A stretch of DNA of 64,000 nucleotides from Ilumatobacteraceae bacterium. Its GTDB lineage: Bacteria > Actinomycetota > Acidimicrobiia > Acidimicrobiales > Ilumatobacteraceae. The position numbers and the translations under genes were made by a program. Positions 1 to 64,000 of this stretch are shown here, piece after piece. The notes beneath the pieces are model-generated. The model searched no databases and had not been told where the DNA came from. It saw only the letters and a program-made list of their open reading frames with translations. Every line of letters begins with the position of its first letter. Within the stretch, counting starts at the first letter, position 1. The DNA lies in contig JAWPMO010000001.1 of assembly GCA_033344875.1 (NCBI GenBank), positions 2,691,595 to 2,755,594 on the forward strand, in the 5' to 3' direction.

Positions 1-2
1 TG

Positions 3-185
3 ACGAACCTGAATGGTTTCGACATCGAGGACTCCTACGTCCTCACCGCCGGTGAGTTGATCTACGTCCCCGGCTACCTCGCCCCTGGAGAGCCGGGCCT
101 CATTCCACAGACGACCACGACGTCGACAACGACCACACCTGAGATGACCACGACGACACCGCCGACCACCACCATCGCGCCCTGA
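3..185 (+). CDS. LysM-domain protein, 3' end only
   Basis: The frame is open from the window edge to a TGA at 183-185 and gives the last 60 residues of a protein. The piece begins with a segment resembling the end of a LysM peptidoglycan-binding repeat (a hydrophobic run reading LTAGELIYVPGYL), followed by a Thr/Pro-rich tail with runs of four threonines, like a wall-proximal linker. LysM repeats bind N-acetylglucosamine polymers in the cell wall. The start and the rest of the domain layout lie outside the window, so the full function cannot be given. Confidence 0.6.
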   Translation, partial: TNLNGFDIEDSYVLTAGELIYVPGYLAPGEPGLIPQTTTTSTTTTPEMTTTTPPTTTIAP

Positions 186-228
186 CCGGCGCATTGCGCT
201 GATGCGCTCGTGGTGATAGCCCATCGGC

Positions 229-651
229 ATGGAACTCTCCGACGCACTCGACTACGTCCGACAGCGGCGGCAGGGGGTGATCGTCACCATCAAGGCCGAC
301 GGCCGACCGCAACTGTCGAACATCGTCTACGGCGTCGACGACGACGGCACGATCCGGATCTCCGCCACCGCCGGGCGGGCGAAGACGAACAACCTGCAGC
401 GCGACCCGCGGGCGAGCCTGCACGTCACCGACGAGAACTTCGGCACGTACTGCGTGATCGAGGGCGACGTCGAGGTCACCCAGGTCACGACCGAACCGGG
501 CGATGCAACGTCCGACACCCTGGTCGAGTACTACCGGACGCTCGCCGGCGAGCACCCCGACTGGGACGAGTACCGGCGGGCGATGATCGACGAGGGGCGA
601 CTCATGCTGCTCCTGCGCCCGACCCGCGCGTACGGCATGCTGTCACGATGA
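229..651 (+). CDS. PPOX-class (pyridoxamine 5'-phosphate oxidase-like) F420/FMN-binding protein
   Basis: This 140-residue protein has the split-barrel pattern of the PPOX family: an early strand with GVIVTIKADGRPQLSNIVY, a central GRAKTNNLQRDPRASLHV segment, and a C-terminal YRRAMIDEGRLMLLLRPTRAYG. Actinobacterial members of this size (TIGR03618 type) bind F420 or FMN and reduce or sense small molecules; the substrate cannot be read from sequence. The ATG at 229 sits right after the family's usual N-terminus. The stop overlaps the next gene's ATG at 648 (ATGA), so the two are translationally coupled. Confidence 0.85.
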   Translation: MELSDALDYVRQRRQGVIVTIKADGRPQLSNIVYGVDDDGTIRISATAGRAKTNNLQRDPRASLHVTDENFGTYCVIEGDVEVTQVTTEPGDATSDTLVEYYRTLAGEHPDWDEYRRAMIDEGRLMLLLRPTRAYGMLSR

Positions 652-968
652 AGATCCACACGCAGCCCGACCAGATGGGTGGTGTCTGGGCGAACGCCGC
701 CGCCGTGCGCCACTCACCCCACGAGTTCACGATCGACTTCCTGCGCTGCGACTTCGACGACACCGGCAAGGCGGCCGCCGGCATCCTCGTCCAGCGGGTC
801 AACATGTCGCCGCTGTTCGTCACCCAGCTGATCGCCGCGCTGCAGGACAACTGGTCGAAGTACGCCGACAAGTCGATGCCGAAGGACCTGCTCGACGACG
901 TCTCGATCGAGTCACCGCGACTCGACGACGATCCCGACGGCCCACCGACCGACGACGACGGCGCCTGA
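648..968 (+). CDS. DUF3467 domain protein
   Basis: This 106-residue protein matches the small DUF3467 family: an N-terminal WANAAAVRHSPHEFTIDF strand pattern, then VNMSPLFVTQLIAALQDNWSKY near the middle, and an acidic tail rich in Asp. No biochemical role is established for the family. It starts inside the stop of the PPOX gene and its TGA overlaps the ATG of the following VOC gene (TGATG at 966-970), so it is the middle gene of a tightly coupled set. An upstream in-frame extension exists, but it runs opposite to the better PPOX frame and is not used. Confidence 0.75.
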   Translation: MKIHTQPDQMGGVWANAAAVRHSPHEFTIDFLRCDFDDTGKAAAGILVQRVNMSPLFVTQLIAALQDNWSKYADKSMPKDLLDDVSIESPRLDDDPDGPPTDDDGA

Positions 969-1354
969 TGCGCCCGCAACCGATGATCACGTGCACGTCG
1001 GTGTCCGGGTCGAGCGAGTGGTACCAGCGCGTACTCGGGTTCGAGAGCGCACACGGCGGCGACGAGTACGAGATGCTGATGAGCGACGGCGCGATGGTGC
1101 TGCAACTCCACGAGGTCGACGTCCACGAGCACCCGGCGCTGCTGCGCGAGGGCCAGCCGCTCGGCGGCAACGGTGTGGCGCTCTGGTTCGACACGGCGAC
1201 GTTCGACGCCGACGTCGAACGCGTGCACTCGACCGACGCCGAGGTGCTCGAGGACGTGCACGTCAACCCGCTCGCCCAGCATCGGGAGATCTGGCTGCGC
1301 GACCCGGACGGTTACGTCGTCGTGGTGAGCAGCCCGTACGGCGACGTCGGCTGA
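968..1354 (+). CDS. VOC-superfamily (glyoxalase-like) protein
   Basis: This 128-residue protein has the paired beta-alpha-beta-beta-beta modules of the vicinal oxygen chelate fold: SEWYQRVLGFES in the first half and LRDPDGYVVVVSSPYG at the C-terminus. VOC proteins act as glyoxalases, dioxygenases or drug-binding proteins; this one has no diagnostic feature that fixes the substrate. It is coupled to the DUF3467 gene by a TGATG overlap and is followed after 20 bases by a HAD phosphatase. Confidence 0.8.
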   Translation: MRPQPMITCTSVSGSSEWYQRVLGFESAHGGDEYEMLMSDGAMVLQLHEVDVHEHPALLREGQPLGGNGVALWFDTATFDADVERVHSTDAEVLEDVHVNPLAQHREIWLRDPDGYVVVVSSPYGDVG

Positions 1355-1374
1355 CCGGCACACTGGGCACCGCC

Positions 1375-2064
1375 GTGCGATACACCCATCTGCTGTTCGA
1401 CCTCGACCACACACTGCTCGACTCCCACGAGTCCGAGCGGCTCGCCTACGCCCACACGATGGCGGCGATCGGCCTCGCCGACCCCGATGATCACTTCGAT
1501 CGGTACGTGACGATCAACCAGGCGATGTGGGTGGCGGTCGAAGCCGGTGACCTCCAGCCGAGCGAGGTCCGCCATCGCCGGTTCGAGCGGTTCATCGCCG
1601 AGGTCGGCGTCGATGCCGACCCACACGCGATGGCCGACGCGTTCGTGTTCGGCCTCGGCAACTTCGGCGAGCTGTACGAGGGTGCCCATGGCGTGCTCGA
1701 GACGCTCGCTGCGCAGCACACGCTGGCGATGATCACGAACGGGCTGAGCGAGGTCCAGCGGGCCCGGATCGAACGGCTCGGCCTCGCCGATTACTTCCAC
1801 ACGGTGATCATCTCGTCAGAGGTCGGCGTCACCAAGCCCCGCCGCGAGATCTTCGACCTGGCGTTCGCCGGCCTCGGCAACCCGGGGATCGAGAACGCCC
1901 TGATGATCGGCGACAGCCTCACGTCCGACATCGCCGGAGGCCGAAACGCAGGCATCGACACCTGCTGGTACAACCCGCGACGTCTCCCGCGGAGCGACAC
2001 CGACATCGTCACCCACGAGGTCGACGACCTGGGCAGCCTCGAGGCGATCGTCACCGGCGTCTGA
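1375..2064 (+). CDS. HAD-superfamily nucleotidase (YjjG-like)
   Basis: This 229-residue HAD hydrolase begins at GTG 1375. Motif I is DLDHTLLD (nucleophile Asp9, acid/base Asp11), motif II is the MITNG segment, motif III is the Lys in VGVTKPRREIF, and motif IV is MIGDSLTSDIAGG. Length and the TKPRREIFDLA motif fit the YjjG branch, house-cleaning 5'-nucleotidases acting on non-canonical pyrimidine nucleotides; the exact substrate is inferred from family only. It is the last gene of the forward run starting at 229 and meets the flavin oxidase gene tail to tail. Confidence 0.85.
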   Translation: MRYTHLLFDLDHTLLDSHESERLAYAHTMAAIGLADPDDHFDRYVTINQAMWVAVEAGDLQPSEVRHRRFERFIAEVGVDADPHAMADAFVFGLGNFGELYEGAHGVLETLAAQHTLAMITNGLSEVQRARIERLGLADYFHTVIISSEVGVTKPRREIFDLAFAGLGNPGIENALMIGDSLTSDIAGGRNAGIDTCWYNPRRLPRSDTDIVTHEVDDLGSLEAIVTGV

Positions 2065-2079
2065 CCCGGTCGGCCGACG

Positions 2080-3435
2080 TCAACCGGGGAGCAGCACGTT
2101 CGGGTTCATGATGCGGTCCGGATCGAGCGCGGACTTGATCGCCCGCATCGCCGCCAGGTCGCCTGCCGACCGCTGCATCGAGAGGTAGTCGACCTTCGCC
2201 GTGCCGATGCCGTGCTCGGCACTGATGCTGCCGCCCAGGTCGACCACCAGTCGGTAGACGGCCTCGTCGAGTTGTGGCGCATCGGGCGGCGCACCGGTGA
2301 CGTTGACGTGGAGGTTGCCGTCGCCGACGTGTCCGAACAGCCACGTCCGGGTGCCGGCGACCGCCCGCTCGACGACGCCGGGCACCGTCGCGGCGAACTC
2401 GGCCAGGCGTGACTGCGGCAGGGTGACGTCGAACTTGTGGGGAACACCGACCTGATTGATCGCCAGCGTGTGCTCCTCACGAAGCCGCCACAGCGCAGCT
2501 CGGCGGGCACTGTCGCTCGCCACGGCGGCGTCGATCACGCCGTCGGCACCGGCGACCGCGTCGGCGAGTTCGTCGGTCGGATCGGTGAGTGAACCGGCCT
2601 CGAGCAGCACATAGGCCGGCGAAGGGTCGGCGAAGGGCAACGGCACCCCGAACTCGGACGACACCAGTTCGATGCCCTCGTGGAAGACGAGTTCGGCCGC
2701 CTCCAGCGATGGGATGCTCGTGCGCCACTCGGCCACGGCAACCACCGCGGCTTCGACCGACGCCATCGCGACGAACGCGACCACCCGGTGGGGTGCTGCG
2801 CCGACGAGCCGCAGTCGGGCCTCCGTCACGATGCCGAGCGTGCCTTCGCTGCCACAGAGCAGCGACGGGAGGTGATAGCCGGTGTTGTCCTTGACGAGAC
2901 CGCTCATCTGGCGCACCACGGCGCTGGTGCCGAGCACCGCCTCGATGCCGACGAGTTGCTCGCGCGTGCCGCCGAATCGGAGCAGGTTGATGCCCCCGGC
3001 GTTCGTGGCGATCGACCCGCCGACCGTGGCCGTGCCGCGGGCACCGAAGTCCACCGCGTAGCGCAGTCCGGCTGCGGCCGCTGCACGCTGCACCGACTCG
3101 ACGGTGGCACCGGCACCAGCGGTGACCTGACGACTGGTCGGGTCGACCTCGTCGACCCGGTCGAGTCGGCGAAGGCTGACCACGAGTTCGCCGCCGAGCG
3201 GCACACCGCCGCCGACCAGGCCGGTGTTGCCACCCTGCGGCACGATCGCGACGCCCTCGCTCCGACACAGCTCGACCAGGGCGGCGACCTCGTCGACCGA
3301 GCCGGGTCGCACGACAGTGGTGCCCGAACCGACGAAGCGGCCGGTCCAGTCGGTCGTGTACGACGTGACGTCGTCGGGTTCGGCCAGGACGTGGGCGGGG
3401 CCGACGATGGCCCGCAACGGTTCGAGGGGAAGCAC
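2080..3435 (-). CDS. FAD-linked oxidase, GlcD / D-2-hydroxyacid dehydrogenase type
   Basis: This 451-residue flavoprotein has the two-domain layout of the D-lactate / glycolate / D-2-hydroxyglutarate dehydrogenase family. The N-terminal FAD-binding domain carries VPQGGNTGLVGGGVP and GTATVGGSIATNAGG; the C-terminal FAD-oxidase domain carries LFGHVGDGNLHVN and the closing SAEHGIGTAK with MNPNVLLPG at the end. It should oxidise a D-2-hydroxyacid to the 2-oxoacid. I chose GTG 3435, which starts directly before the conserved N-terminal helix; a TTG at 3534 would add 33 residues of non-family sequence running into the regulator's control region. It is divergent from the TetR gene, its likely regulator. 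Confidence 0.87.
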   Translation of the reverse strand: MLPLEPLRAIVGPAHVLAEPDDVTSYTTDWTGRFVGSGTTVVRPGSVDEVAALVELCRSEGVAIVPQGGNTGLVGGGVPLGGELVVSLRRLDRVDEVDPTSRQVTAGAGATVESVQRAAAAAGLRYAVDFGARGTATVGGSIATNAGGINLLRFGGTREQLVGIEAVLGTSAVVRQMSGLVKDNTGYHLPSLLCGSEGTLGIVTEARLRLVGAAPHRVVAFVAMASVEAAVVAVAEWRTSIPSLEAAELVFHEGIELVSSEFGVPLPFADPSPAYVLLEAGSLTDPTDELADAVAGADGVIDAAVASDSARRAALWRLREEHTLAINQVGVPHKFDVTLPQSRLAEFAATVPGVVERAVAGTRTWLFGHVGDGNLHVNVTGAPPDAPQLDEAVYRLVVDLGGSISAEHGIGTAKVDYLSMQRSAGDLAAMRAIKSALDPDRIMNPNVLLPG

Positions 3436-3560
3436 GCTGCGACGGTAGCGGTCGGCGGGCGGACCGACCCGAACGCGACCTGTCGGCCGGGGTGGACCGA
3501 GTCGGTCGTCGTCATCGAGAGTCGCCTTCCGCAAGATGTCGTGTATGTTTCCGTTGTCAA

Positions 3561-3609
3561 GTTCCGTACGTAACCGCCAAACTGGACGATGTCAAGATTC
3601 GGATAGACT
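3561..3609 (+). promoter_or_regulatory. TetR promoter and candidate operator
   Basis: A TAGACT -10 box at 3604-3609 lies 7 bases before the TetR gene's GTG at 3617, predicting a leaderless transcript. Upstream, 3561-3574 reads as a near-perfect dyad (GTTcCGTACGtAAC, 12 of 14 positions symmetric) placed to control both this promoter and that of the divergent oxidase. A TGTCAAG heptamer also occurs twice, at 3555 and 3590. Operator assignment is inference. Confidence 0.45.
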
Positions 3610-3616
3610 GACGGGC

Positions 3617-4228
3617 GTGACATCCGGCACCGGCTACCACCACGGCGATCTTCCGAACGCGCTGCGAGCCGCTGCGGTCGACGTCATCGACGAACGCGGC
3701 CTCGGGTCGTTCAGCCTCCGCGAGGTCGCCCGGCGGGCCGGCGTGTCGCACACCGCACCCGCTCATCACTTCGGCGACATCCGCGGGCTCCTGACGTCGG
3801 TGGCGACCGAAGGGTTCGACGCCCTCTACGCCGCACTGTGCGCCGCCGGAGATGGCGTCAGCGACCCGGTCGAGCGCCTGATCGCACTCGGCGAGGCGTA
3901 CGTGTCGCTGGCGCGATCGAACCACGCGCACTGCGAAGTGATGTTCCGCGTCGACGTGGTCGACCCGGACAACGCGCAGCTCCAGCTCGCCGGCATGCGC
4001 GCCTACGTCGTTCTCGAAGACACGGTGCGTGCACTCATCGACGACGAGCAACTCGACGCCGACCTCGACGACGTCACCTGGCTGTGCTGGTCGGCGATGC
4101 AGGGGCTGGTCACACTCGGCCCCAAGATCGAACTCATCGCCACGATCAAGGGTCGGCCCGAGCCGTCCAGCAACGACCTCGTCCGAGAGTTCGCCTACCA
4201 CATCGTGGCCGGCCTCCGGTCCCGGTAG
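3617..4228 (+). CDS. TetR/AcrR-family transcriptional regulator
   Basis: This 203-residue regulator has an N-terminal TetR helix-turn-helix (GYHHGDLPNALRAAAVDVIDERG ahead of the recognition region SLREVARRAGVSHTAPAHHF, residues about 5-55) and an all-helical ligand domain of the WHG type common in actinobacteria. I chose GTG 3617 because it gives the standard N-terminus and lies 7 bases after a -10 box. It is divergent from the FAD-linked oxidase gene, which it probably represses; the ligand may be that enzyme's hydroxyacid substrate, but this is inference. Confidence 0.87.
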   Translation: MTSGTGYHHGDLPNALRAAAVDVIDERGLGSFSLREVARRAGVSHTAPAHHFGDIRGLLTSVATEGFDALYAALCAAGDGVSDPVERLIALGEAYVSLARSNHAHCEVMFRVDVVDPDNAQLQLAGMRAYVVLEDTVRALIDDEQLDADLDDVTWLCWSAMQGLVTLGPKIELIATIKGRPEPSSNDLVREFAYHIVAGLRSR

Positions 4229-4232
4229 GCCG

Positions 4233-4886
4233 TCAGGCCGCACCCGAACCGAGGAGCGCCACGACCGCCGACCGAGGGCTGCTCAGCACCGGCACCGACA
4301 CGGTGACCACCTCGGCCGCAGGAGCCATCGATGCCTGCGCGAGTACGATCACGTCCACGTCGTCGGCCACTGCCGTGATCGCGTCGGCGACGAACTGCCG
4401 GTAGCCATCGAGGTCGTCGGCGACCAATCGCTCCCACGCGCCGGCGATCACGTGCGTCCGCATCTCGGGTGACCGATCCGCGGCGGCGGCGTCTCTCAGC
4501 AGGGACTCGGTCGGCTCGAGCGTGCTCTCGAGCGCCGCCAGCACCACGATCCGACCGCCGATGCCGACGGCGCGCTCGGCCATTGCGCGATCGACACGAA
4601 CCACGTCGAAGCCGCGCTCGTTGCCGACACGTTCAGCGACGCCACCGAGCGTCGAACACGTACAGACGATCCGGTTGGCTCCCGCCCGCACGAGCTGATC
4701 GAGACGGCGCTCGACGCCGGCAACGACCGTCGGCGACTCCGGACCGCCCACCCCGGCCTGCTCCAGCAGCATGACATCGACGACGTCGACGACGTCCGTT
4801 CCGGGCCCGATCTCGGCGACGAGCGCCCGGAACGTGGGTTCGTGCAGAGCGGCCGTGTGCAGAAACCCCACCGTTGATCCCATCAC
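4233..4886 (-). CDS. Asp/Glu racemase-fold protein
   Basis: This 217-residue protein resembles the Asp/Glu/hydantoin racemase superfamily, with an IVCTCSTLGG loop carrying the first catalytic cysteine. The second catalytic cysteine expected in the C-terminal lobe is replaced: the corresponding loop reads VLAQASMAPAA. A two-cysteine racemase mechanism is therefore unlikely, and a lyase-like or binding role is more plausible. It converges on the TetR gene (4-base gap) and is divergent from the PadR gene. Confidence 0.75.
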   Translation of the reverse strand: MMGSTVGFLHTAALHEPTFRALVAEIGPGTDVVDVVDVMLLEQAGVGGPESPTVVAGVERRLDQLVRAGANRIVCTCSTLGGVAERVGNERGFDVVRVDRAMAERAVGIGGRIVVLAALESTLEPTESLLRDAAAADRSPEMRTHVIAGAWERLVADDLDGYRQFVADAITAVADDVDVIVLAQASMAPAAEVVTVSVPVLSSPRSAVVALLGSGAA

Positions 4887-4932
4887 CAGAGTGTGGCCCG
4901 TCGAAGCGTCTCCGGACGACCAGGTTGGAAGT

Positions 4933-4957
4933 TAACGATATGTCGTTATAGTTATCG
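4933..4957. promoter_or_regulatory. Dyad operator upstream of the padR-like gene
   Basis: A perfect 16-bp dyad, TAACGA-TATG-TCGTTA, occupies 4933-4948, and a second overlapping pair (CGATA at 4936, TATCG at 4953) shares it. This AT-rich patch stands out from the surrounding sequence and lies 36 bases before the PadR start and 46 bases from the divergent racemase-like gene's start. PadR proteins bind such ATATCG-like dyads and usually autorepress; binding here is inferred. Confidence 0.55.
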
Positions 4958-4992
4958 ACAGAGCAATCAGGCTCGGACAGAAAGCAGGTTCG

Positions 4993-5598
4993 ATGAGACA
5001 TCATCACCAACGACATCACGACGACCTCGACCAGTCGGGGCACCACCACGAACGACGCCGGCATCGCCACGCACACCGTGACGGCGACGGCCATGGACGC
5101 CGACGTGCCCGCCGCGGCGCCGTCGGCAGCGCGATCCTCGCGATCCTCGAGGAACGCCCCATGCACGGGTACGAGCTGATCTCCGCCATGGAGGACAAGA
5201 GCGGTGGCCGGTGGAAGCCGAGCCCCGGCTCGATCTATCCGGCGCTCCGACGCCTCGAGCACCGCGGCTTCATCACCGCCACCGAGACCGACGACGACAA
5301 GCGCCGGTTCGAACTGACCGATGCCGGTCGTGCCCGTGTGGCCGAGCAGCGTGACGCCGGCCACGACGCCCCCTGGGACGAGCACGGCCTGGGTCGCCAC
5401 GGCGAGCTCCGCCGAGCGGTCGCCGAGCTCGTGGGGCCCGCCCGCCAGATCGGCAGGTTCGGCGACGACACCCAGATCGCCGCGGCGGTGAAGGTCGTGA
5501 ACGACGCCACCTCCCAGCTGTACCGGATCCTCGCCGACGGCACGACCGGCACCTCCGGCACCAAAGCCGGTACCGACACCGGCGAACCGTCCGACTGA
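4993..5598 (+). CDS. PadR-family transcriptional regulator with His-rich N-terminus
   Basis: The 201-residue protein carries a PadR winged helix at residues about 43-115: ILAILEERPMHGYELISAM, then GGRWKPSPGSIYPALRRLE and the wing RRFELTDAGR. The first 35 residues are strikingly His/Arg/Asp-rich (about a third histidine), as in metal-sensing PadR proteins, so a Ni, Co or Zn response is plausible but unproved. The C-terminus ends in a Thr/Gly-rich stretch. A dyad operator lies just upstream, suggesting autoregulation and perhaps control of the divergent racemase-like gene. Confidence 0.85.
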   Translation: MRHHHQRHHDDLDQSGHHHERRRHRHAHRDGDGHGRRRARRGAVGSAILAILEERPMHGYELISAMEDKSGGRWKPSPGSIYPALRRLEHRGFITATETDDDKRRFELTDAGRARVAEQRDAGHDAPWDEHGLGRHGELRRAVAELVGPARQIGRFGDDTQIAAAVKVVNDATSQLYRILADGTTGTSGTKAGTDTGEPSD

Positions 5599-5614
5599 AT
5601 CGTCCGACCGGCGG

Positions 5615-7258
5615 TCAGTCGCGCTGGACGCGGCCGCTCAGGAAATCGACCGAGCGGGTGACGGTCGCCGCGACGAAACGCTCGAGCTTCGGCGCCTCGA
5701 TGAACCGTGCGGCCGCGTCGAGCGGCGTCGACGACCCGAGCCGCACCGCCTCCTCGGTCGCCACGACGCTGGTCTTCACGGCATGCGCGTGGACGATGAA
5801 CGCCGTCGTACCGTCGAGCAGCGACTCGTGCTGCAGCGCCCGCCCGTAGGCGGTGAGATCGGTCGACCTCGGCTCGATCTCGACTCGACGGCCGACGCCG
5901 GCGTGCCACTCGTGGCGACCCGTCCAGTTCGCGAGGAACGCCGTCCACAGCACCAGGCGGACGTCGTCGGCCCTCGTCGCTCCGTCGCCGACGTGCCAGC
6001 GGGCGGCATTGGCATAGGTCATGCCGTGGGTGATGTCCAACCACCCGAAGTCGTCGTGGAAGTCGAACTCGCCCGCGGTGTCGTAGCGCAACATGCGCTC
6101 ACTGACCGCGAGGGTGACGACGTCGAGCACGGCGTCGAGTGACGCCCCCGAGGCGAGTGCCGCACCGGTCGCGAGAGCGGCTTCGGTGCGGTCGTCGCCG
6201 AGCAACGCGGTGAGGAGCCGGCCGTCGTCGGCCCACGCCGGGTCGGGGTCGCTCGCTCGGGCCGCCAGCACATCGAGGTCGAGCTGGGCCGCACCCCGGT
6301 GGAACAACTTCATGTACGGCAGCTTGTCCTCACGGGTGCCGTACACGATCGTCGGCACGAGATACGGCAACACGGTGTCGGCCCGATCCCAGCCGATCCG
6401 TTCGAGGAGCTGGAACGCCTTCTGCGAGTAGATCGCGCCGTGACCGTACGAGAGGAAGTGATCGCTGACCACGTCGGTGAACCACCCGCGCAGCTCGTCG
6501 GACTCGGCGCCGGATGCGATCGCACCGCGGACCAGCGCCTGCGCCGGTGCGAGTTGCTCGGCTTCGACCAGCCGGCGGAACTCGGCTCTCGCATCGGCGG
6601 GATCGACCGACACCGGGTCGGGCAGCGGTTGGACCGGCCGACCGCGCTCGGTCTCGGCGACGCCGGCGATCGCCTGCACGATCGGCAGCACCCGGTCGTC
6701 GCCGTCGTAGTGATCGACCATGGTGAGGCAGTCGGTGAGCGAGGCGATCGAGTGCCCCCACCCGAACTCGGCGCGCGGCGCGCCGTAGGCGACGGCCTCC
6801 CAGATCAACTCACCGGGGTTGGAGTCGGCCCGGAGGAGGCGGACGACGTCGCGCGACACCTGGCCGATGTAGTTCTTCTCGATCCCGCTGCGGAGACTGG
6901 TCATGATCTTCGGTCGGAGTTCAGCCGGGTCGGGCTCGGTGAACTCGATCGACAGCGTGCCGTCCTCGGCGACGTGTACCGGATGGGTCCGGACGTCCTC
7001 CTCGCCGAGCACGCACGCACCGTCGCTCACCCGGAACTTCCAGTTGTGCCAGGCGCACGTGATCAGATCGCCGTCGAGTTCGCCCGTCGTGAGGCCGTAC
7101 CCCTCGTGCGGACAGGCCTGGTCGAGCGCGAAGACGCCCTCGCCGGTGCGCACCAGGCACAGCCGGTGCCCGTCGACCTTGACCATCTTCATCGCTGCGA
7201 CCGCCAGGTCGTCGAGGTGCCCGACGACGGTTCCGGTCACGGTGGTTGCATCACTCAT
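5615..7258 (-). CDS. Rieske [2Fe-2S] protein with long uncharacterised C-terminal domain
   Basis: The 547-residue protein starts with a Rieske domain whose ligands are complete: C49-P-H51 and C68-A-W-H71. The remaining 430 residues are mostly helical, contain many His residues and show no oxygenase catalytic domain that I recognise. The start at 7258 is preferred over an in-frame ATG at 7297 because a promoter lies between them and the expected transcript begins at or beside 7258. The promoter carries a SoxR-type operator shared with the divergent soxR gene, so the protein probably belongs to a redox-stress response. Its reaction is unknown. Confidence 0.8.
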   Translation of the reverse strand: MSDATTVTGTVVGHLDDLAVAAMKMVKVDGHRLCLVRTGEGVFALDQACPHEGYGLTTGELDGDLITCAWHNWKFRVSDGACVLGEEDVRTHPVHVAEDGTLSIEFTEPDPAELRPKIMTSLRSGIEKNYIGQVSRDVVRLLRADSNPGELIWEAVAYGAPRAEFGWGHSIASLTDCLTMVDHYDGDDRVLPIVQAIAGVAETERGRPVQPLPDPVSVDPADARAEFRRLVEAEQLAPAQALVRGAIASGAESDELRGWFTDVVSDHFLSYGHGAIYSQKAFQLLERIGWDRADTVLPYLVPTIVYGTREDKLPYMKLFHRGAAQLDLDVLAARASDPDPAWADDGRLLTALLGDDRTEAALATGAALASGASLDAVLDVVTLAVSERMLRYDTAGEFDFHDDFGWLDITHGMTYANAARWHVGDGATRADDVRLVLWTAFLANWTGRHEWHAGVGRRVEIEPRSTDLTAYGRALQHESLLDGTTAFIVHAHAVKTSVVATEEAVRLGSSTPLDAAARFIEAPKLERFVAATVTRSVDFLSGRVQRD

Positions 7259-7266
7259 GCCGACAG

Positions 7267-7297
7267 ACGGTAGAACTTCAATCATGGTTGAAGTCAA
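7267..7297 (-). promoter_or_regulatory. SoxR-type promoter with 19-bp spacer and dyad operator
   Basis: Read on the minus strand, a TTGACT -35 box (7292-7297) and a TACCGT -10 box (7267-7272) are 19 bp apart, the over-long spacer typical of MerR-family activated promoters. A perfect dyad, ACTTCAA-6-TTGAAGT (7275-7294), fills the spacer. Only 8 bases separate the -10 box from the Rieske gene's ATG at 7258, so the transcript is probably leaderless. The dyad also covers the soxR start codon at 7284, allowing SoxR to affect its own expression. Confidence 0.75.
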
Positions 7298-7763
7298 GCG
7301 TTTCTCCGTCGGCGAGGTCGCCCGGCGCGCCGGGGTGGCGACGTCGGCGCTCCGGTTCTACGAAGAGCACGGCCTGATCCGGTCGGAGCGCAACGAGTCG
7401 GGCCACCGGCGCTACCACGCCGATGTGCTCCGACGCGTCAGCTTCATCCGTACGGCCCAGCGGGTCGGACTGTCGTTGGCCGAGATCGGCGAGGCGCTCG
7501 CCTCGCTGCCGAACCACCGCACGCCGACGGCCAAGGACTGGGACCGGCTCGCGACGTCATGGCGTCCACGGCTCGACGAACAGATCGCCGTGCTGACCCG
7601 CATGCGGGATCAGCTCGACGGCTGCATCGGGTGCGGCTGCCTGTCGCTCAACTCGTGCGGCCTGTGGAACCCCGACGACGCCGCCGCCGAGATGGGCACC
7701 GGCCCGCGCTACCTCCTCAGCGACGAGAGACCGGACCGAGCCGACGCCGAACACACACCCTGA
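7284..7763 (+). CDS. soxR: SoxR-type redox-sensing MerR-family activator
   Basis: This 159-residue protein has the MerR helix-turn-helix (residues about 6-40, FSVGEVARRAGVATSALRFY), a dimerisation helix, and the SoxR iron-sulfur motif C114-I-G-C117-G-C119-x5-C125, the same C-x2-C-x-C-x5-C spacing as E. coli SoxR. The [2Fe-2S] cluster is oxidised by redox-cycling compounds, which switches promoters with 19-bp spacers. Such a promoter lies immediately upstream and drives the divergent Rieske gene. Actinobacterial SoxR usually controls a few redox enzymes rather than soxS, and that fits the context. Confidence 0.93.
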   Translation: MVEVKRFSVGEVARRAGVATSALRFYEEHGLIRSERNESGHRRYHADVLRRVSFIRTAQRVGLSLAEIGEALASLPNHRTPTAKDWDRLATSWRPRLDEQIAVLTRMRDQLDGCIGCGCLSLNSCGLWNPDDAAAEMGTGPRYLLSDERPDRADAEHTP

Positions 7764-7786
7764 CCTGGTGCTGTGATCCAGGTCAG
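7760..7786. terminator. Hairpin at the 3' end of soxR
   Basis: A perfect 9-bp inverted repeat (CTGACCTGG at 7760-7768, CCAGGTCAG at 7778-7786, 9-base loop) begins on the soxR stop codon. There is no T-run after it, so it is either a non-canonical terminator or an operator for the next gene, about 90 bases downstream. Confidence 0.4.
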
Positions 7787-7877
7787 ATCCCGCTGTGAAG
7801 GTCGACGGGGCAGGCGGATCGGAGCGACGTCGTTGCTGTGAGACCTCCGGTGAGGGGGTTCGGGCACCGTGTCGGCC

Positions 7878-8588
7878 ATGAACACATTCGGCGCACGCCG
7901 CCCTGACACCGGGGGCCGACTCGCCCTCGAATGGACTCGACTCCGGACCCGTCCCGACCATCTCCGTCGGGCCTCGACCTGGCAGATCCTCGATCATCCG
8001 GTGGGATCGCTCGACGAGATCCTGGATGCGGTCGGCTACGAGTCCGATCCCACGCCCGATGCCGAACTGCGACTCCGGCAGCTCGTCACGTTGGCCCGCG
8101 ACGACGAGCTCGCGGCACGGGTCGTCATCCAGCGGATCCTGCCCGGGCTGCTCGCGGTGGTTCGGCGCCGGCGAGGTCAGGCCGACCACGTGTTCGAGGA
8201 ACTGATCGGCGCGGCGTGGATCGCGATCCGGACGTACAACCCGACGCGACGGCCGCGCTCGGTCGCCTCGGCGCTCATCTCCGACGCCGACTACAACGCA
8301 TTCCGGGCGGCGTCACGACGCCGGTCGTCGACCGAGCGATCGGTCGACCCGCAGGCCGCCCAGGTACCCCATGTTCACGAGCCGAGTTCGTGCGAGCAAC
8401 TCGCCGAGTTGCTGGCCGACGCCGCTGACGCAGGGGTGGCCCCTGAGGACCTCGAGCTGCTCCGTCAGCTGCTCGCCGCGCCCACGACCATCGAACTCGC
8501 CGCGGTGCTGCAGATCACGCCGCGCACGATCCGGAACCGACGCGACCGGATCACGTCTCGGTTGCGCGAGGTTGCGCTCGCTGCGTGA
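7878..8588 (+). CDS. Sigma-70-like helix-turn-helix protein of unknown role
   Basis: This 236-residue protein has a C-terminal helix-turn-helix at residues about 200-230 (TTIELAAVLQITPRTIRNRRDRI) resembling sigma region 4 or a LuxR-like HTH, preceded by a helical region that includes an arginine-rich RRRRGQAD and a weak similarity to sigma region 2 (FEELIGAAWIAIRTYNPTRR). It may be a divergent sigma-like or HTH regulator; I do not recognise a named family. ATG 7878 is used; GTG 7869 is also possible. It overlaps the crotonase gene tail to tail by 38 bases. Confidence 0.55.
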   Translation: MNTFGARRPDTGGRLALEWTRLRTRPDHLRRASTWQILDHPVGSLDEILDAVGYESDPTPDAELRLRQLVTLARDDELAARVVIQRILPGLLAVVRRRRGQADHVFEELIGAAWIAIRTYNPTRRPRSVASALISDADYNAFRAASRRRSSTERSVDPQAAQVPHVHEPSSCEQLAELLADAADAGVAPEDLELLRQLLAAPTTIELAAVLQITPRTIRNRRDRITSRLREVALAA

Positions 8589-9348
8589 AGTTCGGTCGGC
8601 GCTTCTCGAGGAACGACGAGATGCCCTCCTGACCGTCGGGGGTGACGACACCGGCTGCCATGACTTCGATCGCGTGCGCGTAGGCCTTGGGTTGGTCGAG
8701 ATCGACCTGCGCGTAGAACGCTCGCTTGCCGACCGCCTTGGAGAACGCGCTGCCGCGGATCGACCGGCGCATCAGATCGTCGACCGCGTCGTCGAGTTCG
8801 TCGTCGGGCACCGCCCGGTTGATCAATCCCCAGTCGGCGGCGGTCGCGGCCGACACGGGATCGCCGGTGATCGCCATCTCGAGTGCCCGTTTGCGACCGA
8901 TCTGGCGGGCGACGGCCACGAGCGGCGTGTTGCAGAACAGCCCGCCCTTGCCGCCCGGGAGCGCGAAGCCGGCCGACTCCGCCGCGATCGCCATGTCGCA
9001 GGTCGCGACGAGTTGGCACCCGGCAGCGGTGGCGAGGGTCGCCACCTTCGCGATGACCACCTGCGGGATCTCCTGCACCGTGTTCATCATCTCGGTACAG
9101 ACGCGCAGCAGGTGCTGAGCGTCGGGCAGCGTCGCGTCGAGCATGTCGCCGAAGTTGTGTCCGGCCGAGAACACCGGTCCGTTCGCAGCCAGCACGACGC
9201 CCAGCGCGTCGGAGTTGCCGATCGTGCGGAACACGTCGGTGAGCTCGAGCATCACGTCGAGCGCCAGCGAGTTGCGCTTGGCCGGGTTGTCGAGCGTGAC
9301 GGTCGTGACCGGCCCGTCGACGTCGACCGTGACGTACGTGTACCCCAT
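8551..9348 (-). CDS. Enoyl-CoA hydratase/isomerase family protein (ECHDC3-like)
   Basis: The 265-residue crotonase-fold protein has the oxyanion-hole segments FSAGHNFGDM (residues about 60-70) and ATAAGCQLVATCDMAIAAESAGFALP (about 108-133). In classical hydratases the next strand carries a catalytic Glu (PE-x-x-x-G); here the segment reads ALPGGKGGLFCNTP, as in the ECHDC3-like branch, so plain enoyl-CoA hydratase activity is doubtful. It stands alone on the minus strand, divergent from the SDR gene at 9441. Confidence 0.82.
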   Translation of the reverse strand: MGYTYVTVDVDGPVTTVTLDNPAKRNSLALDVMLELTDVFRTIGNSDALGVVLAANGPVFSAGHNFGDMLDATLPDAQHLLRVCTEMMNTVQEIPQVVIAKVATLATAAGCQLVATCDMAIAAESAGFALPGGKGGLFCNTPLVAVARQIGRKRALEMAITGDPVSAATAADWGLINRAVPDDELDDAVDDLMRRSIRGSAFSKAVGKRAFYAQVDLDQPKAYAHAIEVMAAGVVTPDGQEGISSFLEKRRPNFTQRAQPRATET

Positions 9349-9440
9349 GGGTCCAGACTACGTTCCATGGCGAGGTCGCCCCGACCGGGTCGCCCCGACC
9401 GCGACGACCGCACCACGACGACCGCACCACGGAGATCGAC

Positions 9441-10244
9441 ATGCCCGACACGAATCGCCTCTCGGCGCTGTCTCGATCGCTCGACGGCCGCTCGGCGATC
9501 GTCACCGGTGCGGCGAGCGGGATGGGCCGCTCGACGGCGCACGTCTTCGCCGACGAGGGTGCTCGGGTGTGCGTCGCCGACCTCGGTGACGATCGAGTCG
9601 CCGCCGTCGTCGACGAGATCCGCGAGATGCATGGCGAGCACGCCGCGATCGGTGTCGTGTGCGACGTGAGCGACCGCGCCCGGCTGTCGGTCCTCGTCGA
9701 CGAGACCGTGGCTGCATTCGGTGGGATCGACGTGGTGGTCAACAACGCCGGGGTCGCGCTTCCCAACTCGTTCCTCGACCCCGACGACGACCTGTTCGAG
9801 TCGAACTGGGCCGCCACGATCGACGTCAACCTCACGGCGCACGCTCGACTCGTGCGACTCGCCCTCCCCCACCTGATGGCGTCCGACGCCGGCCGCATCG
9901 TCAACATCGCGTCGACCGAAGCGGTCGTCACCGCAGCCGGCCTCGCGGCGTACGCCGCGACCAAGGCCGGGGTGGTCGGTCTGACGAAGAGCATGGCGGT
10001 CGAACTCGGTCGGCACGGGATCACGGCGAACTGCATCTGCCCGGGTCCGATCCTCACCGGGATGACCGACGAGATCCCCGACGACGCGAAGGCGACCTAC
10101 GCGCATCGTCGGGTGCCGCTGCGCCGGTACGGGACCCCCGAGGAGGTCGCGCACATGACCCTCAACCTCTGCCTGCCGGCGTCGAGCTTCGTCAACGGCG
10201 CGATCATCCCGGTCGACGGCGGCATGTCGATCCGGCACGTCTGA
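9441..10244 (+). CDS. Short-chain dehydrogenase/reductase
   Basis: The 267-residue SDR shows the cofactor motif TGAASGMG (residues about 22-29), the Asp after strand 2 (VADLGDD) that favours NAD(H), the NNAG motif, and the catalytic set S-x(12)-Y-A-A-T-K (YAATK near residue 172). The C-terminal GAIIPVDGGMSIRHV is typical of the classical FabG-like group. It is followed after 2 bases by a flavin monooxygenase, with which it forms an operon; the pair probably oxidises a shared lipophilic or cyclic substrate, but this is inference. Confidence 0.9.
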   Translation: MPDTNRLSALSRSLDGRSAIVTGAASGMGRSTAHVFADEGARVCVADLGDDRVAAVVDEIREMHGEHAAIGVVCDVSDRARLSVLVDETVAAFGGIDVVVNNAGVALPNSFLDPDDDLFESNWAATIDVNLTAHARLVRLALPHLMASDAGRIVNIASTEAVVTAAGLAAYAATKAGVVGLTKSMAVELGRHGITANCICPGPILTGMTDEIPDDAKATYAHRRVPLRRYGTPEEVAHMTLNLCLPASSFVNGAIIPVDGGMSIRHV

Positions 10245-10246
10245 CC

Positions 10247-11416
10247 GTGTTCGAACCGCTGACCCGCGTGACCGATCGGGTCCGTCCCTGGGCGGCTCCG
10301 ATCCCGCGGGCGGGCGCACCCGAGTTCGCCGTCATCGGTGCGGGGCCGGCCGGGCTGGCGACCGCTGCGCTGCTCCGCCGACACGGTGTGCGCGCCGTCG
10401 TGTTCGACCGGTCCGACCTCGTCGGGTCGTCGTGGGCGGCTCGGTACGACTCACTGCGCCTCAACACCGTCCGCTGGATGTCGGACCTGCCGGGCCTCCG
10501 GATGGAGCGATCGCTCGGTCGCTGGGTGGGCCGCGACGACCTGGTCGACTACTTCGAGCGGTACGCCGAACATCACCGCCTCGAGTGCGTGCTGGGCGAG
10601 ACCGGCGCGGTCGATCGCGTCGACCCGGACGGCGGTCGGTGGTCGGTGCTCGGCGCCGCCGGTCGACGGAGGTTCGCCGGCGTCGTGGTCGCCACCGGTC
10701 ACTCGCAACAGACGACGGTCCCCACGTGGGAAGGGCACGACCGGTTTGCCGGCCGAATGATGCACGCGGTCGACTACCTCCGGCCGGACGACTTCGTCGG
10801 GTCGAGGGTGCTGGTCGTCGGCGCCGGCAGTTCCGGCGGCGAGATCTGCGTCGACCTGGCCGGCGCCGGGGTCGACGTGACATGGGCGGTGCGCTCGGCA
10901 CCACGGGTGTTCCCTCGCGAGGCGGTCGGCGTCCCCACCACGCCGTTCGCTCCCGCCGCCGACGCGTTGCCCGACGGGGTCGCGAATCATGTCGCGCCGT
11001 GGCTCGAGCGGCGCATCTACGGCCCGCGCGACTACCTGCCGGAACCGGCCACTCCGATGATGGAGTTGCTCGCGGGCTGCAAGGAACCGATGACCGCCGA
11101 CGGCATCGTCGAGTCGATCCGAACCGGACGGGTGCGGGTGGTCGCCGCGGTCGCCGACCTCGACCGTTCGGGCGCACTGCTCGCCGACGGTTCGCACGTC
11201 GATGCCGATTGCGTGATCTCGGCCACCGGCTACCGACCGGGGCTCGAGCCGCTCGTCGGGCACCTCGATGTGCTCGCCGACGGGCGACCGACCGCGCTCC
11301 TGCCGCGACCGGGTCTCGGGTTCGTCGGGTTCCGCGTGCCGCTGACCGGCACGCTGTGGGCGATCGAGCGTGATGCGCGACGGGTGGCCACCGAACTCGC
11401 CCGAAGGTGTCGGTGA
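10247..11416 (+). CDS. Flavin-containing monooxygenase-like FAD/NAD(P)-binding protein
   Basis: This 389-residue protein begins at GTG 10247, 2 bases after the SDR stop. It has the FAD Rossmann motif GAGPAGLATAALL (residues about 28-40), WAARYDSLRLNT typical of FMO/BVMO-like enzymes, a second nucleotide-binding motif VVGAGSSGGE (about residue 190), and a late ATG motif (SATGYRPGL). These features fit NADPH-dependent flavin monooxygenases (YUC/CzcO-like) that oxygenate organic substrates or N/S atoms. Coupling to an SDR suggests a two-step alcohol/ketone oxidation. Confidence 0.85.
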   Translation: MFEPLTRVTDRVRPWAAPIPRAGAPEFAVIGAGPAGLATAALLRRHGVRAVVFDRSDLVGSSWAARYDSLRLNTVRWMSDLPGLRMERSLGRWVGRDDLVDYFERYAEHHRLECVLGETGAVDRVDPDGGRWSVLGAAGRRRFAGVVVATGHSQQTTVPTWEGHDRFAGRMMHAVDYLRPDDFVGSRVLVVGAGSSGGEICVDLAGAGVDVTWAVRSAPRVFPREAVGVPTTPFAPAADALPDGVANHVAPWLERRIYGPRDYLPEPATPMMELLAGCKEPMTADGIVESIRTGRVRVVAAVADLDRSGALLADGSHVDADCVISATGYRPGLEPLVGHLDVLADGRPTALLPRPGLGFVGFRVPLTGTLWAIERDARRVATELARRCR

Positions 11417-11436
11417 ACAGCGGCTCGACCCGTCGA

Positions 11437-11442
11437 TACCCT
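11437..11442 (+). promoter_or_regulatory. -10 box of a predicted leaderless transcript
   Basis: TACCCT lies exactly 6 bases before the ATG at 11449, placing the transcription start at or next to the start codon. No ribosome binding site is visible. Confidence 0.5.
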
Positions 11443-11448
11443 CACCTC

Positions 11449-12081
11449 ATGACGACGCCCGCATCGCTGGAACGACGACAGTTCGCCGACGACCTCGCCG
11501 CCGCCGGTCCCGACGCACCGACGCTCTGCGAGGGGTGGACCACCCGAGACCTCGCCGCCCACGTGCTGGTCCGCGAACGTCGACCCGACGCAGCGGTCGG
11601 CATCCTCGTCAGTGCACTCTCCGGCTACACCGACAAGGTGCAGGCGAAGACCGCCGACGACGATTGGGGCGATCTGGTCGAGCGGGTTCGCAGCGGGCCG
11701 CCGCGGTGGTCGCCGACCCGGATCGACAAGGTCGACCGTGCGGTCAACACGATCGAGTTCTTCGTGCACACCGAAGACGTCCGCCGCGCCGCCGACGGCT
11801 GGACGCCCCGCGACCTCGACGCCGAGTTGGAGAACGACCTGGCCGCGGCCTTGACACGGGCGGCGAAGATGTTGACGAAGTCGGCACCGACCGGCGTGAC
11901 GCTTGCGCCCGACGGCCGCGAGCCGTTCGTCGCCCGCGAGGGCGAGCCGATGGTGACGGTGCGCGGCCCGATCGGTGAACTCGTGCTGTTCGTCTACGGC
12001 CGCCAGGACCATGCCCTCGTCGAGATCGACGGGACGGACGATGCCACGGCGCAGCTCCGCGCCGCGAAGTTCGGCATCTGA
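11449..12081 (+). CDS. TIGR03085-family DinB-like putative metal-binding protein
   Basis: The 210-residue protein belongs to the actinobacterial DinB / mycothiol-dependent maleylpyruvate isomerase superfamily (TIGR03085 subgroup). It shows LCEGWTTRDLAAHVLVRERRPD (residues about 25-45), with the usual metal-binding His, the helix NTIEFFVHTEDVRRA (about 100-115), and a C-terminal domain ending in GRQDHALVEIDG. Members are thought to be mycothiol-linked or metal-dependent enzymes; substrate unknown. ATG 11449 is supported by the -10 box six bases upstream. Confidence 0.85.
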   Translation: MTTPASLERRQFADDLAAAGPDAPTLCEGWTTRDLAAHVLVRERRPDAAVGILVSALSGYTDKVQAKTADDDWGDLVERVRSGPPRWSPTRIDKVDRAVNTIEFFVHTEDVRRAADGWTPRDLDAELENDLAAALTRAAKMLTKSAPTGVTLAPDGREPFVAREGEPMVTVRGPIGELVLFVYGRQDHALVEIDGTDDATAQLRAAKFGI

Positions 12082-12137
12082 CCGCCGGGTGCGGTGCGGG
12101 CACGTCGGCCCGGTCGCGGCGTCGTGCATCGGTTGGG

Positions 12138-12209
12138 TGCGCCCCCAGGGACTCGAACCCTGAACCAATGGGTTAAAAGCCCACTGCTCTACCATTGAGC
12201 TAGAGGCGC
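12138..12209 (-). tRNA. tRNA-Lys (anticodon TTT)
   Basis: On the minus strand the 72-nt sequence folds into a cloverleaf: acceptor GCGCCTC pairing with GGGGCGC, D-arm GCTC/GAGC with an AATGGTA loop, anticodon loop CTTTTAA (anticodon TTT, lysine), and T-arm CAGGG-TTCGAGT-CCCTG. The discriminator base is A and CCA is not encoded. A possible -10 box TACGCT on the same strand is at 12274-12279. Confidence 0.95.
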
Positions 12210-12561
12210 GGGACCGGCGCGACTCGCGGGAGAAACCCCGGTCGTCGACACGAGGCCGGCCGTGCGACGCACCAGCGTAGAGGTTCCGACGGCGTTCGCG
12301 AAGCCCGATGAGGCTCGAGGGTGCCGGGTGCGCGCTCCGGCCGCGGCTCGTTCGTCTGAGAGCATCATGCAGCGACGCGTGGCGCACGCTCGGGGATCGG
12401 TCGCCCTGGTGTCGCTCACGTCAGCTGTTGCTCACAACGGTTGCCCATCCCCTCGCTCGGGGGCTGGACCTCCGGCGGTCATGCCGACAGCACGGCAGCG
12501 CTCACACCGGCACACCCCAGCCACAGCGGGCCGAGCGCAAGCTGCATGGGATGATGCGAAC
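12210..12561. other. Intergenic region between tRNA-Lys and the PhyH gene
   Basis: About 350 bases without a convincing gene. The first third probably holds the minus-strand tRNA-Lys promoter (TACGCT at 12274-12279). The rest is open in one forward frame continuous with the PhyH gene, but that extension has no family similarity. A GATGAT hexamer 6 bases before GTG 12562 may be the -10 box of the PhyH gene. Confidence 0.4.
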
Positions 12562-13443
12562 GTGAGCGACGAACTCGAGACGGCGGCGCGTCAGTGGCAG
12601 GAAGAAGGCTTCGCCATCGTGGAGGGGCTGGTTCCCCACGACGACATCGACGCTGCGATACCCGAGCTCGACGCCCTGTACGGAGGCGACACCTTCGACG
12701 ACTACAACCGGGCGAGCGGGCTCGGCGACGGCGAATCGGCGGGCAGGCGGTTCCGGTCGACGCAGTTCGACGGCATGCGCGGCTTCCCGATGCCAGGGTG
12801 TCCGCGACTGAACGACCTGTTCGTCCACCCGCACGTGGCCTGGTTCGCCCGCCGTGCGCTCGGCGACGACGATCTGCGCATCTACCAGGCTGCGACGTGG
12901 GCGAAGTGGGCCGGGGAGATCAACTACGACCAGCCGCTGCACCAGGACGGCAACCACTCGCTGCTGCCACCGCGTATGGAGCCGGGCTTCTGGCACATGG
13001 AGACGTTCCTGTTCCTCACCGATGTCGACGAGGGCTGCGCGCCACCTCGCCTCGTGCCTCGCAGTCGGTCGAACGGTTCGACGGACGAGATGTACGACCA
13101 CGAGATCGCCGCCACCGGCACCCGCGGCACGCTGCTCGCCTATCGCTCCGACGTGTGGCATCGCGGCTCCGACTTCACTCGCCCCGACGCATCACGGGCG
13201 GTACTCGTGATCGGTTTCCGGCCGGCGGCGGCGGAATGGTTCAGCTACGACGCGTTCGGTCGACTGGGCGGCAACCCGCTGTTCGCCGAGTTCGTGCGGG
13301 GGAAGTCGCCCGACGAGTTGGCGTTGTTCGGGATCCCCCGGCCCGGCCACCCGTACTGGAATGCGGCGACCATCGACGCCATGTGCGAGCGGTACCCCGG
13401 CCTCGACATGGGGCCCTGGCGAATCGCACTCGACCACAGCTGA
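12562..13443 (+). CDS. Phytanoyl-CoA dioxygenase (PhyH) family protein
   Basis: This 293-residue Fe(II)/2-oxoglutarate oxygenase keeps the 2-His-1-carboxylate triad: H127-x-D129 in LHQDGNHS and H200 in VWHRGSDF. PhyH-family enzymes hydroxylate small hydrophobic molecules or natural products; bacterial members have many substrates and none can be assigned here. GTG 12562 begins directly before the conserved helix QWQEEGFAIVEG, so the longer upstream frame was not used. It appears to be a single-gene unit. Confidence 0.85.
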   Translation: MSDELETAARQWQEEGFAIVEGLVPHDDIDAAIPELDALYGGDTFDDYNRASGLGDGESAGRRFRSTQFDGMRGFPMPGCPRLNDLFVHPHVAWFARRALGDDDLRIYQAATWAKWAGEINYDQPLHQDGNHSLLPPRMEPGFWHMETFLFLTDVDEGCAPPRLVPRSRSNGSTDEMYDHEIAATGTRGTLLAYRSDVWHRGSDFTRPDASRAVLVIGFRPAAAEWFSYDAFGRLGGNPLFAEFVRGKSPDELALFGIPRPGHPYWNAATIDAMCERYPGLDMGPWRIALDHS

Positions 13444-13523
13444 GGTCGGGGCAGTGCCACCCGCCACCCGCCACCCGGCGAGCCAGGCGAGGAGGAGTTC
13501 GATTCGTCTCAGCGGGTTGCGCA

Positions 13524-13545
13524 TCGAACACATGTTCGATATAGT
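13524..13545 (+). promoter_or_regulatory. LexA (SOS) box overlapping a promoter
   Basis: TCGAAC-ACAT-GTTCGA at 13524-13539 is a perfect match to the actinobacterial LexA operator (CGAAC-4-GTTCG core, fully palindromic). A TATAGT -10 box follows directly at 13540-13545, so LexA bound here would block the promoter of the HNH gene. It is the only perfect SOS box I noticed in the window. Confidence 0.85.
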
Positions 13546-13587
13546 GGCTTCACCGACTTCCCCTCCACTCACCCCGATGGAGGCCAC

Positions 13588-14820
13588 GTGCGACATCCAC
13601 CCGACGAACTGTTCCGATTGGTGAGCGACACCGATCCCGATGTGTCCGACGCCGACGAACTCGACACGTACACCCGTCACGTCGCCGACCTGAAGGCATG
13701 GTGCGACGCTCGACTCGTGCGAGCGACCCGGCGCCAGCGAGCCCTCGCCGCCGAGGGGCGGGCCGCCGATCCACGCTCGTCCCTGTCCGCCCACGGTAGA
13801 ACCTCGAGCAAGGAGGCGGCCGCCGCTGCCGATCGCGAGGCGGTCTGCACATCGATGCCCGGCTTCGAAGAGGCGCTCGCCGGCGGCGAGGTGTCGGCGG
13901 GCCACGTCGACGCGATCGCGTCAGCGACCAGAGGTCTCGATGACGCCGAGCGATCAGAGTTCGTCGGCGAAGCCGATTCGCTTCTCGACGATGCCACCGA
14001 GCACGGCGTCGACAGGTTCGCGAAAGACTGCCGTGAGCTCGCCAAGAGCATTCGAGCCCGACACAACGCCGGTTCCGATGTCGACGAGCTCGAGCGCCAG
14101 CGCGCGCAGTCGAAGATCACCCGCTGGATCGATCGGACCACCGGCATGCACAAGACGTTGATCGAGGCCGACCCGGTGTCCGATCGGATCATCTGGACCG
14201 CCATCCAGCGAGAGCGCGGGCGACTTCGGCGGCGCTCTCAGGTCACGGAGGGGCCCAAGCCCTCGTGGGACCGACTGACCGTCGACGCGCTGGTCGAAGC
14301 GGTCGCCACCGCGGGTGATGGCGACCATCGCTGTCGCCCGACGCTCGTGGCCCACGCCGATCTCGAGACCCTGCGCCACGGTCTCCACCAGAACGGCATC
14401 TGCGAGACCGACTCCGGCATCGATCTCCCCGTCGAGACGGTGCGACATCTGGCCTGCGACGCCGACACCATCCCCGTCGTCCTCGACGGCGACGGCATGG
14501 TGCTCGATCAGGGTCGTGCGAAAAGGCTCGCAACCGCCGAGCAGCGGGTGGCGCTCGAGGCCATGCACGCCACCTGCTCCCATCCCGACTGCACCGTGTC
14601 GATCGACGACTGCCGGATCCATCATCTGCACCCGTGGTCCCGGGGCGGCACCACCGATCTGTCGACCATGGCGCCGGTCTGCGAAACCCACCACCACCTC
14701 GTCCACGAGGGTGGGTGGGGATTCACCCTGGCCGACGGCCGCATCGCCACCTGGACGCGACCCGACGGCGAGATCTACTGGACCGGACCGATCGCCGATC
14801 GACGCCGGGTCGTGGCCTGA
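13588..14820 (+). CDS. DUF222 / HNH endonuclease-domain protein (13E12-like), SOS-controlled
   Basis: The 410-residue protein has a long helical DUF222 region (residues about 20-310) and a C-terminal HNH domain beginning near residue 330: C-S-H-P-D-C, then RIHHLHPWSRGGTTDLSTM and VCETHHHLVHEGGW, with the Zn-binding cysteines and catalytic histidines present. GTG 13588 is preceded by a GGAGG ribosome site. The perfect LexA box upstream indicates DNA-damage induction. Proteins of this 13E12 repeat type are multicopy in actinobacteria, several with SOS boxes, and may be nucleases or mobile-element-like; the natural target is unknown. Confidence 0.88.
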   Translation: MRHPPDELFRLVSDTDPDVSDADELDTYTRHVADLKAWCDARLVRATRRQRALAAEGRAADPRSSLSAHGRTSSKEAAAAADREAVCTSMPGFEEALAGGEVSAGHVDAIASATRGLDDAERSEFVGEADSLLDDATEHGVDRFAKDCRELAKSIRARHNAGSDVDELERQRAQSKITRWIDRTTGMHKTLIEADPVSDRIIWTAIQRERGRLRRRSQVTEGPKPSWDRLTVDALVEAVATAGDGDHRCRPTLVAHADLETLRHGLHQNGICETDSGIDLPVETVRHLACDADTIPVVLDGDGMVLDQGRAKRLATAEQRVALEAMHATCSHPDCTVSIDDCRIHHLHPWSRGGTTDLSTMAPVCETHHHLVHEGGWGFTLADGRIATWTRPDGEIYWTGPIADRRRVVA

Positions 14821-15097
14821 CCCGTCGCCGGGTCCACTCGTGACACGCCCGACGTCGGGCACGAACAAAACTGCACAACGTGGCGGGCGAGCGACGTCGA
14901 TGCGCGCCCGGCATCGCGGCGGACGCCGGTTCGGCAGTGTGCCACGACCGGACGCATCGTGGCGGCGGGACAGGTTGCGGTTCGTACCTATTGTCCGTAC
15001 ATTTGTTTTCCGACATCGACCAACGGGCCGAGACGACGAGCCGAGACGGCGACCGCGCCGCCAGGAGCTGGTCCGGGCCGAACCCGAGGAGACCAAC

Positions 15098-15262
15098 GTG
15101 TGCCAGCGAACCACCTGCACCACCTGCCAGAAGCCGTCATGGCGCGGCTGCGGAGCGCACGTCGAGAGCGTGCTCGGCGACGTCGACCCCGCCGACCGGT
15201 GCAACTGTTCGGCGTCCGCCGCCCCGAAGTCGGGGCTGCTCGGTCGGCTCCTCAGCCGCTGA
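15098..15262 (+). CDS. Small cysteine-rich protein (54 residues)
   Basis: A GTG at 15098 with a GAGGAGA ribosome site opens a 54-residue frame: its first 20 residues contain three cysteines in C-x5-C-x2-C spacing followed by KPSWRGCG and HVESVLGDV, then D-R-C-N-C. This matches a small conserved actinobacterial protein of unknown function whose cysteines and His probably bind a metal. The C-terminus is short and basic (GLLGRLLSR). The 277 bases upstream hold no other gene; an AT-richer patch near 14985-15010 is the likely promoter. It converges on the desaturase gene. Confidence 0.7.
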   Translation: MCQRTTCTTCQKPSWRGCGAHVESVLGDVDPADRCNCSASAAPKSGLLGRLLSR

Positions 15263-15275
15263 CTCGGCTCGACGG

Positions 15276-16331
15276 CTACCGCGCCGCGGCGGCGTACGGC
15301 ACCCAGGTGCCGGCGTCGAAGTCGTACAGCTTGCAGTCCCGCGTCGCTCCCAGGTAGTCACGCTGCGACATGCGCGCCGACCGGATCGTGTCGGGATACG
15401 CGGCGGCGATCGCCACCGCCGCCTTCGGGAGTTGATGGAACGGAATCCGCGCATCGACGTGGTGCGGCACGTGCACGAAGATGTTGTGGAACCACAGACG
15501 ATTCACCAGAGCCGGGATTCGCAGGATCGTCGTCGACTCCATCTGGCCCTTGAACTGCGACCATTCGCGACGTGGCCACCACCTGATGTCGGGCGCGACG
15601 TGGTGCACGTACACCGTCCAACCGATCACCTGCACGAACACCAGGAACGGGACGATCACCAGCTTGACCGGCAACCAGATCGCACCGATCAGCCCGCCGG
15701 TCACGGCGCCGACCACCGCCGCCGCGACGAGAAGTACGCCCATCGCCGTGCCCAGCGTGCGCTTGTCGCTCACGATCGCGTCGTGGCGTTTGCCCGCCGG
15801 GCTGATGCGCCACATCTTGTCCCACCAGACGGTCCGCAGGTAGTACGCACCCGACCCGAGGAACGACCACTCGAACCGGTGGCGCAGGCGACCGAGCCGG
15901 CCGAGCGCTCGGTACTCCTCGACGGTCGACGGGTGCCACACGAAGTCGAATCCCTGACGCGTCGTGTAGCCGTGGTGAATGCGGTTGTGACCCAGGTCCC
16001 AGGCTGCTTCGGCGTGAATGCTCGGCGCCATGCACAGCCGGGCGACGACCCGGTTCGCCCGGCGCGATTCGACCAGCGCGCCGTGTGAGGCATCGTGGCC
16101 GAGCACGAACAGACCGGCCACCCCGAGACCGGCGAACACCCACAGGACGATGACCGCCCACCATCGGTCGGTCAGGGCAAGACCGACCACGGGAGCGAGG
16201 TACAACACCGCCGCCTGCACCAATGTTCGCCCGGCGGGCGCGGTCGGCCGCTCGTAGCACGCTCGCGGAATCACCGCTCGGACCTCGTTCAGCGACGCTG
16301 TCCGGGGTCGGCTCGTCACGTGTTCGCTCAT
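15276..16331 (-). CDS. Membrane fatty acid desaturase-like protein
   Basis: The 351-residue integral membrane protein has the three histidine boxes of the diiron desaturase/hydroxylase family: HDASH (79-83), HNRIHH (115-120) and HVPHH (287-291). Hydrophobic segments at about 40-75 and 195-240 give the expected four-pass topology with the boxes on the cytoplasmic side. It should insert a double bond or hydroxyl group into an acyl chain or carotenoid-like substrate. No partner ferredoxin or reductase gene is adjacent. Confidence 0.85.
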   Translation of the reverse strand: MSEHVTSRPRTASLNEVRAVIPRACYERPTAPAGRTLVQAAVLYLAPVVGLALTDRWWAVIVLWVFAGLGVAGLFVLGHDASHGALVESRRANRVVARLCMAPSIHAEAAWDLGHNRIHHGYTTRQGFDFVWHPSTVEEYRALGRLGRLRHRFEWSFLGSGAYYLRTVWWDKMWRISPAGKRHDAIVSDKRTLGTAMGVLLVAAAVVGAVTGGLIGAIWLPVKLVIVPFLVFVQVIGWTVYVHHVAPDIRWWPRREWSQFKGQMESTTILRIPALVNRLWFHNIFVHVPHHVDARIPFHQLPKAAVAIAAAYPDTIRSARMSQRDYLGATRDCKLYDFDAGTWVPYAAAAR

Positions 16332-16472
16332 CGGGTCCAGGCTAGAGAAGCGGGCGTTCGGGCATCAGGGACGGAAGTCCCGGATGCACCGTCGGTTTGT
16401 GGACCTTGCCGGGCAGGTCCACGACCCCGAGCGCCGGCGCGGTACGCCCGATCGGCGATCGGCCGCTTCGCC

Positions 16473-16478
16473 TACCAT
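16473..16478 (+). promoter_or_regulatory. -10 box of a predicted leaderless transcript
   Basis: TACCAT is exactly 6 bases before the ATG at 16485, which supports that start for the LLM gene. Confidence 0.5.
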
Positions 16479-16484
16479 CGGCGC

Positions 16485-17378
16485 ATGCGCTACGGGGTTG
16501 CGATCGATCTGCACGCGACGAGGGCGACCGCCGACGAGGTCTCCTGGCCTCGAGTTCGCGAGCAGGCACTCGCAGCCGAGCAACTCGGATTCGATCTGGT
16601 CGTCCTGCCCGATCACCTGGCATACCGTGCCGGGGGCGAAGGCGACTACGTCCATGCCGACGTGGCGGTCGGGGTGCGCGAGAGCGTCACCGTGATCGCG
16701 GGTCTCGCCGCGTCGACCACCCGGATCGGGGTCGGCCATTCGGTGATCAACGCGCCCTACCGCACGCCGGCGATGCTGGCCCACATCGCGGCCACGCTCG
16801 CCGACATGTCCGACGGGCGCTACTCGCTCGGCATCGGGGTCGGGAACAGCTTCGACTACGACCAGGTCGGCGTCGGCGCCGACCACCGGGTCGCCCGCTT
16901 CGAGGAGGCGGTCGAGATCGTCTCGGGGATGTTGCGCAACGGCAGCGTCGACCTCGAAGGAGTTCACTGGAACGCCTCCCGAGCCGAGCTCCCGCTCGGC
17001 CCGGACGCCGATCGTCGTCCTCCCGTGGTGGTCGCCGCCGGCGGACCGCGCACGATGGCGATCGCCGCCCGATTCGGCGATGCCTGGAACGGGTGGTGCC
17101 CGACCGACCCGACGAGCACGGCCGCCGCGGACCTGCTCGGGCTGCTCGACCAGCAGTGCGCTGAAGCGGATCGGGACCCGTCGACGATCGGTCGCACCTT
17201 CGACCTCGGCGTCGACCCGCTCGACCTCCACGACGCCCGTGGTCGCTCGATCGAGATGCTCGGACGACTCGCCGAACTCGGGGCCGACGAGATCCGCTGC
17301 TACGCAGCCGCGGCACCATCCCACACCGCCCGACAAGAAGCGATCGCGGCGCTCCGCGAGATGATCCCCGAGAGCTGA
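16485..17378 (+). CDS. LLM-class F420-dependent oxidoreductase
   Basis: This 297-residue luciferase-like TIM barrel has the expected pattern: a first strand with YGVAIDLHAT, the segment AEQLGFDLVVLPDHLAY, GVRESVTVIAGLAASTTRIGVG, and LADMSDGRYSLGIGVGNS. Actinobacterial enzymes of this class use F420H2 (less often FMNH2) to reduce or oxidise small substrates. Start choice is supported by the -10 box. Its last 130 bases and the following 25 bases are duplicated 233 bases downstream. Confidence 0.85.
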   Translation: MRYGVAIDLHATRATADEVSWPRVREQALAAEQLGFDLVVLPDHLAYRAGGEGDYVHADVAVGVRESVTVIAGLAASTTRIGVGHSVINAPYRTPAMLAHIAATLADMSDGRYSLGIGVGNSFDYDQVGVGADHRVARFEEAVEIVSGMLRNGSVDLEGVHWNASRAELPLGPDADRRPPVVVAAGGPRTMAIAARFGDAWNGWCPTDPTSTAAADLLGLLDQQCAEADRDPSTIGRTFDLGVDPLDLHDARGRSIEMLGRLAELGADEIRCYAAAAPSHTARQEAIAALREMIPES

Positions 17379-17405
17379 CGCGGCACCACGAGCCGCCCGG
17401 TCAGG
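17248..17405 (+). repeat. Direct repeat, copy 1 (3' end of the LLM gene)
   Basis: This segment, covering the last 43 codons, stop and 27 trailing bases of the LLM gene, recurs at 17481-17639. Over about 157 aligned bases there are two substitutions and one inserted base. Confidence 0.85.
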
Positions 17406-17480
17406 ACGTGGCCTGTGGCAGCGTCTACCCGGCGGCGCGTACCCAAGCTCGCAACGGCGAAGCGATCGTCAGCCGGGCAC

Positions 17481-17639
17481 CGATCGAGATGCTCGGACGA
17501 CTCGCCGAACTCGGGGCCGACGAGGTCCGCTGCTACGCAGCCGCGGCACCATCCCACACCGCCCGACAAGAAGCGACCGCGGCGCTCCGCGAGATGATCC
17601 CCGAGAGCTGACGCGGCACCACGAGCCGCCCGGGTCAGG
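17481..17639 (+). repeat. Direct repeat, copy 2 (displaced LLM 3' end)
   Basis: A near-perfect copy of 17248-17405 lying 233 bases downstream. It keeps the LLM reading frame and its stop at 17609-17611, but lacks the rest of the gene. A 67-codon frame (17408-17611) runs through it and is probably non-functional. The spacer between the copies (17406-17480) ends with a sequence that resembles the bases after copy 2 (GGCGAA-x-CGATCGTCA in both), suggesting that the whole 233-bp unit was duplicated and part of the second spacer lost. Confidence 0.8.
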
Positions 17640-17845
17640 TCGGCGAACCGATCGTCACCCGTTGCACCGAGCGACCGCAACCGATCGGCGAAACGCGCCC
17701 ACTCGACCGCCCGGCGCTGTCGGGCGTCGATGACGACATCCAAGTCGAGGATCGACTCGAAGAACGCAGCGTCGCGCGTGGACGCAAGTGAAGCCGTGTT
17801 GAAATCCGTGTCGGAAGCCGTGTCGGAAGCCGTCAGGTTGCTCAT
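17636..17845 (-). pseudogene. Truncated minus-strand gene remnant
   Basis: A plausible start at 17845 opens about 70 codons of protein-like sequence, rich in Ala, Arg and Asp (DAAFFESILDLDVVIDARQ, then VEWARFADRLRSLG). The frame then runs into the antisense strand of the duplicated LLM tail and stops only at 17300, so the original C-terminal part has been replaced. A 12-bp tandem repeat (GTGTCGGAAGCC twice, 17808-17831) encodes SDTASDTA near the N-terminus. The size and composition could suit the N-terminus of a DUF222-type protein, but that is a guess. Confidence 0.45.
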
Positions 17846-17973
17846 GACTCCACCCTGACGATCGGCGTCGCCGCGGTCATGAAGAGCACCTGGAGATCCG
17901 AGGGCCCGTCGCCCTCCACGAGGTCTTCAGCCGACCTCCAAGACCGTCCGAGCAGGGCGGCGCCGACCGACGC

Positions 17974-18813
17974 TCAGGAGACCGGATCGAGGCGGACGAT
18001 CGCACGGTCGAGGGGGAAGATCGTCCGGTCACGACGCAGATACAGCACCCCGTCGTCGACCACCGGCACGATCGGCGTTTCGTCTCGCCACATCGGCGCC
18101 AGATCGCAATCGTCCCGCTGCAGCCCCTCGAACTCGACCTCGATCGACGGCACGTCGGTCGACCGGTCCGGGTTCGGCTCCTCGACCGGTGACCACGAAC
18201 CGTCGCACCCCTCGATCTGGAACAGGCCGCGTGGGCCGATGTCGATCTGTCGGTCACCGCTGCGCCACGTCCCGGCGAAGTCGTCGACGCTCGCCGCGTC
18301 ACGCTCTCCCAGCGCGACGGCGCGGACCCGACCCGTGTCGGTGGTGATCTCCATCACGGTGCCGTCGACATCGACCTCGCCGCCGTCGGGCAGGTAGGTG
18401 CGCGTCCATCCCTCGTCACAGTCGATCTGCGTCTGGGTCTGCCAGTCGAGCGTGAGTTCGGCCGCGCGCTCGTCGTAGCTCCAACGACCGCTGGCCACGT
18501 TGCACCGAACCGGGCCACGAATCTCACCGTTCCCGTCGAGCACGAACGTCGACACCGTCCCGATGTCGTTCGTGGCAGGTTCGCCGTCGACGTGGGTGAT
18601 CGTCCATTCACGTCCGCCGATGCTCGTCAGCAGGTCGTCGGGACGTCGGATCCACCAGAACGCGACGCCGATCGCGACCAGCAGCACCAGCACGGCGAAG
18701 GTCCGGATCGAGTTGCCCAGTGGCGCCCGCACCGGACGACCACGGGCATCGCGCTCACCATGCTCGGGCTGCAGGAGCGGGTCGGAAATCGGGCGGTCTG
18801 ACGGCGGCCCCAT
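17974..18813 (-). CDS. Membrane-anchored META-domain-like protein
   Basis: The 279-residue protein has a short basic cytoplasmic N-terminus, one transmembrane helix at about residues 33-52 (FAVLVLLVAIGVAFWWI), and two META/HslJ-like beta modules outside the membrane. The first module starts at GGREWTITHVDGEPA and the second at DDFAGTWRSGDRQIDIG; each carries paired cysteines. META domains are found in envelope stress and lipoprotein-type proteins; no enzymatic role is known. It is divergent from the M20 peptidase gene and ends near a 128-base gap holding nothing recognisable. Confidence 0.7.
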   Translation of the reverse strand: MGPPSDRPISDPLLQPEHGERDARGRPVRAPLGNSIRTFAVLVLLVAIGVAFWWIRRPDDLLTSIGGREWTITHVDGEPATNDIGTVSTFVLDGNGEIRGPVRCNVASGRWSYDERAAELTLDWQTQTQIDCDEGWTRTYLPDGGEVDVDGTVMEITTDTGRVRAVALGERDAASVDDFAGTWRSGDRQIDIGPRGLFQIEGCDGSWSPVEEPNPDRSTDVPSIEVEFEGLQRDDCDLAPMWRDETPIVPVVDDGVLYLRRDRTIFPLDRAIVRLDPVS

Positions 18814-18945
18814 TTCGTCCAGCTTGTCAGCGTTCGGGGGCCGGCATGCTTCGGCTCGGAGGATTCCGGTGTGACGTCCGACTCGTCGAGCGGAGCGTGC
18901 GACCTGGCTTCGACGGACCCCGCACCGATCGCGCGAGACTGCGAC

Positions 18946-20127
18946 ATGGACGTCACCGCTGCTCGACTCGCCGAATCGGTCGCCGAACTGGTCCGGATCC
19001 CGAGCGTCAACCCGCTCCACTCGGGCCCGGTGTCCGATGAGCACGGTTCCGGCGGCGAGCGCGCGATCGCCGAACACCTGGCCACACGATTCGACGAGGT
19101 CGGGGCGAGCGAGGTGGTCCTCGACGACGTCATCGACGGACGTCCGAACGTCTACGGGTGGTTCCCCGGCCGGACCGACCGTCTCGTCGTGCTCGACGTA
19201 CACACCGACACGGTCACCGTCGAACACATGACCGATCCACCGTTTGACGGACGGATCGAAGCCGGCCGTGTCTGGGGCCGTGGCGCCCTCGACACCAAGG
19301 CGTCACTCGGCATCATCCTCACGCTCCTCGAGTCGTGGCAGCACCGTGGGCTCCGACCCGACCCGACGCTCCTCGTCGTCGGATCGGTCGCCGAGGAGAC
19401 CGGCGGGATGCTCGGCGCGGTGCAGTTGCGGGCGTGGGCCGACGATCGCGAGCTCGAGGTCGACCAGCTGATCGTCGCCGAACCGACGCAGCTCGCTCCG
19501 ATCCACGGGCACAAGGGCGGGGTGTCGTTGCGGATCACCGCGATCGGGGCATCGGCCCACAGCTCACTCCCCCACCTCGGGAGCAACGCGATCGAGGCGA
19601 TGGCCCCGGTGATCGTGGCGATGCAGCGCGAGCACGAACGCCTGCAGACGCTCACTTCCGAGACCGAGGTCGGCAACGGCACCCTGTCGGTCACCATGAT
19701 TTCCGGCGGCACCGGATCGAACGTGATCCCCGACGAGTGCACGATCGTGGTGGGACGCAGGATCGCCCCAGGCGAGGACGCCCACCGGGTGTACGACGAC
19801 CTGGCTGCGCTGGCGGCCGACGCCTGTCCGCTCGAGGTGCGTGTCGAATCGGCGCTCGAGCCCGGGCCCGACGGTCGTCTGGGCCTCGACGCGTTCTACC
19901 AGCAGCCCGATGCACGCCTGGTCGCCGACCTCGCGACGTGGGCCGGCACCGCGCCGGCGGTCGCTCCGTTCGGCACCAACGCACTGCGGTACTCGGGCTT
20001 CGCACGCGAGACGGCGGTCTTCGGCCCCGGGCCGATCGACGAAGCCCACCAGGCGACCGAGTCGGTGGCGATCGACGATCTCGTGGCCTGCGCTCGGGTC
20101 CTGACGCGGTGGCTCGATCCGGCCTGA
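18946..20127 (+). CDS. M20-family metallopeptidase (ArgE/DapE-like)
   Basis: The 393-residue protein has the M20 active-site motifs: VLDVHTDTV (first metal His and Asp), WGRGALDTKA (bridging Asp), VGSVAEETGG (catalytic and ligand Glu pair), and a late EAHQATESV His. The dimerisation insert (residues about 180-290) has GHKGGVSLRITAIGASAHSS. It cleaves an amide bond, most like acetylornithine deacetylase or succinyl-diaminopimelate desuccinylase; the substrate is not fixed. ATG 18946 gives the family N-terminus; GTG 18871 would add 25 unrelated residues. Confidence 0.85.
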   Translation: MDVTAARLAESVAELVRIPSVNPLHSGPVSDEHGSGGERAIAEHLATRFDEVGASEVVLDDVIDGRPNVYGWFPGRTDRLVVLDVHTDTVTVEHMTDPPFDGRIEAGRVWGRGALDTKASLGIILTLLESWQHRGLRPDPTLLVVGSVAEETGGMLGAVQLRAWADDRELEVDQLIVAEPTQLAPIHGHKGGVSLRITAIGASAHSSLPHLGSNAIEAMAPVIVAMQREHERLQTLTSETEVGNGTLSVTMISGGTGSNVIPDECTIVVGRRIAPGEDAHRVYDDLAALAADACPLEVRVESALEPGPDGRLGLDAFYQQPDARLVADLATWAGTAPAVAPFGTNALRYSGFARETAVFGPGPIDEAHQATESVAIDDLVACARVLTRWLDPA

Positions 20128-20145
20128 CGTCCGGGCTTCGCCCGC

Positions 20146-20820
20146 TCAGAGTTCGCCGCGGGCCCGGAGCGCGTCGCGGTCGAGCACAGTGACGGCACCG
20201 TCGGTGGTCGACACCCAACCGAGGTCGCGCAGCTTGCGGAGCGCCTTGACCACCGCCTCGCGCGACAGACCGCACCACTGGGCGAGCTCGGTCTGCGTGA
20301 TCGGCAGGTCGATGTGCACCGCGTCGGGGGCATCGGCGCTGCCGTAGCGTTCCGCGAGTTCGTCGAGGCGGGCGCAGACACGGCCGAGCGCGTCGGACGT
20401 GGTGAACTCGAGTTGACGCCGGTTCGACAACCGGAGTCGTCGCACCGTCACCGCCAACAGCGCCCCCATCGAGGCCGGGTGCTGCTGGAGGAAGGTCAGG
20501 AACCGGTCGACCGGGATTGAGGTCAGGTCGACGGCGGTGAGCGCCACGGCGGTCGCCGACCTGGAGGTGCCGTCGATCGCCGACAGCTCACCGAGCACTT
20601 CGCCGGCGCTCAACACGTCGAGCAGCGTCTCCTGACCGTTCAGCGCCGTGGTGACCAGCTTGATGTCGCCCGACTCGATGATCATGAGGTCGTACGGGGC
20701 ATCGCCCTCCAGGAACAGGGTGGCGCCCGCCGGCAGGGAGCGTCGCGTGCCCAGCTCGCGCAGCTGCCCCAGATCGGTGGCGCTCAGCCAGCTCGGTTCG
20801 GCAAGATCGTCGATCCCCAT
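20146..20820 (-). CDS. Crp/Fnr-family transcriptional regulator
   Basis: This 224-residue regulator has an N-terminal cyclic-nucleotide-binding beta-roll (LPAGATLFLEGDAPYDLMII, then GEVLGELSAIDGTSRSATAVA with the phosphate-binding cassette, about 70-90), a dimerisation helix, and a C-terminal winged helix (LPITQTELAQWCGLSREAVVKALRKL, residues about 170-195). There are no Fnr-type N-terminal cysteines, so cAMP or cGMP is the likelier ligand. It converges on the M20 gene with a 19-base gap that includes a small GC hairpin near 20132-20144. Confidence 0.88.
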   Translation of the reverse strand: MGIDDLAEPSWLSATDLGQLRELGTRRSLPAGATLFLEGDAPYDLMIIESGDIKLVTTALNGQETLLDVLSAGEVLGELSAIDGTSRSATAVALTAVDLTSIPVDRFLTFLQQHPASMGALLAVTVRRLRLSNRRQLEFTTSDALGRVCARLDELAERYGSADAPDAVHIDLPITQTELAQWCGLSREAVVKALRKLRDLGWVSTTDGAVTVLDRDALRARGEL

Positions 20821-21219
20821 CGGGGCCCATCATGAACCACGAACCGGCCCGATACCAATCACGGCGAGTGAGCGACGCACCGCGATCCGTCACGGAGCAC
20901 CAAGGCGTCTGAGCACCAAGACATCGCTGAGTACCAATACCCAGCGCCGGGGGTTCCAGGACGCTGCACCCCGGCTGGTGGTCAGCGCATCATGGGTGCA
21001 TGCCGTCCATCACGTCGACCGCCGCCCACATCGGGCAGCACCCTCATGGGAACCTGGGACCGACCGAATGCACGGCGCCAGTGTTCGGATCGCATCACAC
21101 CGGCGGCGAGTCGTCGGAACGGCGGAAGTCCGCCGACTCGTGTGTGATGCCGTTCGGATACGTCAACGAGGCTCTCCACAGCGTCGACCACACGCTTCTT
21201 CGGCCTCTTCCACGGAGCT

Positions 21220-21257
21220 GATCGTGGGGCACCCTTCGGGAGAGGGGCCCCACGATC
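21220..21257. terminator. 11-bp perfect hairpin
   Basis: GATCGTGGGGC (21220-21230) and GCCCCACGATC (21247-21257) form a perfect 11-bp stem with a 16-base loop that can fold further (CCCTTCGGG). It lies 38 bases upstream of the -10 box of the next gene. No T-run follows. It may end a short upstream transcript or act as an operator. Confidence 0.45.
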
Positions 21258-21294
21258 GCGACGGTCGACATCGTCGCCCCGAGATCCGACGCTC

Positions 21295-21300
21295 TAGGGT
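21295..21300 (+). promoter_or_regulatory. -10 box near the SDR start
   Basis: TAGGGT lies 8 bases before ATG 21309, fitting a leaderless or nearly leaderless transcript. Confidence 0.4.
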
Positions 21301-21308
21301 CCGGATCC

Positions 21309-22046
21309 ATGTCGGAATTCTCAGGTCGCGTCATCCTCGTCACGGGTTCGTCCAGTGGAATCGGGGAGGCGGTGGCTCGCCGCTTCGCCGCCCTCGGTGC
21401 CACGATCGTGGTCAACTCGGCATCGTCGGTCGAGGCCGGCGAGCGGGTCGCCGCCGAGCTCGGCCACGATGCGACGTACCTGCAGGCCGACATCAGCGAT
21501 CGGGAGCAGGCGCGTGCCCTCATCGACCGGGTGATCGAGCGGTACGGGCACCTCGACGTCCTCGTCAACAACGCCGGCTGGACCACTCGTGTCGACCATC
21601 GCGACCTCGACGCACTCACCGACGAGATCTTCGAGCGGACCTTCGACGTCAACGTGTACGGCACCTGGTGGCTGACCAAGGCGGCGATCCCCCACCTCCG
21701 CGAGGTCGACGACGGCAACGTCGTGACGATCACCTCGATCGCCGGCATTCGTCCCGTCGGTTCGTCGATGGCCTACTCGATGTCGAAAGCGGCGCTCAAT
21801 CAGATGACGCGGCTGCTCGCGAAGTCGTACGGCCCGCTGCGCTTCAACGCGGTCGCCCCCGGCCTGGTGGCCACGCCCTGGACGAGCGACTGGGAGGACC
21901 AGCACCGGGCGATGGAAGCCCGCAACCCGGTGCCCCGGTCGGCGACCCCCGACGACTGCGCCGAGGCGGTGCTCGCGTTGGTGCGCAACCGGTACGCCAG
22001 TGGCGAGATCTTCGTCGTCGACGGCGGGGCCACGCAGCTCATCTGA
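21309..22046 (+). CDS. Short-chain dehydrogenase/reductase
   Basis: The 245-residue SDR has TGSSSGIGE (residues about 12-20), an NNAG motif near residue 90, and the catalytic S...Y-S-M-S-K (YSMSK near 156). The residue context after strand 2 (VVNSASSVEAGERVA) suggests NADP(H) preference. The C-terminus SGEIFVVDGGATQLI is FabG-like. Its substrate is unknown. It is followed after 76 bases by a cNMP-binding protein gene with its own likely promoter. Confidence 0.88.
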   Translation: MSEFSGRVILVTGSSSGIGEAVARRFAALGATIVVNSASSVEAGERVAAELGHDATYLQADISDREQARALIDRVIERYGHLDVLVNNAGWTTRVDHRDLDALTDEIFERTFDVNVYGTWWLTKAAIPHLREVDDGNVVTITSIAGIRPVGSSMAYSMSKAALNQMTRLLAKSYGPLRFNAVAPGLVATPWTSDWEDQHRAMEARNPVPRSATPDDCAEAVLALVRNRYASGEIFVVDGGATQLI

Positions 22047-22122
22047 CCGCGGTCGCGGCGGCCACTCCGCCCGCGCGGCTCGCAGCGTCTAGAGTTCCGA
22101 TCAACGCACAGAGGGGGCGCAC

Positions 22123-22545
22123 GTGGCGAAGAAGTCGCATCATGAACATCTCAGAGAGGTTCCGCTGTTCGCGAGCCTCGACGCCAAAGAGCTCGACGCG
22201 GTCGGCCTGACCGCCACCGAGCTCGATTTTCCCGCCGGACGGGTGCTCATGCGCGAGGGCGAACGCGCCCACGAGATGTACGTCTTGATCGAGGGCACCG
22301 TCGAGGTGACCCAGGACGGTGCCCACGTCGCCGACGTGGGGTCCGGCGGCTTCGTCGGCGAGATGGCGCTGCTGGCCCACTCGAGCCGGAACTCGACCGT
22401 GACCGCCAAGAGCGACATCGTGGTCCTGCACATCGACGGGCGCGAGTTCACGACGCTGCTCACCCGCGTGCCCACGATCGCGGCCAAGATGCTGCCGATC
22501 GTCGCCGGCCGCGTGGTCGACAACTCCGACCATCACAGCCACTGA
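22123..22545 (+). CDS. Stand-alone cyclic-nucleotide-binding domain protein
   Basis: At 140 residues this protein is essentially a single cNMP-binding beta-roll: LREVPLFASLDAKELDAV opens the domain, FPAGRVLMREGERAHEMYVLIEGTV forms the roll, and GGFVGEMALLAHSSRNSTVTA is the phosphate-binding cassette. There is no DNA-binding or enzymatic domain, so it is likely a cyclic-nucleotide sensor or adaptor. The His-rich tail (DHHSH) is unexplained. GTG 22123 has a GGGGG ribosome site, and a TAGAGT -10 box lies at 22090-22095. Confidence 0.83.
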   Translation: MAKKSHHEHLREVPLFASLDAKELDAVGLTATELDFPAGRVLMREGERAHEMYVLIEGTVEVTQDGAHVADVGSGGFVGEMALLAHSSRNSTVTAKSDIVVLHIDGREFTTLLTRVPTIAAKMLPIVAGRVVDNSDHHSH

Positions 22546-22569
22546 CGGCCGCTCCGACGGCGGCACCGA

Positions 22570-23592
22570 TCAGGCCGCGTCGGCGGTCTCCGTGACCCCG
22601 TCGGCGTGCCGGGCGAACCGCTCGCCCGACGTGCCGTGCACCGGGTCGTCGCGATCCCACGGCCAGCCGCCGAACTGCGTGCGCTGGTAGTCGTCGAACG
22701 CCTGCTGGATCTCGGCGCGGGTGTTCATCACGAACGGCCCGTACTGCGCGACCGGCTCGCCCAGCGGCTTGCCCTGCAACATGAGGATCTCGACTCGTCC
22801 CGCCGCCGACAGTTCGACCTCGGCGGTCGGGTCGACCACGACCCCGGTCGACCCGCCGACCTCCTCGCCCGCGATCGCGACCCCGTCGCCGTCGAACACG
22901 TAGAGGGTGCGTACCGTCTCGTCGGAGGCGGCGCTCGGCAAGGTCCAGGTCGTGCCGGGTTCCATCACGATGTGCCAGATCGACACGTCGGCATCGACGC
23001 GCGACGCCCACGACGCGGGCGGCGGGGCCGGCGGCTCGGACTCGCCGAGCGAACCGGCGATCACGGTCACCTCGACCCTGCGTCCCGCGTCGTCGGTGGC
23101 GACGTCGCGGGGGATGTCACGGTCCCAGAACATCGAGAAGTGGGCGTCGACCATCTTGTCGGCTGCCGGCAGGTTGATCCAGATCTGGAACAGCTCGGTC
23201 GTGTTGGGCCCGTCGCGGTCGAGCAGCGGGAACATCTCGCTGTGCACGATGCCGCTACCCGCGGTCATCCACTGCACGTCGCCGCGGCCGTAGCGCGCCG
23301 CGGCGCCGAGCGAGTCGGAGTGATCGACCAGGCCCTGACGCACGTACGTGACCGTCTCGAAACCACGGTGCGGATGAGCGGGGAACCCGGGGACCACCTG
23401 ACCGTGGTACATCCTCCAGCCGTCGCGTGGCTCGAAGTCCTGACCGAGGGGCCGGTCGGCCAACGAGGCGGACGGTCCGAGTTCTGCGGTGGCGGCCGGG
23501 TAGCGGTCGAGGTGGTGGACGCAGAACAGGAACGGGTCGACGGTCTGCCACTGGAAGCCGAGCGGCACCGTCTGCAGAATCGGGGAGGCCAT
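22570..23592 (-). CDS. Pirin-family protein
   Basis: This 340-residue bicupin belongs to the pirin family. The metal-binding N-terminal cupin shows FPAHPHRGFETVTYV and GIVHSEMF, supplying the expected His and Glu ligands, and a second cupin lies in the C-terminal half. Bacterial pirins include quercetinase-like dioxygenases and metabolic regulators. The length is somewhat above the typical 230-300 owing to a long C-terminal extension ending in an Ala-rich tail. It is divergent from the CoA-transferase gene. Confidence 0.85.
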   Translation of the reverse strand: MASPILQTVPLGFQWQTVDPFLFCVHHLDRYPAATAELGPSASLADRPLGQDFEPRDGWRMYHGQVVPGFPAHPHRGFETVTYVRQGLVDHSDSLGAAARYGRGDVQWMTAGSGIVHSEMFPLLDRDGPNTTELFQIWINLPAADKMVDAHFSMFWDRDIPRDVATDDAGRRVEVTVIAGSLGESEPPAPPPASWASRVDADVSIWHIVMEPGTTWTLPSAASDETVRTLYVFDGDGVAIAGEEVGGSTGVVVDPTAEVELSAAGRVEILMLQGKPLGEPVAQYGPFVMNTRAEIQQAFDDYQRTQFGGWPWDRDDPVHGTSGERFARHADGVTETADAA

Positions 23593-23614
23593 GGCCCCAT
23601 GCTACACGGGTTTC

Positions 23615-23628
23615 CTTGCGTCCGCAAG
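23615..23628. promoter_or_regulatory. Short dyad in the pirin / CoA-transferase divergent region
   Basis: CTTGCG-TC-CGCAAG is a perfect 14-bp dyad centred 30 bases from the pirin start and 68 bases from the CoA-transferase start. It is a reasonable operator candidate with no further support. Confidence 0.3.
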
Positions 23629-23689
23629 CTTTGATGAGCGGGGAGACCTCCATTCCCCGTGGTCGGTCCGGATCGGCAACGATGGCCGG

Positions 23690-24907
23690 ATGGACACACC
23701 GCTCGAAGGGCTCGTCGTCGCCGACTTCACGAGGGTGCTGTCCGGCCCCCACTGCACCCGCATGCTCAGCGACCTCGGCGCCACCGTCATCAAGGTCGAA
23801 CCGCCGGCGGGCGACGTCACCCGCTTCACGGCACCCCGCCGCCACGGCATGCCCTCGTACTACGCGCAGCAGAACACCGGGAAGATGTCGGTCAGCATCG
23901 ACCTGCGCCGACCGGAGGGCAGCGAACTCGCGATGCAGATCTGCGAGCGAGCCGACATCCTCGTCGAGAACTTCCGGCCCGACGTGATGGAGCGATTCGG
24001 TCTCGACTACACCGCAGTGGCGGCCCGGAACCCACGCATCGTGTACGCATCGATCACCGGCTACGGGGCCACCGGCCCGTGGAAGGATCGGCGCGCGTAC
24101 GCCCCGGTCGTCCAGGCCGAGACGGGTCTCACCAAATCGCAGGGCGACCACGGGCGTGACGGGGTGTACCGCACCGATCGTCACAGCCACGCCGACGTCT
24201 ACACCTCGGTCGAAGCCGCGGCCGCCGTGCTCGCCGCGCTCTACCAACGCGAGCGAACCGGTCGCGGCCAGTGGATCGACATCGCGATGGCGCAGGTGAT
24301 GCTGTACGTGAACGAGCACGTCCACGACGCACTGTGGGACGACGACATCGACCCCAACTGGGTTCGGAGTTTCGGCAACGAGGACCAGCCGGTGGTGACC
24401 GTCGCGAACGGCGAGGCGGTCGCGATCTCCGGGAACCCGACGGCGAAGGGACTCTTCGAAGCGTTCCTCACCCTGATCGGCCGGACCGAATTGGCCGACG
24501 AACCACGGTTCGCGACCGTCGCCGGCCGACAGGAGCACATCGCCGAGATCTCCGGCCACATCGCCGACTACGCGGCGACCGTGCCCGACGCCGCCACGCT
24601 CGAGGCCGAGTGTTCGCGGTACAAGCTCGCCGCCGGCGTGATCCGTTCGGTGGCCGACGTCTGCGACTCCGACTGGGCCCGTGAACGCGACGTCGTCGCT
24701 TCGGTCGACGACCGTGGGGGTGGCCGAGTCCGGGTCCCGAACGCACCGTGGAAGTTCAGCGACGCACCGGCGGTCGGGGTGACCGGGGTGCCCCGGTACC
24801 GCGGCGAAGACAACGCCGCCGTGCTGCGCGAGTACCTCGGCATGTCCGACGAACACATCGCCGAACTCGCCGAGGCCGGCATCCTCTCCGATCACCTCCC
24901 CCGGTGA
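23690..24907 (+). CDS. Family III (CaiB/BaiF-type) CoA-transferase
   Basis: This 405-residue enzyme has the family III pattern: LEGLVVADFTRVLSGPHCTRMLSDLGA at the N-terminus, GYGATGPWKDRRAYAPVVQAE, and the catalytic aspartate at residue 169 within SHADVYTSVEAAAAVLAAL, the same number as Asp169 of formyl-CoA transferase, followed by RTGRGQWIDIAM. It moves CoA between carboxylic acids, as in carnitine, bile-acid or fatty-acid metabolism; acceptor unknown. ATG 23690 is chosen because upstream sequence has no family similarity. The DNA ligase gene starts 4 bases after its stop. Confidence 0.88.
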   Translation: MDTPLEGLVVADFTRVLSGPHCTRMLSDLGATVIKVEPPAGDVTRFTAPRRHGMPSYYAQQNTGKMSVSIDLRRPEGSELAMQICERADILVENFRPDVMERFGLDYTAVAARNPRIVYASITGYGATGPWKDRRAYAPVVQAETGLTKSQGDHGRDGVYRTDRHSHADVYTSVEAAAAVLAALYQRERTGRGQWIDIAMAQVMLYVNEHVHDALWDDDIDPNWVRSFGNEDQPVVTVANGEAVAISGNPTAKGLFEAFLTLIGRTELADEPRFATVAGRQEHIAEISGHIADYAATVPDAATLEAECSRYKLAAGVIRSVADVCDSDWARERDVVASVDDRGGGRVRVPNAPWKFSDAPAVGVTGVPRYRGEDNAAVLREYLGMSDEHIAELAEAGILSDHLPR

Positions 24908-24911
24908 CGAC

Positions 24912-25808
24912 ATGGCACTGACCTTCCCGGTCAAGCCGATGAAGGCCGGTCTCGGTCGGTTGCCGCCGAACGACGACGAGTGGGCGTACGAGATCAAGTA
25001 CGACGGCTACCGCACGCTGGCGTTCGTCGACGACGGCCAGGTTCGCCTCCAGTCGACCAACCTGCACGACGTGACCGCCACCTACCCCGAGCTCACCGAA
25101 CTCCCGACCGGGGTCCACGCCCACACCGCCATCCTCGACGCCGAGTTCGTCGTGCTCGGCGACGACGGCCGTCCGCGCTTCGAGTTGGTGCAACGCCACG
25201 AACGACCGGGAGCGCTGTACCTGTTCGACGTGCTCCGGATCGACGACCACGACACGATCGGGCTCCCCTACGAGGATCGGCGCCGGCTGCTCGAGCAACT
25301 GGTCGAGCCCGGCGACAGCTGGCTGGTGCCCGCCCATCGGGTCGGCGACGGCGAGGCCCTGCTGGCCGCCACCGACGAACAGGGTCTCGAGGGCGTGATG
25401 GCGAAGCGCCTCGGCTCGGTCTATGTGCCCGGCAAGCGGTCGCCCAACTGGCGCAAGATCAAGAACCGCCGACGAATCGAGGTCGTGATCGGTGGCTTCA
25501 CGACCGGAGACGGCAATCGGTCATCGACCTTCGGCTCGCTGCTCGTCGGCCGGTGGCAGGACGACACCTTGGTGTTCGCCGGCGGCGTCGGCACCGGCTT
25601 CGACCAGCGGACCCTCGAGGCCCTGCACCGACGACTCACCGACCTGACCGTTGCCGAGTGCCCGTTCGACCCGGCACCACCCGCCGCGTACCGACGCCAG
25701 GCGATCTGGGTGGAGCCGCAGCTCACCGCGACGATCGAGATGGCAGAGTTCACCAACGACGGCCTGGTGCGACACGCGAGCTTCATCGAACTCGCCGACG
25801 GCACCTGA
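24912..25808 (+). CDS. ATP-dependent DNA ligase (LigC-like)
   Basis: The 298-residue protein has the nucleotidyltransferase core of ATP-dependent DNA ligases: K29-Y-D-G (motif I, Lys29 adenylated), DAEFVVLGDDGRPRF (motif III region), LEGVMAKRLGSVY (motif IV), and WRKIKN (motif V), then an OB-fold domain with FAGGVGTGFDQRTLE. Size and lack of nuclease or polymerase domains fit the LigC or ligase-domain-only LigD group that serves repair or end joining. No Ku gene is in the window. It follows the CoA-transferase gene at a 4-base gap, an unlikely functional partner. Confidence 0.88.
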   Translation: MALTFPVKPMKAGLGRLPPNDDEWAYEIKYDGYRTLAFVDDGQVRLQSTNLHDVTATYPELTELPTGVHAHTAILDAEFVVLGDDGRPRFELVQRHERPGALYLFDVLRIDDHDTIGLPYEDRRRLLEQLVEPGDSWLVPAHRVGDGEALLAATDEQGLEGVMAKRLGSVYVPGKRSPNWRKIKNRRRIEVVIGGFTTGDGNRSSTFGSLLVGRWQDDTLVFAGGVGTGFDQRTLEALHRRLTDLTVAECPFDPAPPAAYRRQAIWVEPQLTATIEMAEFTNDGLVRHASFIELADGT

Positions 25809-25860
25809 CGCCGGGTGAGTCACAAGAACCCGAGACATCAGACGGAGACGGAGCACGACG

Positions 25861-27015
25861 ATGAACGACGACCTGCAGCGACGTGCCGACCGGCTCGACC
25901 GTGACGACCCGCTGGCGCACTGGCGGAACGAATTCCACGTCCCGAACCCCGACCTCGCGTACCTCGACGGCAACTCGCTGGGGATGCCCCCTCGACGAAC
26001 ACTCGAGCGGGTCGACGCGGTGATGCGCGGCGACTGGGCGACCGATCTGATCCGCAGCTGGGAACACTGGGTCGAACTTCCCCAACGAGTCGGTGACCGA
26101 CTCGCGCCGTTGATCGGCGCCCGGCCCGGTGAGGTCGTCGTCCACGACAGCACCACGGTGAACCTGTACCAGATCATCCGCGCCGCACTTCGGCTCCGGC
26201 CCGACCGCTCGGTGATCTGTGTGGATGCCGGCGACTTCCCGACCGACCGCTACGTGGTCGACGCGATCGCCGCCCACGACGGACTCACGGTCCGTTCCGG
26301 ATTCGATCGACTCGACGACGTCGCCGTGGTCGTGCGGTCGATGATCGACTACCGATCGGCCGAGATCGTCGACCTCGCCGCCGAGACCGCCCGCGCTCAC
26401 GAAGCCGGTGCGCTCGTGGTGTGGGATCTCTCCCACGCGGCCGGGCTGCACCCGGTCGGCCTCGGCGCCGCCGGTGCGCAGCTGGCCGTCGGGTGCACGT
26501 ACAAGTTCCTCAACGGCGGACCCGGTGCCCCGGCGTTCACCTACGTCGCCCACGAGCTGATCGACCGGATCGACGAGCCGTTCCACGGCTGGTTCGCACG
26601 GGCCGACCAGTTCGAGATGGGTGCCACGTTCGAGCCGCGGCCCGACATCGGTCGGATGCTCGCCGGCACACCCGGCATCCTCGGGTTGGTCGCAGCCGAG
26701 GCCGGGATCGAGGTGACCGCAGAAGCGGGCATCGACGCGATCCGCGCCAAGTCCACCGAGCTGGGTCGCTTCGCGCTCGAGTGCTGCGACCGACTGGGGC
26801 TCGCCTCGGCGACGCCGCGCGACGACCTCCGCCGTGGTGGCCACGTGTGCGTCAACCATCCCGACGCGCAGCGCATCACCGACCGGTTGGCAGCCGACCA
26901 CGAGGTGCTGGCCGACTTCCGCGAACCCGACGTGATCCGGCTCGGCTTGTCGCCGCTCACCACCCGGTTCGGCGACGTGGCCCGGGCCACAACCGCAATC
27001 GCTGCGCTGGCCTGA
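25861..27015 (+). CDS. kynU: Kynureninase
   Basis: This 384-residue PLP enzyme of fold type I hydrolyses kynurenine or 3-hydroxykynurenine to anthranilate or 3-hydroxyanthranilate plus alanine. Family marks include YLDGNSLGMPPR near the N-terminus, DLSHAAGLHPVGL, and the PLP lysine K215 in TYKFLNGGPGAPAF. Length fits. An ACGGAG-type ribosome site precedes ATG 25861. No other kynurenine-pathway gene is adjacent, so whether it serves tryptophan breakdown or NAD synthesis cannot be told. A strong hairpin follows its stop. Confidence 0.92.
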   Translation: MNDDLQRRADRLDRDDPLAHWRNEFHVPNPDLAYLDGNSLGMPPRRTLERVDAVMRGDWATDLIRSWEHWVELPQRVGDRLAPLIGARPGEVVVHDSTTVNLYQIIRAALRLRPDRSVICVDAGDFPTDRYVVDAIAAHDGLTVRSGFDRLDDVAVVVRSMIDYRSAEIVDLAAETARAHEAGALVVWDLSHAAGLHPVGLGAAGAQLAVGCTYKFLNGGPGAPAFTYVAHELIDRIDEPFHGWFARADQFEMGATFEPRPDIGRMLAGTPGILGLVAAEAGIEVTAEAGIDAIRAKSTELGRFALECCDRLGLASATPRDDLRRGGHVCVNHPDAQRITDRLAADHEVLADFREPDVIRLGLSPLTTRFGDVARATTAIAALA

Positions 27016-27033
27016 CCTCCGCCCGAAAAAGAC

Positions 27034-27067
27034 ACGTGGGGGTGCTCCGCCCGAAGCACCCCCACGT
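27034..27067. terminator. Convergent terminator after kynU
   Basis: A perfect 13-bp stem (27034-27046 with 27055-27067; arms ACGTGGGGGTGCT and AGCACCCCCACGT) has an 8-base loop. On the minus strand the stem is followed by a T-run (complement of GAAAAAGAC at 27025-27033), making it a standard intrinsic terminator for minus-strand transcription from 27175. For kynU it works as a strong hairpin preceded by an A-run. Confidence 0.8.
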
Positions 27068-27174
27068 ACGGCCGATCACTTCGAGTGAACGAAACGACCG
27101 GTCGATCTTGTTGGTGTGTCCATCATGCCACCTGGGGACCCGTCGGGCGTGATATCACCCGCGCGACAGCTGTT

Positions 27175-28161
27175 TCAGACCGCTCGATAGTCGGCGTCGA
27201 GCCTCGGGGGTCCCATCCCCTCCACCTCGACCGAGCCGTTGGCGACCAGGCGCTCGAGATGCGCCCAGACACTCCTCCCGGCCGGCTTGTGCAGCTCCTC
27301 GCGCACGTCGGCGTACAGGAGCGCGACCATCTCGGGGATGGTCGACCGACCGGCCCGCACCGCCTCGAGCACGCCCCGCTCGCGGTCGAGTCGGTGCTCG
27401 ATCAGCGCGTTCACGTAGCTGCGGGCGTCGTCGCGCGGCGGCCCGTGGGTCGGCCAGAGCACGGCGTCGTCGCGCCCGGCGACGCATCGGAGCGAGTCGA
27501 GGTACGCCGTCATGTCGCCGTCGGGCGGTGACACCACGGTCGTGCTCCACCCCATGATGTGATCGCCGGTGAAGAGCGCCCGCTCGGCGTCGAGCGTCCA
27601 GCACATGTGGTTGGACGTGTGGCCGGGGGTGTGGACCGCACGCATGCGGAGCCCACCCTCGTCGACCACCACATCACCGTCACCCGCCACGGTGTCGGGC
27701 TCGAAGTCGTAGTCGGTGGTCTCCTCGGTCTCGACGCCGTCGGTCGATCCGTCGGTGGTCTCGTCGTCGGTGGTCTCGTCGGCGGTGGTCTCGTCGGCGG
27801 TGGTCTCGATCGGCTCGGTGCCGGGTTCGGGACGCGGGTGCGGACCGAACGCGATCGTCGGCGCACCCGACTCCGCTCGCAGCCATGCGGCCAGCGGTGA
27901 ATGGTCGGCGTGGCAGTGCGTGATCAGGATCGCCCGTACCCGCTCGCCGTCGAGCGCGGCCGCCAGTGCGTCGCGGTGCGAGTCGAGCAGCGGGCCCGGG
28001 TCGATGACGACGACGTCACCGTGACCGACGATGTACGTGCCGGTGCCCTGGTAGGTGAACTTCGACGGGTTCTCGGCGATCACCCGGCGGATCAGCGGGC
28101 TGACCTGTTCGACCGCGCCGTACGTGACGTCGTCGAGCGACCGGAACTCGGGGCCGGTCAT
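27175..28161 (-). CDS. Metallo-beta-lactamase-fold hydrolase (LACTB2-like) with Thr/Glu/Asp insert
   Basis: The 328-residue MBL protein has H82-C-H-A-D-H87 as its zinc motif, the later VHTPGHTSNH and FTGDHIMG motifs, and a C-terminal winged-helix-like tail (EELHKPAGRSVWAHLERLVANGSV) as in LACTB2-type hydrolases. Between residues about 116 and 150 there is a low-complexity insert built of ETTADETTADETTDDE, encoded by near-identical 15-bp units around 27715-27820. The substrate is unknown. It overlaps the asparaginase gene by 4 bases (ATGA), so it is the last gene of the minus-strand set. Confidence 0.82.
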   Translation of the reverse strand: MTGPEFRSLDDVTYGAVEQVSPLIRRVIAENPSKFTYQGTGTYIVGHGDVVVIDPGPLLDSHRDALAAALDGERVRAILITHCHADHSPLAAWLRAESGAPTIAFGPHPRPEPGTEPIETTADETTADETTDDETTDGSTDGVETEETTDYDFEPDTVAGDGDVVVDEGGLRMRAVHTPGHTSNHMCWTLDAERALFTGDHIMGWSTTVVSPPDGDMTAYLDSLRCVAGRDDAVLWPTHGPPRDDARSYVNALIEHRLDRERGVLEAVRAGRSTIPEMVALLYADVREELHKPAGRSVWAHLERLVANGSVEVEGMGPPRLDADYRAV

Positions 28162-29090
28162 CTCACACCCCCGAACGTCGGCCGGACCCGACCGACCGGC
28201 TCGCCGTGACCGAGGATCGGCGACCCGAGTGCGCCGGGGTCGACGTCGACGCCGGCCGTGCGGAGCGCGGCGGCGATGACCACCCCGGCGGCGCGACCGG
28301 CGCCGTCGGCGATCTTCACGGCGGCGGCACGCCCGTCGGGCAGCGCGGCCGCGAACACACCTTCGGCGCCGTCCTTGGCCATCAGGCCCGGTACCAGTCG
28401 CATGAGGCGGGTGGCGTCACGTCGTTCGCCGGCGACCAGTTCGGGGTGGCTGGTCATCGCCGACCACACCGCTCCCCGGCCGACCGCCAACGAGCGGAAC
28501 GCCTGACACAGCCCGACCAGCGACACCGCGTGGGCGGGGGCACCGCACCCGTCGACGCCGATGTGCGCGACCGGACCGGCGAGTTCGACGATGCGAGCGG
28601 TGATCGCTCGCTGCAGCGGATGGTCGGGGTCGAGGTACCCGTCGACCGGCCAGTCGTTCTGGCAGCACGTGGCCACCATCGCCGCGTGTTTGCCCGAACA
28701 GTTCATCAGGATCGGCGAGGCGACGCCTCCGCCGGCCACCACGCCGTCGGCGGTCGGTCGGTCGAGCGGGAGGTCGGCGGTGTTCTGGAGTGCCGACGCG
28801 GTGAGGCCGGCGTCGGCGAGGGTGCTCGACGTGACCTCGACGTGGCGGGCGGTTCCGTCGTGGCTCGCACACGCGAGTGCCAACTGCTCGGGCGTCGGCG
28901 CCCAACCGAGCCCGATCATCGCGTCGGCCTGCATCGGCTTGTTCGACGAGCGTGGGTACACCGGAGCGTCGACGTCGCCGATCCGGGTGACGATCGTGCC
29001 CTCACGGTCGATCGCGACGACCACTCCCTGGTGCCGGCTCTCGTCGAACCCCGACCGATCGGTGATCGCGACCAGTTCGGTCTCACCCAT
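28158..29090 (-). CDS. Asparaginase-family protein (L-asparaginase II type)
   Basis: The 310-residue protein belongs to the bacterial asparaginase family exemplified by the Rhizobium thermolabile-type enzyme: YPRSSNKPMQADAMI at about 45-60, LACASHDGTARHV, ILMNCSGKHAAMVATC and VDGCGAPAHAVSL are hallmarks, including the Ser-x-x-Lys and Cys ligands. It should hydrolyse asparagine to aspartate and ammonia. ATG 29090 gives the family N-terminus and overlaps the stop of the upstream AI-2E gene by 8 bases; the downstream MBL gene overlaps by 4. Confidence 0.83.
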   Translation of the reverse strand: MGETELVAITDRSGFDESRHQGVVVAIDREGTIVTRIGDVDAPVYPRSSNKPMQADAMIGLGWAPTPEQLALACASHDGTARHVEVTSSTLADAGLTASALQNTADLPLDRPTADGVVAGGGVASPILMNCSGKHAAMVATCCQNDWPVDGYLDPDHPLQRAITARIVELAGPVAHIGVDGCGAPAHAVSLVGLCQAFRSLAVGRGAVWSAMTSHPELVAGERRDATRLMRLVPGLMAKDGAEGVFAAALPDGRAAAVKIADGAGRAAGVVIAAALRTAGVDVDPGALGSPILGHGEPVGRVRPTFGGVR

Positions 29091-30351
29091 CGCGGTGGGC
29101 CTCGTCGTCTGCGTCGTCGCCCTCGGGCGGGCTCGCATCGTCGGTCAGGGTCGCCAACCGATCGAGGCGGATGCCGAGTTCGACCAGTTCGTTGTCGACC
29201 ACGGTGTGACGCTCCCCCCACTCGCCGATGATCGCCTGCAACATCGCCGCGGCAGGCAGCGCGAGGAGCGCGCCAGCGGCGCCGAGCAGCGAAAACCCGG
29301 CCAACGCGGCACCGAACGCGACCGCCGGGTGCAACTCCATCGTGCGGGCCGTGATGCGCGGCGCGAAGAAGTAGTTCTCGATCTGCTGGTAGACGATGAT
29401 GAACCCGAGCACGATCGCCGCCTTGATCGGGTCGTCGAGGAAGGTGATCAGCACCGGCAACAGCCCGGCGATGTATGTGCCGACGACGGGGAGGAACTGG
29501 CTGACGAGCCCGACCCAGAGCGCGAGCGGGATCGGTGCCTGGATGCCGGCCGACTGGAAGACGATCCAGTGGAACAGCGCCGAGAGGAGCGCGAGCAGCG
29601 CCCGAGAGTAGAGGTAGCCGCCGGTCTTGTTGATCGCCAGCTCCCACGCCGAGAGCACCTGACGCTGCCGATCGGGACGCAGGCGACTGCAGATGGATCG
29701 TCGGAGCCGCGGGCCGTCCGCGACGAGGTAGTAGGTGAACAGCATGATCGACAGCGCGGCCAGCATCCCGCTGAGGGCCTGGATCGAGAGCTGGACCACG
29801 TTGTCCTGCTGGCTGTCGATGAACCGCTGGACCGGGCCGTCGTCGCGGTTGAACTCGTCGACCACCTCCTGTGGGTCGAGTTCGGTGCCGAACGTGTCGT
29901 TGATCGTGTCGACGGTGTCGCGGATGTAGGTCTCGGAGTTCTGCAGGAGGTCGGCGATCTGCGTGCCGACCAGCGTGCCGATCGCACCGACGAACACGCC
30001 GGCCGCGAACAGCACACCGAACAGGATGAGCGCGGTGGCGCTTCCCCGCCGCCAGCCACGTCGCCGGTGCAGCCGGTTGACGCCGGGCTCGATCGCGAGC
30101 GACAGGAACAGTGAGATCAGGAGCAGGAGTCCGAGGCCGGCGAGACGATCCCAGACCCGGCCGAGGATGGCGACGACGATGTAGCCGATCCAGAACAGGG
30201 CGATCGCACGCACGACCCAACCCGGTACCCGCTGGTGGGCACCGGGCCCTCGCAGGTCGACCGCACCGCGGGCGACCACGCCACCGGGGATCTCGGCGAC
30301 GTCCTCGTCGTCATCGGAAGGATCGATGAGGAACGGTGAATCCGACGGCAC
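29083..30351 (-). CDS. AI-2E-family (PerM/TqsA-like) membrane transporter
   Basis: The 422-residue integral membrane protein has about seven or eight hydrophobic segments arranged as in the AI-2E exporter family: two early helices (FWIGYIVVAILGRVW and LGLLLLISLFLSLAIEPGV), a long soluble region, then FLPVVGTYIAGLLPVLITFL, and QQIENYFFAPRI close to the C-terminal helices. Members export autoinducer-2 or small ions/solutes; substrate is unassigned. The start used is GTG 30351, only 38 bases from the divergent MpaB gene. It heads a tightly coupled three-gene run with asparaginase and the MBL gene. Confidence 0.85.
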   Translation of the reverse strand: MPSDSPFLIDPSDDDEDVAEIPGGVVARGAVDLRGPGAHQRVPGWVVRAIALFWIGYIVVAILGRVWDRLAGLGLLLLISLFLSLAIEPGVNRLHRRRGWRRGSATALILFGVLFAAGVFVGAIGTLVGTQIADLLQNSETYIRDTVDTINDTFGTELDPQEVVDEFNRDDGPVQRFIDSQQDNVVQLSIQALSGMLAALSIMLFTYYLVADGPRLRRSICSRLRPDRQRQVLSAWELAINKTGGYLYSRALLALLSALFHWIVFQSAGIQAPIPLALWVGLVSQFLPVVGTYIAGLLPVLITFLDDPIKAAIVLGFIIVYQQIENYFFAPRITARTMELHPAVAFGAALAGFSLLGAAGALLALPAAAMLQAIIGEWGERHTVVDNELVELGIRLDRLATLTDDASPPEGDDADDEAHRDG

Positions 30352-30389
30352 GACAGGCGAGCGTAGTTCTCGCGTGTCACGATGCTGGG

Positions 30390-31256
30390 ATGGCGACGCA
30401 CGATGACCTGCGGGGGTGGATCGCCGAGCAGGTCCGCAGTCGGGTGGCCGGCCCGGACGCAGCCCAGCGTCACGCGGCCTTCGACGCGACGGCGACCGAG
30501 CGGTGGTTCGACGACGACGCCGTGATCCGTCGGGTGCACGCCGACAGCGCGATGTTCGTCGGCGGCCTTCGGGCGCTGCTCCTGCAGTCGCTCCATCCGT
30601 TGGCGATGGCGGGTGTTGCCGACCACAGCGACTACCGCGCCGACCCCTGGGGCAGACTCCAGCGCACCGCGTACTTCCTGGCGGCCACGACGTTCGGTTC
30701 GGCCCAGCAGTCGGAGCAGGCGGTCGCACGGGTCCGATCGGTGCACGAACACGTCGTCGGCGTCGCTCCCGACGGCCGGCCGTATCGCGCGGATGACCCG
30801 CACCTCCTGCGATGGGTGCACGTCGCCGAGGTCGACAGCTTCCTCGCCGCGTACCGCCGTTACGGCAGCGAGCCGCTCACCGACGCGGAGGCCGACGAGT
30901 ACGTGGCGCAGATGGCCGTGATCGCACGCGGGCTCGGGGTGCCGGCGCCGCCCGAGTCGGTGCGCTCGCTCGCCGACCAGCTCCGTTCGTTCCGGAGCGA
31001 GCTGCACGGGACCCGGCAGGCCCGCGACGTCGCCCGCTACCTGCTGTGGCAGCCGCCGATGTCGTTGGCCGCTCGCGCGCCGTACGGGCTCCTGGCGGCG
31101 AGCGCGGTCGGCCTGCTCCCGCGCTGGGCACGTCGACCGCTCGGTCTTCCCTGGTTGCCGCTCGCCGAGGCGGTCGTGGTCCGACCCGCCGGCGACGCCG
31201 TCACCCGGACGCTTCGATGGGCGTTGCAGGCACCGCCCGTCGGAGTTGATCACTGA
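30390..31256 (+). CDS. Oxygenase-MpaB-family protein (DUF2236)
   Basis: This 288-residue protein carries the DUF2236/MpaB' signature: RVHADSAMFVGGLRALLLQSLHPLAMAGV, then DPWGRLQRTAYFLAATTFG and a conserved DPHLLRWVHVAEVDSFLAAY with His and Asp positions thought to bind haem in latex-clearing-like oxygenases. Family roles include rubber oxygenase and fungal mycophenolate-pathway oxygenase; the substrate here is unknown. ATG 30390 is used. Its last 56 bases overlap the convergent YcaQ-like gene. Confidence 0.83.
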   Translation: MATHDDLRGWIAEQVRSRVAGPDAAQRHAAFDATATERWFDDDAVIRRVHADSAMFVGGLRALLLQSLHPLAMAGVADHSDYRADPWGRLQRTAYFLAATTFGSAQQSEQAVARVRSVHEHVVGVAPDGRPYRADDPHLLRWVHVAEVDSFLAAYRRYGSEPLTDAEADEYVAQMAVIARGLGVPAPPESVRSLADQLRSFRSELHGTRQARDVARYLLWQPPMSLAARAPYGLLAASAVGLLPRWARRPLGLPWLPLAEAVVVRPAGDAVTRTLRWALQAPPVGVDH

Positions 31257-32412
31257 GGTCGCCGCGCCGCGCGACCTCGATCCGTTCGAGGCCGAGCCAT
31301 CCGGCCATCAGTGCCAGTTCGGCCGCGACCTCGTCGGCCACGTGAGCGGCCGCGACGCCCGGTTCGGACCACGCGCTCTGCACCAGCAGCGTCCGGTTCG
31401 CCCGATCGGCCTTGAGGTCGACCCGCCCCACGAGCGCATCGCCGAGCAGGACCGGCAGGACGTAGTAGCCGAACTGGCGTTTCGCCGCCGGGACGTAGAT
31501 CTCGATCCGGTAGTGGAAGCCGAAGAGCCGCTCGGCGCGATCGCGGTACCAGACGACCGGGTCGAACGGGCTGAGGAGGGCGCGTGCGTCGATCCGTCGC
31601 GGGAGCTTCGCGTCGGGGTGCAGGTACGCGACTCGGTTCCACCCCTCGACGTCGACGTCGATCAGCCGCCCCTCCTCGACCAACTCGGCGAGCAGCGGGC
31701 GGGTGTGCGCGAGCCGGTGATAGTCGGCCAGGTCACCGGCGGTGCCGACGCCGTGGTACTTCGCCGCGAGCACGAGCATCTCCTTCTTGGCGTCGGCCTC
31801 GTTCGGCGCCGGCGCGTTCAGGATCTCGGCGGGGATCACCCGCTCGGCGACGTCGTACAGCCGGGCGAAGTCGTTCGGGCGCCGGGTGCACGCGACCTCG
31901 CCGGTACGGAACAGGTACTCGAGGGCGAGCTTGCCCTCGTCCCAGTCCCACCACGCCTCCTTCGGGCGCTCGCGGGTCTGGAGGTCGCCGGCCACGATCG
32001 GGCCGTCGGCGCGGACCCGCTCGCGGACCGCTTCGACGAAGTCGGCACGCTCGGCGGCGAACTTGCGGAACCCCTTCCACCTCGGGTGACGTTCCATCGC
32101 CCAGCGATGAAGGGGGTACTGCGCGATCGGCACGTGGCTCGCCTCGTGGACCCAGTACTCGAACAGCTCACCGGCCGCGGTGGCGTCGTCGATCAGCGTG
32201 CGCGGGTGAGGTCCGAGCCGGGCGAAGAGTGGGAGCTCCTGGCTGCGGACCAGCACGTTGACCGAGTCGATCTGGATGAGGCCGATGTGGTCGAGCACCT
32301 TGCGGAGGTGGCGTCGGTCGACACGACCGGTGGGCCGCTGGTGGCCGAACCCCTGCGCCCCGAGCGCGATCCGGCGCGCCTGCGCGTTCGACAACCGTCT
32401 CCGACCACCCAT
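31201..32412 (-). CDS. YcaQ-like (AlkZ/HTH_42) winged-helix DNA glycosylase
   Basis: This 403-residue protein belongs to the HTH_42 family of tandem winged-helix glycosylases that unhook interstrand crosslinks. The catalytic QxD motif of the YcaQ branch is intact in HIGLIQIDSVNVLVRSQ near residue 45; the VHEASHVPIAQYPLHRW and FGYYVLPVLLGDALVGRVD segments are also family marks. It should excise bulky or crosslinked alkylated bases. ATG 32412 is the natural start. The upstream region is occupied by tandem palindromic repeats, which its promoter must share or lie beside. Confidence 0.85.
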   Translation of the reverse strand: MGGRRRLSNAQARRIALGAQGFGHQRPTGRVDRRHLRKVLDHIGLIQIDSVNVLVRSQELPLFARLGPHPRTLIDDATAAGELFEYWVHEASHVPIAQYPLHRWAMERHPRWKGFRKFAAERADFVEAVRERVRADGPIVAGDLQTRERPKEAWWDWDEGKLALEYLFRTGEVACTRRPNDFARLYDVAERVIPAEILNAPAPNEADAKKEMLVLAAKYHGVGTAGDLADYHRLAHTRPLLAELVEEGRLIDVDVEGWNRVAYLHPDAKLPRRIDARALLSPFDPVVWYRDRAERLFGFHYRIEIYVPAAKRQFGYYVLPVLLGDALVGRVDLKADRANRTLLVQSAWSEPGVAAAHVADEVAAELALMAGWLGLERIEVARRGDLSDQLRRAVPATPIEASG

Positions 32413-32488
32413 CCGCACAGCCTCGCACGCCGGTGTGACACCCCGCAGAACCCGACCCCACACGCAGACCGAGCCCGGCCCGGCCACC

Positions 32489-32892
32489 GTGTCGCGAACC
32501 TGCGCACCCGAGCCCCGAAACCGCGACACACCTCACCGCACCCGCTCGGCCTGGCCCGGCCCGGCCACCATGTCGCGAGCCTGCGCACCCGAGCCCCGAA
32601 ACCGCGACACGGTTGGAGGCGCGGACATCCAGCGCGCCGTGTCGCGATCCTGAACCCGACACCCCCAAGTCCGCGACAAAGCCGTGCGAACCGCCGCCGC
32701 ACCGGTCAGTCTGTCGCGCCTTTGGGCGCCGGAGCCCCAAGACCGCGACACGGTTGGAGGCGCGGACATCCAGCGCGCCGTGTCGCGATCCTGAACCCGA
32801 CACCCCCAAGTCCGCGACACAGCCGTGCGAACCGCCGCCGCACCGGTCACTGTGTCGCGTCCTTGGGCGCCCGAGCCCCAAGACCGCGACAC
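32489..32892 (+). repeat. Array of six 41-nt palindrome-ended elements
   Basis: Six elements of exactly 41 nt lie at 32489-32529, 32570-32610, 32639-32679, 32711-32751, 32780-32820 and 32852-32892. Each begins with GTGTCGCG (ATGTCGCG or CTGTCGCG in two) and ends with CGCGACAC (CGCGACAA in one), enclosing a 25-nt core. Starts are 81, 69, 72, 69 and 72 bp apart. Cores differ in sequence; some can extend the stem (CTTGGG with CCCAAG in the sixth). Two further members lie at 56580-56692. They are intergenic and look like a REP-type family. Confidence 0.85.
32611..32892 (+). repeat. Tandem 141-bp repeat (two copies)
   Basis: 32611-32751 and 32752-32892 are consecutive copies of one 141-bp unit, each holding a 28-base spacer, one 41-nt element, a second spacer and another 41-nt element. 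The copies differ at only a handful of positions, so the duplication is recent relative to the divergence among the elements themselves. Confidence 0.85.
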
Positions 32893-32913
32893 GCACCGAC
32901 CGCTGCTGTGGTC

Positions 32914-33282
32914 GGCGAGGCGCAACGCAGCGATCGGGCCATCCGGCCCAGCACGAGTGGGCAAGACAGAAGCCACCAACCGACCCGCGTCGGACGAACC
33001 AAGAATCAGCTTGCTGATTCGGGATCGGATGGTTCGAGCGCAAGGCGCGATGAGCCCGAGTTGCCTCATGGCAACGAGCGGCGAGGCGCAACGCAGCGAT
33101 CGGGCCATCCGGCCCAGCACGAGTGGGCAAGACAGAAGCCACCAACCGACCCGCGTCGGACGAACCAAGAATCAGCTTGCTGATTCGGGATCGGATGGTT
33201 CGAGCACAAGGCGCGATGAGCCCGAGTTGCCTCATGGCAACGAGCGGCGAAGCGCAACGCAGCGATCGGGCCATCCGGCCCG
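32914..33282 (+). repeat. 166-bp tandem repeat, 2.2 copies, with three dyads per unit
   Basis: Copy 1 spans 32914-33079, copy 2 spans 33080-33245, and a partial third runs from 33246 to about 33282, just before the cyclophilin stop codon at 33292. Copies 1 and 2 are nearly identical. Each unit holds three perfect inverted repeats: GGGCC-ATCC-GGCCC (32936-32949 in copy 1), GAATCAGC-TT-GCTGATTC (33003-33020) and GTTGCC-TCAT-GGCAAC (33060-33075). No credible gene uses this sequence. Confidence 0.85.
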
Positions 33283-33291
33283 AATCAGGGA

Positions 33292-33852
33292 TCAGTCGTC
33301 GTGTTGGGTGATGGTGACGGAGTTGATCACCACGTCGGTCTTCGGACGGTCGCCGCCGCCGGTCGGCACGTTCTGCATGGCGTCGAGCACATCGAGCCCC
33401 TTGACGATCTTGCCGAACAGCGAATACTGCGGCGGCAGGCCGGCACCGTTGGGGCCGGAGATCAGGAAGAACTGGCTGCCGTTGGTGTTCGGGCCGGCGT
33501 TGGCCATCGCGACCGAGCCGATCTCGTACTGACCCGGCTTGGGCAGTTCGTCCTCGAAGCGGTAGCCGGGGCCGCCGCGACCGGTACCGGTCGGGTCGCC
33601 ACCCTGGCACACGAAGCCGTTGATGATCCGGTGGATGATCACGTCGTCGTAGTAGTGGTTGAGCGCCAGGAACACGAAGTTGTTGACCGTCTTCGGGGCC
33701 TTGATCGGGTCGAGTGCGATCACCATGTCGCCCATCGACGTACTCATCACGGCGGTGTAGCGCTTGGCGGGGTCGATCCCCATCTCGGGCGGTTCGGAGA
33801 ACTGCTGCTGCTTGGGCGCGGATCCGTCGAAGGGCGGGAAAGCTGAAGCCAT
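33292..33852 (-). CDS. Peptidyl-prolyl cis-trans isomerase (cyclophilin)
   Basis: The 186-residue cyclophilin-type PPIase has TSMGDMVIALDPIKAPKTVNNFVFLA, the catalytic arginine in IIHRIINGFVCQGGDPTGTG, MANAGPNTNGSQFFL and SLFGKIVKGLDVLDAM. It speeds proline isomerisation during folding. There is no signal peptide, so it is cytoplasmic; the N-terminal 40 residues are a flexible Pro/Gln-rich extension. ATG 33852 is supported by a -10 box 7 bases upstream. The 166-bp tandem repeats begin right after its stop. Confidence 0.92.
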   Translation of the reverse strand: MASAFPPFDGSAPKQQQFSEPPEMGIDPAKRYTAVMSTSMGDMVIALDPIKAPKTVNNFVFLALNHYYDDVIIHRIINGFVCQGGDPTGTGRGGPGYRFEDELPKPGQYEIGSVAMANAGPNTNGSQFFLISGPNGAGLPPQYSLFGKIVKGLDVLDAMQNVPTGGGDRPKTDVVINSVTITQHDD

Positions 33853-33859
33853 GCGAGCC

Positions 33860-33865
33860 ACCCTA
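33860..33865 (-). promoter_or_regulatory. -10 box of a predicted leaderless transcript (cyclophilin)
   Basis: On the minus strand TAGGGT lies 7 bases before the ATG at 33852. Confidence 0.5.
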
Positions 33866-33903
33866 CCGAGGTACGCCCGACTCACCCGCCGAACCGGGTC
33901 GAC

Positions 33904-34695
33904 TCAGGGGTTGGTCGCGGTCACCGCCCACGCGCGTGCGGTCAGCCGCTCCGTTCGTCCGTGCAGGGTCACCGCCAACGCCCCGCGCAGCCGCTCGCAA
34001 GCCTCCGGTTCGAGACCGGCGAGATAGCCGGGCGCCGGGCCGGCCCCGAGCGTGAACGGGTGCCAGAAGGCGTCGAAGTCGACGAAGGGTGTCGCGATCT
34101 CGATCGGGCGCACGGTGACGTCGGCGAACCCGGCAGCGATCACGTCGCCGGCGAGCCCGGTGTCGGTGCAGAACGGGAAGCGAGCGGCCTCGTCGAGCGC
34201 GCCCGCAGCCGGGTCGAGGACCGACGCATGCCTCCAGAACTCGTCGATGAACCCCACCCCGCCACCCGGGTAGTCCCACACGTAGAACGCCAGCGTGCCG
34301 CCGGGTCGACAGACACGCCGGAACTCGGCGAGCGCCGCCGGTCGATCGGGCACGAAGTTGTACGCCAGCGCGGAGGCCACGACGTCGACCGAATCGGGGC
34401 CGAGCGGCAGGGCATCGGCGGTACCGACCTCGAACCGCGCCGCGGTCACGGTCGCGGCCGCTGCAGCGACGAAATCGGCCGACGGGTCGACGCCCGTCAC
34501 CGCGAGCGGCGAGCAGGCGGCGGCGATCCGCGCAGCCAGGGCACCGGTTCCGCAGCCGACGTCGACCCATTCGAGGTCGGGCGCCGGTGCCAGTTCGTCG
34601 AGGAACCGGGCGGCGACGGCTCGGCTCCAGCGGCCCATGTACTCGTCGTAGCTGTGGCCCAGGCTCCAGGTGTCGTGGTCGCTGGACTTCGCCAT
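33904..34695 (-). CDS. Class I SAM-dependent methyltransferase
   Basis: The 263-residue protein has the Rossmann methyltransferase motifs: VDVGCGTGALAARI (motif I, residues about 44-57), an acidic strand 2 end (TGVDPSADFV), ADALPLGPDSVDVVASALAYNF (motif II area) and the post-motif RVCRPGGTLAFYVWDYPGG. It transfers a methyl group from S-adenosylmethionine; the acceptor is unknown and may be a quinone- or lipid-like small molecule. A ribosome site GGAGCAGGG precedes ATG 34695. Confidence 0.87.
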   Translation of the reverse strand: MAKSSDHDTWSLGHSYDEYMGRWSRAVAARFLDELAPAPDLEWVDVGCGTGALAARIAAACSPLAVTGVDPSADFVAAAAATVTAARFEVGTADALPLGPDSVDVVASALAYNFVPDRPAALAEFRRVCRPGGTLAFYVWDYPGGGVGFIDEFWRHASVLDPAAGALDEAARFPFCTDTGLAGDVIAAGFADVTVRPIEIATPFVDFDAFWHPFTLGAGPAPGYLAGLEPEACERLRGALAVTLHGRTERLTARAWAVTATNP

Positions 34696-34846
34696 CCCTG
34701 CTCCGATCGGTCGAGCCACCGTATCCCGTTCGTGCGGAGCGCCCGGACGGTGCCGGCCGGGGCGCCGAACGGCGCGGTCCGCCGAGCGACGTGCCGATCG
34801 ATCGGTGCGGTCGTTCGGTGCCGGTCGCTCGACAGAGCGGGCGGCG

Positions 34847-34888
34847 GTCAGTCGGTGACGGTCAGTCGGTGACGGTCAGTCGGTCACG
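34847..34888. repeat. 14-bp tandem repeat (three copies)
   Basis: A 14-bp unit (GTCAGTCGGTGACG) occurs at 34847 and 34861, and with one change at 34875. The third copy includes the stop codon and last codons of the DUF427 gene, so the repeat may have arisen from the gene's 3' end. Confidence 0.7.
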
Positions 34889-35160
34889 GTGACGGCCGGG
34901 TAGAACGCGACGTGGTCCTCGATGTTGCTCGCTGCGTCCATCGGCGCCGGGTAGTACCAGGCGGCGTTCGTGCTGCGCTCACCGTCGACGACGACGTCGT
35001 AGTAGGCGGCGTCACCCTTCCACGGGCAGTGGGTGGAGTGATCGGTCGGTTCGAGCACTCCGTCGACCACGGACGACGGCGGGAAGTAGTGGTTGCCCTC
35101 GACCATCACGGTGTCGTCGGAGCGGGCGATGACGGTGCCATTGAAGGTTGCGGTTGCCAT
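34876..35160 (-). CDS. DUF427-family protein
   Basis: This 94-residue protein matches DUF427: NGTVIARSDDTVMVEGNHYFPPSSV near the N-terminus, then the family's STHCPWKGDAAYYDVVVDG and NAAWYYPAP with conserved Cys and Trp. It is a small all-beta protein with no proven role. It is probably the first gene or a single-gene unit on the minus strand, and its stop lies in a 14-bp tandem repeat. Confidence 0.85.
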   Translation of the reverse strand: MATATFNGTVIARSDDTVMVEGNHYFPPSSVVDGVLEPTDHSTHCPWKGDAAYYDVVVDGERSTNAAWYYPAPMDAASNIEDHVAFYPAVTVTD

Positions 35161-35250
35161 ACGGGGAACAACCCCGACACCGCAGCCCTTGTTCCGCCAT
35201 CGCCCGTCGCCGGCGACGGACGACGGGCGATGGGCAACGGGCGATGCGGG

Positions 35251-35634
35251 TCAGGCCGTCGCCATCTTGGTGGCGATGTGGTCGATCACCGTCGAATGCT
35301 CGGTCTGATGACTGAACATCGCGAGTTCGGCGTCGGCTTCCACCCGCACGCTGTGACCGGGCGGCCAGTAGAAGAGATCGCCCGCCGAACAGCGCTCGTC
35401 GGTGCCGTCGCGATAGGTCACGACCACCTCGCCGGCGACCATGTAGCCCCAGTGCGGAGAGTGGCAGCTGTCGTGCTCGAGACCTTCGAGCAGTGGCGCC
35501 AGGTCGGCACCCGCACCCATGGTGAAGTACTCGGCGGCGAGTTCGGCGTTGGCCGTTCCGAACTGGCCCTGGTGCTGTGCCTTGGCGCCTGGCGCATCGA
35601 TCCTGGTCGGGATCTCGTGCTGGGACATGTGCAT
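35251..35634 (-). CDS. Cupin-domain protein
   Basis: The 127-residue single-domain cupin shows HSPHWGYMVAGEVVVTY with metal-ligand histidines and GDLFYWPPGHSVRVEADAEL in the second cupin motif. Such proteins are small dioxygenase-like or binding proteins; the substrate is unknown. ATG 35634 is chosen (35628 is a second possibility). The same frame continues upstream through a decamer repeat, reading as Asn/Thr/Gln/Pro repeats, but that is most likely untranslated leader. Confidence 0.75.
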   Translation of the reverse strand: MHMSQHEIPTRIDAPGAKAQHQGQFGTANAELAAEYFTMGAGADLAPLLEGLEHDSCHSPHWGYMVAGEVVVTYRDGTDERCSAGDLFYWPPGHSVRVEADAELAMFSHQTEHSTVIDHIATKMATA

Positions 35635-35647
35635 GGTGTGCTCCGTG

Positions 35648-35748
35648 GTGGTTGGTGTTGGTTGGTGGTGGTTGGTGTTGGTTGGTGTTGGTTGGTGTTG
35701 GTTGGTGTTGGTTGGTGTTGGTTGGTGTTGGTTGGTGTTGGTTGGTGG
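35648..35748. repeat. 10-bp tandem repeat in the cupin leader
   Basis: About ten consecutive copies of the decamer GTTGGTGTTG (CAACACCAAC on the minus strand) fill 35648-35748, with degenerate copies to about 35770. Seven copies in a row are perfect. The array ends only 14 bases from the cupin's start codon, on the upstream side. The strand bias is complete: G and T on one strand, A and C on the other. Confidence 0.9.
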
Positions 35749-35837
35749 CTGGTGGTTGGTGTTGGTTGCTGGTGCGTGCCGGTGGGCCCGCGGCTCGGAT
35801 CGTCCCGACGTCGAATCGCTCGCGGTGACGAGGTCGG

Positions 35838-36395
35838 TCAGACCGAGCGACCGCTGAACGCAACCAGGCGTTCGAGCGGCGTGGCCGAGACGGGCGCCTC
35901 GGTCGTCTGCTTGAACGTGTCGCCGTCGCGCATCTCGTCGGTCAGGGCGCCACGGGCGAACTCGTCGACCGCATCGACGACTGCCGGCGGCAACTCGTAC
36001 GTGAGCCCGGTGCCCCTGGCGAGGTCCCATCCGTGTGCGGTGCCGTCGAACGCGACGAAGCGGGCGAACGACCCGCCGGGCATCTCACCCATCGGTGTGG
36101 CGATCGTGCGGTCCATCGCGCCGGGCGACCGCACCGATTCGAGGAGATCGCCCATCGCCGCACCGAACTCGGCGGCGGGAACCCGGCCGTACACGGGCGG
36201 CGCCGAGATCTCGGGTGCTTCCTCGCCCCGGAACCAGTACGCGAACGTGCCGCCGAGCACCATCATGTGATCGAGCACGTCATGGACGGTGAACTTGTCG
36301 CAGGGCGTCGGGTTGGCGAGCTGGGACGGGTCGATGTGATCGACGAGTTCGGTCAGTGTCGGGATGATGTGTTCGAGCTGTTCGATGGGTTGCAT
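35838..36395 (-). CDS. TIGR03086-family DinB-like putative metal-binding protein
   Basis: This 185-residue protein is a second member of the mycothiol-isomerase/DinB-like superfamily (TIGR03086 type). Typical segments are LANPTPCDKFTVHDVLDHMMVLGG near residue 30, with the metal-site His, and AFDGTAHGWDLARGTG at about 130, with a further His. It is probably a metal-dependent enzyme or thiol-binding protein, substrate unknown. ATG 36395 was chosen; 36470 would add non-family residues. It is divergent from the TPR-protein gene and a dyad lies between them. Confidence 0.83.
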   Translation of the reverse strand: MQPIEQLEHIIPTLTELVDHIDPSQLANPTPCDKFTVHDVLDHMMVLGGTFAYWFRGEEAPEISAPPVYGRVPAAEFGAAMGDLLESVRSPGAMDRTIATPMGEMPGGSFARFVAFDGTAHGWDLARGTGLTYELPPAVVDAVDEFARGALTDEMRDGDTFKQTTEAPVSATPLERLVAFSGRSV

Positions 36396-36463
36396 GCGTG
36401 TGCCTTTCGTACGACCGTTGCCGGCGGGTGGCGCCCCGAGAACCGGTGCGCTGACGAGAAGGC

Positions 36464-36480
36464 GTGACAATCGGTGTCAC
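36464..36480. promoter_or_regulatory. Dyad between TIGR03086 and TPR-protein genes
   Basis: GTGACA (36464-36469), 5 bases, then TGTCAC (36475-36480) form a perfect dyad. It touches a CACAAT hexamer (36478-36483) that is 5 bases before ATG 36489, so a protein bound here would cover the plus-strand promoter. Confidence 0.5.
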
Positions 36481-36488
36481 AATGCGAC

Positions 36489-38570
36489 ATGAGTGACATC
36501 TCGGCGGCGCGTGAGGCGGTCGACCGAGGTGCGTGGCGCGACGCGCTCGATCTGCTCGACTCGGCCGGCGACCGGTCCGGTGACGCACCAGGCCTGGAGG
36601 TCCGGGCCATGGCCCACTACGGCGACGGCGACTTCGAGGCGTCGATCTCCGCGTGGGAGGAGCTGCACGAACTGCTGCTCGAACGAGGGGATCGGCCCGA
36701 GGCGGCGCGAGCCGCCGCGATGATCGCCATGTTCGTCATGATGGACACCGGCTTGATGGCAGCGGTGCGGGCGTGGGTGCGGCGCGCCGAGCGGGCGCTC
36801 ACCGGTCTCGGCGAGGCGCCGGCGCACGCCATCATCAGCGTCGTCCTCGCCTACGAACGCTTCATGTGCGGCGACATGACGGCCGCCCGGTCACACGCTG
36901 CACGGGCGATCGAGCTGGGCACCAGGCTGGAGATGCCGTCGATGGTGCTGATCGGCCGGGTCTGCTCGGCGCGGGTCACCATCCTCGAAGGTGAGGTCGG
37001 CGACGGGCTCGACCAGCTCGACGAGATCGCGATCGATCTGCTGTCCGGTGCGGTCGACCCGCTGACGACGGGGATCATGTACTGCGAGCTGATCTGCGCG
37101 GCCCAAGGGCTGGCGTTGCACGACCGCGCCGCCGAGTGGACGGAGGTCATGCACCTCTGGCGGCACGGCGGGGGGATCGGCGCGATCGGCGGCCGGTGTC
37201 GGGTCCACCGGGCCGAGATCCTCCGGATGTCCGGGCCGTGCGACGCGGCCGAAGCCGAGGCGCTCGGTGCCTGTGACGAGCTTCGACCGTGGATGCGTCG
37301 CGAGTTCGGGTGGCCGTTGGTCGAGCTCGGCAACATCCGTCTTCGGCGCGGCGACCTGGTCGGTGCCGAAGAGGCGTTCCTGGGCGCACACGAACATGCG
37401 TGGTCGCCGCACCCCGGGCTCGCCCTGGTGCGGCTGGCCCAGGGCGAGGTCGAGACCGCGACGAAGATGATCGCCGATGCGATCGAGCACCCGTTCGACA
37501 TCCCGTCGAAGGAGCGTCCTCCGTTCGGCGATCTCCGACTGGCCCCGCTCCTCGATGCTCAGGCCGAGATCGCGACCGCGGCCGGCGACGCCGAGTCGAC
37601 ACGTCGGGCGGCCGATGCGTTGCGGGCGATCGCGGCGTCGTATCCGAGTCGGTCGTTGGCCGCCTCGGCCGTGCTCGCCGACGCCAGGGCGAAGATGCTC
37701 GAAGGCGACCTCGACGGCGCCGTTCACGACGCGACGTCGGCGATCGCGGCCTGGGCTGACGTCGGCGCTCCGTTCGAGGGAGCCCAGGCGCGCATGGTGC
37801 TCGCCGAGGCACGCGAGCGATCGGACCACCTCGACGGGGCGCGGCTCGAGTGGCAGGCCGCGGCGACGGCGTTCGAGGCATTCGGAGCGGCCCGGTGGGC
37901 CGAGCAGGCCACGAGCCGGTTGGCGGGTGCGTCCGGCCATCCGTCGACGCGGCGTTCGACCGCCACGCCCGTCGCTGTCTTCCGCTGCGACGGCAACATC
38001 CGTCAGGTCTGCTTCGGTGATCTGACGATTCACATGCGCGACCTCCAGGGGTTTCGCTACATCGAGCGGATGCTGGCGGATCCGGGTCGCGAGTTCCACG
38101 TGCTCGACCTCGTCGCCGTCGAACACGGCTCGATCCGCACGGATCGGTCGGGACGGCCTGCAGGTGCCGGCGATCGCGAGGCGACGCCGGGGACGGCGGG
38201 CTCGGGGCTCCCGGCGATCGACGACGCAGCCCGCGCCGCCTACCGACGCCGCCTCCTCGACGTCGACGACGACATCGAGGAGGCCACGCGGCTCAACGAT
38301 CTCGGTCGACTCGAGCTGGCGCAGCGGGACCGCGAGTATCTCATCGCCGAGCTCTCCCGGGCGGTGGGGCTCGCCGGCCGACGGCGAGTGCTCGGCAGCG
38401 ACGCCGAGCGTGCACGCACCGCAGCGACCCGGTCGATCCGGTATGCGCTGAAGCGCCTGGCCGAACACCATCCCGCGGTGGCGGCGCATCTCGAACAGAG
38501 CGTGCAGACCGGGACGTACTGCGTGCACACCCCCGATCCCCTGGCACCGATCACCTGGCAACTCGAGTAG
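36489..38570 (+). CDS. TPR-repeat protein with actinobacterial regulator-type C-terminal domain
   Basis: The 693-residue protein is mainly a TPR-like superhelix (residues about 1-480). From about residue 490 it has a C-terminal domain: a beta-rich segment (FGDLTIHMRDLQGFRYIERML and a linker), then a helical part with AYRRRLLDVDDDIEEATRLND and RSIRYALKRLAEHHPAVAAHLE, ending TGTYCVHTPDP. This C-terminal unit is usually found at the end of large actinobacterial ATPase/TPR signalling proteins, but here no ATPase, cyclase or DNA-binding domain is attached. A regulatory or scaffolding role is likely. ATG 36489 follows a -10-like hexamer; GTG 36474 is less likely. Confidence 0.7.
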   Translation: MSDISAAREAVDRGAWRDALDLLDSAGDRSGDAPGLEVRAMAHYGDGDFEASISAWEELHELLLERGDRPEAARAAAMIAMFVMMDTGLMAAVRAWVRRAERALTGLGEAPAHAIISVVLAYERFMCGDMTAARSHAARAIELGTRLEMPSMVLIGRVCSARVTILEGEVGDGLDQLDEIAIDLLSGAVDPLTTGIMYCELICAAQGLALHDRAAEWTEVMHLWRHGGGIGAIGGRCRVHRAEILRMSGPCDAAEAEALGACDELRPWMRREFGWPLVELGNIRLRRGDLVGAEEAFLGAHEHAWSPHPGLALVRLAQGEVETATKMIADAIEHPFDIPSKERPPFGDLRLAPLLDAQAEIATAAGDAESTRRAADALRAIAASYPSRSLAASAVLADARAKMLEGDLDGAVHDATSAIAAWADVGAPFEGAQARMVLAEARERSDHLDGARLEWQAAATAFEAFGAARWAEQATSRLAGASGHPSTRRSTATPVAVFRCDGNIRQVCFGDLTIHMRDLQGFRYIERMLADPGREFHVLDLVAVEHGSIRTDRSGRPAGAGDREATPGTAGSGLPAIDDAARAAYRRRLLDVDDDIEEATRLNDLGRLELAQRDREYLIAELSRAVGLAGRRRVLGSDAERARTAATRSIRYALKRLAEHHPAVAAHLEQSVQTGTYCVHTPDPLAPITWQLE

Positions 38571-38655
38571 CGCTCGACGCCATCTCCCGGTCGCCGGCGA
38601 CGGGCCCTGGCCTCGCATCGCCGGGTCTGCCACACCCTCACGTCAGACTGCTCCC

Positions 38656-40002
38656 ATGGCCAAGGTGAAGATCGAACACGTGTGCACCGACTGCGGCGCC
38701 TCGCATCCGAAGTGGGCAGGGCAGTGCACGTCGTGCGGGCAGTGGAACACGCTGGTCGAAGAGGTCGCGCTCCCCTCCGACGCCGTACCGCTGGCGCCAA
38801 CCAGCGCGACCCCGATGTTGATCGGCGACATCGACCCCAAGGCCAGCACGCCGCGCACCACCGCGATCGGTGAGCTCGACCGGGTGCTCGGCGGCGGCCT
38901 GGTCCCGGGTTCGGTCACGCTGCTCGGCGGCGAGCCCGGCATCGGCAAGAGCACGATCCTGCTCCAGTTGCTCGCCGGCTGGACGGGTCAGTCGCTGTAC
39001 GTCACGGCCGAAGAGAGCGCCCAACAGGTGCGTCTCCGCGCCGAGCGGCTCGATGCGGTTCGCCCCAACCTGTGGCTGTTCGCGGAGACGGCGCTGCCCC
39101 ACATCATCGCCGCGATCGACGACGTCAAGCCCGACTTCGTCGTGATCGACTCGATCCAGACGGTGCACGACCCGGCGATCGGCTCGGCACCCGGCTCGGT
39201 CACCCAGGTGCGCGGGTGTGCGCAGCAGCTCGTCAACATCGCCAAGCTCCGCAACATCCCGGTCATCCTCGTCGGTCACGTCACCAAAGAAGGTTCGCTC
39301 GCCGGCCCGCGGGTGCTCGAACACATCGTCGACACGGTGCTGTCGTTCGAGGGCGAGCGCCACCATGCGCTCCGGCTACTTCGGGCCACCAAACACCGGT
39401 TCGGGCCCACCAGCGAACTCGGTCTGTTCGAGATGGCGGGCGTCGGGCTCGTCGGCGTGCCCGACCCGAGCCAGCTGTTCCTCGGCGACCGCCGCACCGG
39501 CGTGCCCGGGTCGGCGATCGCCCCCACGATGGAGGGCCACCGGCCGATCGTCGTCGAGGTGCAGGCGCTCACCACCCCTGCCCCACCCAACGTGCCCGCA
39601 CGCCGGACCGCGCTCGGCATCGACGGCAACCGCCTGGCGCTCCTGCTGGCGGTGCTCCAGCAGCGGGCCCGGGTCGCCGTGCAGCAGCAAGACGTGTACG
39701 CGTCCACGGTCGGCGGCGTCCGGCTCGTCGAACCGGGGCTCGATCTGGCGGTGTGCCTGGCGATCGCGAGTGCGATCACCGACCGGCCGATCCCGTCCGA
39801 CATGGTCGCGTTCGGCGAGGTCGGGCTCGGCGGTGAGCTCCGTCAGGTCGCCCACACACCGCGCCGGCTGAGCGAGGCGTCGCGCCTCGGGTTCACGCGG
39901 GCGATCGCGCCGAAGAACTCGCCGGCCCCCGACAGCGGCTCGATCCGCCTCGTCCGGGTCGGCACCCTGCCCGAAGCCCTCGCCGCTGCCGGGCTCACGT
40001 AG
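38656..40002 (+). CDS. radA: DNA repair protein RadA
   Basis: The 448-residue protein has all RadA parts: an N-terminal zinc finger (C10, C13, C24, C27), a RecA-like ATPase with Walker A GEPGIGKST (residues about 92-100), the RadA motif at 246-250, and a C-terminal Lon-like domain (about 320-448). It promotes branch migration in recombination. The RadA motif reads KHRFG instead of the usual KNRFG. A CAGACT hexamer 6 bases before ATG 38656 is the likely -10 box. radA is often next to disA; here a minus-strand lipoprotein gene lies between them. Confidence 0.95.
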   Translation: MAKVKIEHVCTDCGASHPKWAGQCTSCGQWNTLVEEVALPSDAVPLAPTSATPMLIGDIDPKASTPRTTAIGELDRVLGGGLVPGSVTLLGGEPGIGKSTILLQLLAGWTGQSLYVTAEESAQQVRLRAERLDAVRPNLWLFAETALPHIIAAIDDVKPDFVVIDSIQTVHDPAIGSAPGSVTQVRGCAQQLVNIAKLRNIPVILVGHVTKEGSLAGPRVLEHIVDTVLSFEGERHHALRLLRATKHRFGPTSELGLFEMAGVGLVGVPDPSQLFLGDRRTGVPGSAIAPTMEGHRPIVVEVQALTTPAPPNVPARRTALGIDGNRLALLLAVLQQRARVAVQQQDVYASTVGGVRLVEPGLDLAVCLAIASAITDRPIPSDMVAFGEVGLGGELRQVAHTPRRLSEASRLGFTRAIAPKNSPAPDSGSIRLVRVGTLPEALAAAGLT

Positions 40003-40031
40003 CCCGAGCCACCGCACGAACGAAGCGGCGA

Positions 40032-42290
40032 TCAGCCGCCGGTCTCGATGATGATCGGCGGTGGTTCGGGCGGGCCGTCGAGCAGGTCGAACACCAACGG
40101 CCCGTACGGCAGGGTGGTCAGGGTGAGGACGTCGTCCTCGCACGTGTAGCCGGAGGCCTCACCCTGGGCGTCGCTGAAGACCGACGACGAGATGTCACCG
40201 ATCGATGCGGTCGACTCACCCTGCCACCCGGTCACCGTGATCCGATCCCCGTCGGCGTTGTACCGGCCGCTCTCCGTTCCGGTGAGTTTGGTCGCGGGTG
40301 CCGCACCCACGTTCGCGATCGAGGCCAGCAGGGTGAAGTCCTTCACGGCGCTCAGGGTGCCGTCGGCCTCGAACTCGAAGATGTAGCTGCCGTCCATGAC
40401 GAGGCTCATCCCCGGCACCTGTTCGCCGCCCGATTCCATGACGGTCATGATGTAGTCGGCGAACGTGCCGAGCTGCAGGCCCCACGTGCCGAGCAGGCAC
40501 GGGTCGCACACCGCTTGTTCGGCGGTGCTGACGTTGGCCTTCGGTGACACCGGCTCCTCGGCGGTCGTCACCACCGTGATGTACGTCCGGTTCTTCTCGC
40601 AGGTCGGACGCACTTCGACGGGCATTTCGGTCCACGCGCCGAGATCGGTGGCCTCGTTCGCCCAGGCCACCGAGACGTGCGACGACTCGTCCGTGTTCTG
40701 CTCGTAGCGCTTGCCCTTCATGTACCGCACCGCATAGCGGGCGGCGCGCATCGGCGAGGTCTCGAGTTCGACCGCCTGCACGGCGTCGACCGGGATGAGC
40801 CGGATGACGGCGCCGAGGCGTCCGACCGTGCCACCGCCGGTGTCGAAGATCGCGTCGGCCGCCCCGGCGACCACGAAGTCGCGCCAGAGTTTCTCCATGC
40901 CGCTCGTCGAGGCGATCGATTCGACGGTGGCACCGGCTGCCGAGACGGTTCGCAGCAGGTCGATCGTCGCGTCGTCGCCTCGGATGTTTGCGTAGTACTG
41001 GAAGAACACGGTGTTCTCGTATGACATCTGTGTGATGTCGTTGCGGAGCGAGTTGGAATCGAAGCTGGGGGTCCACCCGTGTTCGTCGTTGACCGACGGG
41101 TACACGACGTTGCTGAAGTATTCAGCCGAGCCTTCGAGCCACCACTTGTGCGTCGCGTACGGCGCCGACGTGAACGACCAGTCCTGCACACAGTGGAAGA
41201 CCTCGTGGGCGACGGTCTGGCGGAACGTGTCCATCGATCCGGCGGACGCCGACGTGAAGAGCGTGATCGGACACGGTGTCGCGAGGTCGAAGTACGACTG
41301 CGACGCCAGCGTCGTCCCGTTGGCACCGATGCTGAACACGGCGTTGATGTCACCGACGGTCGCGAGGCCGCCGAAGACGCCGACGCTCGTCACCATTCCG
41401 TCGAGCGCGACGTCGACGAGCGCGAGCTGGTCGGGATCGGTCTGCCAGGTCGACGAGTAGTAGACGCGCAGTTCGTGACCGTCGACGACCTCCTCGACGT
41501 AGTGGAAGCACTCGTCGCCGGTTTCGAGCGCTTCACTCGTCGACACGCCGGTCGCAACCACGTCGAAGCAGTCCTGACGGATGATCTCGATCGGCGGCGC
41601 CGATGCCGACACGGCCGGCCCGGTGCCGAACGAGGCGTTCGCGAAGCCGGCGGTCGGGCCGGGTGCCGGCGCGCTGATCGCATCGAGCAGCTCCTGGCTC
41701 GGGCTGAAGAACCGGAGCGCGTCCGCGAGCATCGTGCGCTCGTCATCGTCGAGGTCGCCGCTCTCCAACAGGTCGGCGCCCCGACGCGTCAGTGCGGTGA
41801 GACCCGCTTCCTGTGCGTCGTCGGGTCCGAGGCCCGGCGTGGGAACGCCGCGCCCGCTCACGCCGTTCAGCGCTCGGGCGATCCCCTCCGCTTCGGAGAA
41901 CGAGCCGGCGGCGACGCCGCGTTCGATGACCTCGAGCAGGTCCGCAGGCGGCATGGTCTCCTCGGTCTCGTCGGCACCATCGACGTCGTCTCCGGCGACC
42001 CGCACGACCGAGACGGGTTCGACGGCCGGGATCGGCGTGTCGAGCGGGCCGAGGTCGACCGGCTCGGTCGCGACCGGTTGGCTGCTCCCGGTCGTCGCCT
42101 CCGCCTCGTCGTCCTCGGAATCGGGCTCCGATGCCGGCTCGTCACCGTCGCTCGACGCCTCATCGGAGACGGCACCGGACTCCTCCGACGTCGGCGGCTC
42201 GGCGTCGCCGTCTCCACCGCCGCCGGAGCATCCGACCACGAACAGGGCTCCACACAGGAGCAGACTCACGTTCCGCCGCGCGCACTTCAT
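40032..42290 (-). CDS. Secreted lipoprotein with HExxH metalloprotease motif
   Basis: The 752-residue protein starts with a lipoprotein signal (hydrophobic LLLCGALFVVGC, lipidated Cys near residue 21) followed by a long Ser/Glu/Asp-rich acidic linker to about residue 100. The zinc-protease motif H362-E-V-F-H366 is followed, 24 residues after the first His, by E386 in WWLEGSAEYF, the spacing of gluzincin enzymes such as thermolysin. A C-terminal beta-rich region with CxxC-like pairs follows. It should be a surface-anchored metalloprotease or a protease-like protein; substrates are unknown. It sits between radA and disA on the opposite strand. Confidence 0.7.
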   Translation of the reverse strand: MKCARRNVSLLLCGALFVVGCSGGGGDGDAEPPTSEESGAVSDEASSDGDEPASEPDSEDDEAEATTGSSQPVATEPVDLGPLDTPIPAVEPVSVVRVAGDDVDGADETEETMPPADLLEVIERGVAAGSFSEAEGIARALNGVSGRGVPTPGLGPDDAQEAGLTALTRRGADLLESGDLDDDERTMLADALRFFSPSQELLDAISAPAPGPTAGFANASFGTGPAVSASAPPIEIIRQDCFDVVATGVSTSEALETGDECFHYVEEVVDGHELRVYYSSTWQTDPDQLALVDVALDGMVTSVGVFGGLATVGDINAVFSIGANGTTLASQSYFDLATPCPITLFTSASAGSMDTFRQTVAHEVFHCVQDWSFTSAPYATHKWWLEGSAEYFSNVVYPSVNDEHGWTPSFDSNSLRNDITQMSYENTVFFQYYANIRGDDATIDLLRTVSAAGATVESIASTSGMEKLWRDFVVAGAADAIFDTGGGTVGRLGAVIRLIPVDAVQAVELETSPMRAARYAVRYMKGKRYEQNTDESSHVSVAWANEATDLGAWTEMPVEVRPTCEKNRTYITVVTTAEEPVSPKANVSTAEQAVCDPCLLGTWGLQLGTFADYIMTVMESGGEQVPGMSLVMDGSYIFEFEADGTLSAVKDFTLLASIANVGAAPATKLTGTESGRYNADGDRITVTGWQGESTASIGDISSSVFSDAQGEASGYTCEDDVLTLTTLPYGPLVFDLLDGPPEPPPIIIETGG

Positions 42291-42381
42291 CCACCCTGTG
42301 TAGTACGTCCGACCGTCCCCGCACCACGCTTTGTCTCGCCGATCGAGCGAGCGCGACCGGGCCGGTCGATCCGGCGCCGAC

Positions 42382-42387
42382 TAGGAT
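42382..42387 (+). promoter_or_regulatory. -10 box of a predicted leaderless disA transcript
   Basis: TAGGAT lies exactly 6 bases before the GTG at 42394, and no ribosome site is visible. Confidence 0.55.
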
Positions 42388-42393
42388 CGGCCC

Positions 42394-43464
42394 GTGGACG
42401 GTCAATATCGGGGTGCGAACGAGGCGATGCGAGATGCGCTCGCCCGCGTCGGACCCGGGACGCCACTGCGCGACGGTCTCGACCGTGTCGTGCGATCGAA
42501 AGCCGGTGCGCTGCTCGTCCTGTCCGACGACCCCGAGGTGCTGTCGATCTGTTCGGGCGGCTTCCTGGTCGACGCGCCGTTCAGCCCGCAGCGGGTATCG
42601 GAGCTGGCCAAGATGGACGGCGCGATCATCATCTCGAACGACGGTGGTCGCATCGCTCGCGCCAACGTGCACCTGGTGCCCGACCCGACGGTGCCGACCA
42701 GCGAAACGGGCACCCGTCATCGCACCGCCGAGCGGGTCGCCCGATCGCTCGACGTGCCGGTGATCTCGGCGTCGGAGGAGATGGGCGTCATCAACGTGTA
42801 CGCCGGCGGCCTGAAGCGTCAGCTCCAGGAGGTCGGTCGGCTGCTCGACCGGGCCAATCAGGCGTTGCAGACCCTCGAGCGCTACAAGGTCCGTCTCGAC
42901 GACGCGCTCGACAACCTGACCGCACTCGAGATCGAAGACGTGGTCACGGCCCGCGACGTGGTCACCGTGCTGCAGCGCGGTGAGATGGTGCGTCGGATCG
43001 CCGACGAGATCGAGACGATGATCATCGAGCTCGGCGTCGACGCCCGTCTGCTCCGGTTGCAGCTCGACGAGATCTACACCGACATCGACGACGAGGTCGA
43101 CCTCGTGGTCGCCGACTACCTGCCGCCGCACCGTCACGCCGACGACACGGTCGCCGAGATGTCGCGGATGAGGGACGACGACGTGCTCGACGCCCGCATG
43201 GCGTTGGCCACGATGCACCTCGGTGACGCCTCGCTCGACGACGAACTCGCCCCGCGCGGCCTCCGGTTGCTGCGCCGGGTCAGCAAGCTGACCCCCGATG
43301 TCGCGGCGTCGATCGTCGATCGCTTCGGCGGCCTCGCACGCTTGCAGCGGGCCACGGTCGACGACCTGTCCGCGGTCGAGGGTGTCGACGCCGAGATCGC
43401 GACCTCGGTCAAGGAGACCTTGGAGCGCGTGACCGAGAACACGATCCTCGGCCAGTACAGCTAG
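42394..43464 (+). CDS. disA: Diadenylate cyclase / DNA integrity scanning protein DisA
   Basis: The 356-residue protein has the DAC domain with both catalytic motifs, D75-G-A77 and R108-H-R110, at the same positions as in Thermotoga DisA, then the helical spine (about 150-285) and a C-terminal helix-hairpin-helix DNA-binding domain (about 295-356: IVDRFGGLARLQRATVDDLSAVEGV). It makes cyclic di-AMP from ATP and is inhibited by branched DNA, linking genome integrity to signalling. The promoter and GTG start imply a leaderless mRNA. Confidence 0.95.
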   Translation: MDGQYRGANEAMRDALARVGPGTPLRDGLDRVVRSKAGALLVLSDDPEVLSICSGGFLVDAPFSPQRVSELAKMDGAIIISNDGGRIARANVHLVPDPTVPTSETGTRHRTAERVARSLDVPVISASEEMGVINVYAGGLKRQLQEVGRLLDRANQALQTLERYKVRLDDALDNLTALEIEDVVTARDVVTVLQRGEMVRRIADEIETMIIELGVDARLLRLQLDEIYTDIDDEVDLVVADYLPPHRHADDTVAEMSRMRDDDVLDARMALATMHLGDASLDDELAPRGLRLLRRVSKLTPDVAASIVDRFGGLARLQRATVDDLSAVEGVDAEIATSVKETLERVTENTILGQYS

Positions 43465-43502
43465 TCACGAAGCCACCTTCACGATCCCCAGGGGAGTCAC
43501 CG

Positions 43503-43808
43503 ATGCCGTTCCGTCATGTCGTCATGTTCAAGTGGGCCGACCACGTCTCCCCCGAGCACATCGAGAAGGTGAGCGCCGGCCTCAGCGAGTTGCCGGGTGA
43601 GATCGACGTCATCCGCAGCTACGTGCACGGTGCCGACGTCGGCGTCTCGGAGGGCACCTACGACTACTGCGTGGTCGCCGACTTCGACAACGTCGACGAC
43701 TACTACACCTACCGCGACCACCCTCAGCACGTGCTCCTGATCGCCGAGAACATCAAGGACCACGTCACCGACCGGGCAGCGATCCAGTACCAGACCGGCC
43801 CACGCTGA
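43503..43808 (+). CDS. Dabb-family stress-responsive alpha/beta-barrel protein
   Basis: The 101-residue protein has the ferredoxin-like Dabb fold: FRHVVMFKW at the start, LSELPGEIDVIRSYVHGADVG, and YDYCVVADFDNVDDYYTYRDHPQH. These small dimers occur as stress proteins, cyclases or monooxygenase-like enzymes. A ribosome site (AGGGGAG) precedes ATG 43503. It follows disA by 38 bases and may be cotranscribed. It converges on the Tad operon's last gene. Confidence 0.85.
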   Translation: MPFRHVVMFKWADHVSPEHIEKVSAGLSELPGEIDVIRSYVHGADVGVSEGTYDYCVVADFDNVDDYYTYRDHPQHVLLIAENIKDHVTDRAAIQYQTGPR

Positions 43809-43815
43809 GCCGACG

Positions 43816-46800
43816 TCAGCGTGACGGGTTCAGCAGCCGTTTGCGCAGTTCCACGAGCTTGGGTGCCGGCTCCCCGTCGCTCCAGGGGTCGCCGTTGATG
43901 ACCCGCTCGTAGCTCTCCCACTCCTGACGGACGCCGGCGTGGTCGCCGGCGCGAGCATGCGCTTCCATCCGGAGGCCGATCAGTTCTTCGTGGGCGGGCA
44001 ACACCTGGAGCCCGCGGGCGGTCGCTCGGAAGACACCTTCGATGTCTCCGATCGACAGACAGTGCGCCCCCAGTTCCGTCGTGGCCGTCGTGACGAGCAG
44101 GACGAAGTCGGACGTGATGCCTTCGCTGTCGGGCCACAGGTACGACGTGCCCTCGAAGGGCATGCCGCTGATCAACTCGACCGCCGGGTCCAGCGTCGCG
44201 ATCGCCTGGCCCGGCGGTTGCAGCCGGGCGACCTCGAGCGCGTGGCGGAGCAGATCGGCGTCGGAGCGCACGAGTTCGTGCAGCGGGAGTGCGTCGGTCA
44301 TCGTCCGCCCGACCCACTCGTCGCCCTCCGGTGGTTCCACGAGACGAGCCAGCGAGCGGCGGGCCTCGGAGACCACGTTGGCGAAGGTGGCGTCGCGTAC
44401 GTCGAGTTCCCATAGCGCCGTGCGTGCGGCGGACCGGGTCGACCGCTCCCGATGGGTTGCCAACCAGGCGACGAGCTCACGGGTTTTTGAACGTTCGAAC
44501 GACACCTCGTTGCCCTCGCGATCGATCACTCCGACCGGACCGATCATGCGGACGAGCAACTCGTACGACGGCGCCGGAACCACGTTCGGTTCGAGCCGGG
44601 CCTCGGCCGGTGCGTCGACGGCATCCGGGCGTTCGGCGACGTCGTCTGGGCCGATGATCGTGGGCTCGCCCAGCGCTGCGCGATCGAGCGGCACCGTGCC
44701 GGACGGTGCTGCCGCGGGCGCCGTGTGGGTTTCGGGCTCCGGATCGGTGATCGTGACCAGTTCGGCGATCGCCGCGATGTCGTCGGGCGACAGCCCGACC
44801 GGGGTCAGCCGGATGCCGGCGGGCTGCAGGAGCCAGGCATCTCCGTCGGGAGCGAGTCGACTCGACCGACCGTGGATCGGTGACGCCGAGACCACCGCCA
44901 ACCCCGTGCGCTCGTCGGGCACGGGTACGGTGCCGGCCGACGCTCCGACCAACACGACCGCCGGCTCCCAGGTCTCGGTCGCGGTGCCGGTCGAGCGGAG
45001 TGCGAACGTCGACCTGCCGGACCCACGGGTCGAACCGATCGCCTCGGCGGAAGCCTCGAAGGCACGCTGCTGATCCGGCACGGGCACGTAGCGGCGGTGC
45101 GCGAGGAACGCCTCGTCGGGTACACCGAGACCGACCAGCGTGGTCACTTCCGCCAGGAGCGAACCGGCGAGCGTCGCGGCGAGCGCTGCCACGAACGCAT
45201 CGGCCTGCGCTCCCGGACCACCCACCTCGATCGCCTCGATCGCTTCGAGATCGACGTACACATCGCGTCCGGCGTCGTCGGTGCCCAACTGCACCAGGGT
45301 CGGGCACGGTGGGTTCACCGAACGGGCTGCATCGGCGAGGAGTTCGAGCGGGATCGATGCGGCGAGGTGCCAGACCGACCCATCGCCGTCCCACGGGCTC
45401 GGCAACGCGACCGGGCCGCTGGTGCGAAGCTCCAGGGAGCCCTCCGGCGCGACGAGGACGGCGACCACGCGCCGGTCTCGCTCGACGAGCGTCATCGCGA
45501 CCGCCCGGATGGCGGTCTCGACCCTGACGAATCGCTCGCCGACGTCGATCGCACGCAGCGTTCGTTCGGTCGCGGCCGGGCGGGGCGACGGGTCGGGCAA
45601 CGAGGTGCGCGGGCGGGCTCGGCGGAGCTGGGCGCGGCGTCGTACCGCGAGCAGCGTGAGCACCCCCGCCGACATCATCGCCGCACCACCGAGCGGCATC
45701 ATTCGAGGCGCTGCCGACCTCGAATCGCCAGCGTCGACGCGCTCGTCGGTTCCGTCTCCGGCCGATGCGGTGGCATCGACGGCTCCGGGTGTGTCGGCAC
45801 CCACTTCGTCCCAGACGTTGTCACGTCGCGACGAAGCGACGACGTCACCGACGACGGTGGCGTCATCGACGACGGTGGCGTCGGCCGGCGCCCCGGAGTT
45901 CGCCGGCGCATCGACATCCAGCGAGGCAGCCAACCGGTCGGGCACGGCGACCTCGTCCTCGACCAGGGCGGGTGTCGTGATGTCGGCCGACGACTCGACG
46001 TCGTCCGACTCGGGTATCGGGGCCTCGGCGGCATCGGCCGGCGCGTCGGTCGGAAGCCGGAGATCCCACCCGGGTCGGATCAGGTCAGGGTCGGTCAGCC
46101 GGCGGCCGTCGTCGAACTCGCGGCCCTCGTTGGCCCCGTAGACCTCGGGCCATCGCGTCGGGTCTCCGAGTTCGTCCTCGGCGATCGACCACAGCGATTC
46201 ACCCTCCTCGACCACGCGGGTTCCCGCAACGTCGCGGCGCAGCGACGGCGCTGCGCCGGCACCATCGGGCAGTTCGAGCACCCAGCCGACGTCGATGAAG
46301 GCCGCGTTGTCGAACAGTCGGCCATCGGGCATCCGGCGCCCCAGATTGAGGTCGACGAGCCGCTCGGCAAACGCTGCGACGCGCGACGAGTCGGGCCCGA
46401 CCAGCCGCTCGGCGATCCCGTAGACGGAGTCACCCGGTTGCACGACGTACTCACCCGGCGCAGCCGTCGGTTCGGCTCGCTCCGCGGTGGACGAATCGAT
46501 GTCGAACGGAGCATCCTCGGCGCGGACCGGCTGCCGGAGGCGCGAGCCGGCGGCGGAGGTCGAGGCACGAGCGGCCGACGAGCCGGTTCCGGGTGTGGGG
46601 CGTTCGACGCGCAGGACCGACGCCACGCTCCGGTCGGGCAGGCGTGTTGCTCCCTGGTTCGCGACTGCACTCGTCGGCGAGGTGAACAACGGGACGACGA
46701 CGAGCAGACCCGACGCGATGACTCGGGCCGTTCGCTGGGTGAACCCGAGCCCACGGATGTCGGGCATGGCGAGCCCGTCGTGGCGGAGCATGTGGGCGAC

Positions 46801-47109
46801 CTCGGCGACGACCGTGACGACGAGCACGATCACCCCGACCCAGGCGACGACGAGCGCCAGCCGGATGACGATGTCGGTGATCGTCTGCTCGGTCAGTCGC
46901 TCGGTCAGCGCGGTCCGGATCCGGTTGGCGCTCCAGTCGGCGGGAGACGCCACGCCATGGAACGGTGCGCCGCCGCCGAACCGCTCACGTGCAGCGACGA
47001 CCAGCGCCAGCGGAAGACCGACCGCAACGAGCCCGAACAGGACGAGCGAACGCGTGAAGACGATCAGCCTGGTGCCGACGCTCTCCCGATTCGCTGCTCG
47101 ATCAGCCAT
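43816..47109 (-). CDS. Membrane LysM - winged-helix - BTAD (SARP-like) regulator at the end of the Tad operon
   Basis: The 1097-residue protein has transmembrane segments at about 16-41, 83-107, 132-148 and 470-490, two LysM repeats at about 218-280 and 298-350 (QPGDSVYGIAERLVG and EEGESLWSIAEDELGD), and a cytoplasmic half ending in a winged-helix domain (about 849-925) plus a BTAD helical domain (about 937-1080), the layout of SARP activators. It could sense the cell wall through LysM and control DNA through the BTAD end. It is the last gene of the Tad set, 64 bases after the TadG-like gene. Confidence 0.75.
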   Translation of the reverse strand: MADRAANRESVGTRLIVFTRSLVLFGLVAVGLPLALVVAARERFGGGAPFHGVASPADWSANRIRTALTERLTEQTITDIVIRLALVVAWVGVIVLVVTVVAEVAHMLRHDGLAMPDIRGLGFTQRTARVIASGLLVVVPLFTSPTSAVANQGATRLPDRSVASVLRVERPTPGTGSSAARASTSAAGSRLRQPVRAEDAPFDIDSSTAERAEPTAAPGEYVVQPGDSVYGIAERLVGPDSSRVAAFAERLVDLNLGRRMPDGRLFDNAAFIDVGWVLELPDGAGAAPSLRRDVAGTRVVEEGESLWSIAEDELGDPTRWPEVYGANEGREFDDGRRLTDPDLIRPGWDLRLPTDAPADAAEAPIPESDDVESSADITTPALVEDEVAVPDRLAASLDVDAPANSGAPADATVVDDATVVGDVVASSRRDNVWDEVGADTPGAVDATASAGDGTDERVDAGDSRSAAPRMMPLGGAAMMSAGVLTLLAVRRRAQLRRARPRTSLPDPSPRPAATERTLRAIDVGERFVRVETAIRAVAMTLVERDRRVVAVLVAPEGSLELRTSGPVALPSPWDGDGSVWHLAASIPLELLADAARSVNPPCPTLVQLGTDDAGRDVYVDLEAIEAIEVGGPGAQADAFVAALAATLAGSLLAEVTTLVGLGVPDEAFLAHRRYVPVPDQQRAFEASAEAIGSTRGSGRSTFALRSTGTATETWEPAVVLVGASAGTVPVPDERTGLAVVSASPIHGRSSRLAPDGDAWLLQPAGIRLTPVGLSPDDIAAIAELVTITDPEPETHTAPAAAPSGTVPLDRAALGEPTIIGPDDVAERPDAVDAPAEARLEPNVVPAPSYELLVRMIGPVGVIDREGNEVSFERSKTRELVAWLATHRERSTRSAARTALWELDVRDATFANVVSEARRSLARLVEPPEGDEWVGRTMTDALPLHELVRSDADLLRHALEVARLQPPGQAIATLDPAVELISGMPFEGTSYLWPDSEGITSDFVLLVTTATTELGAHCLSIGDIEGVFRATARGLQVLPAHEELIGLRMEAHARAGDHAGVRQEWESYERVINGDPWSDGEPAPKLVELRKRLLNPSR

Positions 47110-47173
47110 GCGTGCTCGATTCTCTCCTTGTCAGTGGGGGGAACGATGTCGACGAAAGGGAAATCGCCGCCGA

Positions 47174-47611
47174 TCACGGACCAGTCTGCGCCTGGACCGA
47201 ACCGGAAGCAGTCTGCTCACCCACCGGATCGACGATCGTGACCGTGACCGTGACCGTGTCACCGTCGACCACCATCGTCCAGGAACCGGTCACGCCGTAC
47301 GACTCGAAAAAGCGGTCGGCGGCGGCGCCGACCGCTTCGCGAGCGCGCGGCTCGTCGATCCTCACCTCGGCCCCGTCGCGCAGCGACTCGATCTCGACCT
47401 GCTGGGCCCCGGCGCGCGCCGATTGGAAGGCGATCGACTGGGCGGCCGACCGGTTGGCGACCACGCGGTTGACATCGCGCGACAGCCAGATCACGCCACC
47501 GGCCGTGAATGCGAACAGCAACACCAGCGCCGTCACCACCGCCGAGCCACGTTCGCCGCGAACTCGCTCCACCGTGGCGTGGGCGTGGCCGGGCACGTCG
47601 CGCTCGCTCAT
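47174..47611 (-). CDS. TadG/Flp-assembly-like pseudopilin
   Basis: The 145-residue protein has an N-terminal pseudopilin-like segment (RGSAVVTALVLLFAFTAGGVIWLS, residues about 20-42) preceded by a basic region and an extracytoplasmic domain of about 100 residues. In Tad loci such proteins (TadE/TadF/TadG-like) are minor pilins or assembly factors. Start 47611 overlaps the upstream TadE-like stop by 4 bases. Confidence 0.75.
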   Translation of the reverse strand: MSERDVPGHAHATVERVRGERGSAVVTALVLLFAFTAGGVIWLSRDVNRVVANRSAAQSIAFQSARAGAQQVEIESLRDGAEVRIDEPRAREAVGAAADRFFESYGVTGSWTMVVDGDTVTVTVTIVDPVGEQTASGSVQAQTGP

Positions 47612-48021
47612 CGGCGTGCCCGGAAGAAGTCGACGGTGGCGACCGCCGTGACGGTCTCGGCGTACGGCTGGCCGATCACCTCGACGCCGCGGTTCGAGAC
47701 CTCACACGTGATCGTCACCCGGACCATGTCGACCCGGACTCCCGACCCGGCGTCGGCCGGGTCGAAGACCGTGGACACCGACGGGTCGTTGCAGTTCGTG
47801 CTGTCGGCCAGGAGCGCGTCGGCGGCCCGCTGCGCCGCTGCCGACGCCGCCTCCGGGCTGCGCTCCAAGGCGGCGGCCTGGGCTGCGGACTCGGCCGCCG
47901 AGCGCACCTCGGCCTTGGCGTCGACCCCTCGCCCGAGGGCGATGATCAACAGCGCGAGACCGAGGACGGCCGGCGCGATCAGCACCAGCCCCAGCGCGTC
48001 GGCTGCGCCACGATCCCTCAC
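47608..48021 (-). CDS. TadE-like minor pseudopilin
   Basis: The 137-residue protein has an N-terminal hydrophobic helix (LGLVLIAPAVLGLALLIIALGRG, residues about 10-32) and then a helical AEVRSAAESAAQAAALERSPEAA region typical of TadE-type proteins, ending in a beta-rich part with two cysteines. It is a probable minor pilin or pilus-length factor. It overlaps both neighbours by 4 bases. Confidence 0.78.
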   Translation of the reverse strand: MRDRGAADALGLVLIAPAVLGLALLIIALGRGVDAKAEVRSAAESAAQAAALERSPEAASAAAQRAADALLADSTNCNDPSVSTVFDPADAGSGVRVDMVRVTITCEVSNRGVEVIGQPYAETVTAVATVDFFRARR

Positions 48022-48383
48022 GGGCGGAACCCCTCGACCGGCAACGACTCGGTGATGTCGATCCCGGTGGCGGTACCGCGGATGATGCCCGGGGCGTTGC
48101 CCGTCAGCCGGACCACGACGAGCCCGCCCTCGATGCTGATGTGGAGATCGGTGGCGCTCAGCAGGTCGGCGTCGCGAAGGACCCCCTCGGCCGACGCCTC
48201 GACCTGTTCGGGCGGCTCGCCATGTCGAGCGACGAGCACGGCCGCATCACGAGCCACCGAGCGAGCCTCCGAGCGGGCATGGGTGAACATCGCCGCCTGA
48301 AACGCCGTGAACGCCAACCCGACGAACACCGGGGTCAGCAGCACGGTGGTCAGCGATGTCGACCCCCGATCCGACTGCGGCAT
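48018..48383 (-). CDS. TadE-family minor pseudopilin
   Basis: The 121-residue protein has the TadE pattern: DRGSTSLTTVLLTPVFVGLAFTAFQAAMFTHARSEARSVARDAA, with prepilin-like Gly before a hydrophobic helix, then a short globular domain. It is likely a minor pilin processed by the prepilin peptidase encoded at the start of the operon. Confidence 0.8.
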   Translation of the reverse strand: MPQSDRGSTSLTTVLLTPVFVGLAFTAFQAAMFTHARSEARSVARDAAVLVARHGEPPEQVEASAEGVLRDADLLSATDLHISIEGGLVVVRLTGNAPGIIRGTATGIDITESLPVEGFRP

Positions 48384-48392
48384 GGGCCGGGG

Positions 48393-48647
48393 CTACGGGT
48401 TGTCCGCCGGCGCGACCGGTACGTCGATCTCGGTCTCGGCCTGGTCGCGGATCTGATTCCACAGGATCGCTGCGATGACGGCGACGCTCACGCCTGCGGC
48501 GACGAACCACAGCACCTGTTCGAGCGACACCGCGCCACGGTCACGTTCGACCACGTCGTCGTCGGTCCCCCGTCGGCCGACGGCACCCAGCAGCGCGTCG
48601 TACATCTGGTGGGTGGCTCCGCTGATGATCATCGGGAGTTGGTTCAT
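48393..48647 (-). CDS. Flp-type (type IVb) pilin
   Basis: The 84-residue protein has the Flp pilin processing site: G38 before A39-V-S-L-E43, with Glu at +5, followed by the hydrophobic helix VLWFVAAGVSVAVIAAILW and a short hydrophilic tail. The mature form would be about 46 residues. The 38-residue leader is longer than typical Flp leaders. The start at 48647 is preceded by AGGAGC. As the only Flp-like gene here, it is the probable main pilin. Confidence 0.75.
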   Translation of the reverse strand: MNQLPMIISGATHQMYDALLGAVGRRGTDDDVVERDRGAVSLEQVLWFVAAGVSVAVIAAILWNQIRDQAETEIDVPVAPADNP

Positions 48648-48673
48648 GCTTGCTCCTTGTCTCACGAGTTGAT

Positions 48674-49555
48674 TCACGAGAAGTTGAGGGCCGGGTACAT
48701 GACGAGGGCCATGAAGATGAGCGCCATGCCGACGATCGGCGTCGTCAGCCGACTCGTCCGCAATCTCGCCTCGGACTCCTGTTCGGTCGACAGCGCCGAG
48801 CGGAGGGTGGCGCACTTCGCCGCCAGCGTACGCGCGACCGGCGCACCCTCTGCTGCGCTCAAGGCCGCCGTCGCCGCGACCTGCTCCAGCTCGTCGAGGC
48901 CGAGGTCGATACCCGTGCGCTGCAGCGCGTCGGTGAGGCTCGATCCTCGTGCGCCCGATTCGCGTACCCGTCGCCGCAGTTCGACGAACAGCCGACCGTC
49001 ACCCGCGTGCGCTGCCTGTTCGAGCGCTCCCTCGTAGCCGGTGTTGCCCGCGAGCAGCATCGTCACGACGTCGAGGTATGCCGAGACCTGATAGCGCAGG
49101 TCGGCACGCAGTGTCCGTGCCTCGTCGACGAGCACGGTGTGTACGACGAACGGTGCGACGACAACGAACACGAGCGACGCGCCCAGCGGTACGAAGACGC
49201 TCAGGCTGACCAGTCCGAGACCTTGGAGGACCGCGATGACGAGCGGCGGCCCGACGAGTCCGGTCATGGCGGCGATCACGAGATACACCACGTGCTGCTC
49301 GACCGTGCGGTTGACGAGCTGGAGTTCCGAGGCCGACGGCAACAACCGCGGCTGGTTCGACATGAACCCGACGATCGGCCGCACCACGCGCGGCGACCGG
49401 CCGTGATGTCCGACACCGCTCACCGTGCCGGGTCGCCGAAGATGCTCGATCGTTCGAGTGAGCGTCGGCGCCGGCTGCATCCATCCGCTGACGACGACGA
49501 GTAGCCCGATCGCGCCGACCACGCTCAAGACGATCATCGTCGTGAACTGGCTCAC
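48674..49555 (-). CDS. tadC: TadC-like inner-membrane platform protein
   Basis: The 293-residue membrane protein has the T2SSF domain of the pilus platform: YQVSAYLDVVTMLLAGNTGYEGALEQAA and the cytoplasmic RESGARGSSLTDALQRTG region, flanked by hydrophobic segments at about 5-25, 90-140 and 270-290. With TadB it forms the membrane platform on which the ATPase TadA works. It overlaps TadB by 4 bases. Confidence 0.85.
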   Translation of the reverse strand: MSQFTTMIVLSVVGAIGLLVVVSGWMQPAPTLTRTIEHLRRPGTVSGVGHHGRSPRVVRPIVGFMSNQPRLLPSASELQLVNRTVEQHVVYLVIAAMTGLVGPPLVIAVLQGLGLVSLSVFVPLGASLVFVVVAPFVVHTVLVDEARTLRADLRYQVSAYLDVVTMLLAGNTGYEGALEQAAHAGDGRLFVELRRRVRESGARGSSLTDALQRTGIDLGLDELEQVAATAALSAAEGAPVARTLAAKCATLRSALSTEQESEARLRTSRLTTPIVGMALIFMALVMYPALNFS

Positions 49556-50385
49556 GATCGCGCCCCGAAACCGGCGGCCGTCAGGAAGCGGCTCGGCCGT
49601 GGAAACGCGGCAAGCTTCTGCACACGCACGATCAGGGCCGTGTAGCCGGCCAACGCGACACCGAGGAACAGTTGCCCGCCCGTCGTGTCGTAGGCATCGA
49701 GATACCGGCTCCGACCGAACACGAGCAGCAGGACGACGAGTGTCCCCATGATCAACGTGAGCGCTTGCACCTCACGCCGGGTCGGTGCCCGCTCGGCCTC
49801 GATCAATCGACGCCGGTCGACCTGTTGGCGGGTCTGCTCGGCGAGCGCCGTCAGGACCGGCACGGTGCGAGCGCCGCGCCGGATCGCGATGGCCAGGCCC
49901 GCCGCCACCAGATCGGCGAGCGGATCGTCGAGGTCGTCGGCGAAACGACGGAACACGACGTCAGGGTCCTGCCGGCCGAGTCCGGCCGCGAGCCGACGGA
50001 TGTGCGGTCGGATGATCGGCGGGCACGCCCCGACCGTCGACGAGATCGCTCCGATCGGTTGCTCGCCTGCCATCAGCACGTCGCGCACGTTCTCGATCCA
50101 GCTCGCCAGCGCATCGAGTCGCGCGATCTCGACGTCACCGGCGCGATCGCGGCGTTGCCAGCCACCGATCGCCCAGAACGCGCCCGCACCGACGACGAGG
50201 CCCGGCATCACCCAACCCGACACGATCAGGACCAGGAGCCCCGTGCAACAGGCTCCGACGAATCTGATCCCCAACCGGCGGACATCGCGGGTGCCCATCG
50301 TGATCATCGGAGCGTCGCCAGGAGGCGCCACTGCGATGACGACTCCGGCCACGAACAGCAGCGACAGCGCGATGGCGATCAGCAT
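49552..50385 (-). CDS. tadB: TadB-like inner-membrane platform protein
   Basis: The 277-residue protein has two N-terminal hydrophobic segments, a T2SSF cytoplasmic domain (ASWIENVRDVLMAGEQPIGAISSTV, then FRRFADDLDDPLADLVAAGLAIAIRRGARTVPVLTALAEQTRQQVDRRRLIEAERAP) and C-terminal helices. It is the second platform protein of the Tad machine. ATG 50385 overlaps the TadA stop (TGATG). Confidence 0.85.
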   Translation of the reverse strand: MLIAIALSLLFVAGVVIAVAPPGDAPMITMGTRDVRRLGIRFVGACCTGLLVLIVSGWVMPGLVVGAGAFWAIGGWQRRDRAGDVEIARLDALASWIENVRDVLMAGEQPIGAISSTVGACPPIIRPHIRRLAAGLGRQDPDVVFRRFADDLDDPLADLVAAGLAIAIRRGARTVPVLTALAEQTRQQVDRRRLIEAERAPTRREVQALTLIMGTLVVLLLVFGRSRYLDAYDTTGGQLFLGVALAGYTALIVRVQKLAAFPRPSRFLTAAGFGARS

Positions 50386-51785
50386 CACCAGCCTCCCGTC
50401 GGCGCGAACAATCGGGTGTCGTACCCGGAGATCCGGAGCCGCTGCAGATGACGTGCCGACAGCGGCGCGAACTGCTCGAGTTCGCCGCTCTCGCCGATGC
50501 CCCACACCTCCGTCGTCGCCAGGCCGCCACCCTCGCCCAGACCGCCGATCTCGATGATCGACGTCACGCGGCGGATCGGCGCATCGTCGCGTTCTTCGTT
50601 GCGAACGAGGTCGATGTGGATCACGAAGTCGACGGTCTGGGCGATCAGACTCCAGACCGCGAACTCCGGCAGGCTGGTGTCGGATTTCGACACGTAGTAC
50701 GCCAGCCGCTGTACGACGACATCGGACGTGTGGGCGTGGATCGTCGCCAGGGAACCCCGCTTGCACATCGACGCCACGTCGAGCATGTCGAGCGCCTCGT
50801 CCTCGACGAGTTCACCGACGACGACACGGTCGGGGTTGAGACGTCGGGTCAACTCGACGAGCTGACGGGTGGTGATCTCGCCCTCACCCTCGGCGTTGGC
50901 GTGGCGGGTGAACAACGCCGGCGCGTCGGGATGGCGAGGGTCGTCCTCGAGACGCAACTCCAGCAGGTTCTTCTCGACCGTGATGATGCGCTCGCGAGGC
51001 GACACCGCACCGAGTAGTTCGGTGAGGAGCGTCGTCTTACCGGCGCCCGGCGGACCACTCACGAGCACCGTGAAGCCGCAGCGGATCATCGCTTCGAGTT
51101 TCGGTACGAGCCCGACCGGGAACAGGCCGCGTCCGGCCAGACCGTCGAGACCCTCGTGGCGCAGTACGAAGCGGCGGATCGCGATGCGCGGGTGTGTCGA
51201 GATGCCGTGCTCCGAGCGTCCTCCGAGCACCATCACGACACGTGAGCCGTCGTCGGCCTGGAACGTGAGCATCGGCGACTGCGTGTCGAGCCGTCCTTCG
51301 CCGGTTCCGTTCATTCGGCGAGCGAGCCGCTTCTGGTACGCCGTCAGATCGGCCGAGGAGTCCCAGAGTTGCCCGACGTCGACCTTGCGGCCGTCGCTGT
51401 AGGTCACCCAGGTCGACGCGTGCCCGTTGACGTCGATCTCCTCGACTGCGGGATCGCTCATGTACGGCTCGAGCGGGCCGGTCCCGGTCAGCTCGGCGAC
51501 GACGCGCGCTCGGACCTCGCGATCGGCTATCTCGGACATCGGTGGGTCGCCACGATGCATCCGATCCTGGTTGAGCACGGCGATCTCTTCGCTGAGCCAT
51601 GCCCCCACCAGCAGCTGCTGACGACGCGAATCGCCGGCGAGTGGGCGGTCGCCGGCGGCGAAGCCGTCTTGATGATCGTTCTCATCGGTCTCGATCGCTT
51701 CGACGAGACGGGTTGCGACGCGGTCGGTGACGAAGCGCACGGTTGCCGCACGGTCAGGATCGGGGCCACACCCGTCGGGAGTCAT
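50385..51785 (-). CDS. tadA: TadA/CpaF-type secretion ATPase
   Basis: The 466-residue ATPase belongs to the type II/IV secretion VirB11-like family. Walker A is SGPPGAGKTT with Lys250; the Walker B, Asp box and His box regions are present (VGELVEDEALDMLD, ASMCKRGSLATIHAHTS). It powers Flp pilus assembly and possibly retraction. The N-terminal 100 residues are acidic and form the cap domain. Overlaps of 4 bases with TadZ and TadB support one transcript. Confidence 0.92.
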   Translation of the reverse strand: MTPDGCGPDPDRAATVRFVTDRVATRLVEAIETDENDHQDGFAAGDRPLAGDSRRQQLLVGAWLSEEIAVLNQDRMHRGDPPMSEIADREVRARVVAELTGTGPLEPYMSDPAVEEIDVNGHASTWVTYSDGRKVDVGQLWDSSADLTAYQKRLARRMNGTGEGRLDTQSPMLTFQADDGSRVVMVLGGRSEHGISTHPRIAIRRFVLRHEGLDGLAGRGLFPVGLVPKLEAMIRCGFTVLVSGPPGAGKTTLLTELLGAVSPRERIITVEKNLLELRLEDDPRHPDAPALFTRHANAEGEGEITTRQLVELTRRLNPDRVVVGELVEDEALDMLDVASMCKRGSLATIHAHTSDVVVQRLAYYVSKSDTSLPEFAVWSLIAQTVDFVIHIDLVRNEERDDAPIRRVTSIIEIGGLGEGGGLATTEVWGIGESGELEQFAPLSARHLQRLRISGYDTRLFAPTGGW

Positions 51786-52549
51786 CGCGCCGCTCTCCAG
51801 AGCCCGTCGGCGGCGTCGTTCACCGAGCGTTCCGCGATGCTCGCGAGGTCGCGCGCTGCACGTGCCAGGGGCAGCCGGGTCAGCCGGCGTTCGGACACAC
51901 CGGTACGTCCGGCGTAGACCGCTGCTGCAAGTTCGTCGACCGGGAGACCGATGGTCGCATTGACGCCGACCGAGTCGGCGAGGAAGGATTCGATCTCACC
52001 GAGGTCGAACGGCGCGGCCCCGACGACGGCGACGATCAACGCCGACGGTGTCGACGCGAAGGCCTCGAGTTGTTCCGAGAGTCGCTGGAGTCGCACCGCC
52101 GCGGCCCGCGACGACTGCGGCGACTGACGGTGGACGACCACGTTGACCGCGGCAGACCCGACGAACGGGTTCGCGGCAGGTGGCCGCTGGAGCCGACCGG
52201 TGTCGGCGATCGTGACCGGCGAACGCAACGACGCGAGTGTCGCGACCAACGACCGAGCGGATTCGCCAACGGCTTGCCCGGCTTCACCGGCACGGGCCGG
52301 GCCCGGAATCAGCCGAATGCCCGCATCGGCGAGTCGCGTGAAACGTTCGATGTCCGGCCACGCACCGTCGGTGACGCGGGTGACCACGGTCGACAGCGAA
52401 GGGGTGACCGGCATGTCGAACCATGCCGCCAGATCGCCACCCGACGGGTCGGCTTCGACCAGCACGACGTCATCGGACGTCGGCCACGCCGACGCGAGCG
52501 CGACCGTCGTGGTCGTGCAGACGTCGCCGGCGACCGCGACGATCGTCAT
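51782..52549 (-). CDS. tadZ: TadZ/CpaE-like protein with degenerate P-loop
   Basis: The 255-residue protein has the MinD/ParA-like fold of TadZ: an N-terminal strand-loop, VVLVEADPSGGDLAAWFDM, and TIADTGRL. The deviant Walker A is AGDVCTTTTVALA: the signature Lys and Gly-Lys-Thr pattern are missing, so ATP hydrolysis is doubtful. TadZ directs the polar placement of the Tad apparatus; degenerate versions are known in the family and may act as structural anchors. Confidence 0.72.
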   Translation of the reverse strand: MTIVAVAGDVCTTTTVALASAWPTSDDVVLVEADPSGGDLAAWFDMPVTPSLSTVVTRVTDGAWPDIERFTRLADAGIRLIPGPARAGEAGQAVGESARSLVATLASLRSPVTIADTGRLQRPPAANPFVGSAAVNVVVHRQSPQSSRAAAVRLQRLSEQLEAFASTPSALIVAVVGAAPFDLGEIESFLADSVGVNATIGLPVDELAAAVYAGRTGVSERRLTRLPLARAARDLASIAERSVNDAADGLWRAAR

Positions 52550-53211
52550 CCGCCGTTCGCCCCTCGTTCGGTCGCCGGGTCGACGCCCGGCTCGATCAGC
52601 ACCACTCGGACGTCGTCGGCGGCAGCGACACGCGGCGCGTCCGCCACGGCCACCTCGACCGACAGGGCGCCACCCTCGTCGCCGTCGGTCCCGCGCCGGA
52701 CGACACGGCCCTCGGTCACGAACAGTTCGTCGGACCCGCCCTCGACGACGACCAGCAGCACCTGCGAGCGCGTGCTCAGACCGGACGGCAGCCGCGTGGC
52801 CCTGATCTCGACGGCCACCACACCTGCCCCGTCGGAGACCAGCGGTGTCGACTGCACGAGCTGGTCGAAGATCAGCGTGCCCGAAGGAAGGTAGACCCGT
52901 GCGTAGCGATTGACCACGAGCCCGATGTCGCCGGCAGCCACCGACGGGACGGTCGGGTCGAGGTCGACTTCGACGATGCGGAGGTCTTCGCTGGTGACGA
53001 CCTCACCGGCGCGGACGTTGCGGACCAGCTGGAGCACCTCGGTCTGATCGTCCAGCGATGCGTACAGCAACACGTTGCCGCCGATCGCGATCGCGGCGAG
53101 GATCGCTCCGGCGGCGAGACGCGATCTGCGCCGCGACGCCGGCCGGAAACCGCGGGGCTCGGATCGATCGGCGGGCGCGACGGGCGGGTCGGCCGCACGT
53201 CGTTCACTCAT
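52546..53211 (-). CDS. CpaB/RcpC-like SAF-domain pilus protein
   Basis: The 221-residue protein has an N-terminal basic tail, one transmembrane helix (RLAAGAILAAIAIGGNVLLYASL, residues about 29-52), and an SAF domain (NVRAGEVVTSEDLRIVEVDLDP, then RVYLPSGTLIFDQLV). It is the CpaB/FlgA-like part of Tad systems and may be located outside the membrane, where it can touch the cell wall. ATG 53211 makes the usual 4-base overlap with the prepilin peptidase stop; 53217 is an alternative. Confidence 0.8.
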   Translation of the reverse strand: MSERRAADPPVAPADRSEPRGFRPASRRRSRLAAGAILAAIAIGGNVLLYASLDDQTEVLQLVRNVRAGEVVTSEDLRIVEVDLDPTVPSVAAGDIGLVVNRYARVYLPSGTLIFDQLVQSTPLVSDGAGVVAVEIRATRLPSGLSTRSQVLLVVVEGGSDELFVTEGRVVRRGTDGDEGGALSVEVAVADAPRVAAADDVRVVLIEPGVDPATERGANGG

Positions 53212-53801
53212 CGCCATGGGAGTGATCCTTCCAAGGTCGGCAGGAGCAGCACGAGCGCAGCTCCGACCACGAGGCCGGGGGCGAACGGCAGCGAGGACCG
53301 GCGCCGCACGAGCGCCACCGCCGCGGTCAGTCCACTGGCCAGGCAGAGCGCGGCGACCGACATCCGCCAGTCGACGAGTCCGAGTGCGGCACCGAGCGAG
53401 ACGGCGAGTTTCACGTCGCCGAAGCCGAGCGCACTCGGAGCCGCCAGGTGAACGGCCAGGAGCGGCAGCGCGAAGCCGATCGCGCCGAACACCACCCCGG
53501 GCACGGCGGTCGGGCCGTCGCCGCCGATCGCTGGGGCGGCGATCACGATGGCGGTCGGCACCAGCGACCAGAGCACGATCCGATCGGGGATCCGGTGCGT
53601 GCTCGAGTCGACGAGCGCGGCACCGGCCGCGATCAGCAGCACTGCGGTCACACCGAATTCGACCCACCAGGCTTCGGCCAGCGCCCACGGGATCGATGCT
53701 GCGAGCACCGGGATCACGGCGACGAACGCTGTCGGGGCGCGGTCGCCTCGGAGCGCCGTCGCCAAGGGCTGAGGTCGTCGAACGATCGCGAGTACTGACA
53801 T
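53208..53801 (-). CDS. Prepilin peptidase, A24-type (TadV/CpaA)
   Basis: This 197-residue membrane protease has six or more hydrophobic segments and both catalytic aspartates of the A24 family: one in LVDSSTHRIPDRIVL and the other in GFGDVKLAVS. It lacks the methyltransferase domain of PilD, as expected for CpaA/TadV. It cleaves Flp and TadE-type prepilins. ATG 53801 is preferred over 53825 because the -10 box overlaps the latter. It is the first gene of the operon. Confidence 0.88.
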   Translation of the reverse strand: MSVLAIVRRPQPLATALRGDRAPTAFVAVIPVLAASIPWALAEAWWVEFGVTAVLLIAAGAALVDSSTHRIPDRIVLWSLVPTAIVIAAPAIGGDGPTAVPGVVFGAIGFALPLLAVHLAAPSALGFGDVKLAVSLGAALGLVDWRMSVAALCLASGLTAAVALVRRRSSLPFAPGLVVGAALVLLLPTLEGSLPWR

Positions 53802-53823
53802 GGGGTTCCGCCGGTGTGCGGTC

Positions 53824-53829
53824 ATCGTA
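53824..53829 (-). promoter_or_regulatory. Tad operon promoter -10 box
   Basis: TACGAT on the minus strand at 53824-53829 lies 22 bases before the start at 53801, with a GGCGGA-like ribosome site just before the ATG. The CGACAC region about 17 bases further upstream may be the -35. This is the only obvious promoter of the 10-kb Tad gene run. Confidence 0.4.
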
Positions 53830-53978
53830 GACGCGCTTGCGAACCGTGTCGTCGGGCAGGCTCGTCACGCACATCGGAGTGAGGGGAACGACGCGGACCG
53901 GAGGGGAAACCGGTGAACGATCCGGGAACTCGCGCTCCCGCGTGTGTGGGGGTGCTGCGGATCGGGCACGATGGTGAC

Positions 53979-54380
53979 ATGAGCGATACGAACGTCCCCA
54001 GCACCGACGAGCTCAAGCTCCGCCTCACGCCTCAGCAGTTCCACGTCACCCAGGAAGCCGGCACCGAACGGCCCTTCACCGGCGAGTTCTGGGACACGAA
54101 GGATCCCGGCACCTACCACTGCATCGTGTGCGGGACCGAGCTGTTCGACTCCGACACCAAGTTCGACGCCCACTGCGGCTGGCCCAGCTTCTACGAGTCG
54201 CTCGGCACCGACAAGATCGAATACATCGAAGACCGCTCGCTCGGCATGACCCGCACCGAGGTGCGCTGCGCCAACTGCCACGCCCACCTCGGTCACGTGT
54301 TCCCCGACGGCCCGCCGCCGACCGGCAACCGCTACTGCATCAACTCGGCCAGCCTCGGCCTCGAACGCCGCCCCGCCTGA
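53979..54380 (+). CDS. msrB: Peptide methionine-(R)-S-oxide reductase MsrB
   Basis: The 133-residue protein has the zinc cysteines C48-x2-C51 and C97-x2-C100, the CGWPSF loop and the catalytic C120 in [10 protein letters not shown]. It reduces the R-isomer of methionine sulfoxide and repairs oxidised proteins using thioredoxin. There is no signal peptide. A CACGAT hexamer 6 bases before ATG 53979 suggests a leaderless transcript. It is divergent from the Tad operon. Confidence 0.95.
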
Positions 54381-54423
54381 CCCGGCTCCCTCGCGGAGCG
54401 GGTCGGATGCGAGACTCGTGGCC

Positions 54424-55329
54424 ATGATCGTCGACTGGGCGGATGCCGAACTACGGCTGACCGAGCACGTGAGCGTGCTCGTCGGCACCGACAACGGCAA
54501 GTACCCGTCGGGCAACTCGCTGGTCGTGCGCGGCGACGGTGAGGCCGTCATCATCGACCCGTCGGTCGACGTGGTGGCGCGGGGCGGAGCACCCGTGAGC
54601 GTCGATGCCGTCATCAACTCGCACAGCCACGAAGACCACATGCCCGGCAACGGGTTCTTCACCGACGCGAAGGTGCACATCCACGACGACGACCTGCCCG
54701 GCGCCCGCAGCCTCGACGGCCTGATGGACGTCTACGGCCTCACCGGCACACCGCGCGACGAGTTCTCACGCGAGGTCATCGAGGAGTTCAACTACCGGCC
54801 ACGTCCCGACGCCGAAGGTTTCGTCGACGGGCACGTCTGGGACCTCGGCCGCACCCAGGTCGAAGCGGTGCACCTCCCTGGGCACACCCGGGGCCACAGC
54901 GGCTTCCGGATCTCCGGCGGCGTGTTCTTCCTGAGCGACATCGACCTCACCGGGTTCGGCCCCTACTACGGCGACGTGTGGAGCGACCTCGAACAGTTCG
55001 AAGCGTCGCTCGACCAGGTCCGCGACGAAGAAGCCGATCACTACGTCACGTTCCACCACAAGGGCGTGATCGAGGGTCGGGAGCGGTTTGTCGAACTGCT
55101 CGACACGTTCCGCGCCGTGATCCCCCGCCGACACGCGGCCATGCTCGAGTTCCTCACCGAGCCACGGTCGCTCGACGACATGGTCGCGCACCGGTTCATC
55201 TACCGGCCGCACGTGCAGCACGTGTTCGCCGACAGCGTCGAACACCGCTGCGCCGTGATGCACGTGCAGCGCATGCTCGTGCGCGGCGAAGCGACCGAGA
55301 TCGAACCCGGGCTGTTCCGCGCGACCTGA
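54424..55329 (+). CDS. Metallo-beta-lactamase-fold hydrolase
   Basis: The 301-residue MBL protein has INSHSHEDHMPG (zinc ligands) and VHLPGHTRGHSGF, then FLSDIDLTGFGPYYGD. The C-terminal part has a YVTFHHKGVIEGRE segment and a helical tail. It resembles the broad MBL-fold hydrolase group with glyoxalase II-like features; substrate unknown. ATG 54424 is used; GTG 54418 is possible. It is 43 bases downstream of msrB and may be cotranscribed. Confidence 0.83.
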   Translation: MIVDWADAELRLTEHVSVLVGTDNGKYPSGNSLVVRGDGEAVIIDPSVDVVARGGAPVSVDAVINSHSHEDHMPGNGFFTDAKVHIHDDDLPGARSLDGLMDVYGLTGTPRDEFSREVIEEFNYRPRPDAEGFVDGHVWDLGRTQVEAVHLPGHTRGHSGFRISGGVFFLSDIDLTGFGPYYGDVWSDLEQFEASLDQVRDEEADHYVTFHHKGVIEGRERFVELLDTFRAVIPRRHAAMLEFLTEPRSLDDMVAHRFIYRPHVQHVFADSVEHRCAVMHVQRMLVRGEATEIEPGLFRAT

Positions 55330-55345
55330 ACGATTTCGCCGCCGC

Positions 55346-55600
55346 TCAGCGCCGCAGCGAGAAGTCCTCGATCATGGTCCACGCGTCGTGGCTCAGGTGG
55401 TGGGCGAGATCGTGCAGCGCGCGAGCGGTCGCCAGTTCCTCGCCGACTTTCGGGACGGTCGGGTCAGCGGGATTCCGCCGCGACCGACCGGTGCCCGCAA
55501 GGCTGCGATCCCCGGCATCGAGGTGCGCCGTCACGTAACAGTGATCGTCGTCCTCGACCAACTCGAGCCGCACGTCCCAGTGGTGCGTTGTGCTCGTCAT
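55346..55600 (-). CDS. DUF1876 domain protein
   Basis: This 84-residue protein matches DUF1876, a small actinobacterial family with a dsRBD-like fold: HWDVRLELVEDDDHCYVTAHLDAGD, then GTGRSRRNPADPTVPKVGEELATARALHDLAHHL. Its function is unknown. It converges on the MBL gene. Confidence 0.83.
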   Translation of the reverse strand: MTSTTHHWDVRLELVEDDDHCYVTAHLDAGDRSLAGTGRSRRNPADPTVPKVGEELATARALHDLAHHLSHDAWTMIEDFSLRR

Positions 55601-55649
55601 GCCTCCACCGTGGACCGGCCGGTGACCGGCGGCCAGGGCAGAAGGTCAC

Positions 55650-56522
55650 TCAGCCGACGACGTCGGCGACGGCCGCCTGGTACTCGGCGATGCGAGCGAG
55701 GTGACCGTCGACATCGGTCTCGCCGGCGTTGTGCGTGGCGACCGCGATGTGGGTCGCTCCGAGTTCCTTCCACCGCTGCGCATGGTTCTGCCACCGCTCG
55801 GGTGTCTCGCCGCTCCACTGGGCCTGCGGCCGGATCTCGAAGTCGTCCCACGACTTGCCCGTCGCCTCGCGGACCCGGCGCATCTCCGCGATGCGATCGA
55901 CCGACTTCTCGTTCGGGATCCCGAGCGGGAGCCACCCGTCGCCCATCCGGGCGCAGCGATCGAGCACGGCCGGCGCCGATCCGCCGAACAGGATCGGGAT
56001 CGGTTCGGTCGGCCGGGGCAGGATGCTCGCGTGTTCGAAGGAGTGGAACTCGCCTTCGAAGCTGAAGGCGTCCTCGGTCCAGAGGCGCCGCATCAGCTCG
56101 ACCTGCTCCTCCTGCCGCTTGCCGCGATTCTCGAAGTTCTCGTTGAGCGCGTCGTACTCGACGGTGTTCCACCCCACACCGATCCCGAACTTCAGCCGGT
56201 TGCCCGACAGGATCGCCACCTCGGCCGCCTGCTTCGCGGCGAGCACGGTCTGGCGCTGCGGCAGGATCACGATCGCGGTGACGAGACCGACCCGTTCGGT
56301 GCACGCCGCGAGAAACCCGAACAGCACCATCGGCTCGTGGAACGCGGTGTCCGAGTCGTACGGCCCGACGAACCCACCGGGCCGGTTGCGGTCGACCCCG
56401 ACCACGTGGTCGTAGATCATCAGGTGGGTGATGCCGAGTTCCTCCGCTCCCTGCGCAAACGCCTTGATCGCACCCGGGTCATTGCCGATCTCGTTGTGGG
56501 GGATGACCGCACCGATGTCCAT
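55650..56522 (-). CDS. LLM-class F420-dependent oxidoreductase
   Basis: The 290-residue luciferase-like barrel has AEELGITHLMIYDHVVGVD, CTERVGLVTAIVILPQRQTVLAAKQAAEV and SGNRLKFGIGVGWNTVEYDAL, the pattern of actinobacterial F420 enzymes (TIGR03619 type). It is a second family member in the window, unlike the first in sequence. ATG 56522 is natural. The 41-nt repeat pair begins 58 bases upstream of this start. Confidence 0.87.
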   Translation of the reverse strand: MDIGAVIPHNEIGNDPGAIKAFAQGAEELGITHLMIYDHVVGVDRNRPGGFVGPYDSDTAFHEPMVLFGFLAACTERVGLVTAIVILPQRQTVLAAKQAAEVAILSGNRLKFGIGVGWNTVEYDALNENFENRGKRQEEQVELMRRLWTEDAFSFEGEFHSFEHASILPRPTEPIPILFGGSAPAVLDRCARMGDGWLPLGIPNEKSVDRIAEMRRVREATGKSWDDFEIRPQAQWSGETPERWQNHAQRWKELGATHIAVATHNAGETDVDGHLARIAEYQAAVADVVG

Positions 56523-56579
56523 CCCGCAGTCATATCAGCCCACCCGATCCCCCACCGACCCCGACAACCGCCGGCCGCC

Positions 56580-56692
56580 GTGTCGCGAACCTGAGCTTCC
56601 CGGGCCCAGGAACGCGACACGCCGCCGGACCACCCGGCACACCCCAGGGCCGTGTCGCGAATCTGCGCGCACCAGCCCCACCGCCGCGACGC
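56580..56692 (+). repeat. Pair of 41-nt palindrome-ended elements
   Basis: Two elements of exactly 41 nt lie at 56580-56620 and 56652-56692, 72 bp apart, the same period as in the 32.5-kb array. The first has perfect arms (GTGTCGCG, CGCGACAC) and a core that extends the stem (CCTG-A-GC with GC-C-CAGG). The second ends CGCGACGC, with one mismatch. They lie between the LLM start and the stop of the DUF2207 gene; the other 100 bases of this gap hold only a GT-rich stretch (56725-56770). Confidence 0.85.
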
Positions 56693-56795
56693 GGCCTCGA
56701 CCGGGGACGGGCATGGTCGGGGTCCGCGGGTGGTCGGTGAGTGGTCGGTGGGTGCACGGTGAGTCACGGCGGCGTCGGCGAGCCGCCGGGGTGGG

Positions 56796-58604
56796 TCACC
56801 AGGAGCCGGAGCTGCCGCCGCCACCACCGCCTCCGACGCCACCGCCGCCGCTGTACCCGCCGCCGCCACCACCGCTCGACGACGGTGCGGTCCGGGTGTC
56901 GCGCATCGACGACCCGCGGCTGTGCACGATGATCACCGGTCCGGCGACCGCCCGCGCCCGCTCGGGCACGTTGGCGTTCTCCAGCGCCTTCGACCAGGCC
57001 TCGGCCTCACCGAGCGCGACCGCCCAAGCGCTGTACTCACGAAGGATCCGCTGCGACCACGCCCACTCGACGTGTTTGCCCTCGCTCGCGTGCAGGAACC
57101 GTCGGAACGACTCGGCCCGCAGCGCCAGCGCCGAACCCTGCGCGCTCCGGGCAGGCAGCAGGGCTCGATAGACGAAGTACGCGACGACGGCCGGGAGCAG
57201 CAGACCGAGCGCGAGCGCCGGGAACAGCGACCGGAACGCCCCGAAGAACGCCGACGCCGCCGATCCCGACCAGATCAGCACGAAGATCACGATCATGATC
57301 AGCCCGAACGGCGACCTGCTGCCCTTCGGCCGCAACCCCGAACCGGGCGGCAGGTGCTTCCACCAGCCGCTCGACGCGATGCGTTCCTCCAGCGAGGTGC
57401 GGATCGCGCTCCACGCCGCCGCGAACTGCGGATCGTACGTGCCGGTCGTGTACGGATCGTCGATGTCGAGGATGCCGCTCAGCAACCTCGCGTCGTCCTC
57501 GTCGAGCGACTTGCGGTCGGAGCCGGACCTGATCGAGAGTTCGTCGCCCTCCTCCGAGATCTTGATCGCCTTCTTCGCGACGAGACCGGAGATCCAGGCC
57601 TCGACCGTGTCGTTGCCGACCTGCTCGTCCAGCAGCACCGATGCCTCCCAGGGCTCGATCCCCTTCGGGGGCACGAACTCGATCGTGGCGAGGTCGGCCA
57701 TGTCGTCGTCGGCCACGAGCCGGACCGGCGGCGCGGGGGCGACCGTGCCGTCGAGTCGAGGCGCCGGCAGGTCGCCGTACGCGGCGTCGGCCGCTCCCCC
57801 GGCGAACACCTCGTTGCGACCACGGCGGCGAGCCCGGCGGTACACGGGCACCGCGCCGGCGGTGCCGAGGGCCGCCACCCCGAGCGCCAGCAGCCCGGTG
57901 TTCGGATCGTCCCGACGCTCCGGAATCGCTGGTGCCTCGACGTCGACCGGGTCGGTGCGCTCGACGATGGTCCCGCCGATCGACAGTCCGGCGTCCTGCT
58001 CGAGTGGTTCGATCACGGCGCGATACGTGCCGACGTCGTCGGTCGGCACCAGTTCGCAGCCGCCCGTCGCACCGGCGGACCCGATGTCGCAGAACGTGTC
58101 GTCGAGCACGAAGCCCGTCACGATCACCTCGAAACGACCGGTCTCGTCGTCGCCCGGGAAGGCGCCACCCTTCGGGGCGACGATGTCGAGGTCGAGACCG
58201 AGCAGATCGAACCGGGCGTCGGGCAACGTGTAGGAGAGCTCGTACCGATGCTGCCCCGTGAACGTCGTGTCGGGGTCGCCCACTCGGATGCGCGTCGACC
58301 CCACCAGATCAGCCATACCGACATCGCCGTTGGCGTCGGGAGAACTCGCCTCGACGTCGATCGGCGCGCCGAAATCGTTCGGGATGACCCGCTCGTAGCC
58401 ACGCCGGTCCTCGTTCCCGAAGTCGATGTCGACGAACTCGGTGATCCGCAGCCCGTCGCCGACCGGCGCGACCACCACGGTCTTCGCATCGAACCGCTCG
58501 GGGAACGAGCCGCCGCCGATCACGCCCGTACCCGCCAGCAGCGTGGTGCCACCGATCGTCGCACCGACGATCGTGTGCCGGATCTTGGAGACTCCACCGA
58601 TCAT
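56796..58604 (-). CDS. DUF2207-family membrane protein
   Basis: The 602-residue protein matches DUF2207 (YciQ-like): an N-terminal signal-anchor (about 8-30), an extracytoplasmic beta domain (PERFDAKTVVVAPVGDGLRITEFVDIDFG to about 230), a transmembrane segment near 240-260, a cytoplasmic domain with DDDMADLATIEFVPPKGIEPWEASVLLDEQVGND, two more helices near 450 and 480, and a Gly/Ser-rich tail. It is a membrane protein of unknown role, common in actinobacteria. The start used is 58604, with a CACAAT hexamer 6 bases upstream. Confidence 0.8.
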   Translation of the reverse strand: MIGGVSKIRHTIVGATIGGTTLLAGTGVIGGGSFPERFDAKTVVVAPVGDGLRITEFVDIDFGNEDRRGYERVIPNDFGAPIDVEASSPDANGDVGMADLVGSTRIRVGDPDTTFTGQHRYELSYTLPDARFDLLGLDLDIVAPKGGAFPGDDETGRFEVIVTGFVLDDTFCDIGSAGATGGCELVPTDDVGTYRAVIEPLEQDAGLSIGGTIVERTDPVDVEAPAIPERRDDPNTGLLALGVAALGTAGAVPVYRRARRRGRNEVFAGGAADAAYGDLPAPRLDGTVAPAPPVRLVADDDMADLATIEFVPPKGIEPWEASVLLDEQVGNDTVEAWISGLVAKKAIKISEEGDELSIRSGSDRKSLDEDDARLLSGILDIDDPYTTGTYDPQFAAAWSAIRTSLEERIASSGWWKHLPPGSGLRPKGSRSPFGLIMIVIFVLIWSGSAASAFFGAFRSLFPALALGLLLPAVVAYFVYRALLPARSAQGSALALRAESFRRFLHASEGKHVEWAWSQRILREYSAWAVALGEAEAWSKALENANVPERARAVAGPVIIVHSRGSSMRDTRTAPSSSGGGGGGYSGGGGVGGGGGGGSSGSW

Positions 58605-58712
58605 GCGCCCATTGTGGCCGGTCGGGCACGCCGTCATGGTGGGGTTCTCCCCACCCGCCACACGCCGGGACGCTCCATCGCCCCGATCGGGCCCGTGTCG
58701 CACGCTGGAGGC

Positions 58713-59441
58713 ATGTCACTCGCGACCTCGACCTCCGTCCCCACCCTGCTGTTCGCCGCGTTCGCCGCCGTGGCACTCGCGGGGTGCGGCGTCAACGTCT
58801 CACTCGGCGGCGACGCCACGGTCCGGACCGACGAACAGACGCTCCCGGCCACGGGCATCGACACGCTCGACGTGACCACCGACAACGGAGCGGTCGAGGT
58901 CCGTGTCGGCGGGATCGACGAGATCACGATCGAGACGATCCGGCGTGAGGAACACGACGGCGACGCCGAATCGACCATCGAGGTCGACGGCGACCGTGTG
59001 GTGGTCACGGGCGACTGCGACAGCCGTTGGTGGGACACGTGCTCGGTCGGCTTCGTGATCACGGTGCCGTCGGAGACCGACGTCGACGTCACGACCTCCA
59101 ATGGACGGGTCGTGGCATCGGGCGTCGACGGCGACGTCACGATCGAGACCGACAACGGAGCGATCGAGGCAACGGCGCTCGGCGGCGGTCACGTGGTCAC
59201 ATCGACCGACAACGGCCGGATCCGACTGACGTTCGACGACGCTCCGGGGTCGGTCAGCGCTCACACCGACAACGGTTCGATCTCGATCCGGCTCCCCGAC
59301 GACGGCAACCGCTACTCGGTCGACGCCGACAACGACAACGGCACCGTCGACGTCGACGTCGACACCGACCGCGAGGCCGAACGTCACGTGGTGGCACGAT
59401 CCGACAACGGGTCGATCGACATCGGTTACCGAACGACCTGA
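58713..59441 (+). CDS. DUF4097-type lipoprotein
   Basis: The 242-residue protein has a lipobox (VALAGC, Cys near residue 24) after a short hydrophobic signal and a beta-helix of repeated D-N-G-x-I/V turns (TDNGAVEV, TSNGRVVAS, TDNGAIEA, TDNGRIRL, TDNGSISI, DNDNGTVDV, SDNGSIDI). This matches DUF4097 solenoids, often found as surface adhesin-like modules. It is divergent from the DUF2207 gene and followed by a short repeat and the M23 gene. Confidence 0.8.
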   Translation: MSLATSTSVPTLLFAAFAAVALAGCGVNVSLGGDATVRTDEQTLPATGIDTLDVTTDNGAVEVRVGGIDEITIETIRREEHDGDAESTIEVDGDRVVVTGDCDSRWWDTCSVGFVITVPSETDVDVTTSNGRVVASGVDGDVTIETDNGAIEATALGGGHVVTSTDNGRIRLTFDDAPGSVSAHTDNGSISIRLPDDGNRYSVDADNDNGTVDVDVDTDREAERHVVARSDNGSIDIGYRTT

Positions 59442-59449
59442 CGCGCAGC

Positions 59450-59504
59450 GCCATCGGATGACCGCCATCGGATGAAGCGTCATGGGATGGCCGCCATGGG
59501 ATGA
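59450..59504 (+). repeat. 14-15 bp imperfect tandem repeat (four copies)
   Basis: Units of the type GCCATCGGATGA start at 59450, 59464, 59479 and 59493 with one or two base changes each, immediately upstream of the M23 gene start at 59512. Copies contain in-frame ATG-like triplets, which make the start choice for the next gene uncertain. Confidence 0.6.
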
Positions 59505-59511
59505 TCACGGC

Positions 59512-60225
59512 ATGCTCGACCTGCGATCGATCGCGCGGATCGTGGCCCTGATCTCGGCGCTCGCCGGCGCGTCCGGCGGCCTGGTCGAGGCAGCACGGTC
59601 CGCGATCGACCGGCCGACCGTGACCGACGACTGGGCGGCACGCGGCGACGTCCGACCTGTCGGCGAGCCTGGACGACCGACGTCGACGCCGTACGGGGTT
59701 CCGGTCGCCGACGGTGCCGCCGCGGGTTGGGGCGACACCCATTCCACCTACCCGGCGACCGACATCTTCGTCGGCTGTGGCGCCGCCCTGGTCTCACCGG
59801 TCCGGGGCACGGTGCTCGAGGTCCGCCGAGTCGACTCCTACGATCCGGCCGTCGACAACCCGGCCACCCGCGGCGGGCGTTTCGTCGCGATCCTCGGGTG
59901 GGACGGTGTGCGGTACTACCTCGCCCACTTCGACACGATCGAACCCGACCTCGCGCCCGGCGACGTCGTCGAGATCGGTCAGACGCTCGGCACGATGGGC
60001 GACACCGGCCGGACGTCGGCCTGCCACCTCCACTTCTCGATCTCACCGCCGTGTCCCGGCAAGGAATGGTCGGTGCGACGAGGCGTCGTCTGGCCGTATC
60101 CGTATCTCGACGCGTGGCGACGGGGCGAACAGCTCAGCCCGGTGGCCGAGGTCGACGGATGGCTCGCGGCGAATCCGTCGGCCTGTGTCGACGCGATGGA
60201 CGACCCGTTCGCCCCCGACGCCTGA
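59512..60225 (+). CDS. M23 (LytM-type) metallopeptidase-domain protein
   Basis: The 237-residue protein has an N-terminal signal-anchor-like segment (IARIVALISALAGASGGLVEAA, about 6-27), then an M23 peptidase domain with H77...D84 (HSTYPATDIF) and H172-L-H174 (CHLHFSI) as zinc ligands. It is a probable peptidoglycan endopeptidase or a division-related wall hydrolase. ATG 59512 is used; ATG 59482 would add ten residues from the repeat. Confidence 0.83.
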   Translation: MLDLRSIARIVALISALAGASGGLVEAARSAIDRPTVTDDWAARGDVRPVGEPGRPTSTPYGVPVADGAAAGWGDTHSTYPATDIFVGCGAALVSPVRGTVLEVRRVDSYDPAVDNPATRGGRFVAILGWDGVRYYLAHFDTIEPDLAPGDVVEIGQTLGTMGDTGRTSACHLHFSISPPCPGKEWSVRRGVVWPYPYLDAWRRGEQLSPVAEVDGWLAANPSACVDAMDDPFAPDA

Positions 60226-60250
60226 CACGCTCGGCGGTACGGGTCCGGCG

Positions 60251-60256
60251 TACGCT
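60251..60256 (+). promoter_or_regulatory. -10 box of a predicted leaderless transcript
   Basis: TACGCT lies exactly 6 bases before the ATG at 60263. Confidence 0.5.
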
Positions 60257-60262
60257 GGGGTG

Positions 60263-61060
60263 ATGTCGGATCGCACCGCACCGCCGTCGCCCCTGTTGCG
60301 GATGATGGAGTCGCGAGCGGTGTTCGAACTCGGTGCGGTCGCGGCCGCCTCGCCGCTCCTCCGCCTGATCGGTCGCGGCGACCAGCACCCGGTGCTGATC
60401 CTGCCGGGGTTCCTGGCCGGCGACCCGTCGACGGCGCCGCTCCGGTCGGTGCTCCGCGGGCAGGGCTACTGGGTGCACGGGTGGCAGCTCGGCCGCAATC
60501 TCGGCCCCACCCAACACGTGATCGACGGGCTCGTCGACCGTCTGACGACGCTGTACGAACGCCACGAACGACCGGTCAGCCTGATCGGTTGGAGCCTCGG
60601 CGGCATCTATGCCCGTCGTCTGGCACGGCGGTTCCCCCACATGGTTCGTCAGGTGATCACGCTCGGCAGCCCGTTCCGCATCGACCCCGACGCCGACCGC
60701 AGCGCCGTCTCGTCGCTGTACGACCGGCTGAAGCCGACCCACGCGATCACGATCGACGAGGTCCTGCCCGGCATGGACGCCGGCGCGCTCGCGGTCCCCG
60801 CCACGGCGATCTACACCCGGACCGACGGCGTGGTGCGGTGGTGGCAGTGCCTCGAGTCGATCGGCCACGAGCGCGAGAACATCGAGGTCCGCGCCAGCCA
60901 CACCGGGCTCGGTTTCCACCCGGCGGTCGTCTATGCGATCAGCGATCGACTCGCGCAGCCGATCGGGGAATGGAAGCCGTTCCGGGCGCCGCTGGGGTTC
61001 GGACACCAGTATCCGCACCCCGCCGACTGGATGCCCGGCGAGTCCCGCACCGTCGCCTGA
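60263..61060 (+). CDS. Alpha/beta-hydrolase, lipase-like
   Basis: The 265-residue protein has the alpha/beta-hydrolase nucleophile elbow GWS111LGG, an oxyanion-type PVLILPGFLAG, and a late HTGLGFHP segment carrying the catalytic His. The TNPY-like charge relay Asp is probably in the YTRTDGVV region. Some lipases and PGAP1-like proteins share this pattern. It is likely an esterase/lipase of unknown specificity. Start is supported by the -10 box. Confidence 0.83.
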   Translation: MSDRTAPPSPLLRMMESRAVFELGAVAAASPLLRLIGRGDQHPVLILPGFLAGDPSTAPLRSVLRGQGYWVHGWQLGRNLGPTQHVIDGLVDRLTTLYERHERPVSLIGWSLGGIYARRLARRFPHMVRQVITLGSPFRIDPDADRSAVSSLYDRLKPTHAITIDEVLPGMDAGALAVPATAIYTRTDGVVRWWQCLESIGHERENIEVRASHTGLGFHPAVVYAISDRLAQPIGEWKPFRAPLGFGHQYPHPADWMPGESRTVA

Positions 61061-61094
61061 GCAGGCGGCGTGGCACCCGGACGGGTGCCGCCAG

Positions 61095-61100
61095 TAGCGT
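61095..61100 (+). promoter_or_regulatory. -10 box of a predicted leaderless transcript (malic enzyme)
   Basis: TAGCGT lies 7 bases before the ATG at 61108. Confidence 0.45.
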
Positions 61101-61107
61101 CCCGGGC

Positions 61108-62511
61108 ATGTCACGCCCGCCCGCCACGCAGTACTCGATCCACCTCCGCGTCTCGCTGAGCAACGTGCCGGGTGTACTCGGCAGCCTCGCGACCGCGATC
61201 GGCGAGGCCGGTGGCAACATCTACGCCGTCGACTCGTTCGTCGCCAAAGGCAGCCGGGTCGACCGCGACATCGTCGTCAACTGCACGAGCGTCGAACATC
61301 AGACGGTCATCGTCGAGGCGGTGCGCAACACGCCCGGCATCACCCTGCACGACTGGTGGGACCGCACGTTCCGCATGCACGAGGGCGGCAAGATCGAGGT
61401 GCTGCCGCTCTGCCCGGTCGGCGACCAGGAAGACCTGTCGATGGCGTACACGCCCGGCGTCGCCCGTGTCTGCAACGCGATCGCGGCCGACGAGTCGCAG
61501 GCCGACGAGTACACGATCCGCAAGAACACGGTGGCGATCGTGTCCGACGGCACGGCCGTGCTCGGGCTCGGCGACATCGGCCCGAAGGGCGCGATGCCGG
61601 TGATGGAGGGCAAGGCGCTGCTGTTCAAGGAGTTCGGCGGGGTCGACGCGTTCCCGATCTGCCTCGACGTGTCATCGCCCGAGGAGATCATCGAGACCGT
61701 CGTGCGACTGGCCCCGACGTTCGGCGGCATCAACCTCGAAGACATCGCCGCGCCCGGGGCGTTCCAGGTCGAGGAGGCACTGAAGGAACTGCTCGACATC
61801 CCCGTGTTCCACGACGACCAGCACGGCACGGCTGTGGTCACGCTCGCAGCACTCGAGAACGCACTCCGGATCACCGGCAAGCAGATGGCCGACCTGTCGA
61901 TCGTGATCTCCGGCGTCGGCGCGGCCGGCGTGGCGATCGGCAAGATCCTGCTGGGCGCCGGAGCGACCGACATCGTCGGCGTCGACTCGAAGGGTGCCGT
62001 CTACGACGGGCGCGACGGGCTCAACCGGTGGAAGCAATGGTTCGCCGAGAACACCAACCCCGAGCGCAAGCAGGGCGCGCTCTCCGACGTCATGCACGGT
62101 GCCGATGTGTTCATCGGGGTCAGCGCCCCCGACATCCTCACCGTCGACGACGTGCGGAACATGGCCGACGATCCGATCGTGTTCGCGATGGCCAACCCCG
62201 ATCCCGAGATCCGCCCCGAACTGGTCGACGGCATCGTCAGGGTGATGGGCACCGGTCGGAGCGACTACCCGAACCAGATCAACAACGTGCTGGCGTTCCC
62301 CGGCATCTTCCGTGGCGCGCTCGACGCCCGCGCGAAGGAGATCACCGAGAACATGAAGCTCGCGGCGGCCACCGCGATCGCGGAGTCGGTCACCGACGCC
62401 GAGTTGTCCGAGACGTTCATCATGCCGCCCGTGTTCGACAAGACGGTCTCGCAACGGGTCGCCGCCGCCGTCGCCGCAGCCGCCGTCGCCGACGGCGTCT
62501 GCCGCCCCTGA
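61108..62511 (+). CDS. NAD(P)-dependent malic enzyme with N-terminal ACT domain
   Basis: The 467-residue protein has an ACT regulatory domain (residues about 8-80; SNVPGVLGSLATAIGEAGGNI), the malic N-terminal domain with catalytic Tyr in LSMAYTPGVARVC and Lys in VLGLGDIGPKGAMPVMEGKA, and the NAD-binding domain with HDDQHGTAVV and ISGVGAAGVAIGKIL. It converts malate to pyruvate and CO2. The ACT domain suggests allosteric control by a small molecule, often an amino acid. It follows the hydrolase gene by 47 bases, with its own -10 box. Confidence 0.92.
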   Translation: MSRPPATQYSIHLRVSLSNVPGVLGSLATAIGEAGGNIYAVDSFVAKGSRVDRDIVVNCTSVEHQTVIVEAVRNTPGITLHDWWDRTFRMHEGGKIEVLPLCPVGDQEDLSMAYTPGVARVCNAIAADESQADEYTIRKNTVAIVSDGTAVLGLGDIGPKGAMPVMEGKALLFKEFGGVDAFPICLDVSSPEEIIETVVRLAPTFGGINLEDIAAPGAFQVEEALKELLDIPVFHDDQHGTAVVTLAALENALRITGKQMADLSIVISGVGAAGVAIGKILLGAGATDIVGVDSKGAVYDGRDGLNRWKQWFAENTNPERKQGALSDVMHGADVFIGVSAPDILTVDDVRNMADDPIVFAMANPDPEIRPELVDGIVRVMGTGRSDYPNQINNVLAFPGIFRGALDARAKEITENMKLAAATAIAESVTDAELSETFIMPPVFDKTVSQRVAAAVAAAAVADGVCRP

Positions 62512-62549
62512 TCCCCGCCGCGACCTCCGCCGGCGCGAGAATCGCCGAC

Positions 62550-62990
62550 ATGGCGATCCAACGGATGGACAACGTGCTGATCGTGGTCGAGGATCTCGAC
62601 ACGGTCATCGATTTCTTCGTCGAGCTCGGGATGGAGCTGGAGGGCCGCGGTCCGGTCGAAGGGCGGTGGGTCGAACGCGTCATCGGCGTCGACGACGTCC
62701 GACAGGAGGTCGCGATGCTGCGAACCCCCGACGGCCGCGGCCGCATCGAGTTGGCGATGTTCCACACTCCGGCCGCGACCCGCAGCGAGCCGATCGACGC
62801 GCCGGCCAACACGCTGGGCATCCGCCGCGTGATGTTCGCCGTCGACGACATCGACGACGTCGTGGCGCGACTGCGCGACCACGGCGCGAGTCTCGTCGGC
62901 GGACTGGAGCGGTACGAGGACCTCTACCGGCTCTGCTACGTCCGCGGTCCCGAAGGCATCGTCGTCGGTCTCGCCCAACAACTCACCTGA
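62550..62990 (+). CDS. VOC-superfamily (glyoxalase-like) protein
   Basis: The 146-residue protein has the VOC pattern: MDNVLIVVEDLDTVIDFFVELGM, LRTPDGRGRIELAMFH, GIRRVMFAVDDIDDVVARLRDHGA and YVRGPEGIVVGLAQQ. Metal-site His and Glu positions are plausible (FH, RIELAMF). The substrate is unknown. It follows the malic enzyme by 38 bases and may be cotranscribed. Confidence 0.85.
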   Translation: MAIQRMDNVLIVVEDLDTVIDFFVELGMELEGRGPVEGRWVERVIGVDDVRQEVAMLRTPDGRGRIELAMFHTPAATRSEPIDAPANTLGIRRVMFAVDDIDDVVARLRDHGASLVGGLERYEDLYRLCYVRGPEGIVVGLAQQLT

Positions 62991-63038
62991 CCGGGCCGAC
63001 GGCATCGGCCGTCGGCAGTGCCGGACCTGGATCTCAGG

Positions 63039-63878
63039 TCAGACGGGGAGGCCGCCGCCGGCGACGATCGCCTGGCTGAACGGTCGGCACAGTTCGCGCA
63101 GACGTGCGCACCCGTCGTCGCCGATCGTCTCGTACGGCACCAGTGCGAGTTCGTCGGTGCGGTCTTCGACCCACTGACGTCGCTCGGCCCCCAGTTCGCT
63201 GAGGGTGCCGTCGGGATCGAGCAGCCCGCGGTCGATCAGGCGGTCGCTCGCTGCCGTCCACGCGTCGTCGTCCCAGCTCCTGGTGCGCTGCAGCACGCCG
63301 GCGGCGATCGCTCCGGTGCCACCGTGCATCAGCAGTGCCTCGATGCCCGACACACCATCGGCGACGAGCGCGGCGATGTGGCCGTCGCCGCGGAACTCGC
63401 GCAGCAGCGTCTGTGCGTGCCAGAGCACCAGGTGTGGAGCGGTCGGCCACGGCAACGCTGCGTGCCCGGCGAAGAGCGGGCGTCCGTGCAGGTGGTCGGT
63501 CGCCGAGAGCGCGGCCGTGCGCGCGAGTTCGGCGGCCTCGGCGATCTCCTCCCCGTCGACCACGTCGTCGCCGAGCAGGCGCCGCAAGGACGCATCGGCC
63601 ACCATGAACCGGGCGTCGATCATCTCCTCGGCGCGGACCGTCTGCCACACGCCGTTCATTGCCTCGCGGACCGTGACCGGGTTGAAGTTGAAGAACGTCG
63701 CGATGACGACGTCGGCCGATGCCTCGCCGAGCGCGGCCGACCTCGACGCGAAGTAGCCGGACCGCACGTCGAGCAGCCCGACATTGCGGTAGTGCTCGGG
63801 GCCCTCGGGAACGAAGTAGATCATTCCGTGGATGGGTTCGAGCGTGCGCCACGTCTTCCGGGCGATGACGGGATCCAT
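63039..63878 (-). CDS. SCO6745-family protein
   Basis: The 279-residue protein is helix-rich and matches the actinobacterial SCO6745 family: ARKTWRTLEPIHGMIYFVPEG at the N-terminus, GYFASRSAALGEASADVVIATFFNFNP, and HAALPWPTAPHLVLWHAQTLLREFRGDGHIAAL, with WEDRTDELAL near the end. No activity is known. The gene after it on the same strand is cut by the window edge. Confidence 0.82.
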   Translation of the reverse strand: MDPVIARKTWRTLEPIHGMIYFVPEGPEHYRNVGLLDVRSGYFASRSAALGEASADVVIATFFNFNPVTVREAMNGVWQTVRAEEMIDARFMVADASLRRLLGDDVVDGEEIAEAAELARTAALSATDHLHGRPLFAGHAALPWPTAPHLVLWHAQTLLREFRGDGHIAALVADGVSGIEALLMHGGTGAIAAGVLQRTRSWDDDAWTAASDRLIDRGLLDPDGTLSELGAERRQWVEDRTDELALVPYETIGDDGCARLRELCRPFSQAIVAGGGLPV

Positions 63879-63934
63879 CGCGAGACCGTACCGGTCGTCG
63901 GTCGTGAGCGGCGGGTCGGTCGACGGCGCCGGCG

Positions 63935-64000
63935 TCAGCCGGCGACAGCGGTCCGGCGTGACGCCAGGAGTTCCTTGGCCTCGGCGGAGAGCGGTTGACG
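63935..64000 (-). CDS. C-terminal end of an unidentified minus-strand gene
   Basis: The frame from the window edge to a stop at 63935-63937 gives 21 residues (RQPLSAEAKELLASRRTAVAG). They look like an amphipathic C-terminal helix and fit the coding bias, but are too short to name a family. Confidence 0.4.
   Translation of the reverse strand, partial: RQPLSAEAKELLASRRTAVAG

Follow-up and report, generated by a model that had tools for sequence, protein, structure and literature searches.

The DNA analyzed here is a stretch of 64,000 nucleotides (hereafter, the window) that covers positions 2691595-2755594 of the single 4,968,626-bp contig of its source genome, an Ilumatobacteraceae bacterium designated G000. 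Two arrays of a 41-nt palindromic element are located in it (Table 1). The six elements of the first array have start-to-start spacings of 81, 69, 72, 69, and 72 bp, which agrees with the initial annotation, where six 41-nt units at intervals of 69–81 bp had been described; the second block, with two units of 41 nt each at a distance of 72 bp, was also described correctly. The statement that all eight elements have the same arms was exact for four of them (32489, 32780, 32852, and 56580), whereas each of the other four has one arm mismatch. Both blocks had further been placed upstream of minus-strand genes, which is true of the window but did not prove to be a general rule across the loci of the genome. 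Taken alone, the window is a weak test of the family when three mismatches are allowed, with 10 elements found versus 5.4 expected.

Table 1. Elements of the two 41-mer arrays and their flanking genes, in window coordinates.
Feature	Position	Strand	Remark
AlkZ-like DNA glycosylase gene	31204..32394	-	flanks first array; gene start faces array
41-mer element 1	32489..32529	+	arms exact
41-mer element 2	32570..32610	+	first base A
41-mer element 3	32639..32679	+	last base A
41-mer element 4	32711..32751	+	first base C
41-mer element 5	32780..32820	+	arms exact
41-mer element 6	32852..32892	+	arms exact
Cyclophilin-type peptidyl-prolyl isomerase (PPIase) gene	33292..33852	-	flanks first array
Luciferase-like monooxygenase gene	55650..56522	-	flanks second array
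41-mer element, second array	56580..56620	+	arms exact
41-mer element, second array	56652..56692	+	one arm mismatch
DUF2207 membrane protein gene	56796..58661	-	flanks second array

The best named matches of the AlkZ-like protein came from Ilumatobacter and other Acidimicrobiia. The PPIase gene adjoined the AlkZ gene in seven of eight related loci, and by eye no array lay between them. The first array is followed, at 32913-33281, by an unrelated tandem repeat with a 166-bp unit (2.2 copies). Its core, GGCGAGGCGCAACGCAGCGAT, was found with up to two mismatches three times in that interval and once more in 464 kb of G000, as well as once in 400 kb of genome G001 and once in an Acidimicrobiaceae MAG (L033), beside the same PPIase gene. 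The core of the 166-bp repeat is therefore common to different species, unlike the 41-mers. Upstream of the PPIase gene, two Ilumatobacteraceae MAGs carry long near-perfect palindromes (L036:1764-1825 and L037:3317-3380) with arms of 28–29 bp, 93% complementary, and a 6-nt loop.

A search of the whole G000 genome with the pattern GTGTCGCG-N25-CGCGACAC returned 63 exact matches, and the pattern read backwards, which served as the control, returned none. With variants included, the family comprises approximately 108 copies at 24 places, often in 72-bp tandem arrays. The 464 kb that were read closely cover 21 of the 24 loci and contain 99 copies (89 of them distinct) in which the core measures 25 nt and no more than two arm positions are mismatched; five elements with 23–24-nt cores, one of 39 nt, and three unread single copies make up the remainder of the total. 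When core lengths of 15–39 nt and at most one arm mismatch were allowed, 92 elements in the 464 kb had a core of 25 nt and five a core of 23 or 24 nt, one extra row being an overlap artefact, and a further seven elements had a 25-nt core with two arm mismatches. The earlier observation that element length is held was confirmed by these counts. A profile search recovered the same loci plus three single copies at 3821371, 1711792, and 690239; it scored 150 of 11,265 candidates, and weak copies elsewhere in G000 may therefore be missing. The arrays are tandem repeats in which cores and spacers are specific to each array; 28 of the 78 spacings within them equal 72 bp, and by eye the spacers appear unrelated from array to array.

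All 21 loci that were read are intergenic with respect to the called genes, and at 20 the nearest gene is no more than 100 bp away. Sixteen hold at least two copies and five a single one. Convergent gene pairs surround 12 loci, tandem pairs eight, and a divergent pair one, and the convergent arrangement is enriched relative to all neighboring pairs (12/21 vs 83/392; odds ratio 5.6, p=2e-4). In a scan of 40 of the 41 genes beside the arrays, most proved to be ordinary core genes. Arrays lie on both sides of a gene pair at G000:C1:2909757-2911249, which encodes a 139-aa protein without a Pfam match and an ATP-dependent DNA ligase, as they do around the nuclease gene described below. The 63 exact copies and their intergenic placement bear out the proposal of a dispersed, length-constant, REP-like family of this lineage.

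Outside G000 the family was nearly absent. The exact pattern was not found in nine same-genus genomes and occurred as one single copy, in one genome, among 31 further relatives. A profile search of the nine same-genus genomes, with 150 candidates scored per genome, produced only four weak matches in three of them (E 0.003 or worse). Two exact elements 15–45 bp apart had no match in a collection of genome contigs, from which G000 itself is possibly absent, and two elements at the same distance with 7-nt arms had none in viral contigs.

The absence of a RAYT-type transposase, already pointed out for the window, extends to the genome: Y1_Tnp (PF01797) had no matches in G000, and the same search was positive in five of 14 control genomes. 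A candidate enzyme of another type is encoded approximately 209 kb outside the window, on the minus strand at G000:C1:2964352-2965284. The gene lies between two ten-element 41-mer arrays, 25 bp and 72 bp away, which were noticed after a scan of 40 flanking genes. Its 310-aa product combines an AbiEi_4 winged helix, with a score just below the Pfam cut-off, and a DUF559 nuclease domain; it is the single DUF559 match in G000 and the sole full-length homologue among the seven G000 candidates scored. In its N-terminal half, the protein is similar to AbiEi models (best PADLOC match, E 7e-27). Compared with the PDB, the protein family matched 3hrl, an endonuclease-like protein (E 9e-8), and 3r3p, a mobile intron protein (E 7e-4) that we take to be a Vsr-like (EDxHD) homing endonuclease; the match to the Vsr structure was not significant (E 0.1). 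Of the predicted active-site residues, D237 and E248 are retained in 69/69 proteins and H255 in 64/69, and in view of the former two the nuclease is presumably in use; in-frame stops were found in seven of the 69 genes. No AbiEii toxin gene adjoins the G000 gene, whose neighbors encode an ATP/GTP-binding protein and a 5'-3' exonuclease. A search for its relatives in phages gave nothing at 1e-5, and one in plasmids gave 61 records, all below 60% identity; the three inspected were AbiEi-AbiEii pairs.

In a sample of 297 genomes from the order, 130 carried full-length homologues (E 1e-25 or better). Some genomes have more than one copy of the gene: there were two matches in G001 and at least seven in several genomes, with seven candidates scored per genome. 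Within the genus, the homologues are flanked by palindromic repeats whose arms, judged by eye, are very different, namely CGACGCAAAGTCG... at the G009 gene, ACCCCGTTCTGTTCAGC... at a second G009 gene, GGACACCCAGGCGATTAAATCNACCAGGCGTCC at the G001 and G005 genes, and GATCTCGGCGG... at the G004 and G005 genes. The pairing was then quantified at 60 loci, the best-scoring listed homologues excluding G000, the G001 gene already seen, and nine that start less than 3 kb from the contig start. Exact repeats common to both 450-bp flanks were compared with 386 control placements of the same geometry in the same regions. Shared repeats of at least 14 bp were present at 31/60 loci (controls 10/386), of at least 16 bp at 24/60 (2/386), and of at least 20 bp at 14/60 (0/386), the size threshold having been chosen once a preliminary set of 30 loci, with genes largely the same as those of the 60, had been inspected. 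The other 29 loci had no repeat of at least 14 bp common to both flanks, which means that the pairing is not universal, is degenerate, or lies beyond the flank test. At the 16 loci inspected, mostly from the top of the list, the shared sequence was mostly a palindrome of approximately 35–60 nt with at least one copy before the gene and at least one just after it. Among 69 loci (the 60 sampled and nine of the genus), 37 share at least 14 bp; exact arms of at least 10 bp occurred in nine of these 37 versus 0/135 control windows, and of at least 8 bp in 15 versus 13/135. No flanking repeat was detected at L119, where DUF559 forms the end of a helicase-like protein, by a test that also missed L121, where palindromes are visible by eye. 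On sequence grounds, the association of the gene with palindromes is well supported.

An alternative reading is that the palindromes are mere autoregulatory operators of the AbiEi-DUF559 gene, and that the dispersed copies form a regulon or act as titrating decoys unrelated to spreading. AbiEi antitoxins repress their own promoter via inverted repeats, according to the available text of PMC7319586, and many loci have palindromes immediately upstream of the gene. However, the second copy in the repeat-sharing loci lies just after the gene, where autoregulation does not need it. In G000, moreover, the 12 loci between convergent gene ends and the approximately 100 copies beside unrelated, mostly housekeeping genes do not suit operators, and we regard this reading as unlikely.

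All nine gene–palindrome pairs tested had further copies elsewhere in the same genome. The palindrome of G001 occurs in 67 copies (up to two mismatches, gene-side copies included) and that of G005 in 93; neither occurs in G000, and the controls gave 0. The G009 palindrome has 14 copies, four of them beside the gene, and none in G000, G001, or G003. A second G001 family has three copies away from the gene in approximately 400 kb (control 0), and a second G005 family gave, with a permissive cut-off, 81 matches in approximately 200 kb (control 3). The scattered four-mismatch matches of the latter are probably due to chance; its clusters in L253, L258, L261, L264, and L265, several of which are 72 bp apart, are not. 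The element of this family is 50 nt long, and in L264 and L265 its array copies have the 72-bp spacing that is most frequent among the G000 41-mers, despite the other length and sequence. In 200 kb of G255, four further copies of the first family and two of the other, one of these with four mismatches, were detected, and in 200 kb of G236 two further copies, with controls of 0 in each case. In a free-gap search, the first G255 family measured 53 nt in eight of nine rows, in which two places are listed twice and the ninth is likely due to chance, and the G236 elements measured 46 nt in 4/4. None of 74 G001 elements lay inside called genes.

The genes of G009 (L122), G001 (L125), and G005 (L126) occupy, by flank reading, the same site with the same downstream gene, and the same upstream gene in the two that could be compared. 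The G001 and G005 proteins are 81% identical to each other and 56–59% identical to that of G009. G001 and G005 have their palindrome in common, and that of G009 is unrelated, both on the two sides of the gene and genome-wide. Thus, the enzyme and its palindromes seem to change together, a suggestion that comes from this one comparison of G009 with G001 and G005. The palindrome that follows the nuclease gene at L122:1414-1463 reaches back into the last part of the reading frame, so that the element encodes the last residues.

In two genomes, G000 and G001, the orientation of the elements followed the direction of replication. In G000, with dnaA at 3,246,960 and the terminus taken as opposite dnaA, the elements were on the minus strand at 10/10 loci of one replichore and at 1/14 of the other (p=6e-6). 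The one deviating locus, at 1038807, has a single copy; at 1711792 the copy has a near-symmetric score, and the locus at 2930516 holds one element of each orientation. The corresponding values in G001 were 8/10 and 0/10 (p=7e-4), with an origin inferred from noisy GC skew only and two loci near the assumed terminus that have opposite-sign skew. Both orientation tables were made by hand, and loci within one cluster are not independent in these tests. General replication skew was considered as the source of the polarity and rejected, as array-free intergenes beside the two main clusters average near-zero GC skew. The mean GC skew of array-bearing intergenes in G000 was -0.22 at 2.84–3.00 Mb (10 intergenes) and +0.28 at 3.24–3.34 Mb (four); four smaller array groups showed little skew. 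IS200/IS605 elements move in a replication-coupled manner on the lagging-strand template, as set out in the accessible sections of PMC6006769, and this precedent, together with the observed polarity, is our reason for considering a replication-fork model.

Occupied sites differ between sister species. Approximately 21 G005 array loci, three known G005 contigs being left out, were compared with G001: 9–10 match a G001 array, two correspond to an orthologous G001 site without an array, and approximately 10 have flanks that are not near any G001 array examined, with the proviso that G001 arrays diverged beyond the reach of the pattern would escape notice. At the best empty site, approximately 15 bp in G001 stand where G005 has approximately 220 bp, and neither a target-site duplication nor a clean junction was evident at the readable array-free site. 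These differences could be losses, not gains.

The polarity would also be expected if the arrays were landing sites of a nucleoid or segregation protein with a fixed orientation around the origin. The distribution in G000 fits such chromosome-organising sites, because 16 of the 24 loci lie no more than 550 kb from dnaA (p=4e-6, for a distance chosen after the map was seen), although weak copies away from dnaA may be missing with 150 of 11,265 profile candidates scored. However, G000 has separate parS-like sites beside dnaA: five copies of the GTTNCACGTGNAAC palindrome, all near dnaA and none inside the 41-mers, lie within 1.1 kb at G000:C1:3251695-3252799, approximately 4 kb from the gene. In addition, the analogous G001 family is spread over most of the chromosome, the sequences are species-specific, and sister species differ in the sites occupied. 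This explanation is therefore quite improbable.

The initial annotation regarded the elements as structure-conserved, with a covarying core pair, and possibly as RNA-processing elements. None of these suggestions held up. Among the 89 distinct copies, Watson–Crick pairing at the proposed inner positions is about as frequent as independent columns predict: pairs 13-29, 14-28, 15-27, 16-26, and 17-25 have counts of 55, 81, 29, 79, and 28 against expectations of 54.6, 81.2, 24.1, 79.0, and 33.5, respectively. Over 47 sequences, pairing amounted to 83.0% versus 83.7% in shuffles, and the covariation score was under the shuffled mean. Arm variants are uncompensated; position 1 is A, C, or T in 25/89 copies while position 41 remains C. 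The near-invariant positions are 3-8, 14, and 16 and their mirror images 26, 28, and 34-39, and positions 15/27 and 17/25 drift without clear covariation. The conserved trait of the 41-mers is thus a dyad-symmetric sequence. Its conserved blocks, approximately 10 bp apart in each half, would be the pattern expected of a protein with two subunits bound to the same face of a DNA duplex; being palindromic, the 41-mers could equally be single-strand hairpins. The palindromic arms and the excess of convergent genes around the G000 loci would suit a structure-conserved RNA or an RNA-processing or terminator element. However, no compensatory changes were found in the 89 distinct G000 copies or in 54 distinct copies of the G001 family, and the latter has no clear convergent enrichment (7/22 vs 53/298 pairs). 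Element orientation is independent of gene direction, and at gathering thresholds Rfam matched only the tRNA and none of the 41-mers, which leaves an RNA element very improbable. Least probable of all is an ordinary minisatellite, with arrays grown by slippage and a coincidental position around the gene: slippage probably acts inside these tandem repeats, whose cores and spacers differ from array to array, but the arms and the 41-nt length are fixed over 21 loci with (by eye) unrelated spacers, gene-flank palindromes recur across the order with different sequences, and both the flank-repeat excess and the dispersal of cognate palindromes in their own genomes speak against it.

We consider it likely that the 41-mers are the recognition sites of the AbiEi-DUF559 protein of G000 and that sites and gene together form a REP-like replicator system. 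The family, its symmetry, intergenic placement, gene association, generality, species-specific dispersal, and polarity are read directly from sequence; binding, nicking, and copying are inferred. The protein and the 41-mer very probably constitute a cognate pair. That the protein drives the spread of the elements also seems probable, if less so, and the replication-fork route of spread is put forward tentatively, as somewhat short of an even chance. The site would be double-stranded, with two GTGTCGCG-N4-YGNG half-sites facing each other across 9 bp. The winged-helix half would bind the two half-sites jointly, in the way that AbiEi antitoxins recognise inverted repeats, and the Vsr-like nuclease half may nick at or beside the element. 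If nicking took place during replication, copies of the elements could enter other intergenic sites, oriented according to replication, and be amplified in tandem, whereas the AbiEi-DUF559 gene itself would stay in place, like a RAYT gene.

REP elements are common in bacteria, and RAYTs are the dedicated enzymes that have been described for this class of repeat. A nuclease of another kind that lies between palindromes of its own would point to more than one origin of a REP-like arrangement in bacteria. If true, this would give a role to an AbiEi-like protein type without a toxin partner and provide many natural enzyme–palindrome pairs for testing how repeats are recognised, spread, and kept. 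In a literature search that mostly left subscription journals outside its range, no paper joining AbiEi/DUF559 proteins with palindromic repeats was found.

Several known systems share single features with the one proposed. As in AbiE type IV toxin-antitoxin systems, the N-terminal half is AbiEi-like, and AbiEi proteins bind inverted repeats (of 23 bp, in the available part of PMC7319586); unlike in them, the G000 protein has a C-terminal nuclease half and no adjoining AbiEii toxin gene. The nuclease half is similar to Vsr-like (EDxHD) homing endonucleases and DUF559 nucleases through its matches to 3hrl and 3r3p rather than to Vsr itself. In contrast to homing endonucleases, there is no sign of an intron or intein, and it is the short palindromes that have spread, with the gene remaining at its site, as judged from the one case compared (G009, G001, and G005). 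With regard to MITEs, which have terminal inverted repeats and a target-site duplication, inverted arms are present here, and by eye a duplication was not recognised in the flanks or at the one array-free site. IS200/IS605 elements likewise have palindromes that bracket the gene and copies oriented with replication, but their enzyme is different; in G000, the gene is not multiplied, element length is fixed, and no cleavage motif was identified.

The proposed system is also like that of REP/BIME/REPIN elements and their RAYT (TnpAREP) enzymes, which combine a short high-copy extragenic palindrome family with matching elements that flank an enzyme gene (PMC8049555 and PMC3733652, in the parts available). 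In place of a Y1/HUH transposase, which G000 lacks, the enzyme would be a winged helix joined to a Vsr-like nuclease. The 41-mers have no unpaired GTAG or CGTC tag; by eye, their 5' flanks mostly end in CC, and TGTC lies inside the paired arm. They stand in head-to-tail tandem arrays, and their sequence is kept without pair compensation. The CGTC superfamily of REPs seems to lack a dedicated enzyme, as far as the available portion of PMC3733652 goes. Where RAYT systems have a dedicated single-copy gene flanked by its own repeats, G000 has a single array-flanked gene for another enzyme type, and many other genomes have several copies of that gene. The chances appear about even that these systems are a second, independently evolved REP-like replicator, in which an AbiEi-winged-helix protein with a Vsr-like nuclease recognises, copies, and disperses a genome-specific palindrome, and in which enzyme and palindrome change together so that orthologues in sister species drive unrelated repeat families.
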